Assembly (NCBI GenBank): GCA_017478025.1
Contig: JAFVGZ010000014.1
Span: 107,900-171,899, forward strand
Origin: Prevotella sp.
Lineage (GTDB): Bacteria; Bacteroidota; Bacteroidia; Bacteroidales; Bacteroidaceae
Reading direction: 5' to 3'
Length of the DNA stretch: 64,000 nucleotides
A program made the position numbers and the translations under genes. Of this stretch, positions 1 to 64,000 are shown piece by piece. Numbering within the stretch: position 1 is the stretch's first letter; the number at the start of each line of letters is the position of its first letter. The notes under the pieces were generated by a model, which was not told the DNA's origin, made no database searches, and was given only the letters and a program-made list of their open reading frames with translations.

Positions 1-183
1 GGGAGGAAAGGCAAGCCCCGCGCTGGTGCCAACGGCAACTTCCGCCTGGAGGTATGCCTGAGCGACGACCATCAGTTCTGCTCGCTTCAGCTCTTCCGAT
101 ACGTTGACTTCATTTATCAGCCCCTCTTTGAGCCGCGCTTCTATGAAGGCAAGGATGTTGAACCGCTCCTGAGTATCTTTTAG
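1..183 (+). CDS. C-terminal end of an unrecognised protein (partial)
   Basis: An open frame runs from the window edge to a TAG at 181-183 and gives 60 residues, ending in EPLLSIF. The piece is rich in aromatic and charged residues (FRYVDFIYQPLFEPRFYEG) and has no motif I can assign. It points toward xseA, and a shared hairpin lies between them. The rest of the gene is outside the window, so the function is unknown. Confidence 0.5.
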   Translation, partial: GRKGKPRAGANGNFRLEVCLSDDHQFCSLQLFRYVDFIYQPLFEPRFYEGKDVEPLLSIF

Positions 184-246
184 GGGCAGCCATTGGGCTG
201 AGAATACATTTATAGTCTAAGACCATAACAATAAAAGCACACAAAG

Positions 247-283
247 AAAGGACTATCCAGCTGTAATCGCCGGATAGTCCTTT
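247..283. terminator. Bidirectional intrinsic terminator
   Basis: A perfect 12-bp stem (AAAGGACTATCC with GGATAGTCCTTT) surrounds a 13-nt loop. It lies between the end of the partial gene at 183 and the convergent end of xseA at 286, so it can serve both. Confidence 0.75.
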
Positions 284-285
284 CG

Positions 286-1578
286 CTATTTAACTGTTGC
301 GTCGATGACTCCCTTATGGAGCATGATGGTGAGGTCGTCGTTGGTCTTCACCTGCTTAGGATCGGTGACGATGGTGCCGTTGTGCATAACAAGACTATAG
401 CCGCGCTTGAGAACATTCATGGGATTGGCAGAGTTGATGCGCTGCTCCAGGAGGTCCAGGCGGCTGCGCTCACGCGCTATGTTCGTGGCGGCACAATGAC
501 TGATGGTGCGCTGATGGGCATCGAGCATGTTTCGCTGCACAAGGAGCTGATGGCGGGCAGCAGAGTGGATGCGCTGCTCATAGCTCTGCAGGCGAGAGAG
601 AAGATGGACTTTCTTCACGGAGAAAGCAGAAAGAAAATAGTGCTCTAACCGCGCCAGACGGAGTCGCTCGCGCTCCAGTGTGCGCCTTGTGGCAACGGAG
701 ATAGCTTCAGCAGCGCTGTCTATACGCGCGAGCGTACGCGATAAATTATCTATAAGGTATGCCGCAACAGCTGTGGGGGTCTTGACGCTGATGCATGCCA
801 CCTCGTCGAGCACGGTCTTGTCGCGCTCATGGCCTATGCCCGTAATCACGGGAATGGGGAAGTTGGCTACATTCTCCGCCAACTCCAGCGTGTCGAAGCC
901 TGACAGGTCTGCATTACTGCCTCCACCACGAATGATGACGACAGCATCGAAGTCATCAATGCTTTCGAACACATTGTCGAGTGCCGCAATAATGCTCTGC
1001 TCCACCTGCTCACCCTGCATCACGGCAGGGAAGAGGCGCGTGGAGAAGGCAAAGCCATAGTCATTGTTGGCCAGCTGACTGGCAAAGTCACCATAGCCTG
1101 CCGCTGTGGAACTGGATATGACTGCGATGCGCGTGGCAAAGGGCGAGATGGCGAGGGAACGGTTATTGTCTATGACACCCTCCTGCCTGAGCTGCTCCAG
1201 TATCTCCTTACGGCGGCGAGCCATGTCGCCGAGGGTGAAGGTGGGGTCTATGTCCTGCACTATCCATGAGAAGCCGTATGCCTCATGGAAATTGGCCCTG
1301 ACCTGTAGGAGCACCTTCATGCCCGCATGTAACGGCTGCCCAGTGGCACGCTGGAAGCGGGGACCCAAAGAGAACCACACACTTGCCCAGCAACAGGCGC
1401 GGGCCTGGGCTACGGGGGTGTTGCCTGTAGGGCCTTTCTCTATGAGCTCCATGTAACAGTGGCCGCGACGATCATTGACAGAAGCCAGTTCTGCAAGAAC
1501 CCATAAGGGCTCCTGCAGGGTCAGTTCTATGGATTGGCGCACAAGGTTGTTGGCCTCAAGAAGGGAAATGTAATTCAT
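286..1578 (-). CDS. xseA: Exodeoxyribonuclease VII large subunit
   Basis: The 430-residue product fits XseA, the catalytic subunit of exonuclease VII, which degrades single-stranded DNA in both directions to acid-soluble oligonucleotides. The N-terminal OB-fold lies at about residues 5-105. The catalytic core holds ISSSTAAGYGDF, VVIIRGGGSNADL and PVITGIGHERDKTVLDEVA, all typical of the family. A long helical coiled-coil region fills about 290-400, and the C-terminus (VLKRGYSLVMHNG) is the usual tail. No xseB small subunit follows; a terminator does. A promoter sits at 1612-1642, and the leader between it and the ATG is made of 7-bp ATAATTC/AGAATGC repeats. Confidence 0.95.
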   Translation of the reverse strand: MNYISLLEANNLVRQSIELTLQEPLWVLAELASVNDRRGHCYMELIEKGPTGNTPVAQARACCWASVWFSLGPRFQRATGQPLHAGMKVLLQVRANFHEAYGFSWIVQDIDPTFTLGDMARRRKEILEQLRQEGVIDNNRSLAISPFATRIAVISSSTAAGYGDFASQLANNDYGFAFSTRLFPAVMQGEQVEQSIIAALDNVFESIDDFDAVVIIRGGGSNADLSGFDTLELAENVANFPIPVITGIGHERDKTVLDEVACISVKTPTAVAAYLIDNLSRTLARIDSAAEAISVATRRTLERERLRLARLEHYFLSAFSVKKVHLLSRLQSYEQRIHSAARHQLLVQRNMLDAHQRTISHCAATNIARERSRLDLLEQRINSANPMNVLKRGYSLVMHNGTIVTDPKQVKTNDDLTIMLHKGVIDATVK

Positions 1579-1611
1579 AATTCAGAATGCATAATTCAGA
1601 ATGCATAATTG

Positions 1612-1642
1612 CAAATTTATAGGAAATTTATGAAATACCAAA
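1612..1642 (-). promoter_or_regulatory. xseA promoter (Bacteroidetes type)
   Basis: On the minus strand TTTG (1642-1639) is followed after 19 bp by TAAATTTG (1619-1612), matching the Bacteroidetes -33/-7 consensus. The predicted leader of about 27 nt consists of intergenic repeat units. Confidence 0.65.
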
Positions 1643-1659
1643 CTTTTCGTTGCTTTTTC

Positions 1660-1690
1660 TTTGTCAGGTAATGAAAAAATCGTAATTTTG
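1660..1690 (+). promoter_or_regulatory. Promoter of the MATE transporter gene
   Basis: TTTG at 1660-1663, a 19-bp spacer, then TAATTTTG at 1683-1690: a full match to the Bacteroidetes sigma-ABfr consensus. It is 32 bp before the start codon and runs back to back with the xseA promoter. Confidence 0.75.
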
Positions 1691-1722
1691 CAACTTGAGA
1701 ACATTAGAACTCAAGAAAAGAC

Positions 1723-3078
1723 ATGAGCAATAAGAAAGCGGCCTTAGAGCTGGGCACGAAGCCAGTGAGCTCCCTGTTGGTGCAGTATGCGCTGCCGGCG
1801 ATAGTAGCAATGGTTGCTACGTCGCTTTACAACATGGTGGACAGCATCTTCATCGGTCAGGGTGTGGGCCCGTTGGCTATCTCAGGCTTAGCTATCACTT
1901 TTCCCTTTATGAACCTCAGTGCAGCCTTTGGTGCTGCTATCGGCGTGGGTGCCTCGACGCTGCTTAGCGTGAAGTTAGGGCAGCGCGACTATGCCATAGC
2001 GAACAGGATACTGGGAAACTGTGTGATGCTTAATATCATTGTGGGTATAGCGTTCGGCCTTGTGGGATTACTGTTCCTTGACCCCATACTGCTTTTCTTT
2101 GGTGCCAGCGCTGCCACGTTGCCCTACGCACGTGACTATATGGAGATTATCCTTTTGGGTAATGCCATCACACACCTTACGCTGGGCCTCAACGCCGTGT
2201 TGCGCTCGGCAGGCAAACCAAAGGCGGCAATGTATATCACCATCTTCACGGTGGTGGTAAATGCCATACTGGACCCTATATTCATCTACACTCTGCACCT
2301 CGGCATCAGAGGTGCCGCATACGCCACGATACTGGCACAACTGCTGGCGGTGCTGTGGCAGTGGATTATCTTCAGCAACAAGAAGGAACTGCTACACTTT
2401 GAATATGACAAGTTCCATCTGGACCGCAACATCGTAGGCAACATTGTGAGCATCGGCATCTCGCCTTTTGCCATGAATGCCTGCGCTTGTCTGGTGGTGA
2501 TATTTGTGAATAACAGCCTGCAGAAATATGGCGGCGATATGGCTGTGGGAGCCTACGGCATATCAAACCGCGTGGCGTTTGTCTTTGTAATGGTGACGAT
2601 GGGCGTGTGTCAGGGCATGCAGCCCATAGCCGGATATAACTACGGTGCACAGAACTATAACAGGATGCTGGAGGCGCTGAAGCTGGCTGTGATTGCCGGC
2701 ACATCGGTATGCTCGGTGGGCTTTTTCATCGCAATGTTTTTTCCAAGAGCCTGTGCACGGATGTTTACAACGGACGAGGCGCTGATTGCCCACTCTGTCG
2801 TGGCAATGCGATACATCATGGCTATGTTCCTGATAATAGGAGCCCAGATGGTGATAACGAATTTCTTTCAGTCGATTGGCAAGGTTAAGGTAAGCATTTT
2901 CCTCAGCCTCTCACGCCAACTGATATTCCTGGTGCCTCTGATAGCCCTGCTGCCAAAGAGCATGGGACTGAACGGAGTATGGTTGGCAATGCCTGTCTCT
3001 GATGCCATAGCAGCTGTGATGGCATATTTCATGATATGGATGTATATTAAACGATTCAAAAGACTGCAGGTAGAATGA
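1723..3078 (+). CDS. MATE family efflux transporter
   Basis: The 451-residue protein is an inner-membrane multidrug and toxic-compound extrusion pump, presumably a Na+- or H+-driven antiporter. The sequence shows about 12 hydrophobic segments in two similar halves and the family pattern near the N-terminus (PAIVAMVATSLYNMVDSIFI, then GPLAISGLAITFP). GMQPIAGYNYGAQNY in the second half is also typical. Length is normal for MATE. The stop codon overlaps the start of the next gene (ATGA at 3075-3078), so the two are translationally coupled. The drug or metabolite exported cannot be told from sequence. Confidence 0.92.
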   Translation: MSNKKAALELGTKPVSSLLVQYALPAIVAMVATSLYNMVDSIFIGQGVGPLAISGLAITFPFMNLSAAFGAAIGVGASTLLSVKLGQRDYAIANRILGNCVMLNIIVGIAFGLVGLLFLDPILLFFGASAATLPYARDYMEIILLGNAITHLTLGLNAVLRSAGKPKAAMYITIFTVVVNAILDPIFIYTLHLGIRGAAYATILAQLLAVLWQWIIFSNKKELLHFEYDKFHLDRNIVGNIVSIGISPFAMNACACLVVIFVNNSLQKYGGDMAVGAYGISNRVAFVFVMVTMGVCQGMQPIAGYNYGAQNYNRMLEALKLAVIAGTSVCSVGFFIAMFFPRACARMFTTDEALIAHSVVAMRYIMAMFLIIGAQMVITNFFQSIGKVKVSIFLSLSRQLIFLVPLIALLPKSMGLNGVWLAMPVSDAIAAVMAYFMIWMYIKRFKRLQVE

Positions 3079-3776
3079 ACAACATTTTCGATAAGCCGGA
3101 GGGACAAAACGAAGCGGGCTTCAACTCTGCCTCGGCAAAAACAAGCGGGATGGGTTCCAACTTAATCATTTGCGTAGGACGACAGTTGGGCAGTGGCGGC
3201 TGTGAGATAGCTCGAATGCTGGCAAAGGAGTTTGACTGCAAATTCTATGACAGCGAGCTGATAAACATGGCTGCGGAGCGTAGCGGCTTCAGCCCTTCCA
3301 TATTCAAGACCCAGGACGAGAGCCACGGAGTGCTGAAATCCATTCTTGACGGATTCTCCGGAAGATTGGGGAGAATGTCAGAGAACTTCTATGACAACAG
3401 CATATCCCAGGAGTCTCTGTTCCAAATACAGAGCGAAGCTATCTTCAAGGCAGCAAAAGAGGAGAACTGCGTGTTCGTGGGGCGCTGTGCCGACTACATA
3501 CTGAGAAAGCACGAGAAGTTGTTCTCTGTATTTATCACCGCCAACGACGATGAGCGTCGCAAGGTGGTGGCAAACCGAATGGGCTGCGATGAGAACGTAG
3601 CTGCTAAGTATATAGCCAAGAAAGAACGCCAACGCGCGGACTATTACAACTACTATACTTCAAAAAAATGGGGAGCAGCAGAGAGCTACGACATGTGTAT
3701 CAACTCCTCGTTGCTGGGTTGGGAGCGCACAGCAGCGCTGATAGCACAAGTGATAAGAAGCACTTTTAATGCATAA
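3075..3776 (+). CDS. Cytidylate kinase-like family protein
   Basis: The 233-residue protein belongs to the cytidylate-kinase-like P-loop family (Cytidylate_kin2 type). The fold begins LIICVGRQLGSGGCEIARMLA, where the glycine-rich loop GRQLGSGG replaces a strict Walker A. FVGRCADYIL and the basic lid segment (KKERQRADYYNYYT) follow. The substrate is probably a nucleoside monophosphate but is not proven for this subfamily. The first ~26 residues (MNNIFDKPEGQ...) precede the fold and closely resemble the start of the Nudix-HAD protein at 6350. The ancestral start may therefore be the ATG at 3150. The gene overlaps the MATE stop, and its own TAA comes from an ATAATTC-type repeat. Confidence 0.85.
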   Translation: MNNIFDKPEGQNEAGFNSASAKTSGMGSNLIICVGRQLGSGGCEIARMLAKEFDCKFYDSELINMAAERSGFSPSIFKTQDESHGVLKSILDGFSGRLGRMSENFYDNSISQESLFQIQSEAIFKAAKEENCVFVGRCADYILRKHEKLFSVFITANDDERRKVVANRMGCDENVAAKYIAKKERQRADYYNYYTSKKWGAAESYDMCINSSLLGWERTAALIAQVIRSTFNA

Positions 3777-3811
3777 TTCATAACTCATAATTTATAATTC
3801 ACGATTCTAAC

Positions 3812-4996
3812 ATGAAGAAGATTCTCCTTCTTGGCTCAGGCGAACTGGGCAAAGAGTTCGTTATTGCCGCCAAGCGTGCCGGCCAGTATGTCATTGCCTG
3901 CGATCGTTATGCGGGAGCACCCGCCATGCAGGTTGCAGATGAGTGCGAGGTATTCTCTATGCTCGACGGCGATGCCCTGGCTGCCGTTGTAAACAAACAC
4001 CAGCCTGACATCATCGTACCAGAGGTGGAGGCAATCCGTACCGAGCGTCTGTTTGACTTTGAGAAGCAGGGCATACAGGTAGTACCGTCAGCCCGTGCCG
4101 TCAACTACACGATGAACCGTCAAGCTATCCGTGACCTGGCTGCCAAGGAGCTGGGCCTGCGTACAGCGAAGTATTTCTATGCCAAGACTTATGAAGAGCT
4201 CGTAGAAGCCAGCAAGGAGATTGGCTTCCCATGCGTCATCAAGCCTCTCATGTCTTCTTCCGGTCATGGCCAGAGCACAGTAAAGAGCGCCGACGAGCTG
4301 CGCAAAGCCTTTGACGACGCTATGGCAGGAGCCAGAGGCGACGTGAAGGAACTGATTATAGAGGAGTTCATACACTTCACATCAGAGTTCACTCTGCTCA
4401 CCGTAACACAGAAAAACGGTCCTACGCTGTTCTGCCCACCAATCGGTCACGTGCAGAAAGGCGGCGACTACCGTGAGTCATGGATGCCTTACGAGATACC
4501 AGAGAAGGATCTGAAGGCAGCACAGGAGATGGCTGAGAAGGTAACAGCATCGCTGACCGGATACGGCATCTGGGGTGTGGAATTCTTCCTCACCGACACA
4601 GGCGTAGTCTTCTCAGAGCTCTCACCACGTCCACATGACACAGGTATGGTGACACTGGGACACACAACGAACCTATCAGAGTTTGAGCTGCACTTCCGTG
4701 CCGTCATGGGTCTGCCAATCCACGACATCCGCTTTGAGCACGCAGGATGCTCTGCCGTAATCCTGAGCGACAAGGATTATGAGAGGGGCGACATCATACC
4801 TTACAACATGGTAGATGCCCTCAAGGAGGAGTGCACCCGCATCCGCATCTTCGGCAAGCCCGATGCTCACTTCGGACGCCGCATGGGTGTAGTGCTGTGC
4901 TATGGCGATACCGACGCTGACATCAACAGCCTGCGCGACAAGGCAAAGCGTCTGGCAAAGACCATACTGGGTACTGACCCATATATGGAGAAGTAA
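3812..4996 (+). CDS. purT: Formate-dependent phosphoribosylglycinamide formyltransferase
   Basis: PurT (394 residues, usual length) makes formyl-GAR from GAR, formate and ATP in purine synthesis, independent of folate. The N-terminal pre-ATP-grasp fold starts [25 protein letters not shown] is a family signature, and the ATP-grasp part shows [15 protein letters not shown], the nucleotide-binding loop. [27 protein letters not shown] carries the metal-binding acidic residues and the RPHDTG signature. The upstream gap (3777-3811) is made of 7-bp repeats. TrmO follows 25 bp downstream. Confidence 0.96.
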
Positions 4997-5021
4997 TGAC
5001 GCTGGCATAGCGTATAGCAAC

Positions 5022-5789
5022 ATGGCCACCGTCGTACAGATAGGAACATTTCATTCTCCGTTCAAGGAGAAATTCGGCATACCACGCCAGGCAGGCATAG
5101 TCAATGACCTGCCTGGCTATATTTCTTTTGAGAAGCCATACAACTCTCCTGAGGCGATACGCGGTCTGGAGGATTTTGACTATATCTGGATAATCTGGCA
5201 GTCTGCCCCACCCCACTCCAATGCTCAGAATGAGAAGAACCGAAGTGCGAAGGAGGAAGGCGAAGCCAATAGCAGCCTTGACAAGACTGTTTCGCCAACT
5301 GCAAACGTGAGGGTTCCACTTACTGTTCGCCCTCCACGCCTGGGGGGTAACAAACGAATGGGCGTCTTTGCTACACGCAGCCCTTTCAGGCCTAACCCGC
5401 TGTGTATGTCGTGCGTCAGGATAGACCACATAGACACAGAGACTAATACCATCCATGTATTGGGCGCAGATATCCTTGACGGCACGCCTATCCTGGACAT
5501 AAAGCCCTATATCCCCTATAGCGATGCGCACCCGGAGGCTCGCGGCGGCTTTACGGACCAGACACAATGGAGCCTGCTGCAGGTAAACATACCCAAGGAG
5601 ATGGAGCTGCATCTGATGGACTGCAACATACCAACCGACACAATAAGACAACTGATAGCACAAGACCCCAGGCCCCACTTTCACCATGATGCGCAACGTG
5701 TCTATGGCATGACGTATGAGGGATGGAACGTGAAATTCACCGTTGATGGCACTACAGCATACATCATCGGCATTGAAAAGAGGAAATAA
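5022..5789 (+). CDS. trmO: tRNA (N6-threonylcarbamoyladenosine(37)-N6)-methyltransferase TrmO
   Basis: TrmO methylates t6A at position 37 of certain tRNAs to m6t6A, using S-adenosylmethionine. The 255-residue product starts MATVVQIGTFHSPF, the normal TsaA-fold opening. GIPRQAGI, YIWIIWQS and PPRLGGNKRMGVFATRSPFRPNPL form the SAM-binding and catalytic core. ILDIKPYIPYSD is the other strong signature. The start at 5022 is chosen because the family begins there; an open frame extends back into purT but has no family similarity. tsaC at 14974 makes the t6A that this enzyme modifies. Confidence 0.93.
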   Translation: MATVVQIGTFHSPFKEKFGIPRQAGIVNDLPGYISFEKPYNSPEAIRGLEDFDYIWIIWQSAPPHSNAQNEKNRSAKEEGEANSSLDKTVSPTANVRVPLTVRPPRLGGNKRMGVFATRSPFRPNPLCMSCVRIDHIDTETNTIHVLGADILDGTPILDIKPYIPYSDAHPEARGGFTDQTQWSLLQVNIPKEMELHLMDCNIPTDTIRQLIAQDPRPHFHHDAQRVYGMTYEGWNVKFTVDGTTAYIIGIEKRK

Positions 5790-5790
5790 A

Positions 5791-5822
5791 TTTGCACAAT
5801 TCGCAGAAATGTATTACCTTTG
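5791..5822 (+). promoter_or_regulatory. Promoter of the tRNA-Ser gene
   Basis: TTTG at 5791-5794 and TACCTTTG at 5815-5822 with a 20-bp spacer. It starts right after the trmO stop and ends 17 bp before the tRNA. Confidence 0.7.
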
Positions 5823-5839
5823 CAGCCGCAATAAGACAA

Positions 5840-5927
5840 GGAGAGGTGCTCGAGTGGCTGAAGAGGCACGCCTGGAAAGCGTGTAACCGTCAAAAGCGGT
5901 TCGCAGGTTCGAATCCTGTTCTCTCCG
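5840..5927 (+). tRNA. tRNA-Ser (anticodon GGA)
   Basis: The 88-nt sequence folds as a class II tRNA. The acceptor stem GGAGAGG pairs with TCTCTCC (one G-T) and the discriminator is G. The anticodon stem CACGC/GCGTG holds the loop CTGGAAA with anticodon GGA. There is a long variable arm, and the T-loop is GGTTCGAATCC. The 3' CCA is not encoded. It has its own promoter and a terminator 12 bp downstream. Confidence 0.96.
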
Positions 5928-5939
5928 CAAAAATGCAAC

Positions 5940-5966
5940 AAAGTCCGTTGAATCTCAGCGGACTTT
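5940..5966 (+). terminator. Intrinsic terminator after tRNA-Ser
   Basis: Stem AAAGTCCG (5940-5947) and CGGACTTT (5959-5966) with an 11-nt loop, followed by the T-rich ATTTATTTAAT. Confidence 0.8.
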
Positions 5967-6026
5967 ATTTATTTAATATAAGTTGTTACGGTTATTTTGA
6001 CTATCTGTAAGAAGGGGCAATATGCT

Positions 6027-6347
6027 ATGAATTGGATTATTCTGATAGTTGCAGGTCTCTGTGAGGTCGGCTTCACGTATTGCTTAGGGAGGGCGAAAGG
6101 TGCTTCCAGTGATTGGTGGAGCTGGATTACAGCCTTTGGAATGTTATATGTCCTTAGCGCTGTTTTGCTGGCGAAGGCTACGGAAACTATCTCGCTTGGC
6201 ACGGCCTACTGCGTGTGGACAGGCATCGGTGCCGTGGGCGCTGTGCTTGTGGGTATATTTATCTTCCGTGAGCCTGCCACATTCTGGAGGCTGTTCTTTC
6301 TTACTACACTTATAGCTTCTATCATAGGATTAAAGGCAATATCATAA
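6027..6347 (+). CDS. SMR family small efflux protein (Gdx/SugE-like)
   Basis: The 106-residue protein has the four transmembrane helices of the small multidrug resistance family and works as a dual-topology dimer. Helix 1 carries the essential glutamate in GLCEVGF. The segment ISLGTAYCVWTGIGAVG resembles the Gdx/SugE guanidinium exporters more than EmrE, though the substrate is inferred. The start at 6027 (MNWIILIVAGL) is preferred over an upstream in-frame codon because SMR proteins start directly with helix 1. The next gene begins 2 bp after the stop, so the pair is an operon. Confidence 0.88.
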   Translation: MNWIILIVAGLCEVGFTYCLGRAKGASSDWWSWITAFGMLYVLSAVLLAKATETISLGTAYCVWTGIGAVGAVLVGIFIFREPATFWRLFFLTTLIASIIGLKAIS

Positions 6348-6349
6348 AT

Positions 6350-7744
6350 ATGAACGTTTTCGATAAGCCAGAAGAGCAGAGTGATGCTCACATCGACTCC
6401 GCTTTGGCGAGAAAAAGTCAGATGAAATACAAGGATAACGAAAAAGAATTATTCCCCTTAGTGGACGAGGATGGTACAGTCACTGGCTGTGCCACACGTG
6501 GTGAGTGTCACAGCGGTTCAAGGCTGCTGCACCCCGTGGTTCACCTTCACGTATTCAATTCCAAAGGAGAGCTATACCTACAACAGCGTCCTGAGTGGAA
6601 GGATATCCAGCCAGGCAAATGGGATACTGCCGTGGGTGGGCATGTAGATTATCGTGAGCAATGGAACGACGCGTTGCTTAGGGAAGCGAGGGAAGAACTG
6701 GGCATCACGGACTTCACGCCAGTATATATGGGCAAGTACGTGTTTGACAGTGACCGTGAACGTGAACTGGTGTATGTGAACCGCACAACGTACGATGGTG
6801 CTATCACGCCTTCTAAGAGTGAACTCTCAGGTGGTCGGTTCTGGTCCATGAAGGAGATAAACGATGCAATGGGCAAGGGAATACTGACTCCGAACTTCGA
6901 GCGTGAGTTTCAGCGTTTCTTCGGCAATGACCGAGGCGCTAAGGAGGAAGGCGCAGCCAAATACGCAATGTTTTTCGACATCGACGGTACGCTGGTGAGC
7001 TTTAAGACCCATAAGATTCCTGCCTCTACGATTGCCGCCCTTACTGAGGCAAAGGAGCATGGTCATAAGGTGTTTATTGCTACAGGCCGTCCTCCACTTA
7101 TCATAACAAACCTTGGAGACATAGAACACTTGATAGACGGCTATATCACCACTAACGGTGCTCTCTGCTACGTTGGGGATGAGACAGTATGCTGCAAGAG
7201 CATCCCCGATAATGCTGCGCGCCTGTTGGTAGATGATGCCTTAGCTAATGATTACAGTATGATAGTCGTGGGCGAAAGGGATGTGGCAGTGATTGACCCG
7301 CATGGTGAGGTTGATAGGATATTCCGTCAGGAGATTGCTGTGGAGAACCTTGACCTTGAGAAACCTCTGGAGACTGTGATGCAGCAACGCATCATGCAAA
7401 TCACCCCATTCTTCGACGAAAGCTATGAACGCGAGATGATGGCCCGTATTCCTTGTTGCGTTTCCGGGCGATGGCACCCCTCATTTACCGACATCACCGC
7501 GAAGGGTGCAGACAAGGGTGCCGGTATCATGGCGTTGGCAGCTCACCTGGGCTTCAACCCCCGTCATACAATAGCATTCGGTGACGGCGGCAACGACACA
7601 TCGATGATAAGGTCTGCCGGCATCGGAGTGGCAATGGGTAACGCCCTTGACTCTCTGAAGGCAGAGGCAGACTATATCACCACCTCCGTGGATGAGGATG
7701 GAGTGATGAATGCCCTGCGCCATTTTGGGATTATCTCCGCATGA
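6350..7744 (+). CDS. Nudix hydrolase fused to a Cof-type HAD phosphatase
   Basis: This 464-residue protein joins two hydrolases. The Nudix domain (about residues 30-200) resembles the IPP-isomerase-like branch. Its full Nudix box begins GGHVDYRE and ends REAREELGI. The HAD-IIB domain (about 205-460) shows motif I FFDIDGTLV, motif II FIATGRP, the motif III lysine near AKGADKG and motif IV FGDGGNDTSM. Together they probably clear or recycle phosphorylated metabolites in the cytoplasm; substrates are unknown. The first 25 residues (MNVFDKPEEQSDA...) match the N-terminus of the kinase-like protein at 3075, and the ATG at 6425 is a plausible ancestral start. It lies 2 bp after the SMR gene. Confidence 0.88.
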   Translation: MNVFDKPEEQSDAHIDSALARKSQMKYKDNEKELFPLVDEDGTVTGCATRGECHSGSRLLHPVVHLHVFNSKGELYLQQRPEWKDIQPGKWDTAVGGHVDYREQWNDALLREAREELGITDFTPVYMGKYVFDSDRERELVYVNRTTYDGAITPSKSELSGGRFWSMKEINDAMGKGILTPNFEREFQRFFGNDRGAKEEGAAKYAMFFDIDGTLVSFKTHKIPASTIAALTEAKEHGHKVFIATGRPPLIITNLGDIEHLIDGYITTNGALCYVGDETVCCKSIPDNAARLLVDDALANDYSMIVVGERDVAVIDPHGEVDRIFRQEIAVENLDLEKPLETVMQQRIMQITPFFDESYEREMMARIPCCVSGRWHPSFTDITAKGADKGAGIMALAAHLGFNPRHTIAFGDGGNDTSMIRSAGIGVAMGNALDSLKAEADYITTSVDEDGVMNALRHFGIISA

Positions 7745-7758
7745 GAACAGACGGGGAT

Positions 7759-7799
7759 TATAAGAAAAGCCTGCAATGACATTGCAGGCTTTTCTTATA
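7759..7799. terminator. Strong bidirectional terminator
   Basis: A perfect 19-bp stem (7759-7777 with 7781-7799) and a 3-nt GAC loop, with A/T-rich outer arms. It separates the convergent Nudix-HAD and pfkA genes. Confidence 0.9.
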
Positions 7800-7820
7800 T
7801 ATAGACGTAGGGGATGATTG

Positions 7821-8798
7821 TTAGATGCTCAGTTCGTCAAGCACGGTAATCAGCTTTTTGTCAAAGCGCTTGTCTGTTCGGATACATTCAGAGAATGGCA
7901 CATAGACAATCTCATTCATACGATAGCCAATCATAACATTACGCTGTCCCTGCTTGATAGCTTCGATAGCACCCACTCCCATGCAGCTTGCCAGGATGCG
8001 GTCACGGGCAGAGGGGCTGCCACCTCTCTGCAGATGTCCAAGGATAGAGACACGCACATCGAACTCTGGGAACTCCTTCTTTACACGATCAGCATAGTAC
8101 AGAGCGCCGCACTTTGGACTCTCAGACACAATGACGATGCATGACTTCTTGGATTTACGTATGCCACGCCCCATGAACACCGCCAGTTGGTCAACATCCG
8201 TTGCCTCCTCTGGTACTATGGCAGCCTCAGCACCACACGCGATGGCACAGTTCTGGGCCAGGAATCCTGCATCACGTCCCATAACTTCGACGAAGAATAT
8301 GCGCTCATGCGAGTTTGCAGTATCGCGTATGCGGTCAACGCATTCCATGATGGTATTCATCGTTGTGTCATATCCGATGGTAGCGTCCGTTCCGTAAAGG
8401 TCGTTGTCAATAGTTCCGGGAAGTCCTATGACAGGGAAGTCGAACTCCACACCAAAGTTCCATGCTCCCGTCAGCGAGCCATTGCCACCAATGACTACGA
8501 GGGCATCAATGCCGTGTGCTTGGCATTGTTCGTATGCTTTCTGTCGCCCCTCCGGGGTCATAAACTCCTTGCTGCGTGCAGTTTTCAGTATTGTACCACC
8601 CCTGGTGATTATTCCGCTCACGTCTTCCGTAGTGAAATCCTTTATCTCACCCTTGATGAGTCCGTCAAAGCCTCGATAGATACCTTTGATGTTAAAGAGG
8701 TTATAGATGCCAGCACGTGTGACGGCACGTATAGCTGCATTCATGCCGGGAGCATCTCCTCCCGATGTCAGGATACCGATTGTTTTAATTCTGCTCAT
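7821..8798 (-). CDS. pfkA: 6-phosphofructokinase
   Basis: PfkA (325 residues) phosphorylates fructose-6-phosphate with ATP, the committed step of glycolysis. [14 protein letters not shown] binds nucleotide. [19 protein letters not shown] and [20 protein letters not shown] (general base in TIDND) are present, as are [11 protein letters not shown] and [11 protein letters not shown]. The glycine after the nucleotide-site acidic position suggests the ATP rather than the PPi type. The normally invariant GGDGS reads GGNGS here (bases about 8487-8490), so the Mg-ATP aspartate is asparagine. It is monocistronic and shares the terminator at 7759. Confidence 0.95.
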
Positions 8799-8853
8799 AA
8801 TGCTGAAATGAAAATTGAGTTTAGATAATATATAATAAATAATGTGGAGCTAT

Positions 8854-9315
8854 TCATAGAATTGTCTCCATCCCTGTCTTTTGTACTTTCATGCCCATAC
8901 TTTTGTAGAAGAGCAGCGCGGCATCGTTACCCTCCCACACATTGAGCGTAATGTTATGACAGCCTATCGAGCGTGCATAGTCGCGAATGTATTCGTATAA
9001 CGCGCTACCGATGTGCCTGCCCCGTGCAGTCTTATCTACACAGATATCGTCGATATATAGCGTCTTGACATCCTGAAGCAGCCTGTGGCCTTTTGTTTCA
9101 TTAATCTGACAGAAGGCATGTGCCAGCACCTCTTCCTCCTCATAAACGAAGATGGGCTTACTGTCATCGTCCAGTATGCACACCAGCTCGGCCTCGTCAT
9201 ACTTTGACACATTTCCCTTGAACAGGTCAGGCCTGATACCGTTGTGCACCTCATCTGCCTGATAGAGCAGTTCTATCAACCTGCTTATGTCTTGATGTTC
9301 TGCTTTTCTTATCAT
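8854..9315 (-). CDS. GNAT family N-acetyltransferase
   Basis: The 153-residue protein fits the Gcn5-related acetyltransferase fold. DDICVDKTARGRHIGSALYEYI contains the acetyl-CoA pyrophosphate loop (R-G-R-H-I-G), followed by NITLNVWEGNDAALLFYKSMGM, the usual strand and helix with the conserved tyrosine region. The acceptor substrate cannot be inferred. The BASS-type transporter gene ends upstream with 6 bp between, so the two are probably co-transcribed. Confidence 0.9.
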   Translation of the reverse strand: MIRKAEHQDISRLIELLYQADEVHNGIRPDLFKGNVSKYDEAELVCILDDDSKPIFVYEEEEVLAHAFCQINETKGHRLLQDVKTLYIDDICVDKTARGRHIGSALYEYIRDYARSIGCHNITLNVWEGNDAALLFYKSMGMKVQKTGMETIL

Positions 9316-9321
9316 TGTTAT

Positions 9322-10305
9322 TTATTGGTTAGTGTTCGTGTCAGTTCTCTGTCCCTGCTGAGGTGGCTGAGCGTGGGCGTGCTGGTACAGCTGCCATGAG
9401 TTTATTACGTTATGCCAGATGGAGTAAAATCCTCCTGCTGTGGCGCTGATTGGCGAGAGGAAGGTGTATCCGAGCCATATTATGAAGATAGTATTCTTCT
9501 GCCCCAACGCCTGTCCTCCCTCCATTCTCAATCCATATCGACTTCCTATTCTCTTTCCTATCCAGAACTGCATGATGCATGCTGCAAGAGTGGCAAGTGC
9601 TATGCCGAGAATGTGTATCCCCGGCACGTGACTGTGGTAGAGCGCACGTACTGTGACGCTGATGGCAAGAGCCAATGCCACGGCCCACATATAGAATGCG
9701 AGGTTGTGTATGCTGAGTATGCGTCGGTGTATCTTGGGCAGGAGCAGCTCAATGGTCCATGCGAGGAAAAGCGGCGCGAGAAGAATGGGGAACACCTTTT
9801 TTATAATAAGGAGGAACGTCGGGAGGAATGCCATCCCGTGGCGCGAAGTTGCAATAGGCAGCAGAAGGGGTGCTATGACAGCGACGAGGGCCGAGATGAG
9901 GATGGTGTATGATGTAGTGATGCCAGCATCGCCGCCCAGTTTCTGCGTCACTACGGAGCATGCCGTTGCCGTAGGACAGATAAGGGCCAGCAACAGAGCC
10001 TCTATGACGAGGCGATATTCCGTATTGGGGTATAGCCAAAGGAGCAGACATAGCAGCGAGAATGAGAGGCATTGTATCAATGCGAGCCAGAGATGCAGCC
10101 GTCTGGGTTTCAGGTCGCGAGGCGATACCTTGCAGAATGCGACAAAGAGCATGCAGAATAGCAACGCTGGCTGCAAGACCTCTATGCAATGTAGGATGTC
10201 TCCCTTTGCAGCAGGGGCAAGGGGCAACTCTCGTCCTACGATGTAGAACAAGGCACCTGATATCATCGATATCGGCAGGACTGCTGAGGAAGAGAGTCTT
10301 TTCAA
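9322..10305 (-). CDS. Bile acid:sodium symporter (BASS)-like membrane transporter
   Basis: The 327-residue integral membrane protein has 9-10 hydrophobic segments. ALICPTATACSVVTQKLGGD and the following helix TTSYTILISALVAVIAPLLLP resemble the crossover region of SBF/BASS transporters. The substrate is an organic anion of unknown kind. The start is a TTG at 10305-10303: no ATG lies before residue 14, and the TTG gives a positive N-terminus (KRL). That TTG lies at the edge of an array of 8-bp AATTAAC-type units that fills the upstream gap. Confidence 0.8.
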   Translation of the reverse strand: MKRLSSSAVLPISMISGALFYIVGRELPLAPAAKGDILHCIEVLQPALLFCMLFVAFCKVSPRDLKPRRLHLWLALIQCLSFSLLCLLLWLYPNTEYRLVIEALLLALICPTATACSVVTQKLGGDAGITTSYTILISALVAVIAPLLLPIATSRHGMAFLPTFLLIIKKVFPILLAPLFLAWTIELLLPKIHRRILSIHNLAFYMWAVALALAISVTVRALYHSHVPGIHILGIALATLAACIMQFWIGKRIGSRYGLRMEGGQALGQKNTIFIIWLGYTFLSPISATAGGFYSIWHNVINSWQLYQHAHAQPPQQGQRTDTNTNQ

Positions 10306-10398
10306 ATTAACAAATTAACGAATTAACTAATTAACTAATTAACGATACTTCAACATATCGACATATCGAGATATCGAGATATCGAATTATGAATTATG
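10303..10398. repeat. Composite array of 8-bp and 7-bp units
   Basis: Five 8-bp units of the form CNAATTAA (10303-10342) are followed by four ACATATCG/AGATATCG units (10353-10384), then AATTATG units to 10398. Read on the minus strand this links the end of the kinase-RapZ gene to the TTG start of the BASS gene. The same order of unit types is seen at 58934-59028. Confidence 0.85.
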
Positions 10399-10400
10399 AA

Positions 10401-11957
10401 TTATGCATTATTAGCTTTCAGCGTCTCCGTTATGTTCTGCTCACGATGGGTGACACGCACTTCGATGCCGAACTTATTGTGTATGTGCTCAGCCAGATGC
10501 TGCGCGGAATATACGCTGCGATGCTGTCCGCCAGTGCATCCGAAGGAGAACATGAGCGATGTAAATCCTCGTTGCAGATAGCGCGTGACATGTGCGTCAG
10601 CCAACTTATAGACAGAGTCGAGGAAGGTTAGGATTTCTCCGTCATCCTCAAGGAAACGTATTACGGGTTCGTCAAGTCCGGTGAGTTTCTTGTACGGCTC
10701 ATAGCGGCCCGGGTTGTGCGTGCTGCGACAGTCGAAGACATATCCTCCTCCGTTGCCGCTATCATCCTCGGGAATGCCTTTGTGAAACGAGAAGGAAAAG
10801 ACCTTTACCACCAACGGACCCTTGCCGTCATATTTTGAGAAGGTGGCCTTACCGTCTGACGGATTAGCTGAATAGGGGTTATTGTCTGTGGTCTTATATC
10901 CGTCCTTTCTTGCCTTGGGCTCTGCCGGTTGTACTGCAAACTGTGGCAGTTCCGTCAGTTCCTTAAGCAGGCCGATGAGATACGGATAAGGGAAATCGTT
11001 GTCATTTATTATCTGACGAAGGTTCTGGATAGCTGGGGGGATGCTCTGAATGAAGTGTGCCTTACGTTCAAAGTAGCCTCTGAAGCCGTATGCGCCGAGA
11101 ACCTGCAGCGTGCGGAAGAGCACAAAGAGCTGAAGGCGCTCATTGAACTTTTTGAATGAAGGTGCCTCAACATAGTGTTTCAGCGCCTCATAGTACTCCT
11201 TTATCAGTTGCTTTCGCAGCGAAGGGGAATAGCGTGCCGATGCCTGCCACAGGAATGATGCCACGTCATAGTAGAACGGTCCCTTCCTGCCTCCCTGGAA
11301 GTCAATGAAGTATGGGTTATCATCCTTATCGAGCATCACGTTGCGCGCCTGAAAGTCACGGTACAGGAATGCCTGTTTGCCCACCTCGTCAGCCTCAGCT
11401 GCAAGGTCTTTCGCCAGCAAGCGGAAGTTGGCCTCGAGCTTGAGTTCATGAAAGTCGATATTGGTAGCCTTGAGGAAGCAGTATTTGAAGTAATTCAGGT
11501 CAAAGCGTATGCCCTCCTCGTTGAACTCCGGTTGGGGATAGCAGACCGAGAAATCCAGTCCTCGCGCTCCACGTATTTGTATATTCGGCAACTGCCGAAT
11601 AGTCTTGATGAGCAGCTCCTTCTCTTTCACGTTGTAACGACCGCCTGCATCACGTCCGCCCTTCAGAGCGTCAAAGAGTGTTTTTGACCCCAGGTCTTCC
11701 TGCAGATAGAACATCTCATCCTCGCTTGCTGCGAGTACATGCGGCACAGGCAGCTTACGCTTGGCGAAATGCTTGGCGAGGGCTATGAAGGCGTGGTTCT
11801 CCTCTCGCGAGGTGCCCACACAGCCTATCACGGTCTTGCCCGCCCCGTCAAAGAAGCGATAGTACTCGCGATTGCTGCCTGCCCCGGGCAGTTTCTCCAC
11901 AGTAGCAGGCTCATGCCCACTCCAATTGATATATAATTCTCTTAACGAAGGATTCAT
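10401..11957 (-). CDS. APH-type (AmgK-like) sugar kinase fused to a RapZ C-terminal domain
   Basis: The 518-residue protein has two parts. Residues 1-340 are an aminoglycoside-phosphotransferase-fold kinase with the catalytic loop FLYRDFQARNVML and metal-binding YFIDFQGGRKGPFYYDVAS; AmgK-type kinases act on MurNAc/GlcNAc in wall recycling. After a linker, residues 383-510 are a RapZ C-domain: FSFSFHKGIPED, FDCRSTHNPGRY, TGLDEPV and FGCTGGQHRSVY. In E. coli that domain senses glucosamine-6-phosphate. An amino-sugar kinase with a built-in amino-sugar sensor is a reasonable inference, not shown here. No MurU-like gene is adjacent. The stop codon comes from a TAATGCATAATTC-type repeat (last residues NNA). 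Confidence 0.88.
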   Translation of the reverse strand: MNPSLRELYINWSGHEPATVEKLPGAGSNREYYRFFDGAGKTVIGCVGTSREENHAFIALAKHFAKRKLPVPHVLAASEDEMFYLQEDLGSKTLFDALKGGRDAGGRYNVKEKELLIKTIRQLPNIQIRGARGLDFSVCYPQPEFNEEGIRFDLNYFKYCFLKATNIDFHELKLEANFRLLAKDLAAEADEVGKQAFLYRDFQARNVMLDKDDNPYFIDFQGGRKGPFYYDVASFLWQASARYSPSLRKQLIKEYYEALKHYVEAPSFKKFNERLQLFVLFRTLQVLGAYGFRGYFERKAHFIQSIPPAIQNLRQIINDNDFPYPYLIGLLKELTELPQFAVQPAEPKARKDGYKTTDNNPYSANPSDGKATFSKYDGKGPLVVKVFSFSFHKGIPEDDSGNGGGYVFDCRSTHNPGRYEPYKKLTGLDEPVIRFLEDDGEILTFLDSVYKLADAHVTRYLQRGFTSLMFSFGCTGGQHRSVYSAQHLAEHIHNKFGIEVRVTHREQNITETLKANNA

Positions 11958-11974
11958 AAGTAGATGCTGTTTGT

Positions 11975-12148
11975 TGTAGCCCCCTATAGGGGTAAAAGAT
12001 GTTCATCCTTGTTGTTCTGCTGCCATTACAGGGCTAAAGATGTTCATCCATATTGTTCTGCTGCCCTTGCAGGGCGTGATTACTGCTCGTATTCATACCC
12101 AGGGCGCTGCCCTGGGCTATATGCTTTTGCCCTTTCAGGGCGTTTATT
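11975..12148. repeat. REP-like cluster of short GC-rich palindromes
   Basis: The segment holds two ~42-bp direct copies (GATGTTCATCC...TTGTTCTGCTGCC...CAGGGC). These are followed by the palindrome CCCAGGGCGCTGCCCTGGG and the hairpin GCCCTTTCAGGGC. The pattern resembles REP/BIME-type intergenic repeats. No REP-associated transposase is in the window. Confidence 0.7.
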
Positions 12149-12149
12149 C

Positions 12150-12280
12150 GAATTATGCATTCTGAATTATGCATTCTGAATTATGCATTTTGAATTATGC
12201 ATTATGAATTATGCATTATGAATTATGCATTTTGAATTATGCATTTTGAATTATGCATTTTGAATTATGCATTATGAATT
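12150..12280. repeat. Nine tandem 14-bp units GAATTATGCATTNT
   Basis: Nine units of exactly 14 bp run from 12150 to 12275 and a partial tenth (GAATT) ends at 12280. Only the 13th base varies (C, T or A). The array reaches into the thioesterase gene and supplies its last codons and TAA stop. Confidence 0.95.
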
Positions 12281-12667
12281 GCCTAACGCCTGCAGCAGTA
12301 TGTCGCTGTCGCCCAGTTTGCCGTTGATGAGGCATACTACCTCCACTTTCGCCTTGGTGCACAGCGTCTCATCGGGGAGGCGATAGATGTCCTGATAGAA
12401 TATGTATCGCAGTCCTTTCTTTTCAAGCTGTATGCGCACAGCATACTCATCGCGTGAGCGCAGGGGAACCTTAAATCGCAGTTCCAGTCCTGCAACAACG
12501 CAGTCGATTCCCTGGTCGTGGAGCTCGGCAAAGCTCAGGCCCTTGGAAAGAATAAACTCATGTCGTGCATGCTCCGTATAGTGCTGATAGTTAGCATTGT
12601 TCACAATGCCTTGCAGGTCACATTCATAGTCACGCACCTTGTCACGGTGTTCGTATATATAGTCCAT
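12272..12667 (-). CDS. Acyl-CoA thioesterase, YbgC/FadM (4HBT hot-dog) family
   Basis: The 131-residue protein matches single hot-dog-fold thioesterases that hydrolyse acyl-CoA or acyl-ACP. It begins MDYIYEHRDKVRDYECDLQGIVNNANYQHYTEHAR; the D-x-x-G-I-V-N-N-A-N-Y segment holds the catalytic Asp region, followed by the ELRFKVPLRSRDE strand. The start at 12667 is chosen because the upstream in-frame extension has no family similarity and overlaps a promoter. The -7 box CAAAATTA (12676-12683) puts the transcription start within a few bases of the ATG. The C-terminus (LGNS) and stop come from the 14-bp repeat. Confidence 0.88.
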   Translation of the reverse strand: MDYIYEHRDKVRDYECDLQGIVNNANYQHYTEHARHEFILSKGLSFAELHDQGIDCVVAGLELRFKVPLRSRDEYAVRIQLEKKGLRYIFYQDIYRLPDETLCTKAKVEVVCLINGKLGDSDILLQALGNS

Positions 12668-12675
12668 ATCAATTG

Positions 12676-12683
12676 CAAAATTA
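12676..12683 (-). promoter_or_regulatory. -7 box of the thioesterase gene
   Basis: The minus strand reads TAATTTTG 8 nt before the ATG, so the transcript should be leaderless or nearly so. The -33 box is weak. Confidence 0.6.
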
Positions 12684-12806
12684 CAATTTAGTCTTGAGAT
12701 ACACAAGAAAACGAATTGAAAAAAAAAAATAAATTCTTCGAGTATCACCATAACTTGCATTTGAAAAAAAGAGGAATGAAATGATGGTTATAAAGAAGTT
12801 TTTTTG

Positions 12807-12814
12807 TAATTTTG
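12807..12814 (+). promoter_or_regulatory. -7 box of the GH106-like gene
   Basis: TAATTTTG lies 29 bp before the ATG at 12844 and faces the thioesterase promoter across about 120 bp. Confidence 0.6.
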
Positions 12815-12843
12815 CCTCTTGAAATATGTTTTTCCATCTTAAT

Positions 12844-14247
12844 ATGAATAAGCTACTACCTATACTACTCCTGCTCTTGGGCACATTAGTTTCTGTCGCA
12901 AGCCCTAAGAGCAAGGCTGCTGACAACAGCCGCGACCAGTTATGGAAATCGTTCCTCTGTCCTCCAGATAGCATCAAGGTGGGATGTTATTACTATTGGA
13001 TTAACGAGATTGTTGACCCCAAGGGTGTCAAGGCCGACCTGCAATGGATGAAGGACAACGGCATCACGCTGGCATTCCTCGCTACAGACATACGCAATCG
13101 CATAGATGGTGAGAACCCGTGGAAGGAAGAGTACTTCGGCGACAATAAGTTCCAGAGCCCCCTGTGGTGGAAGAATCTGCGTACAGCCCTCAAGACGGCA
13201 GGCAAGCTCGGCATTGAGATGGGTCTCTTCAACTGTCCCGGATGGAGTCAGTCAGGAGGCCCTTGGGTGAAGCCCGGGGAGGCTATGCGCAACTGGACAC
13301 CCAATGGTATCGAAGTATGCAAGACAAAAAAAGGCACCGACGTGGTGTGCAGCCCCTGTTCGCCTGAGGCACAAGGGCTGGAGGTTGACAAACTCTCCAA
13401 GACTCATGTGAAGAAACACTTCGAGGCTTTCTTTGGCGAGATACTGCGTCGCATTCCTGCAAAAGACCGTAAGACGCTGACCACCGTCGTTGTAGATAGC
13501 TGGGAGCGAGGCAAGCAGAACTATACCGACTCTATCTTCGAGAAGTTCCAGCAGCGCTACGGCTATCCTTTGGACTATCAGAACGAAGCCTGCAAGAAAG
13601 ACCTTGACCGTCTAATAGCCGACCTGGTGGCGAGTGAATACATGGGAGGGCTTACAGAGAAAGCCCATGAATACGGGCTTCGCACATGGTGTGAGCCATA
13701 CGCTCACAGTCCTTTCCCCGCCAACAGCGTAACCTATGGCAGCGCCGCTGATGAGGTGGCAGCAGAGTTTTGGGTCGGAGACAGGAAATACCGCCAGAAG
13801 GAGATGGATGCGGCTTTGGGAGCAGCCCGCAAAAGCGGCAAGAACCGTGTGTGGGCAGAGAGCTTTACAGATGGTTGGCCGGAATTTGCGAAGGATGACT
13901 GGAGTTTTGAAAAGCTGAAGCCTATAGCTGACCGCTACTTCCATGCGGGTGTGAATGCCACCATCCTGCACGTCATGATATCCCAGCCGGGTGATGACAG
14001 CAAGCCTGCCGTGAGACCTTGGTTCGGCACCTACTTTGACCGCCGTAGCAAGAATGCCAAAGAGCTGAAGCCCCTTGTCAGCTATCTGCGTCGTTGCAAC
14101 TTCATGCTGCAGCTCGGCAAGCCCTACAACAACGCTACTGACTGCCGCATCATGAATGACGGCACCATAGTACGATTTACGGAAGATTCAAAGTTTGAGG
14201 TAACCTTCCCCAATGGCACCAAGGAAACATGGGACCCGGTTCAATAA
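12844..14247 (+). CDS. Secreted GH106-like (alpha-L-rhamnosidase type) glycoside hydrolase, short form
   Basis: The 467-residue protein starts MNKLLPILLLLLGTLVSVAS, a Sec signal peptide without lipobox. The body resembles the catalytic barrel of GH106 rhamnosidases: GLFNCPGWSQSGGPWVKP, then VVVDSWERG, RTWCEPYAHSPFP, AESFTDGWPEF and GVNATILHVMISQPG. Known GH106 enzymes are usually 800-1100 residues with extra beta domains; here the protein stops after the barrel region, so it is a short form or a truncated relative. The ATG at 12844 is preferred over one at 12826, which would leave almost no leader and put residues before the signal peptide. No SusC/D genes are nearby. Confidence 0.72.
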   Translation: MNKLLPILLLLLGTLVSVASPKSKAADNSRDQLWKSFLCPPDSIKVGCYYYWINEIVDPKGVKADLQWMKDNGITLAFLATDIRNRIDGENPWKEEYFGDNKFQSPLWWKNLRTALKTAGKLGIEMGLFNCPGWSQSGGPWVKPGEAMRNWTPNGIEVCKTKKGTDVVCSPCSPEAQGLEVDKLSKTHVKKHFEAFFGEILRRIPAKDRKTLTTVVVDSWERGKQNYTDSIFEKFQQRYGYPLDYQNEACKKDLDRLIADLVASEYMGGLTEKAHEYGLRTWCEPYAHSPFPANSVTYGSAADEVAAEFWVGDRKYRQKEMDAALGAARKSGKNRVWAESFTDGWPEFAKDDWSFEKLKPIADRYFHAGVNATILHVMISQPGDDSKPAVRPWFGTYFDRRSKNAKELKPLVSYLRRCNFMLQLGKPYNNATDCRIMNDGTIVRFTEDSKFEVTFPNGTKETWDPVQ

Positions 14248-14282
14248 TTCATAATTTATAATGAATAATTCATAATATATTT

Positions 14283-14393
14283 ATGAAAGGCTCAACTATC
14301 ATCCGTCTAATACTTCTTACTGTAGCCGTCACTCATCATTCACATGCTGATTACGCAAAAAAAATCCACGCCCTGACTTGTGTAATTGAATAA
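14283..14393 (+). pseudogene. Orphan signal-peptide ORF, likely remnant of a lost gene
   Basis: A 36-codon frame, MKGSTIIRLILLTVAVTHHS followed by HADYAKKIHALTCVIE, looks like a Sec signal peptide with an HA-D cleavage site and almost no mature protein. It follows the GH106-like gene by 35 bp of repeat DNA and stops just before an orphan promoter and repeat element A. The best explanation is the 5' end of a secreted-protein gene whose rest was deleted. A tiny real peptide cannot be excluded. Confidence 0.4.
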
Positions 14394-14400
14394 TTTTTGC

Positions 14401-14408
14401 TACCTTTG
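14401..14408 (+). promoter_or_regulatory. -7 box just upstream of repeat element A
   Basis: TACCTTTG, preceded by TTG-containing sequence near 14379, ends 20 bp before element A and is followed by no ORF. If active it would transcribe the element. Confidence 0.4.
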
Positions 14409-14428
14409 CACCCTGTGAAGCGAGAAAA

Positions 14429-14884
14429 AGCCAAAATAACAATTTGTTCATTTTTTTGTTAAAAAAGTAACAAAAGCGATTTTTCAACCTTCAAAAAACG
14501 GGCATATTTTCGACCGAGGTCAACTGTGCTCGCAAATAACGCCAAAAAGCGCACGAATAGCTAACGCACTGAATAACAGAGTGTTTGACGGTCCCCCCGT
14601 CAAAACAGAATAACAGAACCGAAAAACGGACCACAAAAATCAGGGTAAAAGACCTGCTTTTACCCCCTAATAGACCTAAGAGAAGGGTCTTCCGCACCAT
14701 CGCGGACACCCTAAAAGACCTGCTTCCACACTCAAAAAATGAATTTTCGGTCTCCGAATTGTTAATTTTCTGTTCTATATTTCCATTTTCTTCAACATGC
14801 GCCACTCTAGATTTCATTTTTTAGTGGAAAAAGTCAAAATGACAATTTGTTCATTTTTTTGTTAAAAAAGTGACAATTTGTAAA
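14429..14884 (+). repeat. Dispersed structured element, copy A
   Basis: The element is flanked by direct repeats that share a 35-36 bp core (14439-14473 and 14841-14876; key pieces AATTTGTTCA, seven T, GTTAAAAAAGT). Inside are a decayed GCATATTTT...AAATAACGCC stem, a hairpin TTTGACGG/CCGTCAAA (14584-14604), and four 22-bp units (14645-14732) built around AGACCTGCT. A conserved block CTCTAGATTTCATTTTTTAG precedes the right end. No plausible protein is encoded. Copies B and C share this order. Confidence 0.85.
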
Positions 14885-14959
14885 TTCGGGTAGAACAGTT
14901 TTTTATGCCCGCAGGGGAAATTATAAGGTCATTTATTTGTGAGTATCGGAAATTATTTT

Positions 14960-14967
14960 TATTTTTG
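14960..14967 (+). promoter_or_regulatory. -7 box of tsaC
   Basis: TATTTTTG ends 6 nt before the tsaC ATG, implying a leaderless transcript. Confidence 0.6.
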
Positions 14968-14973
14968 CACCCC

Positions 14974-15540
14974 ATGAACTATAGTGAAGACATACAGGAG
15001 GCCGTTTCCGTGATGCGTCGCGGCGGCGTGATCCTCTACCCCACCGATACGGTATGGGGAATAGGTTGTGATGCCACAAATGCCGAGGCAGTGGCCCGTA
15101 TCTATGAGATAAAGCGCCGCGAGGAGTCAAAGGCAATGATTTGCCTGGTGGATTCTGACGACAGGATACAGCGCTATGTGCGTAATGTGCCCGAGGTGGC
15201 ATGGGATGTGATGAACCTCTCCACCACCCCGACAACCGTGATACTGGATGGTGCCAACGGTCTGGCGCCCAACCTGATAGCCGAGGATGGGTCGATAGCT
15301 ATGCGCATCACGCATGAGGAATTCTCACGCGAGCTGTGCTACCGCATGCAGCGCCCCATCGTTTCGACCAGCGCGAACATCAGCGGACAGCCTGCGGCAC
15401 AGAATTACCGCGACATTTCAAAGGAGATACTGCAGAGCGTGGACTACGTGTGCAAGTCGCGCAGGCAGGAGCATAAGCCGCATAAGCCCTCCTCCATCAT
15501 CAGAATAAGACAGAATGGAGAATTCAAAATTATTCGATAA
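14974..15540 (+). CDS. tsaC: L-threonylcarbamoyladenylate synthase (TsaC/YrdC/Sua5 family)
   Basis: The enzyme makes threonylcarbamoyl-AMP from threonine, bicarbonate and ATP, the first step of tRNA t6A37 formation. The 188-residue product has the YrdC fold: GGVILYPTDTVWGIGCDATN, IKRREESKAMICLV (the KR-x-x-x-K site), TTPTTVIL and RPIVSTSANISGQPA. It is the short TsaC form without the Sua5 domain. The start at 14974 is set by the -7 box 6 nt upstream and by the family's usual N-terminus; upstream codons are noncoding. The clc gene overlaps its end by 26 bp. trmO and tcdA, which act on the t6A product, are elsewhere in the window. Confidence 0.93.
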   Translation: MNYSEDIQEAVSVMRRGGVILYPTDTVWGIGCDATNAEAVARIYEIKRREESKAMICLVDSDDRIQRYVRNVPEVAWDVMNLSTTPTTVILDGANGLAPNLIAEDGSIAMRITHEEFSRELCYRMQRPIVSTSANISGQPAAQNYRDISKEILQSVDYVCKSRRQEHKPHKPSSIIRIRQNGEFKIIR

Positions 15541-17302
15541 CTTTCTCACTTGGCGCCAGAAGCGACTGTCAGACAGGCAGTTCACGCTCATCCTGGCTTT
15601 TGCCGTAGGCATATTGGCTGCATTTGCGGCCTATGTGCTGCACTCCCTGATACACCTCATACAAACTCTGCTGACACGCGAAGTGGAGGGCAGCAGGTAC
15701 AACTGGCTCTATCTGGTGCTACCCGTGGTGGGAATATGGCTCACGATGCTGTTTGTGAAGTACATCGTGAGAAACAATATCTCGCACGGCATCACGCGCA
15801 TACTCTATGCCATCAGCACAAACAAGAGCCGCCTGAAGGCCCACAACTGCTGGACGAGCGTGGTGGCGAGTGCCATCACCATCGGCTTCGGCGGCTCTGT
15901 GGGTGCCGAGGCGCCTATCGTGCTGACGGGCTCGAGCATTGCCAGCACGCTGGGACAGAAGTTCCGCATGAACAACAAGACGCTGATGCTCCTTGTAGGA
16001 TGCGGCGCGGCAGCAGCGATAGCGGGCATATTCAAGGCTCCCATAGCCGGCCTGGTGTTCACCATCGAGGTGCTGATGATAGACCTGACGATGGCAAGCA
16101 TCTCGCCGATTATCATTGCGAGCGTCACGGCGACATGCTTCACATACGTCCTCGTGGGCGATGACAAGTTGTTTACGTTCAACAGACTGGCGCCCTGGGA
16201 GGTTGGAATGGTGCCTTCTGATATTCTGCTGGGACTGTTCTGCGGATTGGTATCGCTCTATTTCATACGCACGATGACATTCTGCGAGGACATCTTCGCA
16301 CGTCTGCACAACCGTTACGCCAAGCTGTTCTTCGGCGGCATCATGCTCAGCGTGCTCATATTCCTCCTGCCTTCGCTCTACGGCGAGGGCTATAAATCCA
16401 TCGAGATACTCCTCAGCGGCACCTCTGAACAGGAATGGAACGAGGTGATGAGCAACTCGTGGTTCTACGGCAAGGGCACTATGATGATGGTGCTCTACCT
16501 TGCCTGCGTCATTCTGGCAAAGAGTTTTGCCACTGCCAGCACCAATGGCGGCGGCGGATGTGGCGGTACCTTCGCGCCCTCGCTGTTCGTGGGAGCATTC
16601 TCAGGCTTCCTCTTTGCACGCCTGTGGAACATCTATGATATAGGAATACCCTATCCCGAGACCAATGCCGCCCTGCTGGGAATGGCCGGAGTGATGTCGG
16701 GAGTGATGCACGCACCGCTGACGGGAGTTTTCCTTATTGCAGAGCTGACGGCGGGATATGATATGTTCCTTCCGCTCATCATCACCAGCGTGATGGCCTA
16801 TCTCACCATCCTCGCCTTTGAGCCTCACAGCATCTACGGCATGCGATTGGCACGCCAGGGAAAGCTCATCACCCACCACACAGACAAGAGTGTGCTGACG
16901 CTGATGACACTCGACAGCGTGATAGACCGCGAATACACACCCGTCAGCAAGGATATGGAAATGGGAATGCTCGTTGCAGCCATCAGCCGCAGCCACAGCC
17001 CCATCCTGCCGGTGCTCGACGGAGCGGGAGGGCTGATAGGCGAGGTGGATACCAACAAAATCAGACACCTCATATTCCGCACCGAACTGTATCATCACTT
17101 CAAGGTCAGTCAACTCATGTCACCCCCCGTTGCCACCCTGCGCCTGGCAGACCCGATGGAGGATGTGATGCACGCCTTTGAGAACACAGCGGCTGAGCAG
17201 CTGCCCGTGATTGATGAGGATGCACGCCTGGTGGGATATATCTACAAGGCCCAGCTGTACAGCCGCTACCGCAAGATGGTGGCAGACCTGAGCACGGAGT
17301 GA
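15515..17302 (+). CDS. ClC family chloride channel/transporter with CBS pair
   Basis: The 595-residue protein is a voltage-gated-type ClC anion channel or H+/Cl- antiporter of the inner membrane. The selectivity region reads GGSVGAEAPIVLTGSSIAS; the gating glutamate is kept but its neighbours differ from the usual GREGP. The second signature GGGCGGTFAPSLFVGAFSG is well conserved. About 10-12 helices fill residues 25-435. A tandem CBS domain (about 455-590) would regulate the channel, possibly through adenine nucleotides. The gene starts inside the last 26 bp of tsaC. Confidence 0.92.
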   Translation: MENSKLFDNFLTWRQKRLSDRQFTLILAFAVGILAAFAAYVLHSLIHLIQTLLTREVEGSRYNWLYLVLPVVGIWLTMLFVKYIVRNNISHGITRILYAISTNKSRLKAHNCWTSVVASAITIGFGGSVGAEAPIVLTGSSIASTLGQKFRMNNKTLMLLVGCGAAAAIAGIFKAPIAGLVFTIEVLMIDLTMASISPIIIASVTATCFTYVLVGDDKLFTFNRLAPWEVGMVPSDILLGLFCGLVSLYFIRTMTFCEDIFARLHNRYAKLFFGGIMLSVLIFLLPSLYGEGYKSIEILLSGTSEQEWNEVMSNSWFYGKGTMMMVLYLACVILAKSFATASTNGGGGCGGTFAPSLFVGAFSGFLFARLWNIYDIGIPYPETNAALLGMAGVMSGVMHAPLTGVFLIAELTAGYDMFLPLIITSVMAYLTILAFEPHSIYGMRLARQGKLITHHTDKSVLTLMTLDSVIDREYTPVSKDMEMGMLVAAISRSHSPILPVLDGAGGLIGEVDTNKIRHLIFRTELYHHFKVSQLMSPPVATLRLADPMEDVMHAFENTAAEQLPVIDEDARLVGYIYKAQLYSRYRKMVADLSTE

Positions 17303-17387
17303 TTGGATGAGGGAAGATAGATGAAGGATGAGGGATGAGGGTTTAATGCATAATGCATAATTCAAAACACTAACTTTTATTATCACT

Positions 17388-17424
17388 CTTCTCCCTCCCC
17401 TAGGGGAGGGTTGGGGTGGGGCTT
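17388..17424 (+). repeat. Dispersed G-rich intergenic hairpin repeat
   Basis: CTCCCTCCCCTAGGGGAGGG is a perfect palindrome and is followed by TTGGGGTGGGGCT, ending 2 bp before the fmt start. This kind of motif recurs between genes in many Bacteroidetes. It would place a stable hairpin right before the fmt start codon. Confidence 0.6.
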
Positions 17425-17426
17425 CT

Positions 17427-18377
17427 ATGAGAATAATATTCATGGGCACGCCAGAGTTTGCCGTAGGCACTCTGCAAGCATTAGTAGATGGCGGTTACGA
17501 CGTAGTAGCCGTAGTGACACAGCCTGACAAACCTGTTGGGCGACATGGTTCAGTACTTCAGCCGCCTCCGGTAAAGGTCTTTGCACAAGAGCACGGCATC
17601 CCTGTTCTGCAACCTGAGAAGATGAAAGACCCTGCTTTCATCGAAGAGTTGCGTTCCTATAACGCCGACGTGCAGGTGGTCGTGGCGTTCCGCATGCTGC
17701 CCGAGGTGGTGTGGAGCATGCCGCGATGGGGCACGTTCAACGTTCATGCCGCCCTGTTGCCGCAGTATCGCGGGGCAGCGCCCATCAACTGGGCCATCAT
17801 CAACGGAGAGACGGAGACGGGAGTCACCACCTTCTTCCTTGACCACGACATCGACACCGGGCGTATCATCATGCAGAAACCCTTCGCTATCCCCGACGAT
17901 GCCGACGTGGAATACGTCTATGACGGCCTGATGAAGCTAGGTGCTGAGGCTGCCGTTGAGACGCTGAAAATGCTACAGGAAAGCGGCGGCGACATACCAT
18001 CCATGCCGCAGGAAGAGCTTATTGCCGACAGCACCGAGTTGCACAACGCGCCGAAGATATTCAAAGAGACCTGCAAGATAGACTTGCAGCAGCCTTGCAA
18101 GCGTGTCTATGACTTCATCAGAGGCCTGTCACCAATCCCCGGTGCATGGGGTTCAGTCATCATGCCAGGCGGCACAAATGCTGAGCTGAAGATATATCGC
18201 TCGGCAAAGACCGACATCCCTACCCCACCAGAAATAAGCGTAGGACAGCTGATAGCAGAGAAAAAGCATTGCTACGTAGCATGTCAGGACACCCTGCTGG
18301 AGCTGCTCACCATACAGCCCGCAGGCAAAAAACGCATGGCGGCACAGGACTACCTGAACGGAATTCATAACGCATGA
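17427..18377 (+). CDS. fmt: Methionyl-tRNA formyltransferase
   Basis: Fmt (316 residues) formylates initiator Met-tRNA with 10-formyl-THF. IIFMGTPEFAVGTLQALV opens the Rossmann part. LLPQYRGAAPINWAIINGETETGVTTF contains the catalytic Asn and the S-L-L-P-x-x-R-G-x-A-P-like block, and DHDIDTG completes the site. The C-terminal OB-like domain follows (CKRVYDFIRGLSPIPGAW). No promoter box is visible; the upstream gap holds AT repeats and the G-rich hairpin. The stop TGA lies in a repeat-like CATAACGCATGATGCA context. Confidence 0.95.
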   Translation: MRIIFMGTPEFAVGTLQALVDGGYDVVAVVTQPDKPVGRHGSVLQPPPVKVFAQEHGIPVLQPEKMKDPAFIEELRSYNADVQVVVAFRMLPEVVWSMPRWGTFNVHAALLPQYRGAAPINWAIINGETETGVTTFFLDHDIDTGRIIMQKPFAIPDDADVEYVYDGLMKLGAEAAVETLKMLQESGGDIPSMPQEELIADSTELHNAPKIFKETCKIDLQQPCKRVYDFIRGLSPIPGAWGSVIMPGGTNAELKIYRSAKTDIPTPPEISVGQLIAEKKHCYVACQDTLLELLTIQPAGKKRMAAQDYLNGIHNA

Positions 18378-18452
18378 TGCACAATTCACACTTTTTATAC
18401 AAATTGTTGTGTAATTATGAATGCCGCATTATGAATTATGAATTATTTTTAT

Positions 18453-18460
18453 TACCTTTG
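18453..18460 (+). promoter_or_regulatory. -7 box of gltX
   Basis: TACCTTTG ends 8 nt before the gltX ATG, giving a leader of only a few nucleotides. AATTATG repeats lie just upstream. Confidence 0.6.
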
Positions 18461-18468
18461 CACCCATT

Positions 18469-19986
18469 ATGACAGAAAGAAAAGTAAGAGTGCGCTTTGC
18501 GCCAAGTCCTACAGGCCCGCTCCACATTGGAGGTGTCAGGACAGCATTATTCAATTATCTCTTTGCCCGCCAGAGAGGTGGAGAGTTTATTTTCCGTATT
18601 GAGGATACAGACTCCACACGCTTTGTTCCGGGGGCAGAGGAGTATATCATAGAGTCATTCCGATGGTTAGGCATCACGTTTGATGAGGGTGTAGGCATCG
18701 GCGGTGACAAGGGTCCCTATCGCCAGAGCGAGCGCAGGGAGATATACAAGCAGTATGTGCAGCAACTGCTGGACAACGGCAAGGCATACATGGCCTTTGA
18801 CACTCCGCAGGAACTGGAGCAGAAACGTAATGAAACGCCTAACTTCCAGTACGATGCCCGCACTCGCGGAGAGATGCGCAACTCGCTGACTCTCTCAAAG
18901 GAAGAGGTTGACGAACTCCTTGCTGACGGCAAGCAGTACGTGGTGCGATTCAAGATTGAGCCGGGTGAAGAGATACGCGTGAATGACCTCATACGCGGTG
19001 AAGTAAAGGTGAAGAGCGACATACTGGATGACAAAGTGCTCTATAAGAGTGCCGACGAACTGCCTACCTACCACCTCGCCAACATCGTGGATGACCACTT
19101 GATGGAAGTAAGTCACGTCATTCGCGGTGAGGAATGGCTGCCATCGGCTCCGTTGCACGTCCTGCTCTACCGTGCCTTCGGATGGGAGGACACCATGCCT
19201 GAGTTTGCACACCTGCCGCTATTGCTGAAGCCAGAAGGCAAGGGCAAGCTGTCAAAGCGCGACGGTGATCGTCTGGGATTCCCTGTTTTCCCGCTGGAAT
19301 GGCATGACCGTAAGAGCGGAGAGGTAAGTTCCGGATACCGCGAAGCAGGATATTTCCCAGAGGCATTGCTCAATTTCCTTGCCCTTCTGGGCTGGAATCC
19401 CGGCACTGAGCAGGAGCTCTTCTCGCTCGATGAGCTGGTAGAGGCTTTCGACATCTCACGCTGCTCAAAGGCCGGCGCTAAGTTCGACTACAAGAAAGGC
19501 ATCTGGTTCAACCATGAGTATCTGCTGCGCAAACCGGCAGAAGAGGTTGCCACGCTCTTTGCCCCCATCGTGGCAGGCAACGGAGTAGAGGTGGATATGG
19601 CTCGCATCACCAAGGTTGCAGAGCTGATGAAGGACCGCGTGAACTTCGTACACGAGCTGTGGCCACTGTGCTCATTCTTCTTCTTCGCTCCCCAACAGTA
19701 TGACGAAAAGACCGTAGCGAAGCGTTGGAAGGCCGACTCTCCACAGGTGATGAGAGAGCTTGCCGACGTGCTCAAGGGCATTGACGACTTCTCCGTTGAG
19801 GGCCAGGAGCCTATCGTAATGGCCTGGGTCAATGAGAAGGGCTACAAACTGGGCGACGTGATGAATGCATTCCGCCTCTGTCTGGTAGGCGAAGGCAAGG
19901 GCCCCGGCATGTTTGACATCTCCGCATTCCTTGGAAAAGAAGAGACTCTGAAACGCATAGAAAAAGCAATCCAACAACTGCCTTGA
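18469..19986 (+). CDS. gltX: Glutamate--tRNA ligase
   Basis: GltX (505 residues) charges tRNA-Glu. The class I signatures are clear: [21 protein letters not shown] holds HIGH (HIGG) and [16 protein letters not shown] holds KMSKS (KLSKR). FRIEDTD is the glutamate-site motif and [21 protein letters not shown] lies in the connecting domain. An unusual segment ([31 protein letters not shown]) is the insert found in Bacteroidetes GltX. The stop overlaps the TTG start of waaA (TTGA). Confidence 0.96.
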
Positions 19987-21248
19987 TATACAACATCCTC
20001 TTATATATATACGAGTTTGGTATCTTCGTTGCATCTTTCTTCTCCGATAAGGTCAAGAAGATGTGGCGCGGTGAGCGTCAGGCCATACGATACTTGAAGG
20101 ATCACGTTGACCCCAATGCTGAGTACGCGTGGTTTCACGCTGCTTCGCTGGGAGAATTTGAGCAGGGGCGCCCCATCATTGAGGAGTATCGCAACGTTCA
20201 TCCCGAGCGCAAGATACTGCTGACGTTCTTCTCGCCATCGGGCTATGAGGTCAGGAAGAACTATGACGGTGCTGACCTCATCTGCTATCTCCCCATCGAC
20301 ACCTTTACAAACGCACGCCGTTTCCTGCGTGCCGTGAGGCCGGTGGAGGCATTCTTCATTAAGTATGAGTTCTGGTACAACTACCTCCACATCCTGCGCC
20401 ATCGTCATGTGCCTGTCTATAGCGTCAGTTCCATCTTCCGTCCCGGCCAGATCTTCTTCCGTTGGTACGGATATCAGTATCGTGCGGTGCTGAGATGCTT
20501 CACACATTTCTTTGTCCAGACAGAGAAATCGAAAGAGTTGCTATCGGAACTGGGTTATGACAATGTTACCGTGACAGGCGATACACGCTTCGACCGTGTG
20601 TTGCAGATAGCCCGCCAGAGCAAGCAGATACCCGCAGTGGAGACATTCCTAAACATGGGCGAGCCAAAAACAGAACATGCGAAACGACCATTTGTATTCG
20701 TTGCAGGCTCGTCGTGGCTTCCCGATGAGGAGATATTCATCCCCTATTTCGCTGAGCACAAGGACTGGAAGGTCATCATTGCGCCCCACGTAATCGGTGA
20801 GTCGCACATTTCCCAAATTATGAAACTGCTTGAAGGACGCCGCGTCATGCGCTACTCACAACTGGGCAAGAACGATGAGATAGCCCTTCGCGAGGCCGAT
20901 GTGCTCATCATCGACTGCTTCGGGCTCCTCTCTTCCATCTATCGCTATGCTACAGTAGCATACGTGGGAGGCGGTTTTGGAGTGGGAATACACAACCTCC
21001 CCGAGGCTGCAGTGTGGAACGTGCCGGTAATCTTCGGCCCCAACCATGAGAAGTTCCAGGAGGCATTGGAGCTCACAGCATGTGACGGAGGCATTCCCAT
21101 CAAGGGCACAGAGGACTTCGTGCAGGCTATGACAACCCTTACCGAGCAGCCTGAGGAACTGAAACGGCGCTCCGATGCTGCGGGACAGTACGTCAAGAGC
21201 CACTCAGGCGCAGCAAGCAAGATACTCTCAGCTATATCCACTAAATAA
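19983..21248 (+). CDS. waaA: 3-deoxy-D-manno-octulosonic acid (Kdo) transferase
   Basis: WaaA transfers Kdo from CMP-Kdo to lipid A precursor at the inner membrane. The 421-residue product has an N-terminal anchor ([19 protein letters not shown]) and the glycosyltransferase N domain with [17 protein letters not shown]. The GT-B C-domain has [12 protein letters not shown] and [36 protein letters not shown]. The start is a TTG overlapping the gltX stop by 4 bp; the next Met is at residue 27, past the anchor. kdsB (31895) makes the CMP-Kdo donor. Confidence 0.94.
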
Positions 21249-21313
21249 AGGATTACGAATTAAAAGAATCAACAACTAAATAAATCATGCATTACAGACG
21301 TGCATTCTGAATT

Positions 21314-22633
21314 ATGAAAAACCTCGAAACACTATGCGTACACGGTGGTTACAAAGCCACTAAGGGCGAGCCTCAGCAGCTGCCCATCATACAGTCAACC
21401 ACATTCAAATATGACACCAGCGAGCAGATGGCCCGCCTCTTCGACCTGAAGGACAACGGATACTTCTATACCCGCCTGGCAAACCCCACCAATGATGCCG
21501 TAGCCAAGAAGATTGCGGCGCTGGAAGGCGGCGTGGGAGCCGTGCTGACATCATCAGGACAGGCTGCTAACTTCTATGCTATTTTCAACATCTGCGAGAG
21601 CGGCGACCACTTCATCACCTCCAATACCATATATGGAGGCACCTTCAACCTCTTCGGCGTCACGATGAAGAAGCTCGGCATCGAGTGCACCTTTGTAGAT
21701 CCTGACTGGGATGACGAGACTATTGAGAAATGCTTCAAGCCCAACACCAAATGTTTCTTTGGTGAGACAATCAGCAACCCTGGCGGCAACGTCTTCGACA
21801 TAGAGCGCTTTGCCAAGATGGCGCATAAGCATGGAGTGCCGCTGATTGTTGACAATACCTTCGCTACTCCTATCAACTGCCGTCCTTTCGAGTGGGGATG
21901 CGACATCGTCACCCACTCCACTACCAAATATATGGACGGTCACGCCACACAGGTGGGAGGCTGCATAGTCGATTCCGGCAACTTCGACTGGGAGACCTGC
22001 ACACACAATGGTGATTCTTCACTCTTCACACTTCACTCTTCACTTCCAAAATACCCGGGCCTGACAACTCCCGACGAGTCCTATCACGGTCTTACATACA
22101 CCAAGGCCTTTGGCAAACTGGCATACAGCACCAAGCTCGTCAGCCAGCTCATGCGCGACCTGGGCAGCATACCCGCACCAATGAACTCCTTCCTCCTCAA
22201 CCTCGGCCTTGAGACTCTTGCTCTGAGAATGAAGCAGCACTGTGCCAACGCGCAGAAAGTAGCTGAATGGCTGGAGAAGAATGACAAGGTGGCATGGGTG
22301 AACTATTGCGGTCTGCCTTCAAACAAATACTACGCTCTGGGACAGAAATACCTGCCTAACGGCTCATGCGGCGTCATCGCCTTCGGACTCAAAGGCACCC
22401 GCGAAGATGCCATCAAGTTCATGGATAGCTTGGAATTCATATCCATCGTCACCCACGTAGCCGATGCACGCACCTGCATACTCCATCCTGCCAGCCACAC
22501 ACACCGCCAGATGTCTGACGAACAGCTGCTCGAAGCCGGTGTCGCACCTGACCTTGTACGTCTCTCCGTAGGCATTGAGAATGCTGACGACATCATCGCC
22601 GACATCCAGAACGCAATGAACAAGATGGGATAA
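21314..22633 (+). CDS. metY: O-acetylhomoserine sulfhydrylase / aminocarboxypropyltransferase
   Basis: MetY (439 residues) is a PLP enzyme of the Cys/Met metabolism family that makes homocysteine from O-acetylhomoserine and sulfide. LCVHGGYKATKGEPQQLPIIQSTTF opens the family and YFYTRLANPTNDAVAKKIAALEGG follows. The PLP lysine is in THSTTKYMDGHATQVGG. Residues about 229-244 (CTHNGDSSLFTLHSSL) are an extra stretch encoded by a TTCACTCTTCACACTTCACT repeat, right before the family motif PGLTTPDESYHGLTY. The stop is followed by three 44-bp hairpin repeats. Confidence 0.94.
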   Translation: MKNLETLCVHGGYKATKGEPQQLPIIQSTTFKYDTSEQMARLFDLKDNGYFYTRLANPTNDAVAKKIAALEGGVGAVLTSSGQAANFYAIFNICESGDHFITSNTIYGGTFNLFGVTMKKLGIECTFVDPDWDDETIEKCFKPNTKCFFGETISNPGGNVFDIERFAKMAHKHGVPLIVDNTFATPINCRPFEWGCDIVTHSTTKYMDGHATQVGGCIVDSGNFDWETCTHNGDSSLFTLHSSLPKYPGLTTPDESYHGLTYTKAFGKLAYSTKLVSQLMRDLGSIPAPMNSFLLNLGLETLALRMKQHCANAQKVAEWLEKNDKVAWVNYCGLPSNKYYALGQKYLPNGSCGVIAFGLKGTREDAIKFMDSLEFISIVTHVADARTCILHPASHTHRQMSDEQLLEAGVAPDLVRLSVGIENADDIIADIQNAMNKMG

Positions 22634-22640
22634 CCCTTCG

Positions 22641-22756
22641 TTAAAGAATCTGCTATACCATAGCAGACAAAACAACCACCTTCGTTCAAGAATCTGCTAT
22701 ACCATAGCAGATAAAACAACCACCATCGTTCAAGAATCTGCTATACCATAGCAGAT
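22641..22756. repeat. Three tandem 44-bp units with hairpin
   Basis: Each unit carries TTCGTT(C/A)AAGA and the hairpin ATCTGCTAT-ACC-ATAGCAGAT; stems start at 22648, 22692 and 22736, exactly 44 bp apart. The first copy has one stem mismatch. It lies between metY and the patatin gene and ends about 16 bp before its ATG. Triple terminators or RNA-processing sites are possible. Confidence 0.85.
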
Positions 22757-22771
22757 AAAAATCTCCACAGC

Positions 22772-23608
22772 ATGAATCCACAAGCCCTTGTACTCGAAGG
22801 CGGCGGCATGCGGGGTGTTTTCACCACCGGCGTGCTCGATGCACTGATGAAACACGATGTACATTTCCAGTACATCGTGGGTGTCAGCGCGGGGGCATGC
22901 AACGGCCTCTCCTACGCCTCATGGCAGCCGGGCAGGGCACATTTCTCTAACATCGAGCTCTTTGAGCGCTACGACTACCTCAGCATACGACACCTCATAC
23001 AACAGGGAAGCATCTTCGATACCAAGCTGCTCTACGAGCGTATGCCGCAGTATATCTATCCATACGACTACGACACCTACTTCAACAGCGGCATCATCTT
23101 CGAACAGGTGGTCACCAATTGTCGCACTGGGCGGGCTGAATACCTCTCCGAGCACTCCGGCAATAGCCGCCGCCTCCTTGCCATCTGTCAGGCCACATCG
23201 TCGCTGCCCTACGTCGCAAAGATACAATACGTTGACAACACTCCCTACCTGGACGGCGGCATCGTTGACAGCATACCCGTAGAGCGGGCCCTGAAACAAG
23301 GCTATGAGAAGCCCCTCGTAGTGCTGACACGCAATCGCGGATACCGTAAGAAGATGAAAGACCGTCGCCTACCGTCAATCTTCTACAGGCAATACCCTCG
23401 CCTGCGTGTTGCATTGAGCCACAGAAATAGCGTTTACAACGCCCAGCTTGAGAACGTAGAACGCTTGGAGGATGCAGGACTTATCACCGTCATACGCCCA
23501 CAGAAGCCCATCGTAGTAGATCGTTTGGAGAAGAACATCAACAAGCTGGAGGACCTCTATCAGCAAGGTTTTGCCCTGGGAGAGGAGTATTGCACCCGCA
23601 ACAGATAG
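22772..23608 (+). CDS. Patatin-like phospholipase family protein
   Basis: The 278-residue protein has the patatin-type Ser-Asp dyad. The oxyanion loop is EGGGMRGVFTTGVLDAL, the nucleophile elbow is GVSAGACNGLSY (G-x-S-x-G), and the aspartate is in DGGIVDSIPV. It probably hydrolyses acyl esters of membrane lipids in the cytoplasm. It has no signal peptide and resembles the YjjU type. The C-terminal part (KKMKDRRLPSIFYRQYPRL) fits that subfamily. Confidence 0.92.
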   Translation: MNPQALVLEGGGMRGVFTTGVLDALMKHDVHFQYIVGVSAGACNGLSYASWQPGRAHFSNIELFERYDYLSIRHLIQQGSIFDTKLLYERMPQYIYPYDYDTYFNSGIIFEQVVTNCRTGRAEYLSEHSGNSRRLLAICQATSSLPYVAKIQYVDNTPYLDGGIVDSIPVERALKQGYEKPLVVLTRNRGYRKKMKDRRLPSIFYRQYPRLRVALSHRNSVYNAQLENVERLEDAGLITVIRPQKPIVVDRLEKNINKLEDLYQQGFALGEEYCTRNR

Positions 23609-23726
23609 CCGTGCATCTCATATCTGCATACACAGAACAGTTCACAGCATCTGGCAGCGGAGCATTCACATAGATTACAGAGGGACACAAAGAATAGATT
23701 TAAGGCACTCTGAACACAAATACGCG

Positions 23727-24182
23727 ATTTGACACTTTGCTCAATTTTTAACAAAAAAATGAGCAAAATGACTTTTTGAAAGTTTCGACTAAAAAATGAA
23801 ATCTAGAGCGAAAGAGGGGTGAAATAATGCGTAAATCATAGTGCAAAATGCATAATTGAGGGTGAAAGTAGGTCTTTCACGTTGTAATAGTAGGTCTTTT
23901 ACCTTGCAATAGTAGGTCTTTTACCGAGTGAAAGTAGGTCTATTAGGGGGTAAAAGCAGGTCTTTTACCCCTTTTTTTGTGGTCATTTTGACGGTTTCCG
24001 TGTTCCTTTTTCGGTCACATATCGCCGAACTTGATGATATACAACAAGTTAGACATCCACGCATTATTTGGCGATATTTGCAGGCGAGGGTGACCTTGGT
24101 CGAAAATATCGCGATTTTTTGAAGATATGAAAATCACTTTTGTCACTTTTTTAACAAAAAAATGAACAAAAGTGATTTTGGC
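23727..24182 (-). repeat. Dispersed structured element, copy B (inverted)
   Basis: This is the same element as 14429-14884 and 49374-49825, on the minus strand. Terminal direct repeats lie at about 24135-24180 and 23730-23772. The GCGATATTT/AAATATCGC stem is intact (about 24071-24114). The 22-bp array has five units (23862, 23884, 23906, 23928, 23950 to 23971), several forming GTAAAAG/CTTTTAC-type stems around YAGGT. The CTCTAGATTTCATTTTTTAG block is at about 23788-23808. It fills the gap between two convergent transcription units. Confidence 0.85.
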
Positions 24183-24247
24183 ATTATCTCCTTTTTCAGG
24201 CTTTTTTCGTCTTCTTCGCAACGGGGAAAGCATCGCGTTCAGCCCCC

Positions 24248-24466
24248 CTATGCACCGCAAAGTGCCCTCGATGGCGAAGTGCGGGCATCGATATGCGCAG
24301 TAAAGCCATTGACCACCTGCACACAATCGGGAGCATCGGCAGGACGGATGTCAGGCACGCCGCCGGCATTGAGGGAACTATGGATTACAGTCTCGGCAGA
24401 TACACTGAAGGTTGCAGACCAACAAGTGGACATCAGCCAAAAGCATAAAGCATAGAAATGTTTCAT
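24248..24466 (-). CDS. Small secreted protein or truncated gene, unknown
   Basis: A 72-codon frame begins MKHFYALCFWLMSTCWSATFSVSA, a clear Sec signal peptide, and continues with 48 residues of no recognisable family (ETVIHSSLNAGGVPDIR, then PADAPDCVQVVNG). Its ATG is 2 bp after the acyltransferase stop, which suggests a real operon partner. It ends 65 bp before the edge of element B, so the gene may have been cut short there. No function can be assigned. Confidence 0.45.
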   Translation of the reverse strand: MKHFYALCFWLMSTCWSATFSVSAETVIHSSLNAGGVPDIRPADAPDCVQVVNGFTAHIDARTSPSRALCGA

Positions 24467-24468
24467 TA

Positions 24469-25530
24469 TTATTGTGAATGTGTTATCGTAATCCGCTCTT
24501 TCCCGAAGATATAGGGAGACAGTTTGCAAATATCTATCATCCTGCTGATGCACAGGCTGCCAACCGAGCAGACTATCAGGGAGATAACAAGGAATATCAT
24601 CCCCGTTGGGTCAAAGGACAATAAGGGGACGAGCTGCTTGCAGAGGATGGTGAAGACAGGTGAGAAGAGGAAGAGACACAATGTGTTTCTGCCCAAAAGG
24701 ACGAGGGTATTGTTTATCTTCTCACCGAGATATGGCTTCAATGCCAGGCAGAGAATGATGACAAGACAGACAATGAGGACGCTGCCAACAGAGGTGGATT
24801 CAAGCGAAGCGGGATTGGAGATGAGCATCAGCAGAGCGGCAAGTGAAAGCGTGGCAAGTGCCACACCTCTCAGACCCGTGCCTGTCTCCCCCTGGGTGGA
24901 GGTGAAATGAGCGACGGAATTGCGTGAGATGTGTCTTATGATGATGCCTGCCAGGAAATAGAAAGAAGCAGGCAATGAGAGGATTCCCACACAGGCATAG
25001 AGGGAATAGAGAATGCCCGTCATGATGAATTGTGATACAGCCCATCGGGGCATGAGGCGATGCACTGCGTAGTATGTTGTACCGCAAAGGATGAGCGTAT
25101 GCAGATACCAGTATGGGCCTAAGGGCTTGATGAACAGTTTCTCAAGGAAAACGGTCAGGGTGAGGTTATCGATATGCTCACGAATGGGCAACAAGGAGGC
25201 CATGAACGTGTAGCCGCTTTCCATTATAATGTATGGCACAGCATACCAGAACATGGTTTTTAGGAACGCCCCGGCAGGCTTGCTACTGTTCAGCAGATAA
25301 CCCGAGATAAGCAGAAAGACTGGCATGTGGAAAGTATATACCACGCGCTTGGCATAAGGATAGGTGTCGCCAATATATACCAAGTGGAAACTGATCATCA
25401 GAAGAATCATGATACCCTTCAGATAATCCAGTTCTGTTATTCGCCCACTGCCCCTCAACGGTTCCCCCACAGAAGCGCAAGAGGAAGCCTGCGATGCGTT
25501 CAACGGCTCATGTACGGAGGAAGTTGTCAT
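24469..25530 (-). CDS. Acyltransferase 3 family membrane protein
   Basis: The 353-residue protein has about 10 transmembrane helices of the acyltransferase 3 family, which O-acylates sugars or polysaccharides at the membrane. RITELDYLKGIMILLMISFHLVYIG contains the family's opening with the conserved His, followed by FHMPVFLLISGYLL. YWYLHTLILCG is another typical block. The first ~30 residues are hydrophilic and low in complexity. The acceptor is unknown; an envelope glycan is likely. Confidence 0.9.
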   Translation of the reverse strand: MTTSSVHEPLNASQASSCASVGEPLRGSGRITELDYLKGIMILLMISFHLVYIGDTYPYAKRVVYTFHMPVFLLISGYLLNSSKPAGAFLKTMFWYAVPYIIMESGYTFMASLLPIREHIDNLTLTVFLEKLFIKPLGPYWYLHTLILCGTTYYAVHRLMPRWAVSQFIMTGILYSLYACVGILSLPASFYFLAGIIIRHISRNSVAHFTSTQGETGTGLRGVALATLSLAALLMLISNPASLESTSVGSVLIVCLVIILCLALKPYLGEKINNTLVLLGRNTLCLFLFSPVFTILCKQLVPLLSFDPTGMIFLVISLIVCSVGSLCISRMIDICKLSPYIFGKERITITHSQ

Positions 25531-25537
25531 GGCTTAA

Positions 25538-26299
25538 TCAGATGGTAAAATCGTAAAGCGGCCCCTTATATGTCTGATCTACAGTCAGTGGCGTTATGGC
25601 AGCGATGCCATGAGCCACTGCCCAGGCATCGGTATCCTCAGCATCAGGCTCATCGTTCTGATAGTAACCCACCATCCAATAGTATGGCTTCCCAGTTCCG
25701 GGATGACGACGCTCTTCCACCTCGTTGCGCCAATGGCCGTGAGCCATGCGACACATACGCGATTCGCCATTCCATTCCTTTGGCACGTTGACATTGAGAC
25801 AGACATATTCCGGCAGTCCCTGACTGAGCGCTTTCTGCACCAAATCGACTACAAGGGGGCGCATGGGCTCGAAGTCTGCATCGTCATCATAGTCGCACAG
25901 CGAGAAGGCTATGCTGGGAATACGCTTCAGCGCTCCCTCCAACACGATGCCGACGGTGCCGCTGTAGTGCATGTTGGTAGATGCGTTGTCACCGTGGTTT
26001 ATGCCCCCGATAATAATGTCGGCCTTACGGGGACAGAGGCGCGAATAGGCCATTTTGACACAATCGACGGGGGTTCCGGAGCAGCTCCACACGTCGATGC
26101 TGTTGTCGCCACAGTTCATGTGCTTGCGATGCTTCATCGAAAGTGTGGTGGTGCTGAAAGCACGTGAGTAGCCGGAACGCACGCTCTCAGGTGCACAGAC
26201 AATGATGTCTCCTATGGGGCTCAGCATGTCAATAAGAGCATTGAGACCCTTGGCGTGGTAACCGTCGTCGTTGGATATGAGGATAAGGGGTTTGTTCAT
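25538..26299 (-). CDS. surE: 5'/3'-nucleotidase SurE
   Basis: SurE (253 residues) is a divalent-metal phosphatase that removes 5' or 3' phosphate from nucleoside monophosphates. LILISNDDGYHAKGLNAL holds the metal-binding N-D-D motif. APESVRSGYSRAFS, SGTPVDCVKMA, GGINHGDNASTNMHYSGTVGIVLEGAL and LNVNVP are all family signatures. The start at 26299 is set by the ATGA overlap with the upstream DUF6057 gene; an upstream in-frame codon would overlap further and is not needed. Confidence 0.95.
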   Translation of the reverse strand: MNKPLILISNDDGYHAKGLNALIDMLSPIGDIIVCAPESVRSGYSRAFSTTTLSMKHRKHMNCGDNSIDVWSCSGTPVDCVKMAYSRLCPRKADIIIGGINHGDNASTNMHYSGTVGIVLEGALKRIPSIAFSLCDYDDDADFEPMRPLVVDLVQKALSQGLPEYVCLNVNVPKEWNGESRMCRMAHGHWRNEVEERRHPGTGKPYYWMVGYYQNDEPDAEDTDAWAVAHGIAAITPLTVDQTYKGPLYDFTI

Positions 26300-27690
26300 T
26301 CGGAGAAATAATAATACCAATAGGTACCGAAGTAACTGTCGCGCAGGGCGGCATTACGTTTTACGGGGTCGGGATTGGCCTTGAGGATAGCGTAGAAGTC
26401 ATCATAGTCGGCTATCTCGGCTGCTATCTCACGCTTGTCAACAGGCAAATCCAGACGGTTGAGGCGATGATACAGCAGGCATGCCTCGCGATAGTGGCGC
26501 GGAAGGTCATCGGTGACGGAATAATATTGCGGCAGGATGCGCATGAAAGATTTCAAGTCGCGGTCAATGAGACACGCACAGAGCAGATAGTCTTTTGCCA
26601 CAGGCTTGACGAAGTGGCGGATTCCTGTCGAAGAGCTGTCAGTAGCTGCTGCCGATGATGCTGATGATGACGCTGTTCCCGAGGCCGATGGTGCAGATGA
26701 TGATGTGGAAGAAGCGGCTGCTGATGCGGTTGATGTAGCTGATGATGCCGATGATGCGGAGGCATCTGAGGCGGCTGTCTCAAGACCGTTGGCAGCGGCA
26801 ATGCTGTCTAAAAGCAACTTCTCACGCCTCAGCTCGCGCTCCAGGATGGTCCTGACGGACTCTGTGCGATTGCGCGGCACAAAGCCCACCGTCTGCCAGA
26901 GACGATAGCCGTTGGAGAGGAGGAAGGTTCCATGACCTGACCGACGCAGTTTATCATCAGTGACATCACCATAGAAGAGGCAGTCGGACGTTGTGCCGGG
27001 CGGGATATTGTATCTGAACAACCGTTCCGGCAGCTGTCCCTGATTAGCCAGTGCAATGGCTCGCAGCATCGTGATGGCTCCATTGTCATCATGCTGAGCC
27101 AGGCCTGTTTTGAGCGCTTTGTCCCACTGGCGCACCTTGCAGCAGTGCTCTGTCTTCAGACGAGTGTGCAGCGAACGATTTGTATTGCCCATAAGGAACG
27201 TCAGACCCATAAAGACTGCCATCCATAGTAATGGCATGAAGGGGTATGACCGACCTGACGACTGACGAATGCCAGTGTCTTCCATACCGCTGATATAGCG
27301 CAGGAAGTCACGGCCGACAAAGCCCATGACAAGCAACGACACAAATATCACGGCAGAAACGACCAGCCACCATACAGACGTGTGGACTGAACCATCAGGA
27401 GCTACATCCACCGCTGTGAGCACTCCCATGCAGAGCATTGCCGGACCATAGTAGAAAGGAAACGGCAATAGGCGTGCCATGAGAGCTGTTATCACCAATA
27501 GCGTGGTGAGCAATATCCCCGTGCCCCACACTGGGTCATAGGATGTCACCCCACCCGACCAAGCATGCTGAATCATTTCAAGCAGCGATGCCTGAAAAAA
27601 GTACAGGTAGGATATGGCGAAGAGAATGAAAATGGTAGCACACACGGCACCGAGCATGGTGGTGGTGCTACCCTTTGTTTTGTTATTCAA
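26296..27690 (-). CDS. DUF6057-like membrane protein with Ser/Ala-rich insert
   Basis: The 464-residue protein has 4-5 N-terminal transmembrane helices and a large soluble C-terminal part; it resembles the uncharacterised Bacteroidetes family DUF6057. Within the soluble part, about residues 304-355 are almost only Ser, Ala and Thr (SDASASSASSATSTASAAAS and onward), encoded by degenerate GATG/GCTG repeats at about 26626-26781. This looks like an expanded linker and may be extracytoplasmic. Downstream surE overlaps by 4 bp. The leader holds a hairpin-like element (27701-27741) that also occurs before yhcH. Confidence 0.7.
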   Translation of the reverse strand: MNNKTKGSTTTMLGAVCATIFILFAISYLYFFQASLLEMIQHAWSGGVTSYDPVWGTGILLTTLLVITALMARLLPFPFYYGPAMLCMGVLTAVDVAPDGSVHTSVWWLVVSAVIFVSLLVMGFVGRDFLRYISGMEDTGIRQSSGRSYPFMPLLWMAVFMGLTFLMGNTNRSLHTRLKTEHCCKVRQWDKALKTGLAQHDDNGAITMLRAIALANQGQLPERLFRYNIPPGTTSDCLFYGDVTDDKLRRSGHGTFLLSNGYRLWQTVGFVPRNRTESVRTILERELRREKLLLDSIAAANGLETAASDASASSASSATSTASAAASSTSSSAPSASGTASSSASSAAATDSSSTGIRHFVKPVAKDYLLCACLIDRDLKSFMRILPQYYSVTDDLPRHYREACLLYHRLNRLDLPVDKREIAAEIADYDDFYAILKANPDPVKRNAALRDSYFGTYWYYYFSE

Positions 27691-27700
27691 CCGTTTATTC

Positions 27701-27741
27701 TTAAGGTGAGTCCTATATAATCCCCACCGTTATACATTATG
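27701..27741 (-). repeat. Leader element shared with yhcH, copy 1
   Basis: The segment TTAAGGTGAGTCCTATATAA and then TCCCCACCGT...ATTATG matches 30565-30603 closely. It starts 10 bp upstream of the DUF6057 start. The paired arms GGTG...CACC are partly kept. Confidence 0.55.
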
Positions 27742-27792
27742 CCTCTCGCACGGAGAGAACCTCACGCGCAGAGAGAGTATGGAATTTATGAA

Positions 27793-29952
27793 TTAGTTCT
27801 TTCTCAATACGACAGCAGAGCGTGCAGGGATGTACATCTTGAGCCACTCTTTCTTGTCTTCCTGATAGACAGGATCGTAGTTGGTCAGGTGTGTCACGCT
27901 GTCATCTGCAAAGCCGAAGCCGCCGTAGTCCTTAGAGTCGGTATTGAGCACAACATCGTATGAGCCCAGCGGAACGAGGAAGCCGTAGTCGGTATAGGAG
28001 CGTGTAGGTGAGAAGTTGAAGATGAAGATGAGGTCTCCACGCATGAAGGCCATAATCTGATCACCTTCGTTGACCCATATCTCTTGTACCGGAGTAAGGT
28101 TGAAATCCTTCTGCGACTTCATCACCTCAAGCATCTTCTTGTCGAAGTCACCCAGCCAATGATAGCACAACTCCTTGTTGTCCACGAGGTTCCACTGTCT
28201 GCGTGCGTACTTGCAGCTCCATCCGTTGCCCTCGCGCGGGAAGTCTATCCACTCAGGATGTCCCCACTCGTTGCCCATGAAGTTGAGGTATCCGCCACCC
28301 ATTGTAGAGGCAGTAACGAGGCGGATCATCTTGTGGAGAGCGATGCCGCGACGTGCCATCTCGTTCTCGTCACCCTTCTTGAAGTGCCAATACATGTCTG
28401 CATCAATGAGACGGAAGATGATTGTCTTGTCGCCCACCAGTGCCTGGTCATGTGATTCAGCATAGGAAATAGTCAGCTCACCGGCACGGCGATTGGTCAT
28501 CTCCCAGAAGATGTCACGCGGATTCCACTGCTCATCACTCTTCTCCTTTATCATCTTAATCCAATAGTCAGGCAGACCCATGGCAAGACGATAGTTGAAA
28601 CCGAGACCGCCATCCTCAAACTTTGCTGCCAGTCCAGGCATACCGGACATCTCTTCAGCAATGGTGATAGCGTTCTTGTTGACCGCGTGTATAAGGTTGT
28701 TGGCCAAAGCGAGATAGCAAATAGCGTTGTCATCCTCGGCTCCGTTGAAGTAATCACCATAGCTTCCGAAGTCAACTCCGAGGCCATGATTGTAGTATAA
28801 CATAGAGGTGACACCGTCGAAACGGAAGCCATCGAAATGGAATTCCTCAAGCCAGTACTTACAGTTGGACAGGAGGAAATGCATCACCTGGTCCTTGCCG
28901 TAGTCGAAACAGAGGCTGTCCCACTGGTTGTGCTCGCGACGGTCACCGGTGTAGAAGTACTGGCAAGGGTCTCCGCAGAGGTTGCCAAGGCCCTCTACCT
29001 CGTTCTTAACTGCATGAGAGTGAACGAGATCCATTATGACTGCAATGCCATTCTGGTGTGCGGTATCGATGAGTTCCTTCAGGTCTTCCGGTGTTCCGAA
29101 GCGGCTTGACGGAGCAAAGAAGTTGCTGACATGATAACCGAAGGAGCCATAGTACGGGTGTTCCTGTATGGCCATCAGCTGTATGCAGTTGTATCCGTCC
29201 TCAATGATGCGCGGCAGGATATTGTCCTTAAACTCCTTGTAAGTGCCCACTTTCTCTGCATCCTGCGCCATACCGATGTGGCACTCGTAGATAAGCAGCG
29301 GTGTGGTATTGGGCTTGAAGGTCTTGCGCTTCCACTTATACTCCTTTTCCGGTGCCCATACCTGTGCAGAGAATATCTTTGTCTCATCGTCCTGCACGAC
29401 ACGGCGAACCCATGCGGGGATACGCTCACCTTGTCCACCGTCCCATTTCACCAGCATCTTATACAGATCGCCGTGCTTCATGGCTGTCTTAGGAAGCTTT
29501 ATCTCCCAGTCCTGACCGTTCTTGCTTCTCTTGAGCTTATACTTCGGAGTCTCTTTCCAATCGTTGAAGTCTCCGATGAGATATATCTCCGTAGCGTTTG
29601 GTGCCCACTCACGGAATATCCACTCTCCCTTCTCATTACGCTGCAGGCCATAGTAGAGGTAACCGGTAGCGAAGTCCGTCAGAGATGTCTTGCCACCATT
29701 GGTCAGGTGGTCCATCATCCACACTGCGTGGTCATGACGACCGCGTATAGCTCCCTCAAACGGCTCGAGCCACGGATCAGCGGCTACGATTCCTATATGT
29801 TGCGGTGCAACGGGTTCCTGCACTTTCTTAGCAGGAGCCTTCTTTGCAACAGCAGTTTTCTTTGTCGTTGCTGCCTTCTTTGCAGCAGGTTTCTTTTCGG
29901 CGGGTTTCTTTGCTGCAGCCTTCTTAGCAGCAGGTTTCTTCGTTTCTGCCAT
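27793..29952 (-). CDS. glgB: 1,4-alpha-glucan branching enzyme with Lys/Ala-rich N-terminal tail
   Basis: GlgB (719 residues) introduces alpha-1,6 branches into glycogen. The CBM48 domain lies at about 70-170 (EWIFREWAPNATEIYLIGDFNDW) and the GH13 barrel follows. DGFRFDGVTSMLYYNHG has the nucleophile Asp, TIAEEMSGMPG the acid Glu, and YAESHDQALVGDK the third Asp. It is of the eukaryote-like type common in Bacteroidetes. The first ~45 residues (MAETKKPAAKKAAAKKPAEK and onward) are a histone-H1-like Lys/Ala/Pro tail not needed for catalysis. The gene is monocistronic as far as can be seen. Confidence 0.95.
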   Translation of the reverse strand: MAETKKPAAKKAAAKKPAEKKPAAKKAATTKKTAVAKKAPAKKVQEPVAPQHIGIVAADPWLEPFEGAIRGRHDHAVWMMDHLTNGGKTSLTDFATGYLYYGLQRNEKGEWIFREWAPNATEIYLIGDFNDWKETPKYKLKRSKNGQDWEIKLPKTAMKHGDLYKMLVKWDGGQGERIPAWVRRVVQDDETKIFSAQVWAPEKEYKWKRKTFKPNTTPLLIYECHIGMAQDAEKVGTYKEFKDNILPRIIEDGYNCIQLMAIQEHPYYGSFGYHVSNFFAPSSRFGTPEDLKELIDTAHQNGIAVIMDLVHSHAVKNEVEGLGNLCGDPCQYFYTGDRREHNQWDSLCFDYGKDQVMHFLLSNCKYWLEEFHFDGFRFDGVTSMLYYNHGLGVDFGSYGDYFNGAEDDNAICYLALANNLIHAVNKNAITIAEEMSGMPGLAAKFEDGGLGFNYRLAMGLPDYWIKMIKEKSDEQWNPRDIFWEMTNRRAGELTISYAESHDQALVGDKTIIFRLIDADMYWHFKKGDENEMARRGIALHKMIRLVTASTMGGGYLNFMGNEWGHPEWIDFPREGNGWSCKYARRQWNLVDNKELCYHWLGDFDKKMLEVMKSQKDFNLTPVQEIWVNEGDQIMAFMRGDLIFIFNFSPTRSYTDYGFLVPLGSYDVVLNTDSKDYGGFGFADDSVTHLTNYDPVYQEDKKEWLKMYIPARSAVVLRKN

Positions 29953-30101
29953 AATAAAATAAACGAATTACGAACTGTAAATTATGATATATGCATCACT
30001 CATCATGCATAATGCATTATCTCTCTGCTTCGCCATAAAAGCAGCACACAGTGCCGGGCGACGAATTATGCATTATGCATCATAAAATATGCATTAAAAA
30101 A

Positions 30102-30551
30102 CTAGCACTTTACCTTAAATACGGCCTTCTTGAACACCTCACAGTTTGCGATGCAGGGGGTATGACCGTCCTGAGGGAAGAATATGGCAAACATGCCGGG
30201 GCGGCACTCCACATAGGTAGAGCTGGGCTGGTTGGGATATTTAGTCACATCCTTTTCGGCATTATACTCCGCCTCCACAGAGATATCCTCCAATGGCAGA
30301 TAGCCATAGGTCTCATTGTCATCAAGCGGTATCTGGATGTCAAGCATGTTACGATGAGTCTCCATCACAGCCTCATCGGGGGTCTTGCCCTTCTGGTTGA
30401 TGATGTTCACAAAGAGATCTTTGCCCTTTATCTCGTGCTTACCGGGCTCAAGAGCCATCAGGTCGTTCTCCTCAATGAACTTTACCACATCACTAAACAA
30501 AGGGTTTAGTGCCTCATAATACTTTAGGTTTTCTAGTGTATCTACAATCAT
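30102..30551 (-). CDS. YhcH/YjgK/YiaL (DUF386) family protein
   Basis: The 149-residue cupin-like protein fits the YhcH family, linked to sialic acid and other sugar metabolism and possibly an anomerase. THRNMLDIQIPLDDNETYGY and GMFAIFFPQDGHTPCI carry the conserved His, Glu and Asp positions of the metal site. No sialic acid genes are nearby. The leader contains the hairpin GGTGGGA/TCCCACC shared with the DUF6057 gene. Confidence 0.88.
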   Translation of the reverse strand: MIVDTLENLKYYEALNPLFSDVVKFIEENDLMALEPGKHEIKGKDLFVNIINQKGKTPDEAVMETHRNMLDIQIPLDDNETYGYLPLEDISVEAEYNAEKDVTKYPNQPSSTYVECRPGMFAIFFPQDGHTPCIANCEVFKKAVFKVKC

Positions 30552-30564
30552 AGCTTATTGAGTT

Positions 30565-30603
30565 TTAAGGTGGGACCTATTAATTCCCACCGTGATAATT
30601 ATG
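30565..30603 (-). repeat. Leader element shared with DUF6057 gene, copy 2
   Basis: TTAAGGTGGGACCTATTAAT then TCCCACCGTGATAATTATG; the arms GGTGGGA and TCCCACC form a perfect 7-bp hairpin. It lies 13 bp before the yhcH start. See 27701-27741. Confidence 0.6.
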
Positions 30604-30660
30604 TTTTTTTGTGTCCTTGATGCTTTGCCAATAGAGAGAATCCGCCCGAGGCACCCTTGG

Positions 30661-31773
30661 TTAGTCAGCATGTCGCTGTCCCATGTCATAGGTACCAGTG
30701 GCTATCACCTGCCCGTTGCGGTCTTTTTCTACAAACTTTCCATTGCGTTCGTCATCTTTATATGTTCCCTCAAAACGCGTTCCGTCCTTTGCTTCCTCTA
30801 TCGCCTTGCCTTCACGACTGCCTGCGCGATAGATTCCCTTGAACTTACTGCCGTCACCATAGTGGATAATTATCTCACCATCGAGGCGTCCGTTCTTGAA
30901 TGTACCTTCATAGACATCGCCGTTCTTCTTTGTCAGTTTTCCTTTACCATGCTGCTTATCAGCCTTCCAGCCACCAACGTATATGTCGCCATTGCGCCAT
31001 GAGAAGGTCCCCTGACCCTCTTTTTCTCCCGAGAGGAAGTGGCCGGTATATTTATCGCCGTTGGCATATTTGAAGACACCATTGCCAGTACGCTCGTCGT
31101 TGGCATAGTCGCCTTCATAGACATCGCCGTTGCGGAATTTGTATATACCTTTTCCGCTTTTCTGGTCATCCTTCCACATGCCATTGTACACATCACCCGA
31201 AGCATAATGGAAGACACCGCGTCCGTGACGTTTGTTCTCTACCCACTGGCCTTCATAGGAACTGCCGTCGGCCCAGTCGAACGTGCCTTTGCCCCACTTC
31301 ATGTCATTCTTCCAATCGCCATCATAGAAGGCTCCGGCCTTAAACGTATAGCGTCCTTTGCCCTGGCGCTTGTCTTCCTGCCACTGGCCATCATACACGT
31401 CACCCGTATAATAGTACATTACACCGTGCCCCTGCTGATAATCACGGAACCACAGACCCTCGTAGCGGTTATTATTGGCAAAGTAATACGTTCCTTTGCC
31501 GTGCTGCTGGTCCTGATACCACTGGCCTTCATACTTCTCGCCGTCAACAAACGTGTAAACGCCATAGCCTTGACGCTTACCTTTCTCATACTCTCCCTCA
31601 TAGACATCGCCATTGGCAAAGTCTGTCTTACCCTTGCCATGAGGCTTATTTCCAAGCATTTCGCCCTGATAAAGACCCTTATCGGCAGTGTAACACGATC
31701 CTAACACAATCTTTTGTGAGGATGCAACTTGAGGTAACAGTATTATGCAGATATATAATAATAGTCGTTTCAC
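30661..31773 (-). CDS. Secreted MORN-repeat protein
   Basis: The 370-residue product has a signal peptide (MKRLLLYICIILLPQVASSQ) followed by about 13-14 tandem MORN repeats of 23 residues, each like GDVYEGEYEKGKRQGYGVYTF. In bacteria such arrays are found in envelope proteins of mostly unknown role; lipid or glycan contact is suggested for some. The start is the GTG at 31773. A TTG nine bases upstream is part of the -7 box TAATTTTG (31787-31780) and cannot be translated. The transcript would begin almost at the GTG. Confidence 0.85.
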   Translation of the reverse strand: MKRLLLYICIILLPQVASSQKIVLGSCYTADKGLYQGEMLGNKPHGKGKTDFANGDVYEGEYEKGKRQGYGVYTFVDGEKYEGQWYQDQQHGKGTYYFANNNRYEGLWFRDYQQGHGVMYYYTGDVYDGQWQEDKRQGKGRYTFKAGAFYDGDWKNDMKWGKGTFDWADGSSYEGQWVENKRHGRGVFHYASGDVYNGMWKDDQKSGKGIYKFRNGDVYEGDYANDERTGNGVFKYANGDKYTGHFLSGEKEGQGTFSWRNGDIYVGGWKADKQHGKGKLTKKNGDVYEGTFKNGRLDGEIIIHYGDGSKFKGIYRAGSREGKAIEEAKDGTRFEGTYKDDERNGKFVEKDRNGQVIATGTYDMGQRHAD

Positions 31774-31894
31774 TGCACGCAAAATTACAAAATTATTTTG
31801 AAATACACACTATCAGACAACATTTTTTATGAAATAAATGAAAAACACGCATGCGCGCGTACATTTTACAAATATTATATGTACCTTTGTCGCC

Positions 31895-32656
31895 ATGAAT
31901 TTTATTGTAATCATACCGGCCCGATTTGCCTCCACTCGCTTTCCCGGCAAGCCTCTCGCAATATTAAAAGGCAAGAGCGTCATACAGCGCGTATATAGCC
32001 AAGTAGCTCAATTTCAGGCTCATGACAGTCGTCTGAAGGCTGTCTATGTTGCTACGGATGATGACCGTATCTATGAGCATGTGCTCTCATTTGGCGGCAA
32101 AGCCATCATGACGCGCCCTGACCATCAGAGCGGCACAGACCGGATTGAGGAAGCAATGACCCACATTGAGGAACAAGGAGTGACTTGCGATGTTGTCATC
32201 AACGTGCAGGGCGACGAGCCGTTCATCCAGCCACAGCAGATAGAGCAGCTGTGCCACTGTTTTGACGACAGTCAGACAGAGATTGCGACACTTGCCATTC
32301 CGTTTGGGAACAGCGACATCAACAATGCCAACTCACCCAAAATTGTGTGCGACATCAATGATTTTGCGCTCTATTTCAGCCGCTCCGCCATACCGTTTGT
32401 GCGTGGCAAGGAGGCATCGGAATGGCCTGCAGCCTTCCCTTACCTCAAGCACATCGGCATGTATGCCTATCGGCGCGAGGTACTCAGACAGGTAACAAAG
32501 TTGCCACAGTCACCGCTGGAACTGGCAGAAAGCCTGGAGCAACTGCGCTGGTTGCAAAACGGATACAAGATAAAAGTGGCACAAACGGACATACAGACCG
32601 TAGGTATTGACACCCCAGAAGATTTAAGACGTGCAGAAGAGTTATGCATCGACTGA
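31895..32656 (+). CDS. kdsB: 3-deoxy-manno-octulosonate cytidylyltransferase
   Basis: KdsB (253 residues) activates Kdo as CMP-Kdo for lipid A assembly by WaaA. IIPARFASTRFPGKPLA is the nucleotide-binding opening. VYVATDDDRI, MTRPDHQSGTDRIEEA, VINVQGDEPFI and HIGMYAYRREVL complete the signature. The start at 31895 follows the -7 box TACCTTTG (31882-31889) by 5 nt and matches the family; an upstream in-frame ATG precedes the promoter. The next frame overlaps its end by 13 bp. Confidence 0.95.
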   Translation: MNFIVIIPARFASTRFPGKPLAILKGKSVIQRVYSQVAQFQAHDSRLKAVYVATDDDRIYEHVLSFGGKAIMTRPDHQSGTDRIEEAMTHIEEQGVTCDVVINVQGDEPFIQPQQIEQLCHCFDDSQTEIATLAIPFGNSDINNANSPKIVCDINDFALYFSRSAIPFVRGKEASEWPAAFPYLKHIGMYAYRREVLRQVTKLPQSPLELAESLEQLRWLQNGYKIKVAQTDIQTVGIDTPEDLRRAEELCID

Positions 32657-33354
32657 TAGTACATAATCTGATATGCCTTATCAAGGAGCACGCTTTCGGC
32701 CTGCCCCCCACAGACGGAGTAGGCGATAACGCAGCTACCCCTATCGTTCCCATGTCGCACCACAAATGGCGTACACTGAACTATGTGGCTGACACACTTG
32801 GCATTTCGCAATACATAGCAGGGACTCCGGCATCTGCCCATGAGTACAATGTAAATGATGCGCAGCTCTTTAATCACTGGACTAACAAGCGATATATGCA
32901 GTTGCGCGACGAGGAGATGGCATCAGAAACGCTGTCGGAGGACACGTTGCGACTGCTCGACATTATCGTAATGAATGCCGATCACATCATTACGCACGAT
33001 GTGGACATCAAGGGCATCATAGCTTTGGGCCTTCACATACAGCAGCACAAGGCCACTATAGACTATGAGAAGCTGAACAATTGGCTCAGCCGCATCGGCA
33101 TAATCCAACTTGCGTCCTTCGAAGGAAATATGCTTGTCAGCGCATTGGGGCTCAATGCAGATGACATTCCTTTCCTCGTTCGCCGCACAAAGAGTCGTGA
33201 CAAGCAGGCTCGCAACCATTTCATCCGCTGCATAGACAAGGCTTTGGAGAAGCACTCCTTTGGCATGTCTTCACGACTGGGCCTCGCTATGAACGAAACA
33301 CTGAGCCACAGATTCTTCTCTGCCATCTCCCTTGTCACTGACATAGAAGAGTAA
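32644..33354 (+). CDS. Conserved hypothetical protein downstream of kdsB
   Basis: The 236-residue frame is hydrophilic and helical, with no membrane segment and no motif I recognise. The part from MSHHKWRTLNYVADTLGISQ (ATG at 32752) looks like a folded domain; it includes the basic segment VRRTKSRDKQARNHF. The first 36 residues lie over GC-rich repeat-like DNA (about 32680-32745), so the true start may be 32752, giving 200 residues. The overlap with kdsB suggests co-transcription. Confidence 0.65.
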   Translation: MHRLIVHNLICLIKEHAFGLPPTDGVGDNAATPIVPMSHHKWRTLNYVADTLGISQYIAGTPASAHEYNVNDAQLFNHWTNKRYMQLRDEEMASETLSEDTLRLLDIIVMNADHIITHDVDIKGIIALGLHIQQHKATIDYEKLNNWLSRIGIIQLASFEGNMLVSALGLNADDIPFLVRRTKSRDKQARNHFIRCIDKALEKHSFGMSSRLGLAMNETLSHRFFSAISLVTDIEE

Positions 33355-33422
33355 AGGCAGAGGCATTCCCGCCATTTTGATGTATATTGAGGGTTACTTT
33401 TAACCCTTATATCCGACTCATC

Positions 33423-33530
33423 CCGTCCTGTTTGACCGTGACTTCCGTCCTGTTTGGCAGTGCTGGAAAATTTTCCGGCACTATCGGAAAAAGATTCCGA
33501 ACCGCTTCGGAAAAAGTTTCCGACACTGCC
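33423..33530 (+). other. Multi-hairpin structured segment
   Basis: Two copies of CCGTCCTGTTTG lie 22 bp apart (33423 and 33445). An outer stem GGCAGTG (33456-33462) and CACTGCC (33524-33530) then encloses a GCTGGAAAATTTTCCGGC palindrome and two hairpins of the type TCGGAA...TTCCGA. The segment could fold as a branched RNA at the 3' end of the kdsB operon. No ORF is convincing here. Confidence 0.5.
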
Positions 33531-33605
33531 GGAACGGTGTAAACAATACATATAGAGAATACAAAAGGGCTGCACACTGACACAAACAGTACATATATAA
33601 ACCAC

Positions 33606-33636
33606 AAAAGGGCTGCACAAGACGTGCAACCCTTTT
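33606..33636. terminator. Terminator between convergent genes
   Basis: AAAAGGGCTGCAC and GTGCAACCCTTTT form a 13-bp stem with one mismatch and a 5-nt loop. The motif ACAAAAGGGCTGCACA also occurs about 50 bp upstream as a direct repeat. Confidence 0.7.
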
Positions 33637-33652
33637 ATACTTTATAGCCTTA

Positions 33653-34087
33653 CTAACCTATTTGCCACCAATGTTTCTTTTTTCTTTTAGGTGGCATCTG
33701 GCCTTCATCCCTTGCATGCTGACGCATGAGATCATCCCATGTCAGTCCCTGGGTGATCATCTGATACATCGTGCCCCAGTCTGGCAAGCCGCCTATGTTA
33801 CGGTCATCTATCCACAGATCAACCTTCAGCTTGCGCGAGAAGTGATTATTCTTTTCACGTGTTTCCTCTGGATAGTCCCTGTTCACGGCATAGAACTCCA
33901 CTCCCCGTTCGCGGCACCACTCTACGGCGTCATCCAAAAGTTTCCCTTCGCGTACGCTCCACAGGATGAGTTGGTGTCGCTGAGCAATCAGTTTCTTCAG
34001 CGTATCAGTAGCAAACGGTTTCTCCTTACCTATCTCAGGATACCGATGTTCTACTATTGTACCGTCAAAATCTACCGCGATTGTCAT
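33653..34087 (-). CDS. HAD-superfamily protein, BT0820-like
   Basis: The 144-residue protein has the HAD nucleophile motif AVDFDGTIVEHRYP, then LILWSVREGKLLDDAVEWC and DLWIDDRNIGG as motif IV. It resembles a Bacteroides HAD protein of known structure but unproven substrate. It overlaps the Wzc-like gene by 4 bp, so it belongs to the exopolysaccharide operon and may act on a sugar phosphate or a phosphoprotein there. The C-terminus is very basic (KRKKKHWWQ). Confidence 0.82.
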   Translation of the reverse strand: MTIAVDFDGTIVEHRYPEIGKEKPFATDTLKKLIAQRHQLILWSVREGKLLDDAVEWCRERGVEFYAVNRDYPEETREKNNHFSRKLKVDLWIDDRNIGGLPDWGTMYQMITQGLTWDDLMRQHARDEGQMPPKRKKKHWWQIG

Positions 34088-36624
34088 TGCTTAACCGATT
34101 TATCGTCAGGGTTTCCATAGTGGCTCGTGCTGTATGTGCCATAGCCATATGAGTGGTATCCATAGCTGCCGTAACTGCTGTAGGCACCATAGCTGCCATA
34201 CTTGCCATAGTTAGACTTATAGCCGTAGCGTCCATATTTGCTGTACTTGCCGTACTTGCCATAGCCATAAGCATATCCATACTTCTTGCGTGACATGTCA
34301 ATACCGTTGATAGCGATGCTGACATTAGGCAATTTCCGGGTAGAGATAAGTTCGTTAATCATGCCGAATGCAGACTTCTCCGTATAGTCAGCGCGGCAAA
34401 CGATAACGCTTGCATCCACTACGCGACCCACCTGAAGTGTGTCTGACACCAATCCTATAGGTGCGGTATCAACTATTACGTAGTCATATTCCTTGCGCAG
34501 GATATTGAAGATACCTTCCAGAGAATGTCTTGCGATGAGCTCGGCAGGGTTTGGTGGTACTGGGCCTGCGAGAAGCAGGTCAAGATTCTTGTTGACTTGT
34601 GACGGCACGATGTTCTCCTTGATCTCCTCCAGAGTAGGATTCTCGTGCGTCAGCAGCACGCTGATACCCTTCTGAGTTTTTTCCAACTCGAAGAGGGAAA
34701 TCAGTCGTGGACGTCTAATATCCAAGCCTATAAGTATGACCTTCTTATCAAGCAGCGCGAAGCTCACCGCGAGGTTTGCCGCACAGAACGTCTTACCTTC
34801 ACCTGATGTTGCCGACGTGAACATTATCACGTTCTCGTCTTCCTTCAGCATAAACTGCAGATTTGTTCGCATAGCACGGAATATCTCTTCCATCTGGTTG
34901 TTCTCATTCTCGTGCACTACGATGTCTCCACGCGTCTTTGCCGACTGGCTCGACTGTGCTATATCAGCAATAATCGGCGCCTTTGTCAACTTCTCCACAT
35001 CAGCATGACCCTCTATTCTGAAGCGTGTCAGCTCAATGAGGAAGAAGATAAGGAACGGCACACCAATGCTCAGCACCAGACAAACGAGCAGTATCACGTA
35101 GCCCTTTGGCTTCACTTTGCCCATGAAGACAGGCTCATCCACCAGCTTTCCCTTGTCGGCAGTAGCAGCAAGAGAGATAGAGTTCTCCTCTCTCTTCTGA
35201 AGCAGCATGATGTAAAGTGATGACTTTACTGTCTGCTGACGACCTATCTCGGTAAGTATTCTCTCCTGTTGAGGTGTCTGAGAGAGCTTAGACTGATACT
35301 TAGAGAAACGGTTTGCCAGGTGCTGGCGCTCTATGTTCATAGTACGCTTTGACTGATCTATGGCTCGGTTAATAGAGTTTGTCAGGTCTTCAAGTTGTGC
35401 TGTCACCGTCTGCACCGCAGGGCTCTTCTCTGATGCAGAGCGCAGCAAACGGTTACGTTCCAATGCAATCTGGTTGTACTGTGTGATGAGAGAGGTCGCA
35501 GCACCATCCTTCAGACCGACGTTTGATGGCAGGGTCTGATACTTATTATCAGGCTGCATCATGTAATCTTTGATGCTCTCCATGAGCATAATCTGCGTAT
35601 TCATCTCAGCCAAAGCATTGTCAGCATTGTCTGTCTGACTCAATGAAGCACCGGCACTCGATGCTGCATCCACGATATTATTGCTGCGCTTATAGCTTGC
35701 TATGGCTCCGTCGGTGCTACCCAGCTCGGCATTAATCTTCTCCAAACGGTCGTTGATGAACTCCTCCGTACGGATAGCTATCTCGTTCTTGTCCTCATTA
35801 GCCTGACGGTTATACACTACAGCCACTTGTCTCAGGAAATCAATGCCACGCTCTGGCAACTCGTCCAAGCTCTCAAGGTTTGCTATGGTGGTGACCTTAT
35901 TCAGGGGATCTACGGTAAGTCTTCCCGCATATGAATAAGCTACATACTTAGGATTGATTATGGTGACTTTGAGGTTTTTACCCTCATCCCATGAGTTTAC
36001 ATATTTATAATTAGGTATAATAGTGAACGTGCCGACCTTCACATTGATGGACATCGGCATTGCACCAGTGCTGCGGAACGTGTGAGCGCCATCCTCCAGC
36101 ATATAGCTACCACGCACTTCATAGTCGCCCTTCGCGAGTTTGCTTATCTCAAGGTTCACGGGAGACTGCAAACGATCCAGATGCTTTTGGTCCATATCGA
36201 CTACCAAAGGCGTTGTCTTGTATATCGGACGATCTACAACACGGCCCTCCATGCTATAGTCCACATACAGCTTCAAGTCGCGTACGGCACCTTCTGCAAT
36301 AGAGTTAGACTTCAATATCTCTATCTCGTTTTCGAAACCATCACTCATCGTCATGGTTCCCAGATTGGTTGCTGCCATAATCTGGTTTGAAGAACGGCGG
36401 CGATTGTCGTCATTCTTGATAAGCATCTTAGCGCCAACCTTATAGACAGGCTGCGTATAACGCAAATAAACAAAACCGATTCCCATGAAGATTATTAACG
36501 ACAATAGGAACCACACCCAATTAAGCACAAATGTCTTAATAACAAACTGAATGTTAAAGAAACTCAGCTGATCCTCCACCTCGGGTGGCAAAAGCTGCTC
36601 TTGGCTATTTTCTAATTCGTTCAT
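34084..36624 (-). CDS. Wzc-like polysaccharide co-polymerase and tyrosine autokinase
   Basis: The 846-residue inner-membrane protein joins a Wzz/GumC chain-length domain (TM helices near 32-53 and 515-535, coiled-coil between) to a cytoplasmic BY-kinase. The kinase shows Walker A TSATSGEGKTFCAANLA, Walker A' VILIGLDIRRPRL and Walker B DYVIVDTAPIG. The C-terminal tail holds about 20 tyrosines in roughly 58 residues, mostly YG pairs (KYGYAYGYGKYGKYSKYGRY and on). It would control export of capsule or exopolysaccharide with the upstream phosphoglycosyl transferase. The HAD gene overlaps its stop. Confidence 0.93.
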   Translation of the reverse strand: MNELENSQEQLLPPEVEDQLSFFNIQFVIKTFVLNWVWFLLSLIIFMGIGFVYLRYTQPVYKVGAKMLIKNDDNRRRSSNQIMAATNLGTMTMSDGFENEIEILKSNSIAEGAVRDLKLYVDYSMEGRVVDRPIYKTTPLVVDMDQKHLDRLQSPVNLEISKLAKGDYEVRGSYMLEDGAHTFRSTGAMPMSINVKVGTFTIIPNYKYVNSWDEGKNLKVTIINPKYVAYSYAGRLTVDPLNKVTTIANLESLDELPERGIDFLRQVAVVYNRQANEDKNEIAIRTEEFINDRLEKINAELGSTDGAIASYKRSNNIVDAASSAGASLSQTDNADNALAEMNTQIMLMESIKDYMMQPDNKYQTLPSNVGLKDGAATSLITQYNQIALERNRLLRSASEKSPAVQTVTAQLEDLTNSINRAIDQSKRTMNIERQHLANRFSKYQSKLSQTPQQERILTEIGRQQTVKSSLYIMLLQKREENSISLAATADKGKLVDEPVFMGKVKPKGYVILLVCLVLSIGVPFLIFFLIELTRFRIEGHADVEKLTKAPIIADIAQSSQSAKTRGDIVVHENENNQMEEIFRAMRTNLQFMLKEDENVIMFTSATSGEGKTFCAANLAVSFALLDKKVILIGLDIRRPRLISLFELEKTQKGISVLLTHENPTLEEIKENIVPSQVNKNLDLLLAGPVPPNPAELIARHSLEGIFNILRKEYDYVIVDTAPIGLVSDTLQVGRVVDASVIVCRADYTEKSAFGMINELISTRKLPNVSIAINGIDMSRKKYGYAYGYGKYGKYSKYGRYGYKSNYGKYGSYGAYSSYGSYGYHSYGYGTYSTSHYGNPDDKSVKQ

Positions 36625-36651
36625 TATAGTTGATTATTTTATGTTGCTACG

Positions 36652-38127
36652 TTAATATGCTTTCTTATCGTGTATAAACATCGTTAGTGCGGTCATGCCA
36701 ATCAGCTTGATATCAAACCAAAACGACCAGTTTTCGATATAAAAGACATCCTTCTGTACACGCTCTTCCATCTGCGTAAGGTCAGTGATTTCGCCTCTTG
36801 AGCCTGTCACCTGGGCATAGCCCGTGATGCCTGGCTTGGCATAATGGCGGAACATATACTTCTCCACCACCTTGGCGTACTGCTCCGTGTGCTTCAGCAT
36901 GTGCGGACGTGGACCTACCACACTCATGTCACCCTTCAGCACATTCCAGAACTGCGGCAGCTCGTCAATGTTGTAACGCCTTATGAAATCACCGAACGGG
37001 AACTTCCTCGGGTCATCCTTCGTGGCCTGCACGCTGTCGGCATCGGCGTTAACTTTCATAGAGCGGAACTTATAGCACGTAAACTGATGACCGTTGATAC
37101 CCGTCCTCTCCTGTTTGAATATCACCGGGCCGGGGCTCTGCATCTTTATGATCAGCGCTATTATCGGTATGAGTGGCACCAACAATATCAACACCACCAG
37201 GCTGAACACGATGTCAAACGTACGCTTCAGCACACGGTTGGACATATATATCAGCGGCGACTGGTAGTTTGTGTAAACAGCTCCGCGGCCTATCATCTCA
37301 GGCTTCAGGCGCAACTGCAGGCTCTGCTGTATGCGTGGCACCAGACAGAAACGCATCACGTAGCGGTTACAGAAATTCATTATCGTACGGATGGCATCAA
37401 TGTCATCATAGTCCAATGCGCAATAGACCTCGTCAATCTTCAGATCCACATTGTCTATATTATGTTCTTCCGTATCGCTGTTTATCAGGTCAAGCAGATC
37501 CTGCACGGTACCCAAATGGTCCACAGGATATGGTATCGACTCGTCATCACCGAAATAGCCTATCACCCTGTATCCCGTTGCGGGATCAGACATTATGGCT
37601 TTGTAGATATCCATATTAGCAGGATCGCTACCCACCAGCAATACCAACTTTGTATTACGGCCCTTACTACGCAACCATCTTAACACCTCACGCTCACACA
37701 TACGCTTTATCAGCAACGCCGTGAGAGCTATCACCATCATGCTGCAGCCATAGACAACCTCGTTGTCGCTATGCCGCGTGATAACGTGCCACAGAAGACT
37801 GAAGAGTATCTGAGAGCAAAAAACCACTATAACATTGCGGTTGAATATGTTCGAAAGCGTAATGAGACGCTGGTGTACCCTTGTCGGTATGGCGATAGAG
37901 AACAGACACAGTATCATCAGCATAATAAAGATTCCTATGCCGATATGATTTGCCAGACTCTGCGGACTATTCTGCGGGAATAGGTGCACGTAGCAATACA
38001 TGCACAATGCATAGACTGCGGCATCTCCTATGAGCACCACCCACTTTATAAGGTTATTCTTGTCAGAGAAATAAAACATGGCATCAATAAGCAATGATAA
38101 AACAGATGCAAAGATAATAATTTTCAT
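36652..38127 (-). CDS. Undecaprenyl-phosphate sugar phosphotransferase (WcaJ/WbaP-like)
   Basis: The 491-residue protein starts exopolysaccharide units by moving a sugar-1-phosphate onto undecaprenyl phosphate. Four to five N-terminal helices and a CoA-binding-like domain (VLLVGSDPANMDIYKAI) precede the catalytic bacterial sugar transferase domain: PGPVIFKQERTGINGHQFTCYKFRSM, RRYNIDELPQFWNVLKGDMSVVGPRP and KPGITGYAQVTGSRGEI. It is the first gene of the operon with the Wzc-like kinase 27 bp downstream. The sugar is unknown; glycosyltransferase genes are not in this window. Confidence 0.92.
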   Translation of the reverse strand: MKIIIFASVLSLLIDAMFYFSDKNNLIKWVVLIGDAAVYALCMYCYVHLFPQNSPQSLANHIGIGIFIMLMILCLFSIAIPTRVHQRLITLSNIFNRNVIVVFCSQILFSLLWHVITRHSDNEVVYGCSMMVIALTALLIKRMCEREVLRWLRSKGRNTKLVLLVGSDPANMDIYKAIMSDPATGYRVIGYFGDDESIPYPVDHLGTVQDLLDLINSDTEEHNIDNVDLKIDEVYCALDYDDIDAIRTIMNFCNRYVMRFCLVPRIQQSLQLRLKPEMIGRGAVYTNYQSPLIYMSNRVLKRTFDIVFSLVVLILLVPLIPIIALIIKMQSPGPVIFKQERTGINGHQFTCYKFRSMKVNADADSVQATKDDPRKFPFGDFIRRYNIDELPQFWNVLKGDMSVVGPRPHMLKHTEQYAKVVEKYMFRHYAKPGITGYAQVTGSRGEITDLTQMEERVQKDVFYIENWSFWFDIKLIGMTALTMFIHDKKAY

Positions 38128-38221
38128 TGATATGCACGTACATTTATGTATTTTTATGCAAAAAGATATGCATTTTTATATAAAACGCATAGAAAACTTT
38201 TGCCGTTTTAATTATTTTTCG

Positions 38222-38229
38222 TAACTTTG
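38222..38229 (+). promoter_or_regulatory. -7 box of the 38248 gene
   Basis: TAACTTTG lies 18 bp before the ATG. The divergent wcaJ-like gene starts about 95 bp away, so this is a two-way promoter region. Confidence 0.6.
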
Positions 38230-38247
38230 CGCCGATAAAAACTTTAC

Positions 38248-38907
38248 ATGCGGATGAGCAAAAAGCCAATCCGCCCTAACCGAAATATATACAACGTGGG
38301 AATCTTTTCGTTCTTCAAAAAGAAAGAAGAAAATACAAGAATAGGCGGCATGGAAGACTATATGACCCTCATTCGGGTCTATTTCCAATCTGCCATCGCT
38401 GCCACTATCGGCATCACCAACATTGCCCTGCTTCCTGACCTGCGGGTGTTCAAAAGCACTTTCAAAGTCAAGACGGAGCACGGCAAGCTGGGACTTGGCG
38501 AGAAAGCAGCCTGCCGCAAGATGTTGAAGCAGATGTATGGTCACGATGATGCCTTCTTCAAGGAGATAGATCATAGCATCAACAAGAACTGCCGCAAGAT
38601 GCAGGACGTTCAGACATACCTCTACCAGTTTCAGGGATTCACGCAGGATATCATGATGCTCATGGGCAACCTCATGAAGTTCAAGCTACGCCTGCCATCG
38701 TTCTTCAAGAAGGCTATCTACGCCATGACCGAGAAGACCGTCAACGACCTCTTCAACAAGAACGACTACACAGACCCCGCTACGCTCAAAGCCGTCGCAT
38801 CCGTAAGGAAGTATAACCAGCGCCTGGGTTTCTCTGAGCAGTGGATTACCAACTTCGTCTATCAGGTCGTAATGCTCGCCAAGAAAGAGAAACTGCCTAA
38901 AGAATAA
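38248..38907 (+). CDS. Conserved hypothetical protein upstream of the zapA block
   Basis: The 219-residue protein is soluble, basic and helical. It starts with a Lys/Arg-rich stretch (KKPIRPNRN, FSFFKKKEEN) and has no known motif. It has several paired aromatic positions (YLYQFQGFTQDIMMLMGNLM) and ends LAKKEKLPKE. It is followed after 11 bp by a coiled-coil protein and zapA, so a link to cell division is possible from context only. Confidence 0.65.
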   Translation: MRMSKKPIRPNRNIYNVGIFSFFKKKEENTRIGGMEDYMTLIRVYFQSAIAATIGITNIALLPDLRVFKSTFKVKTEHGKLGLGEKAACRKMLKQMYGHDDAFFKEIDHSINKNCRKMQDVQTYLYQFQGFTQDIMMLMGNLMKFKLRLPSFFKKAIYAMTEKTVNDLFNKNDYTDPATLKAVASVRKYNQRLGFSEQWITNFVYQVVMLAKKEKLPKE

Positions 38908-38918
38908 CAATAGCACAC

Positions 38919-39239
38919 ATGTCACAACAGCCGTCTGTCAATATACTGTCTACACGCGTCCGTGAGCTCATCGCGGACTATGAGGAGTTGCGCAAGCGCA
39001 ACAACACCCTGACCGCCGATGTCACACGGCTGACAAACGAGATACAAAGCCTAAAGAGTCAACTGGAGAACGGGGAGAAGCGCTACAATGCGCTCATGAC
39101 GGCCAAGATGCTCAGCGTCACCGACCATGACCTCGAAGCAGCAAAACAGCGCATTACCAACCTGCAGCGCTCCGTTTCACACTGCATCACACTCCTCACA
39201 GAAAAAGAATCAGACAACAATGGACTCTCAACAGAATAA
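38919..39239 (+). CDS. Coiled-coil protein next to zapA (ZapB-like in form)
   Basis: The 106-residue protein is predicted to be almost all coiled coil; residues about 10-55 and 68-95 show heptads (LRKRNNTLTADVTRLTNEIQ). Form and position next to zapA recall ZapB-type division-site scaffolds, but there is no sequence proof. It overlaps zapA by 20 bp. Confidence 0.7.
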   Translation: MSQQPSVNILSTRVRELIADYEELRKRNNTLTADVTRLTNEIQSLKSQLENGEKRYNALMTAKMLSVTDHDLEAAKQRITNLQRSVSHCITLLTEKESDNNGLSTE

Positions 39240-39522
39240 TAACACGCAACATATTACTATCCATGTCTATGACATGCCTATCGACATCATGGTCCCCAAA
39301 GACCAGGAAGCATTGTATCGTGAGGCCGGAACGATTATCAATGAGCGCCTCAATACATACTTCTCATATTTCAAGGGACAGCGTGCCGACAAGGAAATCA
39401 TCTACTATGCCATGATTGACATAGCCTTGAAGTATGTCATGGAGACTAAACGAAACGATATGGAGCCTGTTACTACTATTCTTGATGAGTTGTCTGCCGA
39501 GATTCAAAAGGCAATGAAGTAA
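39220..39522 (+). CDS. zapA: Cell division protein ZapA
   Basis: ZapA (100 residues) binds and bundles FtsZ filaments. The N-terminal beta hairpin ITIHVYDMPIDIMVPKDQEALYREAG and the long helix with RADKEIIYYAMIDIALKYVM match the family. The start at 39220 (MDSQQNNNTQHI) is chosen because the upstream in-frame part lies wholly inside the preceding gene. It is followed after 49 bp by rny, a common Bacteroidetes order. Confidence 0.88.
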   Translation: MDSQQNNNTQHITIHVYDMPIDIMVPKDQEALYREAGTIINERLNTYFSYFKGQRADKEIIYYAMIDIALKYVMETKRNDMEPVTTILDELSAEIQKAMK

Positions 39523-39571
39523 GACATTTCTTAATAAATACAACTCATAAACTAAAACAATTTAAAATCAC

Positions 39572-41104
39572 ATGGTATATGCTATCATAGCTGTGGCCGG
39601 CCTTATCATAGGCGGACTATTCGGCTACCTCGTCTTCAGATACGTCCTCAAGGGTAAATACAACGAAATGCTGGCGAATGCAGAAAAAGCCTCTGACGTA
39701 CTGAAAGAGAAGAAACTCCTGGAGGTAAAGGAGAAATTTATCAACAAGAAGAGCGAGTTGGAGCGCGAAGTGCAGCAGCGCAACCAGAAGATTCAGCAGA
39801 CAGAGAACAAGCTGAAGCAGCGCGAGATGTCACTCAACCAGCGTCAGGAGGAGCAGAGCAAGCGCCGTCAGGAGCTGGATCAGAAGGAGAACCGCATTGA
39901 GAACGAGAAAAAACTCCTTGCCGTCAAAGAGCAGGAACTCTCAAATATGCAGATGAAGGAGCGCGAGAAGTTGGAACAGCTCTCCGGTCTCTCTGCAGAG
40001 GAGGCTAAGACACGCCTCGTGGAATCGCTGAAAGATGAGGCGCGCACCAACGCCCAGAGCTATATCAACGAGATTATGGACGAGGCGAAGATCAATGCCA
40101 ACAATGAGGCACGCAAGATTGTCATCAAGACAATTCAGCGCGTAGCTACTGAGGCGGCTATTGAGAACTCCGTCTCTATCTTCCACATTGATAATGATGA
40201 GGTAAAGGGACGCATCATCGGCCGTGAGGGACGCAATATCCGTGCTCTTGAAGCTGCCTGCGGAGTGGAAATCGTCGTTGATGACACCCCAGAGGCTATC
40301 GTAATATCCGCCTTTGACCCTATACGCCGCGAGACATGCCGACTGGCTCTTCACCAACTTGTAGCTGATGGACGCATACACCCAGCACGCATCGAGGAAG
40401 TGGTGGCAAAGGTTAAGAAGCAGCTGGAGCAAGAGGTGATTGAGACTGGTAAGCGCACTACCATCGACCTCGGCATACACGGCCTGCACCCGGAGCTCGT
40501 ACGCATTGTGGGAAAGATGAAATACCGTTCTTCTTACGGTCAGAACCTGCTGCAACACGCCCGCGAGACCGCAAACCTCTGTGCTGTGATGGCTGCAGAG
40601 CTGGGTCTGAACCCAAAGAAAGCAAAGCGTGCCGGACTGCTGCACGACATAGGCAAGGTGCCTGATGAGGACCTGGAGATGCCACACGCACTCTACGGTG
40701 CCAAGATAGCAGAGAAGTATAAGGAGAAGCCCGACATCTGCAATGCCATCGGTGCACACCACGACGAGATGGAGATGGAGACTCTCATCGCGCCTATCGT
40801 GCAGATTTGTGATGCTATCTCAGGCGCACGCCCAGGTGCACGCCGCGAGATTGTAGAGGCATACATCAAGCGTCTCAACGATCTGGAGGCCATCGCTATG
40901 TCATATCCAGGCGTTACAAAGACATACGCAATACAGGCAGGACGTGAGCTGCGCGTCATTGTAGGAGCCGACAAGATGACCGATGCAGAGACAGAACAAC
41001 TCTCTGGAGAGATAGCAACAAAGATACAGAACGAGATGACATACCCGGGACAGGTGAAAATCACCGTAATCCGCGAAACACGCGCGGTGGCTTACGCAAA
41101 GTAA
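39572..41104 (+). CDS. rny: Ribonuclease Y
   Basis: RNase Y (510 residues) is a membrane-anchored endoribonuclease that starts mRNA decay. The N-terminal helix ([21 protein letters not shown]) is followed by a long coiled coil (about 40-190), a KH domain with [20 protein letters not shown], and an HD domain with [43 protein letters not shown] closes the catalytic site. Length is normal. A structured segment and strong terminator follow. Confidence 0.96.
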
Positions 41105-41119
41105 AGTACACTCGTTAAT

Positions 41120-41268
41120 TAAAAACATCGTTGCCTGCACGAGGTAAAGAATCTTCGGGAAACTGCAGAGGAAGCGATTATCTGCCTATTGGGACATCAT
41201 TTTTCAATTGCAAAAACTTCTATCAACATTATAAAGCACCTTTTGTCAATCGCAAAAGGTGCTTTTTT
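41120..41268 (+). ncRNA. Candidate structured RNA or 3' UTR after rny
   Basis: A stem can form between ATCGTTGCCTGCA (41127-41139) and TGCAGAGGAAGCGAT (41164-41178), with an inner CGAG/CTTCG pairing. About 55 nt later comes the terminator. The size (~150 nt) and placement near zapA recall 6S RNA, which neighbours zapA in Proteobacteria, but I see no diagnostic 6S feature and no clear promoter. It may simply be the rny 3' UTR. Confidence 0.35.
41233..41268 (+). terminator. Strong intrinsic terminator after rny
   Basis: A perfect 13-bp stem AAAGCACCTTTTG/CAAAAGGTGCTTT with a 7-nt loop and a run of six T. Confidence 0.92.
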
Positions 41269-41386
41269 CGTTTAGCCTATTCAGCATGTTTTCCACACAA
41301 TGCATGTCGGTCATTTTGTCACTCCCAGATTTCGTCTATCTATCCCTGCACTCTCTTACAGCCAATACCGTAGATAGTTCTCAGGA

Positions 41387-41653
41387 GTGATGACGGCAGC
41401 AGAACCTATAGAGTTAGCATTGAGGAAAGTGATGACGGCAGCAGAATCTATAGGGCAGGCCTTTAGGAAAGTAATTAAGTCAGGAAAAGACAAAGAACCG
41501 AGGTCTGTTTACACGTTTTCTATTCACCATTTGCCTTCTCCAGCGCTCCGTAGATACTCAGACGAGAATACTGTAAACAACAGGGCCCATCATAGGAATG
41601 ATGGGCCCTGTTGCATATATAATATATATAAATGTACGCGCGCGTTAGCCTAA
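41387..41653 (+). other. Doubtful small ORF with a 42-bp duplication
   Basis: The 88-codon frame starts with two 14-residue copies, MTAAEPIELALRKV and MTAAESIGQAFRKV, from a 42-bp tandem repeat at about 41386-41469. The rest has no family and runs through the oadB terminator and into the oadB 3' end, which argues against a real gene. The 42-bp duplication itself is real. Confidence 0.25.
41579..41612 (-). terminator. Terminator of the oadGAB operon
   Basis: A perfect 15-bp stem AACAGGGCCCATCAT/ATGATGGGCCCTGTT with loop AGGA, 33 bp past the oadB stop. Confidence 0.88.
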
Positions 41654-42880
41654 GAAGCTTATCAGCACTCCGGCAGCGACGGCAGAGCCGATGACACCAG
41701 AGATGTTGCTGGCCATGCAGTAGTTCAGCACATGGTTCTTTGAGTCGTACTTGGTTGCAATCTCGTTGGCAACTCGTGATGCCATAGGCACAGCAGAGAG
41801 GCCTGTAGCACCTACAAGCGGGTTAACCTTCTTCTTAGCAAAGAGGTTGAATATCTTCACCATACAGATACCGGCAGCTATGGAGAGCGCGAAAGCGAGG
41901 AATCCGCCTACTACGATGCCGATAGTAGTCCAGTTGAGGAACGCCTCGCTGGTCATCGTAGCTCCCACGGAGAGCCCGAGGAAGATGGTAGCGGTATTCA
42001 TAATGGCGTTGCTGGCAGTATCGAAGAGGCGGCTGGTCATGCTGCCAAGCTCCTTGAGCAAGTTACCAAACATCAGCATACCCACGAGGCTTACAGCCGT
42101 AGGCACAAGCAATGCCACGATGATTGTCACCACAATGGGGAAGAGAATCTTCAGCACACGCAGGTTCTTTATCTCAGTCTTATTGGGATAGAGCTTATCC
42201 TGCTCCTTCATATTAATCATCAGTTCCTTCCTGGTGCACAGTCCCTTTACCACAAGAGGAATGATGACAGGCACGAGAGCCATGTAGCTATAAGCTGCAA
42301 TGGCTATAGGACCGAGGAGATGTGGCGCGAGTTTGATGGTGGTAAAGATTGCCGTAGGTCCGTCAGCACCGCCTATGATGCCGAGAGAGGCAGCCTCCTG
42401 CGGAGTGAATCCCATAGCAAGAGAGCAGAGCAGGACGGCAAAGATACCGAACTGTGCTCCTGCTCCAAAGATGGATAGTCGCAGGTTGCGCAGCATAGGA
42501 CCGAAATCTGTCAATGCTCCCACACCCATGAAGATGATTGGCGGGATGAAACCGGTCTTGATGCACATATAATAAATGAAGTTCATCAGGCCCAGCTCAT
42601 GCGCTATCTTGTGCAGAGGCATATCCCAGATTATTTCCCTCGTACCATCTGCAAGCATAACATAACCTTCCGAGTCGGCCTGTGCTACTCCCATACCGCC
42701 ACCGGGGAAGTTGGCCAACAGCACACCCATGCCGATGGGCACAAGGAGCAGCGGCTCATATTTCTTTACGATGCCGAGATAGAGGAGCACGCAGGCTATT
42801 GCCAGCATGATGAGGAATGACCAGTCTCCGCCTGTCTGTGCGAAGGCTGTCATGTCGTATATGTTTTGTAGTATTTCCAC
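41645..42880 (-). CDS. oadB: Na+-translocating decarboxylase, beta subunit
   Basis: The 411-residue integral membrane subunit decarboxylates the carboxybiotin and exports Na+. PMGVLLANFPGGG-like text (PIGMGVLLANFPGGGMGVAQ), GALTDFGPMLRNLRLSIFGAGAQFGIF, GIIGGADGPTAIF and NPLVGATGLSAVPMASRVA are family hallmarks, with the Na+-site Asp in GGADGPTAI. The start is taken as GTG at 42880; an ATG at 42853 is possible. It is the last gene of oadG-oadA-oadB. A 7-bp TCAATTC repeat fills the gap to oadA. Confidence 0.95.
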   Translation of the reverse strand: MEILQNIYDMTAFAQTGGDWSFLIMLAIACVLLYLGIVKKYEPLLLVPIGMGVLLANFPGGGMGVAQADSEGYVMLADGTREIIWDMPLHKIAHELGLMNFIYYMCIKTGFIPPIIFMGVGALTDFGPMLRNLRLSIFGAGAQFGIFAVLLCSLAMGFTPQEAASLGIIGGADGPTAIFTTIKLAPHLLGPIAIAAYSYMALVPVIIPLVVKGLCTRKELMINMKEQDKLYPNKTEIKNLRVLKILFPIVVTIIVALLVPTAVSLVGMLMFGNLLKELGSMTSRLFDTASNAIMNTATIFLGLSVGATMTSEAFLNWTTIGIVVGGFLAFALSIAAGICMVKIFNLFAKKKVNPLVGATGLSAVPMASRVANEIATKYDSKNHVLNYCMASNISGVIGSAVAAGVLISFLG

Positions 42881-42916
42881 TTATCAAATAGAATATTGAG
42901 AATTGAGAATTGAAAA

Positions 42917-44761
42917 TTATCCTATTACCATGAGCACATCATCCTCATCCACAGAGTCACCGGAGGCAAAATTGATGCTGACAATGGTGCCGGCCTTCTC
43001 TGCCTTGATACGGTTGAATACCTTCATAGCCTCGATGTAGCAGATTACTTCGCCTGCCTCTACATGGTCACCCACCTTCTTAGGTGTCTCAGAAGATGAC
43101 TGCACAAGGTATGCCTTGCCCTCCAATGGTGCGAGAACTTCAACGCCCTCACCTGCCGGCTGTAGTGCTGCCTGTGCCTGCTGTGGGTGAGCCGGTGTTG
43201 GATTGGTACCATCATATGAAATCTTCACAATATAATTCTTGCCGCCGACGTTCACCGTCACCTGCTCAGGCATTTGTTTCTTCACATTTCCGGTAGCCTT
43301 CTTAGCCTTGCGATTAGCCAAATCTTCCTCGAAAGCCTTCTTTGCAGCGCCGCTCTTATAAGCCTCATACTGCTGTGGATGCATGGCATACTCAAAGAGT
43401 TCCTCGTTGTCCTGACCTACTTCCCAGCCTCTGTGAGCCATCTCCAAACGATAGGTCTCCACCTCGTCAGGGTAGTTCTCCTGTGGGTCAGAGGTAAGGA
43501 ACTGACGTCCTTCCTTCTTTGCCATATCTTTGAATACCTGATCTACAGGTCCGGGCAGGCGTCCTGACTTGCCTAGTATCATGTCCCAGATATTCTCGGC
43601 TATCATGCTCCAGCGCTCCTTACCCTTCTCCATCTGCATGACATTCATCAGCGCAAGGTTCTTGACATACTGTGAGAAAGGTGTAACGAGGCAAGGATAA
43701 CCTACCTTTGGCCATACGTAAGCCACCTCATCGAAGAGCTTTATGAGCAGTTGGTCAGTGGTAAGCTCAGGCTGACCGTTCTTTACCTTCCACTTATTGA
43801 GTGAGCGCAGGTTGTCCTCCAGGTCAGTCATCAGCGATCCCATCATGCCTCCGGGCAGGCCCGGCTTGATAAGCAGCGAGTTGTTCAGGTGGTTCAGCTC
43901 AGGGATATAGTATCCAAGGAAGTCGTCCATCATCTCCTGTATCTGTGTGCGCACCTCCATATAGGCCTCCATATTGATGCTCTTAACCTTGAAGCCAGCA
44001 TCTCTCAGCATCTCTTCTACGGCAATGATGTCTGCGTGGCCGGTGCCCCATGAGAGCGGAGCGATACCTGTATCAATGTAGTCACAACCGCCACGAGCCA
44101 CCTCAAGGATTGAAGCCATGTTGAATCCGGGGCCGGCATGGGAGTGATACTGTATGATAATATCTTTCTTGTATGCCTTGATACCTGCCACGATTTTGCC
44201 GAGTGACTCAGGACGGCCAATGCCGGCCATGTCCTTGAGGCATATCTCATCAGCGCCGGCATTGATGAATGTCTTTGCCAGGTCGATGTAATAATCTACG
44301 GTGTGTATCGGAGAGTGTGTGATGCAGAGTGACGCCTGGGCTATCATACCTGCTTCCTTAGCGTACTGGATTGACGGTATCACATTGCGCGGGTCGTTGA
44401 GACCACAGAATATACGAGTGATGTCAGTGCCTTGTGCCTTCTTCACCTTATAGAAGAGCTGGCGCAGATCCTTGGGGCATGGGCTCATACGGAGACCGTT
44501 CAGTGCACGGTCAAGCATGTGAGTCTGTATGCCTGCCTCATGGAACGGCTTTGTCCATTGGCGCACAGCATTGTTGGGGTTCTCGCCATAGAGAAGGTTC
44601 ACCTGCTCAAAGCCGCCGCCATTGGTCTCTACACGGTCAAAACAACCCATGCGGATAATGGCAGGGGCAACCTTTAGAAGTTGATCTACACGTGGCTGAT
44701 ACTTTCCCGCACTCTGCCACATATCGCGGAATACTAAACTGAATTTAATCTCTTTACCCAC
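42917..44761 (-). CDS. oadA: Oxaloacetate decarboxylase-type alpha subunit with biotin domain
   Basis: The 614-residue subunit carries the carboxyltransferase and the biotin carrier. The barrel has FRDMWQS (metal Asp), GADEICLKDMAGIGRPESLG (catalytic Lys) and YHSHAGPGFNMAS (metal His pair). The PYC/OADA conserved domain follows, and the C-terminal biotinyl domain carries CYIEAMKVFNRI with the biotin lysine (EAMKV rather than EAMKM). The Pro/Ala linker (PTPAHPQQAQAALQP) is typical. The start is GTG at 44761, preceded by 8-bp TTAATTTG repeats. Oxaloacetate is the likely substrate, but methylmalonyl-CoA-type relatives exist. Confidence 0.93.
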   Translation of the reverse strand: MGKEIKFSLVFRDMWQSAGKYQPRVDQLLKVAPAIIRMGCFDRVETNGGGFEQVNLLYGENPNNAVRQWTKPFHEAGIQTHMLDRALNGLRMSPCPKDLRQLFYKVKKAQGTDITRIFCGLNDPRNVIPSIQYAKEAGMIAQASLCITHSPIHTVDYYIDLAKTFINAGADEICLKDMAGIGRPESLGKIVAGIKAYKKDIIIQYHSHAGPGFNMASILEVARGGCDYIDTGIAPLSWGTGHADIIAVEEMLRDAGFKVKSINMEAYMEVRTQIQEMMDDFLGYYIPELNHLNNSLLIKPGLPGGMMGSLMTDLEDNLRSLNKWKVKNGQPELTTDQLLIKLFDEVAYVWPKVGYPCLVTPFSQYVKNLALMNVMQMEKGKERWSMIAENIWDMILGKSGRLPGPVDQVFKDMAKKEGRQFLTSDPQENYPDEVETYRLEMAHRGWEVGQDNEELFEYAMHPQQYEAYKSGAAKKAFEEDLANRKAKKATGNVKKQMPEQVTVNVGGKNYIVKISYDGTNPTPAHPQQAQAALQPAGEGVEVLAPLEGKAYLVQSSSETPKKVGDHVEAGEVICYIEAMKVFNRIKAEKAGTIVSINFASGDSVDEDDVLMVIG

Positions 44762-44806
44762 TATATTGTCGAATTATCAAATTAACAATTTAACAAATTA
44801 ACGATT
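44762..44806. repeat. 8-bp TTAATTTG-type array before oadA
   Basis: On the minus strand the gap between oadG and oadA is made of units like TTAATTTG, TTAAATTG and ATAATTCG and ends at the GTG start of oadA. The units are the same as at 10303-10342 and 58985-59020. Confidence 0.7.
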
Positions 44807-45052
44807 TTACGCCTCTGTCACTTGCGCCACCTTACCCTTGCCGCCGGTTATCTTGCTTACGGTAAGGCTTATCACTTCCATTACCTCCGGTGATATAGGA
44901 CGCGGAGCAGCCGGTGCCTTGACCTTCTCAGCCTCAGCAGGGGCTATTCTGTTTACGATGCTTATGAGGACATTACTCAGACAGATGATAATGAGCAGCA
45001 CGGCAAATACGGTTGTCATGCCGACTATCATCAATGTTATTCCTGTGTTCAT
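44807..45052 (-). CDS. oadG: Oxaloacetate decarboxylase gamma subunit
   Basis: The 81-residue protein has one N-terminal transmembrane helix (ITLMIVGMTTVFAVLLIIICL) and a Pro/Ala-rich tail, as expected for the OadG subunit that holds alpha and beta together. The C-terminal part (ISPEVMEVISLTVSKITGGKGKVAQV) is the usual alpha-binding segment. It is first in the operon. Confidence 0.9.
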   Translation of the reverse strand: MNTGITLMIVGMTTVFAVLLIIICLSNVLISIVNRIAPAEAEKVKAPAAPRPISPEVMEVISLTVSKITGGKGKVAQVTEA

Positions 45053-45138
45053 TGCAGTTTAATTGTTTTATTTAGAGCGAAATCGGGTGCAAAGATAATA
45101 AAAAAAAATGAATTACGCATTATGATTTGGAAATTATT

Positions 45139-46560
45139 TTACTCGCCTTCCTCATCTAAGTTACCGCTCCATAGATATTTATCCGTATCACGGGCTATGA
45201 CACTGCTGAGCAGGATGAGCGCAAAGAGGTTTGGTATTGCCATCAGTGCATTGAACACGTCGGCCAGGGTCCACACGGTGTTCAGGTTGATTACCGAGCC
45301 CACGAACACTGCGACGATGAAGAACCACGTGTATATCCTTGCCGTCTTGTAGCCCCCCAGATACTCCACGGCGCGCTTTGCGTAGATGCTCCAGCCCAGG
45401 ATGGTGGAGAAAGCGAACGTGAAGAGTCCGAACAACAACAGAGGAGTACCTATGTATGGTATCTTTTTGAATGCCAGGTTGGTCAGTGTCCCGCCATCGA
45501 TGCTGAGGTAAGTCTCCATCAGCTCCTGCTTGAACATTCTCTGCAACAGAGAAGCAGTTGGCAGGTCAGACAATGCCCCGAAGGTCTCCTCTACGGTGCT
45601 CAATATGCTGCTGACTATCACGATGCCCGTGATGGCACAGATGACCACCGTGTCCCAGAACGTACCGCTTGCGCTGACGAGTGCCTGCCTCACGGGGTTG
45701 CGGGTCTTTGCAGCCGCTGCCACGAGTGGTGCGGAGCCCAGTCCCGACTCATTGGAGAACAGTCCGCGGGCTATGCCATAGCGTGCAGCCAGCATGATGG
45801 CACTGCCCGCAATGCCGCCTCCCGCTGCCTCGGGCATGAAGGCCGAGACGACGATGAGCTTGATGGCCGGCAATACATAGTCGGCATTCATGCACAGGAT
45901 TACGATGCAGCCAATGACATAGAGCGCTGCCATGAATGGCACAAGGGCTGTGCACACCTTTGCGATGCTCTTGATGCCCCCTACAAGCACGAGCGATACG
46001 AGCAGCGTCACGACGGAGCCCGTCACCCAGGGGTTGATGTGCAGGGCATCGGCAGCGAGTGTGGAGATGGCGTTGGCCTGCACGGTACTGCCTATGCCAA
46101 AGGCCGCAATGGCCGTGAAGACGGCAAAGAGCACACCTGCCCACTTGGCGTTCAGACCATCTTCAAGGGCATACATCGGGCCACCTATCATGTGTCCCTT
46201 CGGTGACTTTCTACGGTATTTCACGGCAAGGAGTCCCTCACCATATTTCGTTGCTATGCCGAAGACACCCGTGAGCCAACACCACATCACTGCGCCCGGG
46301 CCGCCCAGGGCTATTGCCGTGCCCACACCGATGATGTTGCCGGTGCCGATGGTGGCTGCGAGGGCTGTGGCAAGAGCTCCGAACTGGCTCACGTCGCCGG
46401 AGTTGCTGTTGTCTTTCTTGACTGACAGCTTGATGGCGGTAAATATCTTGCGCTGCGGAAACTTCAGCCTTATAGTAAGGTACAGATGAGTTCCCACAAG
46501 AAGGATTATCATGGGATAGCCCCACAGAAAGTCACTGATTTTAGAAAGAATTTGTTCCAT
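45139..46560 (-). CDS. Alanine/glycine:cation symporter (AGCS) family protein
   Basis: The 473-residue protein is a Na+-driven amino-acid symporter of the inner membrane with about 10-11 helices. ALATALAATIGTGNIIGVGTAIALGGPGAVMWCWLTG and GGPMYALEDGL are the AGCS signatures, and FSNESGLGSAPLVAAAAKT is the second. It lies downstream of the FAD enzyme and upstream of oadGAB on the same strand; the Na+ gradient made by OadGAB could power it. Confidence 0.94.
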   Translation of the reverse strand: MEQILSKISDFLWGYPMIILLVGTHLYLTIRLKFPQRKIFTAIKLSVKKDNSNSGDVSQFGALATALAATIGTGNIIGVGTAIALGGPGAVMWCWLTGVFGIATKYGEGLLAVKYRRKSPKGHMIGGPMYALEDGLNAKWAGVLFAVFTAIAAFGIGSTVQANAISTLAADALHINPWVTGSVVTLLVSLVLVGGIKSIAKVCTALVPFMAALYVIGCIVILCMNADYVLPAIKLIVVSAFMPEAAGGGIAGSAIMLAARYGIARGLFSNESGLGSAPLVAAAAKTRNPVRQALVSASGTFWDTVVICAITGIVIVSSILSTVEETFGALSDLPTASLLQRMFKQELMETYLSIDGGTLTNLAFKKIPYIGTPLLLFGLFTFAFSTILGWSIYAKRAVEYLGGYKTARIYTWFFIVAVFVGSVINLNTVWTLADVFNALMAIPNLFALILLSSVIARDTDKYLWSGNLDEEGE

Positions 46561-46617
46561 AGATAGATCTTGTATGGCTCTTTGCTCGAAATATGTATTA
46601 TAGTGATGATTATTGAG

Positions 46618-48384
46618 TTAATTTCCGGATATGTTCATTGATTGCACGAGTTCTGCTGCCATGTTAGCTGCGCGTATTCCATCTACTGCAGCAGACACTA
46701 TACCTCCGGCATATCCCGCGCCTTCACCGGCTGGGAAAAGTCCCCGCAGGTAATTATGCTGCAGCGTCTCATTGCTACGGGTGATACGTACCGGGGCAGA
46801 CGTACGCGTCTCCACGCCTATGATGATAGCCTCGTTGGTGACGAAGCCGCGACGCTGGGCATCGAAACGGATGAAGCCCTCTTGCAGTCTTGAGCTGATG
46901 TCTTTGGGTAACCAGAAGTGCAGAGGCGATGAGAAGATGCCGGGAGCGTATGACGAGCGCGGCAGGTCGTATGACAACTGGCCACGCGTGAAGTCAGCCA
47001 GACGCTGGGCAGGTGCCTGCTGTGTATGGCGGGGCATGACACCCGACGGAGAACCGTCAGGCACGGGAGCTGAAGAGGAGGGCACGGTGGCTGACGAGGA
47101 GGGCACGGTGACTGACTGCTGATGGCAGAGCCGCTCCAGATGCTCCTGATAATTCAGCACGGCAAGCGGGTTATCAGGGGTGGATGACGATATTCCATAG
47201 GCATCATTCTTGTGCGAACTGCCTAAAAGGTTCGCCATACTCTCCTCTATATTCGATGCCGGCACCTCTACCACAATGCCCGAGTTGCTCCATCTGCCAC
47301 CGCGATTGCTGGGCGACATACCATTGACCACAATCTGGTCGTTCTCTGTGGCAGAAGGGATTATGAAGCCTCCGGGACACATACAGAATGAGTAAACACC
47401 GCAACCCCTGACCTGCGTGACAAAGGAGTACTCGGCAGGAGGCAGGTATTCACCGCGTCCCTTGGGCGAGTGGTACTGCAGACGGTCTATGAGCTCAGAC
47501 GGATGCTCCACACGCACACCGACAGCAATGCCCTTAGCTTCCACTATCTGACGAGCATCACTGAGGCCGAAGATATTCTCCATGCGCGGAATGTCCGCAA
47601 GGTATCGATAGACATCACGGGCCGAGTGTCCTGTGGCAAGGATTACGGCATCAGCCCGGAAGGTGGATGTTCGCTCTCCGCAGACGCATTCCACGCCCTC
47701 CACACGGCATTTGTTATTGATGAGGAGGCGCGTCATCTTGGTCTTGAAATGCACCTCACCGCCGCTGCGGAGTATCTGCAGACGCATGCTCTCGATGATT
47801 CCGGGCAACTTGTCCGTGCCTATGTGCGGATGAACATCAACGAGAATACCCTGCCCGGCACCAAACTGGCAGAAAATGTTCAGCACCTTATCGGTGTCGC
47901 CGCGCTTCTTGCTGCGGGTGAACAGCTTGCCATCAGAATAGGCTCCTGCCCCACCCTCGCCAAAACAGTAGTTGCTCTCAGGATCCACACGCTGCTCATG
48001 TGAGATGCGTGCCAGGTCTTTCTTACGCTCACGCACATCCTTTCCCCGCTCTATCACGATGGGACGCAACCCCATCTCGATGAGCTGCAGGGCAGCAAAG
48101 AGTCCGGCGGGCCCGGCACCGACAACGATGACAGGCGCGCCACCCGACACATCTGGATAGTCTATAGGGGTAAAGAGCTCATCGGAGGGCAACTCATTGA
48201 TATAGACGCGTACGGAGAGATTAACGTAAATCTGGCGCTGACGTGCATCAATGCTGCGTTTCAGAATGCGGAGATGCTTTATCGTGCGCCGATCTATGCC
48301 ATATTCGCGACTGACATATTCCGATATATTTTGCTCGCTATATGCCACTTGAGGCACTACCCGAAGCTGAATTTCTTTTATCAT
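46618..48384 (-). CDS. FAD-dependent oxidoreductase (uncharacterised conserved family)
   Basis: The 588-residue flavoprotein has a ~80-residue N-terminal domain, then the dinucleotide site PVIVVGAGPAGLFAALQLIEMGLRPIVIERG. NYCFGEGGAGAYSDGKL and DAVILATGHSARDVY follow, and GEGAGYAGGIVSAAVDGIRAANMA closes the FAD site. The reaction is unknown. Residues about 427-450 (SVTVPSSSATVPSSSAPVPD) are an extra low-complexity stretch encoded by 21-bp tandem repeats at about 47041-47118. The gene has a TTTGCATCC-type box right before its ATG. Confidence 0.9.
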   Translation of the reverse strand: MIKEIQLRVVPQVAYSEQNISEYVSREYGIDRRTIKHLRILKRSIDARQRQIYVNLSVRVYINELPSDELFTPIDYPDVSGGAPVIVVGAGPAGLFAALQLIEMGLRPIVIERGKDVRERKKDLARISHEQRVDPESNYCFGEGGAGAYSDGKLFTRSKKRGDTDKVLNIFCQFGAGQGILVDVHPHIGTDKLPGIIESMRLQILRSGGEVHFKTKMTRLLINNKCRVEGVECVCGERTSTFRADAVILATGHSARDVYRYLADIPRMENIFGLSDARQIVEAKGIAVGVRVEHPSELIDRLQYHSPKGRGEYLPPAEYSFVTQVRGCGVYSFCMCPGGFIIPSATENDQIVVNGMSPSNRGGRWSNSGIVVEVPASNIEESMANLLGSSHKNDAYGISSSTPDNPLAVLNYQEHLERLCHQQSVTVPSSSATVPSSSAPVPDGSPSGVMPRHTQQAPAQRLADFTRGQLSYDLPRSSYAPGIFSSPLHFWLPKDISSRLQEGFIRFDAQRRGFVTNEAIIIGVETRTSAPVRITRSNETLQHNYLRGLFPAGEGAGYAGGIVSAAVDGIRAANMAAELVQSMNISGN

Positions 48385-48568
48385 GGATGCAAAGGTACAA
48401 AAAATAATTCATAATGCATAATTCATAATGCATAATTCGCAATTCATAGTTCAAAATATCTCAGAATTGAACTAAATGTTGTATATATCTATGTTAGCCA
48501 TGGTGCGCCAAACTTAAGGTCTTGACAAAGTTTTTCGCTGGTATTTTGGTGGCATGAGGAAAATGTTG

Positions 48569-48576
48569 TACCTTTG
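48569..48576 (+). promoter_or_regulatory. -7 box of tcdA
   Basis: TACCTTTG, 38 bp before the ATG. Confidence 0.6.
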
Positions 48577-48614
48577 CGCCATTGAGTATTACGAATCAAG
48601 GATATAGTACAACT

Positions 48615-49301
48615 ATGAATGAAGGTATCTTTTCTCGCACGGCATTGCTTTTCGGCGAGGCTGGTGTGGAGCGGCTGAGGTCGCTGCGGGTCATCATCTT
48701 CGGTGTGGGCGGCGTGGGCTCCTGGTGTGCAGAGAGCCTGGTGCGCACCGGCGTGGGACACCTGACAATGGTGGACTGCGATGTGGTCTGTGACAGCAAC
48801 ATAAACAGACAGCTGATGGCAACGACCAGGACCGTCGGCAGACCGAAGGTGGAGGTGATGCGCGAACGATTGCTTGAGATAAATCCCGAAGCTGACATCA
48901 CGGCCCTGCAGGAGGTGTTCTCAGCCGAGACAGCGGGGAATTTCGACCTGGATGCCTACGATTATGTCATTGATGCCATTGACTCGCTGCGGGACAAGGC
49001 GCTGCTGATCCTGCGGGCCTGCGAGTCAAAGGCGTGCCTATTCTCCTCTATGGGGGCTGCAAGAAAGCTGGATCCGCAGCGTGTAAAGGTGACGGAGTTT
49101 TGGAAAGTGGAGGGCGATCCGCTGGCCCGGACGCTGAGGAAGCGCTTCAAGCACGAGGGAGTATTCCCCGCAAGGAAGTTCCAGTGCGTCTATAGCGACG
49201 AGCGCCCTACAGGTGAGGTAGGCGGTACGGCGGCTCATGTCACCGCCGTCTTTGGGCTGACACTGGCTTCGAGGGTGATACAGGACACACTTTCTGATTG
49301 A
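48615..49301 (+). CDS. tcdA: tRNA threonylcarbamoyladenosine dehydratase (TcdA, ThiF/E1-like)
   Basis: TcdA (228 residues) uses ATP to cyclise t6A37 of tRNA to ct6A. The opening MNEGIFSRTALLFGEAGVERL and the Rossmann site VIIFGVGGVGSWCAESLVRTGVGHLTMVDCDVVCDSNINRQL are diagnostic, as is YDYVIDAIDSLRDKALLI. The GAARKLDP and ARTLRKRFK stretches fit the YgdL/CsdL branch rather than MoeB/ThiF. The ATG at 48615 is chosen; a TTG 33 bp upstream is in frame but close to the promoter. Element C follows. Confidence 0.93.
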   Translation: MNEGIFSRTALLFGEAGVERLRSLRVIIFGVGGVGSWCAESLVRTGVGHLTMVDCDVVCDSNINRQLMATTRTVGRPKVEVMRERLLEINPEADITALQEVFSAETAGNFDLDAYDYVIDAIDSLRDKALLILRACESKACLFSSMGAARKLDPQRVKVTEFWKVEGDPLARTLRKRFKHEGVFPARKFQCVYSDERPTGEVGGTAAHVTAVFGLTLASRVIQDTLSD

Positions 49302-49373
49302 GAAATCAGAACAAAAAGACTGAGAAATCAAAACAAAAAAAGTGCATTTCAGAGTCAAAAACGGAAAAACCCC

Positions 49374-49825
49374 AATTTGACACTTTGCTCATTTTTTTGT
49401 TAAAAAAGTGACAAAAGTGATTTTTCAACCTTCAAAATTTGGCGATATTTTCGACCAAGGTTGCCCGAGCTCGCAAATATCGCACGAGAGAGCACGAATA
49501 GCTAACTCGCTGTACAACAGAGTGTTTGATGGTTTCCTCATCAAAACAGAACAAAAGAACCGCAAAAACGAACACCCAAAAAGGGGTAATAGACCTGCTA
49601 TTACCCCCTAATAGACCTACGAGAAGGGTGTTCTGCGCCATTGCGGACACCCTAAAAGACCTGCTTTTACCCCCTCATTTCTCTTCTCGACCCTTAATTT
49701 CGCACTAAAATCGCTCCATTTTGCATTATTTTTCCCTTTTCGCTTCTCTAGATTTCATTTTTTAGTGGTAAAAGTCAAAATGTCAATTTGCTCATTTTAT
49801 TGTTAAAAAAGTGTCATTTTGTAAA
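49374..49825 (+). repeat. Dispersed structured element, copy C
   Basis: Terminal direct repeats lie at about 49383-49415 and 49786-49818 (TTTGCTCATTTT..., GTTAAAAAAGTG). The stem GCGATATTT/AAATATCGC (49442-49480) is perfect. The hairpin TTTGATG/CATCAAA (49525-49545) replaces TTTGACGG/CCGTCAAA of copy A. Four 22-bp units (49586, 49608, 49630, 49652 to 49673) include GTAATAG/CTATTAC in place of GTAAAAG/CTTTTAC. The CTCTAGATTTCATTTTTTAG block is at about 49747-49766. It lies between the convergent tcdA and queF genes. Confidence 0.87.
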
Positions 49826-49881
49826 ATGGACTTTCAACGGAAAATGGGCGAAAACAGGATGAAATCAGACCCTGTTGAGTC

Positions 49882-50343
49882 TTACATCACCTGCTTGGTC
49901 TCCAAGCGTCTTATTGCCATTTGCTCATACTTTGTGCCTGGCCGACCGTAGTTGGCATAGGGATAGATGCTGATGCCGCCACGTGGCAGGAAGAGTCCGG
50001 TCACCTCTATGTACTTGGGGTCCATGAGTCTGATAAGGTCTTTCATTATGATGTTGACACAGTCCTCATGGAAATCGCCGTGATTGCGAAACGAGAACAG
50101 ATAGAGTTTGAGGCTCTTGCTCTCCACCATTCGCTTATCAGGGATGTACATTATCTTGATTTCAGCAAAATCGGGCTGACCCGTGATGGGGCATAATGAC
50201 GTGAACTCCGGACAGTTGAACTGCACCCAGTAGTCATTGTCGGGGTGCTTGTTTTCAAATGTCTCAAGCACCTCGGGAGCATAGTCGCTCCTGTATTGGG
50301 TCTTAGAACCGAGGAGCTGAAGTCCTTCTTCCTCCCTTTTCAT
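49882..50343 (-). CDS. queF: NADPH-dependent 7-cyano-7-deazaguanine reductase
   Basis: QueF (153 residues) reduces preQ0 to preQ1 in queuosine synthesis. [22 protein letters not shown] has the catalytic Cys and Asp, followed by [24 protein letters not shown], the QueF motif. It is the short unimodular type. It is last in the nusB-to-queF operon, 2 bp after the DUF5606 gene. No other queuosine genes are in the window. Confidence 0.95.
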
Positions 50344-50345
50344 CT

Positions 50346-50765
50346 TTATCCCTCCTGGCTCGTGGGTTTAAGGCTCTCCTCAAAGTCGGTGATACCGGCA
50401 TTTACGAGGATGTTATACCACTGAATGAGCTTCTTGATGTCAGAAGAATGCACGCGGTCACGGTCGAAATTGGGGAGGAACGAAGCGAAGTATTCCTGCA
50501 ATTCCGCTCCGCTGGCTTTCTTATAGTCCAGAGATGCAGTCTTGCCTGCCTCCTTATCGCGCAGGGCACACATTATCTCACCCAAAGGTTTGTCTTCATC
50601 GTCGGTGTACATAGCGATGTCACCCAGCGATGTCACTCTGTCAGTGGCGAAAGCTGGAACGCGCTTATGGTCGGTTATGTTTTCTACTATCAGGCCGTTG
50701 CTGGAACGTGTTACCAATTCATAGAGTCCGGGTTTGCCGGAGATGGCGAGGATTGTCTTACTCAT
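50346..50765 (-). CDS. DUF5606 domain-containing protein
   Basis: The 139-residue protein matches the Bacteroidetes family DUF5606: [30 protein letters not shown], then [23 protein letters not shown]. It is small and soluble, and the function is unknown. It sits between coaE and queF on the same strand. Confidence 0.88.
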
Positions 50766-50846
50766 TGTTGAGTGTTTTTGTTAAGTTATTGAGTTATTAT
50801 GTTTTTAGTATAGTTGTCAGTATCGTTTTCTGTATGGTTTTCAGTG

Positions 50847-51413
50847 TTAGCGTTCTAAGCCTTGCAGGATGCTCTCTATCTGCGGTTCGAGAGGCTGTAT
50901 GCCGTCATTGCATATACTGTAGTCAGCCCTGCGCTGCAACTCTTCCTGTGGCATCTGTGCTGCGAGCCATTCACGTGCCCTCTGCTCGGTGACGCCATCG
51001 CGCTGCATGATACGCCTGACGCGGACCTCCTCTGGTGCCACGACAGCCACCACACCGTCCACATAGTCCTGCAGATGAGCCTCATAGAGAATGGCGCACT
51101 CCATCCACTGCAGGCCAGAGGAGATGAAATCCTCCATCACCGCGGGGTGGATGATGCTGTTGAGAGCCAGCTTATTGGCTTCTGATGCCAGCAGGAACTT
51201 GGCTACTGCTGCTTTGTTGTATATGCCGTCAATGTAGGCATCAGGCCCCACAAGACGCGTCACCTGCTCGCGCACGGCAGGAGTCAGGACACACCGCTTG
51301 GCGCTGGCATCGCAATCGAACACCTCTATGCCTCGTTCCCGAAACAGGTTGCAGACATACGACTTACCCGAGCCTATGCCGCCAGTGATACAGTATCTGT
51401 TATTTTTTCTCAA
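50847..51413 (-). CDS. coaE: Dephospho-CoA kinase
   Basis: CoaE (188 residues) phosphorylates dephospho-CoA in the last step of CoA synthesis. The P-loop is YCITGGIGSGKSYVC and the CoA-site Asp is in VFDCDASAKR; the lid has RIMQRDGVTEQRAREWLAAQMPQEEL. It overlaps the end of the YbbR gene by 14 bp. Confidence 0.95.
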   Translation of the reverse strand: MRKNNRYCITGGIGSGKSYVCNLFRERGIEVFDCDASAKRCVLTPAVREQVTRLVGPDAYIDGIYNKAAVAKFLLASEANKLALNSIIHPAVMEDFISSGLQWMECAILYEAHLQDYVDGVVAVVAPEEVRVRRIMQRDGVTEQRAREWLAAQMPQEELQRRADYSICNDGIQPLEPQIESILQGLER

Positions 51414-52371
51414 GGAGGTAATCTACACTGTTTACCTTCAGCGTGGCTTTCAGCACGCCTTTAGGCTGATTGTTCACGCGAATAGGAAGTTTTGATTTGT
51501 TGTCGGGATTCAAGTCGGTGTAATCAGCAACGACAGAGAACTGCTCTGCATGAATACTTTCACTGCGACTCACGCCGATAGCTACTCTCACTTCCACTCT
51601 CGAGGGGAATGTCTTTACCGTCGTTCCGGGTGGGGCATTGATTACCGTTATGGGCACAACCAGCTGCACCTCAGTAAGTTGCTCGCACACCACATTGACT
51701 CTCACCTTCTCTGGATTGGCCTTTGAACCGTAGATATGCTGCAGTATCACCTCCTGTGAGAATGACTCTGAGATATTGTCAATGCGCAACGGTTCAGTCT
51801 TGATGGTGTGTATGCTGTCAAGAGCCTTTGTGGAGGCATAGAGATTGATGGTGTCAGGCGTCACAGTGATACTGGAGATGTAGTAATCCGGCTTTGTCGA
51901 AAGATTGGCATCCAGGATTACCGGCACCCTCTTGTTGGCTCCAAAGTTGAAGCAGAAATCCCAGTGTTTGGCCTTTACCGACATGATTCGCGTTGATGCC
52001 GCAAGGCGCGTAGCGAACTGTTTCTGTACGTCGTTAGACGACACACTCCCCCGTCCATTCTTGCCCACGTAGAGACGGAACGGAATACGTATGGGGCGGT
52101 CAAGTCCGCTTACCTTGTGCTCAAGCAGCACGAAGCCCTTATCCTTGAGGGTGAACGATATCGTGTCAGGCAGAGGCTCTGTGATTACCACATTCTGTGG
52201 TACGTCAGACAGTTGCAGGGGCACACGTATCTCCATCTCATAGGTGTCATTAAGGGCTGAGAGAAACCAGAAAGCGGCACTGATGACCAGGAAGATACAA
52301 AAGGCTACCATATCCCTTCCACGCATGGAGGGGAGCAGGAAACTTAACTCTTTCAGTTTATGCCACTTCAT
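51400..52371 (-). CDS. YbbR-like domain protein (CdaR-like)
   Basis: The 323-residue protein has one N-terminal transmembrane helix (MVAFCIFLVISAAFWFLSAL) and an extracytoplasmic part with YbbR-type beta repeats (for example PLQLSDVPQNVVITEPLPDTISFTLK). In Firmicutes such proteins regulate diadenylate cyclase; no cdaA is in this window. The position between yajC and coaE is a conserved Bacteroidetes order. Confidence 0.85.
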   Translation of the reverse strand: MKWHKLKELSFLLPSMRGRDMVAFCIFLVISAAFWFLSALNDTYEMEIRVPLQLSDVPQNVVITEPLPDTISFTLKDKGFVLLEHKVSGLDRPIRIPFRLYVGKNGRGSVSSNDVQKQFATRLAASTRIMSVKAKHWDFCFNFGANKRVPVILDANLSTKPDYYISSITVTPDTINLYASTKALDSIHTIKTEPLRIDNISESFSQEVILQHIYGSKANPEKVRVNVVCEQLTEVQLVVPITVINAPPGTTVKTFPSRVEVRVAIGVSRSESIHAEQFSVVADYTDLNPDNKSKLPIRVNNQPKGVLKATLKVNSVDYLLEKK

Positions 52372-52444
52372 GTTATACGAGCTAAAGTTGGTGTTCTGAG
52401 TGCTGTCTTGCTATCTGCGGCCTACGGTCAGCTATCTGTGGGCA

Positions 52445-52762
52445 TTATCTGGCCTGCTGAGAAGCAACGTCAGCATAGACGAAACTCTTCTCTACGGTGA
52501 TTACCACACCCTTTGCAATCTCCAGATCCAGCGTGGCGTTTTCGATATTCACACGCTTCACGGTGCCATAGACACCACCGGCGGTAACTACTTTAGCGCC
52601 CTCTGTCAGAGAGTTCTGGAAGTTGAGTATCTCCTTCCTCTTCTTCTGCTGTGGACGTATCATGAAGAAATACATGATGGCGAAGATTGCCACCATCATA
52701 AGCAGCATGGAATAACCACCGTCGCTGCCTTGAGCCTGTGCTGCAAGAATGATGCTTGTCAT
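52445..52762 (-). CDS. yajC: Preprotein translocase subunit YajC
   Basis: YajC (105 residues) associates with SecDF. It has one helix (MLLMMVAIFAIMYFFMIRPQQKKRKEI, with the R-P-Q-Q-K-K-x-K signature) and the small domain EGAKVVTAGGVYGTVKRVN. It overlaps nusB by 4 bp (ATGA). Confidence 0.94.
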   Translation of the reverse strand: MTSIILAAQAQGSDGGYSMLLMMVAIFAIMYFFMIRPQQKKRKEILNFQNSLTEGAKVVTAGGVYGTVKRVNIENATLDLEIAKGVVITVEKSFVYADVASQQAR

Positions 52763-53736
52763 TGTTCTGTATTGTTTTTATTGTTAGTATTCTTTCTCGT
52801 TTTGCGCTCTGGCATGACCTTAGTGAGCGCCCCTATATTAATAAGGTGACGCGCGATAGTGTCGAGCATACCGTTGATATACCCACCCGAGCGCGGTGTG
52901 GAATAGAGTTTTGCCAACTCTACGAACTCGTTGATCGTGACACTGATGGGGATATTGGGGAATGTCAGCATCTCTGCTATAGCCAGCTGCATAATCACCA
53001 CATCCATATATGCCAGGCGCGAGAAGTCCCAGTTGCGTGATGCCTCTGTCATATACTGCTGATATTGGTCTGCATTCACTATAGCAGCCCTGAACAGTTG
53101 GCACGCATAGTCACGATCCTGTTCGTCGTCATACTCTGGCAACAGAGGCTGATCCACTCCGTTGGCGGGGTCAAAACGCTTGATTGTCTTCAGCACAAAC
53201 GTGTCAACCACATCCTTATCGTCATTCCAATAGAGGCTTACCTCCTCTAATGCCTCGCCTACGGCATCGTTGTTCTGTATGAACGGACGGTATAGCTTGC
53301 GCCATATCTCGCGATGGGCCTCATAGTCATCTTCGGCAGACTCCAAGAACTCACGGTACGGCTCGCTCTTTTCCATCTGCAAAAACAGACTCTTGACAAA
53401 CTCCTGCTTGTCTGCCCACACGTCTCCAGCCTCTTCCACATACTCCTGGAGCGCACGATTCTGCTCCAACTGAGTTGCAAACTTATTGAATGCAAACTTC
53501 TTCGTTGGCGGTTCTATGCCCTCGCGGTCACTCTTGGACTTAATAACTTCATAGCGTTTACGCGCCATGCGTGTGACATTCACTATCAGCAGGAGTAACA
53601 CCTTATACAGATGGTACGACTTTGTGAGCGAGAAAACCAGTTCTTTCTCAGCTGCATCGATGTTATTGCCTTTGTTCTGGAAGAAGGCGTAGGTTAGCTG
53701 AACTGTCTTGATGCGAATTAACTCTCTGTTAATCAT
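52759..53736 (-). CDS. nusB: Transcription antitermination factor NusB (long Bacteroidetes form)
   Basis: The 325-residue protein has a ~190-residue helical N-terminal extension followed by the NusB domain. That domain shows FDPANGVDQPLLPEYDDEQDRDYACQLFRAAI and MDVVIMQLAIAEMLTFPNIPISVTINEFVELAKLYSTPRSGGYINGMLD, the NusB signature. NusB with NusE assists rRNA antitermination. The leader (~50-70 nt) has a small perfect hairpin GAGGATA-CGC-TATCCTC at 53771-53787. Confidence 0.92.
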   Translation of the reverse strand: MINRELIRIKTVQLTYAFFQNKGNNIDAAEKELVFSLTKSYHLYKVLLLLIVNVTRMARKRYEVIKSKSDREGIEPPTKKFAFNKFATQLEQNRALQEYVEEAGDVWADKQEFVKSLFLQMEKSEPYREFLESAEDDYEAHREIWRKLYRPFIQNNDAVGEALEEVSLYWNDDKDVVDTFVLKTIKRFDPANGVDQPLLPEYDDEQDRDYACQLFRAAIVNADQYQQYMTEASRNWDFSRLAYMDVVIMQLAIAEMLTFPNIPISVTINEFVELAKLYSTPRSGGYINGMLDTIARHLINIGALTKVMPERKTRKNTNNKNNTEQ

Positions 53737-53807
53737 ACGTTGAATTCCTATTAGATCGCTTTCTTATTATGAGGATACGCTATCCTCGGTGTTTGTAATT
53801 CGAGGTG

Positions 53808-53815
53808 CAAAGGTA
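53808..53815 (-). promoter_or_regulatory. -7 box of the nusB operon
   Basis: The minus strand reads TACCTTTG, about 72 bp before the nusB ATG. The leader contains the GAGGATA/TATCCTC hairpin. Confidence 0.65.
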
Positions 53816-53877
53816 TATAAAAATAAGGAGTTAGAACGGCGTTTGCATACATTTTTACAACTTTTTTAGATTATTTA

Positions 53878-53908
53878 TTGTGTATGTCAAGAAAATGTAG
53901 TAATTTTG
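53878..53908 (+). promoter_or_regulatory. Promoter of rplY
   Basis: TTG at 53878-53880, a 20-bp spacer and TAATTTTG at 53901-53908. The leader of about 85 nt has a short GCTTT-GAT-AAAGC hairpin. Confidence 0.68.
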
Positions 53909-54000
53909 CACCCCGAATTAGAAAAAGCTTTGATAAAGCATCCGTGTGATGGTGAGTTAAGCTATTATTTATTAAACACTTAATTTAGAGTAACACAACA

Positions 54001-54603
54001 ATGTTAGAAATTAATCTTTCAGGCAAGAAGCGCGCAGAGATTGGCAAGAAGGCCTCTCGCTTGATGCGCAAAGAGGGACTCGTTCCATGTAATCTTTATG
54101 GTGAGAAGAAGGGCAGCAACGGACTTCCCGAGGCTATTTCCTTCTCTATTCCTTTCTCAGAGCTGCGTAAGGCTATCTATACGCCAAACATCTATGTCAT
54201 CAACCTTGACATAGACGGCGAGAAGCACATCGCTATCATCAAGGAACTGCAGTTCCACCCAGTAACAGACGCACCTCTGCACGTTGACTTCTTTGAGATT
54301 ACACCAGAGAAGCCTATCACTGTAGGTATTCCTGTTAACCTCGTCGGTCTGGCTGCAGGTGTACGTCTCGGTGGCCGTATGTCTCTCTCTATCCGCCAGA
54401 TTAAGGTTACAGCACCTTACAAGCAGATCCCTGAGAAGCTCAACATCGATGTCACCAATCTTGAGATCGGTAAGTCTATTAAGGTTGGTAGCCTGAAGTT
54501 CGACGGTCTTGAGCTCGCTACTCCTGCAGAGGTCATCGTATGCTCTGTCAAGATGACACGTGCTGCACAGGCTGCCGCTGCCGCTGCCGCAGAAGCTAAA
54601 TAA
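54001..54603 (+). CDS. rplY: 50S ribosomal protein L25 (CTC form)
   Basis: The 200-residue protein is the long L25/Ctc type that binds 5S rRNA. The L25 domain opens LSGKKRAEIGKKASRLMRKEGLVPCNLYG and continues FHPVTDAPLHVDFFEI, and the TL5-like C-domain follows. The tail is Ala-rich (AAQAAAAAAAEAK). pth begins 3 bp after the stop; the two are usually together. Confidence 0.95.
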   Translation: MLEINLSGKKRAEIGKKASRLMRKEGLVPCNLYGEKKGSNGLPEAISFSIPFSELRKAIYTPNIYVINLDIDGEKHIAIIKELQFHPVTDAPLHVDFFEITPEKPITVGIPVNLVGLAAGVRLGGRMSLSIRQIKVTAPYKQIPEKLNIDVTNLEIGKSIKVGSLKFDGLELATPAEVIVCSVKMTRAAQAAAAAAAEAK

Positions 54604-54606
54604 TAA

Positions 54607-55170
54607 ATGGAGAAATATCTCATCGCGGGTTTGGGCAACCCCGGCCCGGAATATCACGAGACACGACACAACATCGGATGGATGGTCGTGGACGCATTTG
54701 CACAGAACCAAGACGCTTCGTTTCAGGACAAGCGTTTTGGTTTTGTTGCAGAAACGAGTGTCAAGGGGCGCAAACTGTTCCTCCTGAAGCCTACCACCTT
54801 TATGAATCTCTCAGGCAATGCCGTAAGATATTGGCTGGAGAAGGAGCATATCCCCACAGAAAACCTTTTGGTCATCGTTGATGACCTTGCCCTGCCCCTT
54901 GGCAAACTGCGCCTCAAGGCACAGGGCTCCAACGGCAGTCACAATGGACTGGGACACATACAGCAACTCATTGGCCAAAAGTACTCACGCCTTCGCATAG
55001 GCATCGGCAACGAATTCTCACAGGGACATCAGGTTGACTGGGTTCTGAGCAAGTTCTCGGATGAGGACAAGCAAACCCTGAAACCAACCATCGATGAAGC
55101 ATGTGAGATTATAAAATCCTTCTGTCTGGCCGGTGTGGATATCACAATGAACCAATTTAACAAGAAGTAG
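54607..55170 (+). CDS. pth: Aminoacyl-tRNA hydrolase
   Basis: Pth (187 residues) frees tRNAs from peptidyl-tRNA. [26 protein letters not shown] carries the catalytic His and Asn. [45 protein letters not shown] and LRIGIGNE complete the family pattern. The S4 protein gene follows after 8 bp. Confidence 0.96.
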
Positions 55171-55178
55171 TTTCAGTC

Positions 55179-55610
55179 ATGCTTTCCACCAACGAGACTG
55201 CCCGCATAGACAAATGGCTCTGGGCTGCACGCATATTCAAGACCCGCTCCATTGCCGCCGACGCATGCAAGAACGGCAGAGTGACGTGCAACGGAACCAC
55301 CCTGAAACCCTCACGCACAGTGAAGATAGGCGATGTGGTGAATGTCAAGAAGGCGCCTATAACCTATTCCTTTAAGATACTCAATGCCATAGAGAACCGC
55401 GTAGGCCCAAAACTCGTTGCCGAGGTATATGAAAACGTTACCGAAGCAAAACAATACGAGCTCCTTGAAATGTCGCGCATCAGCGGGTTCGTTGACCGTG
55501 CACGAGGTACGGGACGCCCGACAAAAAAGGAACGCCGGGCCATTGACGCCTTCGTGGACCCTGTCACGTTTGGATGGGATGACGATGACGAAATGTTTGA
55601 CATGGAATAA
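55179..55610 (+). CDS. S4-domain RNA-binding protein (Hsp15/HslR-like)
   Basis: The 143-residue protein opens with an S4 domain (ARIDKWLWAARIFKTRSIAADACKNGRVTCNG). Hsp15 proteins bind stalled 50S subunits with nascent chains still attached. The C-terminal part is acidic (FGWDDDDEMFDME). The rplY-pth-S4 order suggests a ribosome maintenance operon. Confidence 0.9.
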   Translation: MLSTNETARIDKWLWAARIFKTRSIAADACKNGRVTCNGTTLKPSRTVKIGDVVNVKKAPITYSFKILNAIENRVGPKLVAEVYENVTEAKQYELLEMSRISGFVDRARGTGRPTKKERRAIDAFVDPVTFGWDDDDEMFDME

Positions 55611-55673
55611 CACAAGTGAGCAGCCCCTTCACTTGTTAATTTGTGTTAATTAATTGATTTACTTCCTTGTTAA

Positions 55674-55704
55674 TTTGTTAATTAAAAAAAATTGTGTACC
55701 TTTG
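55674..55704 (+). promoter_or_regulatory. Promoter of the ompA-like gene
   Basis: TTTG at 55674-55677, 19-bp spacer, TACCTTTG at 55697-55704; the leader is about 58 nt. Confidence 0.75.
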
Positions 55705-55768
55705 CACTGAAATAACAGGCATTTCGAGAGAAAAAATATCCAAATAACTGTTTAATATTTAAAGACGT

Positions 55769-56893
55769 ATGAAATTAAGAAACATTATCGCAGCTGTTGC
55801 TCTCTGCTTTGTAGCAAGCACAGCATTTGCTCAGGACGAAAAGCCCGAGTACGAGTTCCTTCCTCATGCATTCCTTGATGTACAGGGTGGTGCACAGTAC
55901 ACCCTCGGCGAGGCAAAGTTCAAAGATCTCATCAGCCCTAACGTACAGCTGGGCTTCGGTTACCAGATCACCCCTTGGTTCGCTCCACGCCTCCAGGTAA
56001 ACGGATGGCAGAGCAAGGGCGGTTGGAGTGCTTGGAAAGAGAATGGTATTGAGTATTCACCTAAGACCTACAAGTTCAACTACATCGCTCCTGGTATCGA
56101 CTTCATCTTCGATCTTACCAACGCTATCGGTGGTTTCAATCCAAAGCGTGTCGTATCTGTTGCTCTGTTCGTAGGTGGTGGTGCTAACATCGCTTGGAAG
56201 AACGACGAGGCTAACAACATCGCAGCTTCTCTCATCGGCCAGCCAACCTATAGCGGCTACCAGATGGAGTATCTGTGGGACGGCACCAAGGTTCGCGCAT
56301 TCGGTCGCGGTGGTGTTGAGGTAGGCTTCCGCGTAAGTGACGCTGTAGCTATCATGCTCGAGGGTAACGCAAACATTCTCTCTGACCGCTACAACTCTAA
56401 GAAGGCTGGCAACGCTGACTGGTACTTCAATGCACTCGCAGGCGTTCGCATCAACCTCGGCAAGAGCTACAAGGTTAAGGAAAAGCCAGCTCCAGAACCA
56501 GAACCAGCACCAGCTCCAGCACCTGTTGTTGAGAAGCCAAAACCAGCTCCAGCACCTGTTGTGAAGGTTGAGCCATATCGTTGCGACATCTTCTTCAAGA
56601 TCAACAAGCACGTTGCAGCTGCTGAGGAGCTCGCTAAGCTTGACGCACTCAAGGCTTACATGGACAAGTATCCAAAGTCTAAGGTTAGCATCGTAGGTTA
56701 TGCAGACAAGGGCACAGGTTCTGCTGCTTACAACCAGAAGATTTCTAGCCAGCGTTCTGCTTACATCAAGGATCTGCTCATCAACAAGTATGGCATCGAT
56801 GCAAGCCGCATCAGCGAGGATTCAAAGGGTGACACAGTTCAGCCATTCGCAGAGAACGACGCAAACCGTGTGACAATCTGTATCGCAGAGTAA
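55769..56893 (+). CDS. OmpA-family outer membrane protein
   Basis: The 374-residue protein has a signal peptide (MKLRNIIAAVALCFVASTAFA), an 8-strand-type beta barrel (about 30-225), a Pro/Ala/Glu linker (APEPEPAPAPAPVVEKPKPA) and an OmpA-type peptidoglycan-binding domain. The latter has VSIVGYADKGTGSAAYNQKISSQRSAYIKDLL and is slightly divergent at the usual NxxLSxxRA motif. It ties the outer membrane to the wall. Own promoter and strong terminator point to high expression. Confidence 0.94.
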   Translation: MKLRNIIAAVALCFVASTAFAQDEKPEYEFLPHAFLDVQGGAQYTLGEAKFKDLISPNVQLGFGYQITPWFAPRLQVNGWQSKGGWSAWKENGIEYSPKTYKFNYIAPGIDFIFDLTNAIGGFNPKRVVSVALFVGGGANIAWKNDEANNIAASLIGQPTYSGYQMEYLWDGTKVRAFGRGGVEVGFRVSDAVAIMLEGNANILSDRYNSKKAGNADWYFNALAGVRINLGKSYKVKEKPAPEPEPAPAPAPVVEKPKPAPAPVVKVEPYRCDIFFKINKHVAAAEELAKLDALKAYMDKYPKSKVSIVGYADKGTGSAAYNQKISSQRSAYIKDLLINKYGIDASRISEDSKGDTVQPFAENDANRVTICIAE

Positions 56894-56916
56894 TCACATA
56901 ACAATATCATAACAAC

Positions 56917-56950
56917 AAATCCCGACACTGTTCGCTCAGTGTCGGGATTT
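56917..56950. terminator. Terminator between ompA-like and gliding-domain genes
   Basis: A perfect 14-bp stem AAATCCCGACACTG/CAGTGTCGGGATTT with loop TTCGCT, then ATTTTTGT. Confidence 0.92.
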
Positions 56951-56996
56951 ATTTTTGTGTTGCTTCAGCTGTTAATTCTACAGATGCTTCAGCTAT

Positions 56997-57773
56997 TTAC
57001 TCCGCTGTGCCTTCTGAAGAAGATGACGATGAGTAAGTGGAGTCAAACGACGTAAGCACATTCACATCTTTTTTTATTGTAAACGTCCTTCCATCTGCTC
57101 CCTTCGCGCGTACATATACAAAATATACTCCGTCCCTGACCTTCTTTCCGTGATAAGTTCCGTCCCATCCCGGACTGCTCACGTCAGTCCACTCATAGAG
57201 CTTCTGCCCGGTGCGGCTGAAGATAATAGCCTTGAATTCCACGATAGAGCGATACTCTTTGGGGCCGTAAGTGTCATTCCTCTGATCGCCGTTTGGAGAG
57301 AAGGCATTAGGGAATGTCAGCACACTCTCACTGGCTTTAATGGTCAACGCCGGTGCCCCGTCATACTGGTTCCAGTAGTAACGACGGTATTCCACTTTCT
57401 CCTCTCCACGGGTAAACGTGATATACAACGCGATGGAGTCAGTACCGGCCTGCGTGAATACGACCTCCGGCTCTTCCTCATACCTTATCATATACGGCTC
57501 CTCCAGCGTCCCGCCCTCATGACAGAAGCGCCACTCGAAGTCTGATTCAAAGTCTTCTTGATTGAGAATCTCAAACCTGAAGCGCGCGGTGATGGGTGCC
57601 GAACCCTCAAAAGTCGTGAGAGTATCACCTATCTCGCCGGCATTAGACGCAGCACTGAACACGGTGCGGATAGTAGGAATAGCACAGGCTCCCTGCGACA
57701 TCAGCGCAGAGAGAGCCGTGAGGAGAATTGACTTTCTGAGTCTCCCCTTTTGTGGATTATTTTGTTTCTTCAC
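56997..57773 (-). CDS. Secreted protein with gliding-motility type C-terminal domain
   Basis: The 258-residue protein has a basic N-terminus and hydrophobic stretch (KSILLTALSALMSQGACA). Its C-terminal domain resembles TIGR04131/CHU_C: FPNAFSPNGDQRNDTY, then IFSRTGQKLYEW, GWDGTYHGKKVRDGVYFVYV. Such domains often direct type IX secretion, but here a Ser-rich tail (STYSSSSSSEG) follows. The start is GTG at 57773; a TTG 36 bp upstream belongs to the -7 box (TAATTTTG, 57804-57797). Confidence 0.82.
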   Translation of the reverse strand: MKKQNNPQKGRLRKSILLTALSALMSQGACAIPTIRTVFSAASNAGEIGDTLTTFEGSAPITARFRFEILNQEDFESDFEWRFCHEGGTLEEPYMIRYEEEPEVVFTQAGTDSIALYITFTRGEEKVEYRRYYWNQYDGAPALTIKASESVLTFPNAFSPNGDQRNDTYGPKEYRSIVEFKAIIFSRTGQKLYEWTDVSSPGWDGTYHGKKVRDGVYFVYVRAKGADGRTFTIKKDVNVLTSFDSTYSSSSSSEGTAE

Positions 57774-57796
57774 TGTCTTGGGTAAGTTATTTTCTG

Positions 57797-57804
57797 CAAA
57801 ATTA
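57797..57804 (-). promoter_or_regulatory. -7 box of the gliding-domain protein gene
   Basis: The minus strand reads TAATTTTG, 23 bp before the GTG start; it also decides that start. Confidence 0.6.
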
Positions 57805-57848
57805 ATCAATTTATTTGGTATAGCTTCTGTTTTTCCAAGTTTTTTTTA

Positions 57849-57856
57849 TAATTTTG
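57849..57856 (+). promoter_or_regulatory. -7 box of the periplasmic-binding-type gene
   Basis: TAATTTTG, 9 nt before the ATG at 57866. It is divergent from the gliding-domain gene promoter. Confidence 0.6.
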
Positions 57857-57865
57857 CATTCGATT

Positions 57866-58936
57866 ATGCACCGCATCTTTATACTCATACTATCATTATT
57901 CTCCACTGTCTGCGTATTTTCACAGACGGTAAACGTGGGCGTCATGCTTCCGTTGCACGATGTTGACGGCGACGGGCGACGCATGGTGGAATACTATCGT
58001 GGCATCCTGATGGCTGTGGATCAGCTGAAACAGGATGGTGTTAATGTCAATGTGCATGCGTGGAATGTGTCCATTGATGCCGACCCGCGTCCCATGCTCC
58101 TGCAAAAGGGAGCGGCGGATTGCAATATCATCTTTGGCCCGCTATACACCAAGCAGGTCAAAGCGATAGGCGATTTCTGCAAGTCTTACGGCATCAAGAT
58201 GGTGATACCATTCTCCATCTCAGGCAATGATGTCGATTCCAACCCACAGATATACCAGGTCTATCAGTCTCCAGATGTGCTCAACACCACTGCCATCAAG
58301 CAAGTGGCAGAGCACTTTGCCGACGGATGGCACCCTGTGTTCATAGACTGCAATGACTCTACCTCGCGCAAGGGAGTGTTCACCTTTGCTCTGCGCAACA
58401 TTCTGGAGCAGCGTAAAGTACAGTATAGCATAACCAATCTCAACTCATCACCGGCAATGTTCGCCAAGGCGTTCTCGCTGACAAAGCCCAATCTTGTCAT
58501 TCTCAACACGGGCCGCTCGCCTGAATTGACACGCGCACTTGCCAAACTTGATGAACTGACAGCAGCCAACAGCAACGTACAGATTTCTATGTTCGGCTAC
58601 ACGGAATGGCTGATGTACTCCAAGATAAACCGTGAATACTTCTGCAAATACGACACCTACGTGCCCTCCACCTTCTATTACAACGAGAACTCGTTACTGA
58701 CACGCAGCTTCGTTGACAAGTACAAGTTGAACTTCGGGCAGGACATGATGTACGCCCTACCCCACTTTGCACTCACCGGATATGACCACGCCATGTACTT
58801 CATCGGCAACCGTCGCCAATGGCTACAGTCACCTCTGATATTCATCAAACAGGGTACAAACGGCGGATACCGCAATACGGCCTTTATGCTGGTGCACTAC
58901 AAGACCAACGGGGCAGTCGAAGCGGTAACGTATTAA
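57866..58936 (+). CDS. Periplasmic type-1 substrate-binding-like protein
   Basis: The 356-residue protein has a signal peptide (MHRIFILILSLFSTVCVFSQ) and a type-1 periplasmic binding fold: VNVGVMLPLHDVDGDGRRMVEYYRGILMAVDQL, then NIIFGPLYTKQVKAIGDFC and VFIDCNDSTSRKG. In Bacteroidetes such proteins are often stand-alone or joined to LysM domains; there is no LysM and no ABC transporter here. The ligand is unknown. The ATG at 57866 is chosen, since the in-frame TTG upstream is inside the -7 box. Confidence 0.78.
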   Translation: MHRIFILILSLFSTVCVFSQTVNVGVMLPLHDVDGDGRRMVEYYRGILMAVDQLKQDGVNVNVHAWNVSIDADPRPMLLQKGAADCNIIFGPLYTKQVKAIGDFCKSYGIKMVIPFSISGNDVDSNPQIYQVYQSPDVLNTTAIKQVAEHFADGWHPVFIDCNDSTSRKGVFTFALRNILEQRKVQYSITNLNSSPAMFAKAFSLTKPNLVILNTGRSPELTRALAKLDELTAANSNVQISMFGYTEWLMYSKINREYFCKYDTYVPSTFYYNENSLLTRSFVDKYKLNFGQDMMYALPHFALTGYDHAMYFIGNRRQWLQSPLIFIKQGTNGGYRNTAFMLVHYKTNGAVEAVTY

Positions 58937-59028
58937 TGCATAATTTCGACATATCGACATACCGACATATCGACATATCGACAATTCGTTAATTTGTTAA
59001 TTCGTTAATTCGATAATTCGACAACTTG
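58934..59028. repeat. Composite 8-bp array before the PorT-like gene
   Basis: After TAATGCATAATTTC come ATATCGAC-type units (58951-58982), then AATTCGTT/AATTTGTT/AATTCGAT units, all in one 8-bp register up to the TTG start codon at 59026. The order matches the minus-strand array 10398-10303. Confidence 0.85.
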
Positions 59029-59784
59029 CGTCGCATCATTCTATTCATATTATCCTTGGTTTCCCTATGTGCCTCTGCGCAGGTAGGTGAGTACAGGCAT
59101 GTCTTCAGCGTCGGTGCCTCAGGCGGCTATGTGCTCAACAGGATGACCTTTCAGCCCTCTCTGCCCCAGAAGATGCACGGCGGCACCACGTTCGGCATCG
59201 CGGGACGCTACACGTCAGAGAAGTATTTCTCCACGCTTTGCGCCATACAGATGGAGGTCAACATATCACAACTGGGATGGAATGAGGACATTGTGACCTA
59301 TTACGACCAGCCGGTCATCAATCCTCTCACCGACGAGGCGGAGAAGTATCGTCGCGATATCACCTACGTACAGATTCCCTTCTTCGCACACCTCTCATGG
59401 GGAAAGGAGAAGAACGGTGTGTGCGGCTTTGTGAACCTCGGCCCACAGATAGGCTTCATGCTAAGTGAGAAGACCGAGCGGAACTACGACATTCCATTCA
59501 CCAAGGCCAACTTCCCTGATGATTTCACCAATGACGACGGCCGTGTAAGCAACATCGTGGCACAGGAGACGATGCCTGTTGAGAACAAGTTTGACTATGG
59601 CATAGCCCTCGGTGCCGGCATCGAAGCAAGCATCAAGCACATCGGGCGTTTCAACCTTGAGGCCCGCTATTACTACGGACTCGGCAATATCTACGGTGAC
59701 TCCAAGCGCGATTACTTTGGACAGTCAAGTCATGGTACCATCTTTATCAAGTTAGGTTACTTATACGACCTTCAAAAACACTAA
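59026..59784 (+). CDS. PorT-like outer membrane beta-barrel protein
   Basis: The 252-residue protein begins with a signal peptide (RRIILFILSLVSLCASA) from a TTG start; no ATG is available upstream. The rest resembles the PorT/OMP_b-brl_2 family: FSVGASGGYVLNRMTF, YVQIPFFAHLSWG, FVNLGPQIGFML and FDYGIALGAGIEASIKHIGRFNLEARYYYGLGN. PorT is a type IX secretion factor in relatives, but many proteins of this family have other roles. uvrA follows almost at once. Confidence 0.85.
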   Translation: MRRIILFILSLVSLCASAQVGEYRHVFSVGASGGYVLNRMTFQPSLPQKMHGGTTFGIAGRYTSEKYFSTLCAIQMEVNISQLGWNEDIVTYYDQPVINPLTDEAEKYRRDITYVQIPFFAHLSWGKEKNGVCGFVNLGPQIGFMLSEKTERNYDIPFTKANFPDDFTNDDGRVSNIVAQETMPVENKFDYGIALGAGIEASIKHIGRFNLEARYYYGLGNIYGDSKRDYFGQSSHGTIFIKLGYLYDLQKH

Positions 59785-59797
59785 TACCTATCAACCC

Positions 59798-62383
59798 ATT
59801 TCCATTCAAGATAACATAGAAGTATTAGGTGCCAGGGTAAACAATCTGAAGAACATCGATGTCACTATCCCACGCAACAGCCTGACAGTCATCACAGGAT
59901 TGTCAGGTTCGGGTAAGTCGTCGCTGGCCTTTGACACCATCTATGCCGAGGGTCAGCGTCGCTATATGGAGACATTCTCCGCCTATGCCCGCAACTTTCT
60001 GGGCAATATGGAGCGTCCCGATGTTGATAAGATCACAGGTCTATCGCCCGTCATCAGCATCGAGCAGAAGACGACTTCGCGCAATCTGCGCTCTACCGTA
60101 GGCACCACCACGGAGGTTTACGACTTCCTGCGACTGCTCTACGCCCGTGCCGGTACGGCATATAGCTACCTCTCAGGCGAGAAGATGGTGAAATATACCG
60201 AGGAACAGATTGTTGATCTTGTCATACAGCGCTACTCCGACAAGCGCATCCTCATCCTTGCTCCGCTGGTGCGCAACCGCAAGGGACACTATCGCGAACT
60301 CTTTGAGCAGCTGCAGAAGAAGGGATTTCTGCAGGTACGCATAGACGATACCATCACCGAGATTACCCCGGGCATGAAGTTAGACCGCTACAAGAACCAC
60401 AACATCGAGGTGGTTGTTGATAAGTTGCGCGTCAGTGCCGACAGTCGTGAGCGCCTTGGCAACACCGTCAAGACAGCCATGAGGCAGGGCGAAGGACTTA
60501 TCATGGTGCTCGACCATGACTCCGGTGAGCACCGTTATTTCTCCAAACGCCTCATGTGTCCCACTACGGGACTGGCATACAAGGACCCCGCTCCCAATAT
60601 CTTCTCCTTCAATTCTCCTGAGGGGGCATGCCCTTACTGCAAGGGTCTCGGTGTGGTGAATGCCAATGACCCGCTGCTGGCTACGCTCCATGATGAGCCT
60701 CTCGACGATGTGCCGTTTGACATCACGCCCTCGCAGCTCGACCTTGCAGCCGAGGCCGGTGCCTCAGATGACTCAGATGACGAAGAGACAATCACCGTCA
60801 CCTGCCCCGCCTGTCATGGGCAGCGCCTGAACCGTGAGGCTCTTTCCTACCGTCTGTGGGACAAGAATATCGCAGAACTCTGTGAGATGGACATCGATGA
60901 GCTGTACGAATGGCTCGGGAAAGTGACGGATCATCTTGAGGAGCGTGAGCGCATCATAGCGCAAGAGATACTGAAAGAGATCCGCACCCGCCTGAAGTTC
61001 ATGCTCGATGTGGGGTTGGAATACCTTGCTCTGGGCCGCCAGTCCTCTACCCTCTCAGGCGGAGAGAGCCAGCGCATACGCCTCGCCACGCAGATAGGTT
61101 CGCAACTCGTCAATGTGCTCTACATCCTCGACGAGCCCTCCATCGGCCTGCACCACCGCGACAACCAGCGCCTCATCAACTCGCTCAAGCAGCTGCGTGA
61201 CCTGGGCAACACGGTCATCGTGGTAGAGCATGACAAGGACATGATGCTCGCTGCCGACTATATCATCGACATCGGCCCTGCTGCTGGGCGCAAAGGCGGG
61301 CAAGTGGTCTTTCAGGGCACACCGAAAGAGATTCTGAAAGCCAGCACCCTGACTGCCGACTATCTCAACGGGCGCCGCACTATAGAGAAGAAAGAGGCTC
61401 CGCGCAAAGGCAACGGCCTCGCCATTACGCTTCACGGTGCCAGGGGCAACAACCTCAAGAATGTTGACGTGACCTTCCCCCTCGGTACGCTGATACTTGT
61501 CACAGGCGTCAGCGGCTCAGGCAAATCGACGCTCATCAACGAAACACTCTACCCCATCCTGGCCCAGCATTTCTATCGTGCACAAAAGACGCCGATGCCC
61601 TATACCGACATTGAGGGTGTGGAAAACATCGACAAGGTGGTCAACGTGGATCAGAGTCCCATTGGCAGAACGCCTCGCAGCAACCCTGCCACATACACCG
61701 GTGTCTTCTCTGTCATACGCTCACTGTTTGTAAATCTTCCCGAATCCAAGATACGCGGCTACAAGCCGGGGCGCTTCTCCTTCAATGTAAAGGGCGGGCG
61801 ATGTGAGACGTGCACAGGCAATGGCTACAGGACCGTGGCGATGAACTTCCTGCCCGATGTCTATGTGCCCTGCGAGGTATGTCGCGGCAAGCGCTACAAC
61901 CGCGAGACCCTTGAGGTGAGGTATAAGGGCAAGAGCATTGCCGATGTGCTGGATATGACCATCAATCAGGCTGTGGAGTTCTTTGACTCCATGCCCGCCA
62001 TCAAGAAGAAGATTAAGACTCTGCAGGATGTGGGCCTGGGCTACATCAAGCTGGGCCAGTCATCCACCACCCTCTCCGGCGGTGAGAGCCAGCGCGTGAA
62101 GCTGGCTACCGAACTGGCAAAGCGCGATACGGGCAAGACGCTCTATATCCTCGACGAACCCACCACCGGTCTGCACTTCGAAGACATCAAGGCGCTGATG
62201 GATATCCTCGCAAAACTGGTAGATAAGGGCAATACGGTCATCGTCATAGAGCACAACCTCGACGTAATCCGCCAGGCCGACTATATCATAGACCTCGGCC
62301 CCTCAGGAGGCCGTAACGGCGGACAGATCATCAGCGCAGCCCCACCCCTCTTCAAGGGAAGCAAAAGAAAGAAATTGGAATAA
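59798..62383 (+). CDS. uvrA: Excinuclease ABC subunit UvrA, reduced insertion domain, non-canonical start
   Basis: UvrA is the damage-sensing ATPase of nucleotide excision repair. Both ABC sites are intact: [12 protein letters not shown] and [18 protein letters not shown], each with an LSGGESQR signature. The CPYCKGLG and CPACHGQRL Cys pairs and the UvrB-binding region are present. The conserved N-terminus ([20 protein letters not shown]) lies upstream of any ATG, GTG or TTG; the best start is ATT at 59798 (reads I-S-I-Q-D-N), 14 bp after the PorT stop. From there it has 861 residues versus about 940, because the segment between the Cys pairs is only ~60 residues and partly acidic (SDDSDDEE). 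The C-terminus ([15 protein letters not shown]) is also unusual. Confidence 0.9.
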
Positions 62384-62506
62384 TTATCATAATTATTTAT
62401 ACTCCAACACCATCCCACGACCTGCTTAATTATTCTTATTATTCCAATTTCTTTCAATTCCTATCCATTCCAATTACCTTCAATTCCAATTACTTTCAAC
62501 AATAAC

Positions 62507-63349
62507 ATGTTCCATATCACAGGCGAGCCGGCAGAGGCAGCAGAGGCACGAGAGAGAATACTGACTGAGTTTGCTGACCTTCAGTTCTTTGAGGAAGGTC
62601 ACAAATACCTTCTTCATGGCAAGTCGCTATGTTCAGTTTCCGGCATTGGTCACCGCTACATCCGCTTCCCCTTCGACGAGGCTAAGCAGGCTGCACGCTA
62701 TGCTGAGCGCCACGGCGAGACGGCAGAATACTGGATACAGCAGTGGCGCCAGAACTCTTTCCGTGCCACCACTCTGGGCACCAAGACCCATGAGTTTGGT
62801 GAGAGCCTGGGCTATCTCCGTGCCGGACACCCCGAGCTGATACGCCCCTCAGTGCGCAATCAGTATATGGAGCAGTACAACTACCTTGCCCCCATACACC
62901 CCAAGGAAGAGGCCATCGTGCGCTTTATGAACGATATGCCGCGCTCCATGCACCTCGTGCTCAACGAGGCAATGGTCTATAGCGGCAAGAACCCCGTTGC
63001 TGAGCGCAACCTGAAGGAGCAGATCTGCGGCACCTTCGACATGCTCTACTACTACGACGGTGAGGGCGACAGCGGCAAGGCAGGCTTCGTAATCCTCGAC
63101 TATAAGACCAACGCCAGCCTGGAGAGCGAGTACAACCGCCGCTTTGGGCGCACGTTGCTACCTCCGTTCAGCAATATGATAGAGGAGGACCTCAGCCTCT
63201 ACACCATACAGCTCTCGCTCTATGCCTTGATGCTCCAGGACATCGGGCTCCCCGTCATAGACCGCCGCATCGTGTGGCTCAACGCCGACGGAGAGTATCA
63301 AATCATCTCCGTGCCCGACATCAGCGAAACCCTCAGGCTGGAACTGTAA
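62507..63349 (+). CDS. PD-(D/E)XK nuclease superfamily protein
   Basis: The 280-residue protein shows the RecB-like nuclease core: CGTFDMLYYYDG (metal Asp), GFVILDYKTNASLESEY (D-x-K) and LYTIQLSLYALMLQD (Q-x-x-x-Y). The N-terminal part has GIGHRYIRFPFDEAKQA. Phage exonucleases and host repair nucleases share this pattern; the role here is unknown. The upstream gap (62384-62506) is a run of TTCCAATT/TTTCAATTCC-type repeats. Confidence 0.8.
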   Translation: MFHITGEPAEAAEARERILTEFADLQFFEEGHKYLLHGKSLCSVSGIGHRYIRFPFDEAKQAARYAERHGETAEYWIQQWRQNSFRATTLGTKTHEFGESLGYLRAGHPELIRPSVRNQYMEQYNYLAPIHPKEEAIVRFMNDMPRSMHLVLNEAMVYSGKNPVAERNLKEQICGTFDMLYYYDGEGDSGKAGFVILDYKTNASLESEYNRRFGRTLLPPFSNMIEEDLSLYTIQLSLYALMLQDIGLPVIDRRIVWLNADGEYQIISVPDISETLRLEL

Positions 63350-63490
63350 ACAGAGATTGAGGCATTGAAAGAAATTAGAATAATGATAATAATGCCATGC
63401 GGACAGAAAGGAAGGGACAGAAATTAGTATAACTCAAGTTTCGGAAGTGCGCCAGCTTATTATTCTTATTGTCCTTATTGTTCTTTCAGA

Positions 63491-63623
63491 ATTCCCAAGT
63501 AAGAATATGCCAAGTTCCCAAGTGAAAACATGCCAAGTTCCCAAGTGAAAATACGCCAAGTTCCCAAGTGAAAACACGCCAAGTTCCCAAGTGAAAACAT
63601 GCCAAGTTCCCAAGTAACTTGGC
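63491..63623. repeat. 23-bp tandem array GCCAAGTTCCCAAGTGAAAA-N3
   Basis: Five unit starts at 63509, 63532, 63555, 63578 and 63601, exactly 23 bp apart, plus a partial unit before. The last unit ends in CCAAGTAACTTGG, a palindrome. Frames through it give Trp/Leu/Gly-rich peptides (LGTWHVFTWELGVF) that are artefacts of the repeat. Confidence 0.93.
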
Positions 63624-63659
63624 CATTTCATAAAATAGCAGTATCTTTGCACTCGATAA

Positions 63660-63824
63660 ATGATTGACGAGGCGGCCGACCATCTGCAAGAACTGGCAAG
63701 GAAGGTAAACGAAGAGAAGATGGGACAACCTTCGTTCTTGATGGTACTGACAGGAGGCGAGTATGCTTACAGGCGTGACGACGGCATCCTCGTTATACCC
63801 ATAGGGTGCTTGAAGAACTGACCC
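63660..63824 (+). pseudogene. C-terminal remnant of a DUF4143-type AAA ATPase
   Basis: A 54-codon frame (MIDEAADHLQELARKVNEEK then MGQPSFLMVLTGGEYAYRRD and GILVIPIGCLKN) looks like only the last ~50 residues of Bacteroidales AAA/DUF4143 ATPases, whose C-termini read similarly (...YAYRR-DG...VIPIGCLK). The ATPase core is missing. A -7-like box (TATCTTTG, 63642-63649) lies upstream. It is most likely a decayed fragment left after deletion next to the 23-bp array. Confidence 0.55.
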
Positions 63825-63881
63825 CTGTAAGCATTCCCGCATCAAGAGCCTTGGGGTTATGACTTACCCTAAAAAAACTTG

Positions 63882-63910
63882 ACACTTTTGGATGCCTAAA
63901 ACAAAAGTGT
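63882..63910. other. Inverted repeat before the last ORF
   Basis: ACACTTTTG (63882-63890) and CAAAAGTGT (63902-63910) form a 9-bp stem with an 11-nt spacer ending exactly at the ATG of the partial ORF. It could be an operator, a terminator, or the end of an element that continues outside the window. Confidence 0.5.
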
Positions 63911-64000
63911 ATGAGAACAAAAGTAAAACGTGAAAGAGATCGTGTCCTAAATGAAGCGACAGGTCAGTATGAATGGGTATGGGTAGAATCCACTCGCTAC
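63911..64000 (+). CDS. N-terminal part of an unidentified protein (partial)
   Basis: Thirty codons from ATG to the window edge give a basic, then aromatic sequence (MRTKVKRERDRVLNEATGQY, EWVWVESTRY). The codon use differs from the neighbours and is more A-rich. No family can be named from so little. Confidence 0.4.
   Translation, partial: MRTKVKRERDRVLNEATGQYEWVWVESTRY

Follow-up and report, generated by a model that had tools for sequence, protein, structure and literature searches.

A modular, MITE-like repeat family in Prevotella sp. and Prevotellaceae bacterium UBA2718, probably mobile and non-autonomous

In a window of 64,000 nucleotides, the whole stretch of Prevotella sp. DNA that was analysed, three copies of a repeat are found that belongs to a family shared with Prevotellaceae bacterium UBA2718. 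The family is probably a non-autonomous, MITE-like mobile repeat, with a modular composition like that of BOX or BrickBuilt. Its copies are dispersed and intergenic, cluster by species and have no conserved coding frame; they are present in one species and absent from the other at some sites, while at least three sites are shared. The original prediction had put forward two options, a non-autonomous mobile element and a family of structured RNAs. The first is the better supported, because of the copy number and the presence and absence of copies between species, even if the searches for transposition machinery described below did not find it in the carriers.

The core of the element is nearly constant in length and lies between two near-palindromic terminal units; it contains a stem, a covarying hairpin and hairpin units whose loop is ACCTA/G. 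The life of such an element might be pictured as follows. A transposase supplied in trans would recognise the terminal units and insert copies into intergenic DNA. Resident copies, once inherited, may then lose or flip end units, and they could swap core segments through recombination.

Architecture of the three window copies

The three copies lie at the predicted places and in the predicted orientations, namely 14429-14884 (+), 23727-24182 (-) and 49374-49825 (+). With approximate edges, they extend over 14424-14890 (copy 1, +), 23717-24188 (copy 2, -) and 49370-49825 (copy 3, +); copies 1 and 3 belong to subfamily A and copy 2 to subfamily B. Over most of its length, copy 1 is 79% identical to copy 3 (E 7e-104) and 69% identical to copy 2 (E 4e-42). 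All three are AT-rich, with 36-39% GC against 50% in the window, and the start-to-start distance of the terminal direct repeats is exactly 403 nt in each of them.

In copy 1, the left terminal unit (14424-14473, +) and its direct-repeat partner on the right (14827-14876, +) are 94% identical over 50 nt; in copy 3, the corresponding units (49373-49413 and 49776-49816, both +) are 85% identical over 41 nt. The direct repeats of copy 2 (23745-23768 and 24148-24171) have 24 nt and 96% identity. Its terminal palindromes are located on the minus strand at 24130-24179 (left, arms 24130-24152 and 24157-24179) and 23733-23770 (right), the palindromic unit having 23-nt arms that are 87% complementary. 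The end units of the whole family are near-palindromes, so that it is chiefly the loop that gives them an orientation. The right terminal repeat was expected to be oriented as the left one. This applies to the three window copies, while in the alignment, read by eye, the right unit is inverted in L042, L046 and L047 of the own genome and in L061, L062, L063, L068, L074, L077, L078 and L079 of UBA2718. Copy 3 also has an inverted end pair of 14 nt (86% complementary); no such 14-nt pair is present for copy 1 among the matches listed.

Between the ends, a long-stem region can be read from the sequence of copy 1 (14500-14543, +). The structural signal of this predicted stem is weak across the family, its stability exceeding that of shuffled sequences only slightly (mean z -1.24). 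The covarying central hairpin lies at 14584-14604 (+) in copy 1, formed by TTTGACGG/CCGTCAAA, and at 49525-49545 (+) in copy 3, formed by TTTGATGG/TCATCAAA with 7 of 8 pairs; the matching region of copy 2 (24008-24028, -) is outside the covarying register and reaches 4 of 8 pairs in its best placement. A 22-bp hairpin array had been assigned to all copies. It is a true array in copy 2 (23862-23969, -; five units, of which a tandem-repeat search gives 4.8 at 23865-23969), whereas copies 1 and 3 each have two units at a distance of 66 nt, with a further stem in the interval: 14643-14665 (+) and a degenerate second unit at 14712-14728 (+) in copy 1, and the stretch 49587-49678 (+) in copy 3. The predicted common block CTCTAGATTTCATTTTTTAG is found without any mismatch in each of the three copies, at 14805-14824 (+; contig position C26:122704-122723), 23789-23808 (-; C26:131688-131707) and 49746-49765 (+; C26:157645-157664). 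Genome-wide, it has 19 matches with at most two mismatches, compared with none for a reversed control.

Some other features of the window may be mentioned. The gene to the left of copy 1 (12826-14247, 473 aa) matches only part of the Pfam model Glyco_hydro_106 and is possibly truncated. Tandem repeats are present at 63492-63615 (23 bp, TTCCCAAGTGAAAACATGCCAAG, 5.4 copies), 22635-22760 (44 bp, 2.9 copies) and 12150-12280 (14 bp, GAATTATGCATTTT, 9.4 copies); stretches resembling the last one occur in many places in genomes G001, G004 and G194 and in a few in G016.

Copy number, host range and occupied sites

Many copies in the genome had been anticipated, and a profile search of the own assembly (G000; 2.93 Mb, 43 contigs, about 85% complete) indeed gives 21 loci, 17 of them near-full copies and four partial or related places. 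The second carrier, UBA2718 (G194, 71% complete), has 47 matches at E<=1e-3 and at least 20 copies. In a sample of 398 genomes of the genus, with two candidates scored per genome, these two match at E<=1e-6 and none of the other 396 does. Among 60 relatives drawn, four other genomes have short and weak matches only; those of G002 fall in a different high-copy repeat close to contig ends. This repeat (L050 and L054-L059 of G002) has a 55-nt stretch in common with the element (79%).

The exact core block was not found beyond the own genome in the genome contig collection. Copy 1 has no match among plasmids and phages (blastn, E<=0.01), and the element patterns were not found in viral contigs. 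Against Rfam, the window yields one tRNA and nothing else at the gathering score, and nine element loci have no match at E<=1. Among the papers listed on Prevotella or Bacteroidetes repeats, there is no account of the element. Literature containing the string AGACCTACT is unrelated among the matches listed; the available portion of PMC4679880 deals with an unstructured heptamer.

At 19 own loci, analysed with ATG-initiated ORFs, the copies sit between long ORFs in varying orientation to their neighbours, and some of them are overlapped by short, unvalidated ORFs. A function as a cis-regulatory leader was rejected because the neighbouring genes show no constant orientation.

Upstream of the UBA2718 gene that matches the right-hand neighbour of copy 1, there is a different array element and no such copy; the left-hand neighbour gene has no match in UBA2718. 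For copy 3, the corresponding intergenic region was pieced together from two contig ends with a 23-nt overlap; it includes an array element interrupted by a run of N, and no part of the element under study is visible there. The L039 copy is absent both from UBA2718, which has about 5 kb of other DNA at this place, and from G001, in which the intergenic region is short. None of these compared sites (copies 1, 3 and L039) is a nucleotide-exact empty site. The sites occupied in both species, at least three, are that of copy 2 (L036/L066), L046/L069 and L032/L064. At L042/L090, possibly a copy inverted at the same place, the flanking genes match on both sides and the region between them is unalignable.

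A tree was made of 37 copies, 17 own and 20 from UBA2718, with four own and five UBA2718 loci omitted. It displays two old subfamilies, and 11 own copies constitute one clade (support 100/99). Species labels are clustered on it, with 3 changes versus about 12.5 when shuffled. L032 belongs to the 11-copy clade and shares its site with L064 of UBA2718, yet the two are not paired in the tree. Because a member of the clade occupies a shared site, homogenisation or conversion, rather than transposition, may be responsible for part of the species-wise clustering.

Core, hairpin units and rival explanations

With CTTCAAAA and AGATTTC as landmarks, 24 of the 37 copies have an internal length of exactly 322 nt and 33 fall within 321-323 nt; the other four have 311 (two copies), 343 and 355 nt. 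Pairwise identity averages 63% and goes down to 47%. The absence of a shared ORF, as originally put forward, holds in that no frame is open throughout: within the 322-nt span, none of the 24 equal-length copies is free of stops in any frame. It has to be qualified for subfamily A, in which one minus-strand frame is long. Eight of the 24 copies, all of subfamily A and including copies 1 and 3, have a stop-free run of 80 or more codons in this frame, compared with 2.9% of frames in a shuffled control. A 108-aa ATG ORF lies in the same minus-strand frame at 3 of the 19 own loci; the one in copy 1 (14491-14817, minus strand) has no Pfam match. ORFs lie inside the element at five of the 19 (L031, L034, L035, L040 and L045), and variability along the 24 copies has no clear three-base period. 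A coding function is unlikely on the strength of the stops, though a young ORF in the minus-strand frame of subfamily A is conceivable because of the length that this frame reaches.

The shared site of copy 2 permits a comparison part by part. Between L036 and L066, all 41 sites that can be compared in the left unit agree, a part of this unit being missing in UBA2718, and so do 57 of 64 in the right unit; for both units, L066 comes first among the UBA2718 copies that were compared. In the central hairpin, only 17 of 46 sites agree. For comparison, the identity at four-fold sites is 646 of 986 in five nearby genes and 70 of 119 in the adjacent one. Such a pattern, with the ends kept and the centre changed, would point to an exchange of segments between copies. 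In the pair L046/L069, the right units differ in orientation, with 30 of 63 sites identical.

The 22-bp hairpin unit is not confined to this element. In its strict form, it occurs 124 times in the own genome versus once for a control; none of 149 other genomes of the genus, a draw to which UBA2718 did not belong, has more than two. In a species-level collection, two adjacent units are found in 49 stretches, 48 from UBA2718 and one from another uncultured Prevotellaceae; among 62 array matches there, motif tags assign 7 to the element and 10 to each of two other types, leaving 35 untagged. Units are enclosed by different ends, in three types by motif tags and in further types by eye. In G000, the short elements L194, L197, L202, L204 and L205 have ends like GACAAAATGGCAG / CTGCCATTTTGTC around the same units, and in elements with such ends the first unit is usually inverted. 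L192/L198, L199/L203/L211 and L048/L196/L200 represent further types with the same units and other ends. Interspersed in the 22-nt frame of L198, L199, L201 and L206 are units of a second type, which have the loop AGTAA (AGAGTAACTTT or its complement); these are also seen in contig C5 of UBA2718, upstream of a Sua5-like gene.

The reading as a mobile element has to be weighed against others, the more so as the locked length and the covariation exceed the needs of a decaying parasite. The same two properties would suit structured non-coding RNAs encoded in many copies; these would be transcribed from a promoter upstream, would fold, and might work as a sponge, for example, by means of the repeated loops of their hairpins. 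We consider this rather unlikely. In the central hairpin, 96.9% of cells are paired versus 86.7% in shuffles and the covariation score is 0.372 versus 0.181 (slid registers, at most 0.16), in a set of 23 of the 37 copies, 20 distinct but related, whose count is biased because most were picked for pairing in that register. Two of the five covariation measures are matched by 27 and 29 of 500 shuffles. The unbiased fold z-score of all 37 copies has a mean of -2.89 at the central hairpin and -2.73 in the array on the plus strand, with 0.12 in the tail and -0.15 in a linker; L061, L072, L073 and L078 have a different strong hairpin at the central place. The correction of imperfect palindromes in DNA could also produce covariation without selection on RNA. 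The strands are balanced or contradictory: one-sided pairs number 35 versus 35 in the hairpin units and 7 versus 5 in the central hairpin, and in the array the z-score favours the plus strand but the energy the minus strand, so that a strand preference was rejected. For the structured-RNA option of the prediction, there is thus a covarying central hairpin, but no strand preference of the unit hairpins. A consensus structure of the whole element was likewise rejected, as RNAalifold returns 6 pairs from all 37 copies, and an Rfam counterpart is lacking in the searches above. As for a promoter, a TAnnTTTGC box, TAnnTTTG being the -7 box of the Bacteroidota, lies just upstream of 4 of 17 own copies (in copy 1 TACCTTTG, 14401-14408, +), which have a similar left flank, and of only 5 of 37 overall.

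The repeated unit itself could be what is used by the host: the units would be putative sites of a lineage-specific protein and the element families their selected carriers. This is quite unlikely in our estimation. Their abundance here, their near-absence from the 149 genomes and their occurrence between different ends are in agreement with it. Within a unit, the outer arms are associated with each other (p 1.6e-10), whereas those of neighbouring units are not (p 0.10), in a set of 195 units selected by arm pattern from 356 core matches with relatedness uncontrolled, while 121 of the 195 have an A.A mismatch within the stem. In the accessible text on S. suis BOX (PMC3049150), moreover, two end types already share one internal module. 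A broader view, in which the family is more than a parasite, having a conserved nucleic-acid architecture and units that serve in several unrelated families as a lineage-specific recognition site read by a putative host or element factor, is unlikely as well, if somewhat less so. Very unlikely is an IS200/IS605- or REPIN-type single-stranded DNA element, with a Y1 transposase that recognises end hairpins of the same orientation. Ends in the same orientation and a lack of target duplication are hallmarks of IS200/IS605, and they recall the window copies, the end units of which are similarly oriented. A target-site duplication, the lack of which also counts against the main reading, was not demonstrated: the longest word shared by the flanks averages 5.14 nt versus 4.58 (sd 0.31) when permuted, for 21 of 32 copies, 11 having been skipped for anchors not found and one right anchor being misplaced. 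In copy 3, the 9-nt word AACGGAAAA is close to both ends without touching both edges. Against a Y1 enzyme, the right unit is inverted in several copies, and PF01797 has no match in the incomplete assemblies of the two carriers, while it is present in 4 of 8 genomes searched. Weighing on the main reading as well, a Y1 enzyme is thus missing from both carriers as assembled, and a larger element with the same ends was not found in the 85%-complete own assembly. Its 37 end-unit matches comprise 35 in known copies or partials and two weak ones of 20-22 nt, in a search that did not recover the lone unit L021.

Comparison with known modular repeats

As a probable mobile repeat, the family is a case from the Bacteroidota in the small group of non-coding repeats with a modular build. 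Two of its traits are open to testing: its near-palindromic ends occur in both orientations, and its internal length stays nearly constant while the mean identity has dropped to about 63%. Furthermore, the use of one hairpin unit in differently ended elements, within a very narrow species group, provides a handle on the exchange of parts between repeats.

Porphyromonas gingivalis, in which BrickBuilt was described, is a member of the Bacteroidales. According to the excerpts available (PMC4596501), the BrickBuilt MITE has 19 copies per genome, is intergenic and of narrow host range, and consists of a leader, a tail and 23-nt tandem repeats with predicted stem-loops, 1 to 22.8 in number, between 12-nt inverted ends of IS5 type. 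The BOX elements of Streptococcus pneumoniae and S. suis, as far as the consulted sections of PMC3049150 describe them, have end modules that flank internal repeat modules, and no transposase of their own. Their boxB number varies, terminal inverted repeats and target duplications are stated, and in S. suis the end pairs A/C and E/F both enclose the same boxB modules. The statement that no described family has such a layout was therefore too strong, as both also put end modules around a tandem array. REP and REPIN sequences with their RAYT transposases are presented in the part of PMC3733652 at hand as multicopy intergenic palindromes.

In these comparisons, the likeness to BOX and BrickBuilt is one of plan. 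With BOX, as portrayed in those sections, the element shares end modules around internal modules and, with that of S. suis, the enclosure of one internal module, here the hairpin unit, by different ends; it differs in its nearly fixed length and in that no target duplication was demonstrated. With BrickBuilt, going by the excerpts, it has in common the bacterial order, a comparable copy number, the intergenic location, the narrow host range and the combination of end modules and stem-loop repeats; it differs in its ends, which are near-palindromic, measure up to 50 nt and occur in either orientation, and in an array of five units in copy 2. As in REP and REPIN, in so far as the cited part characterises them, the palindromes are multicopy and intergenic, while the element is much longer and its carriers are without a detected Y1 transposase. 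End modules around a tandem module are encountered in copy 2 and subfamily B, whereas the units of subfamily A stay apart, and a variable number of internal modules, the trait of BOX and BrickBuilt, is not observed where 33 of 37 copies keep to 321-323 nt. For this reason, and since the resemblance considered is that of the plan, the element would seem to be of the BOX and BrickBuilt kind without being filed as a member of either family.
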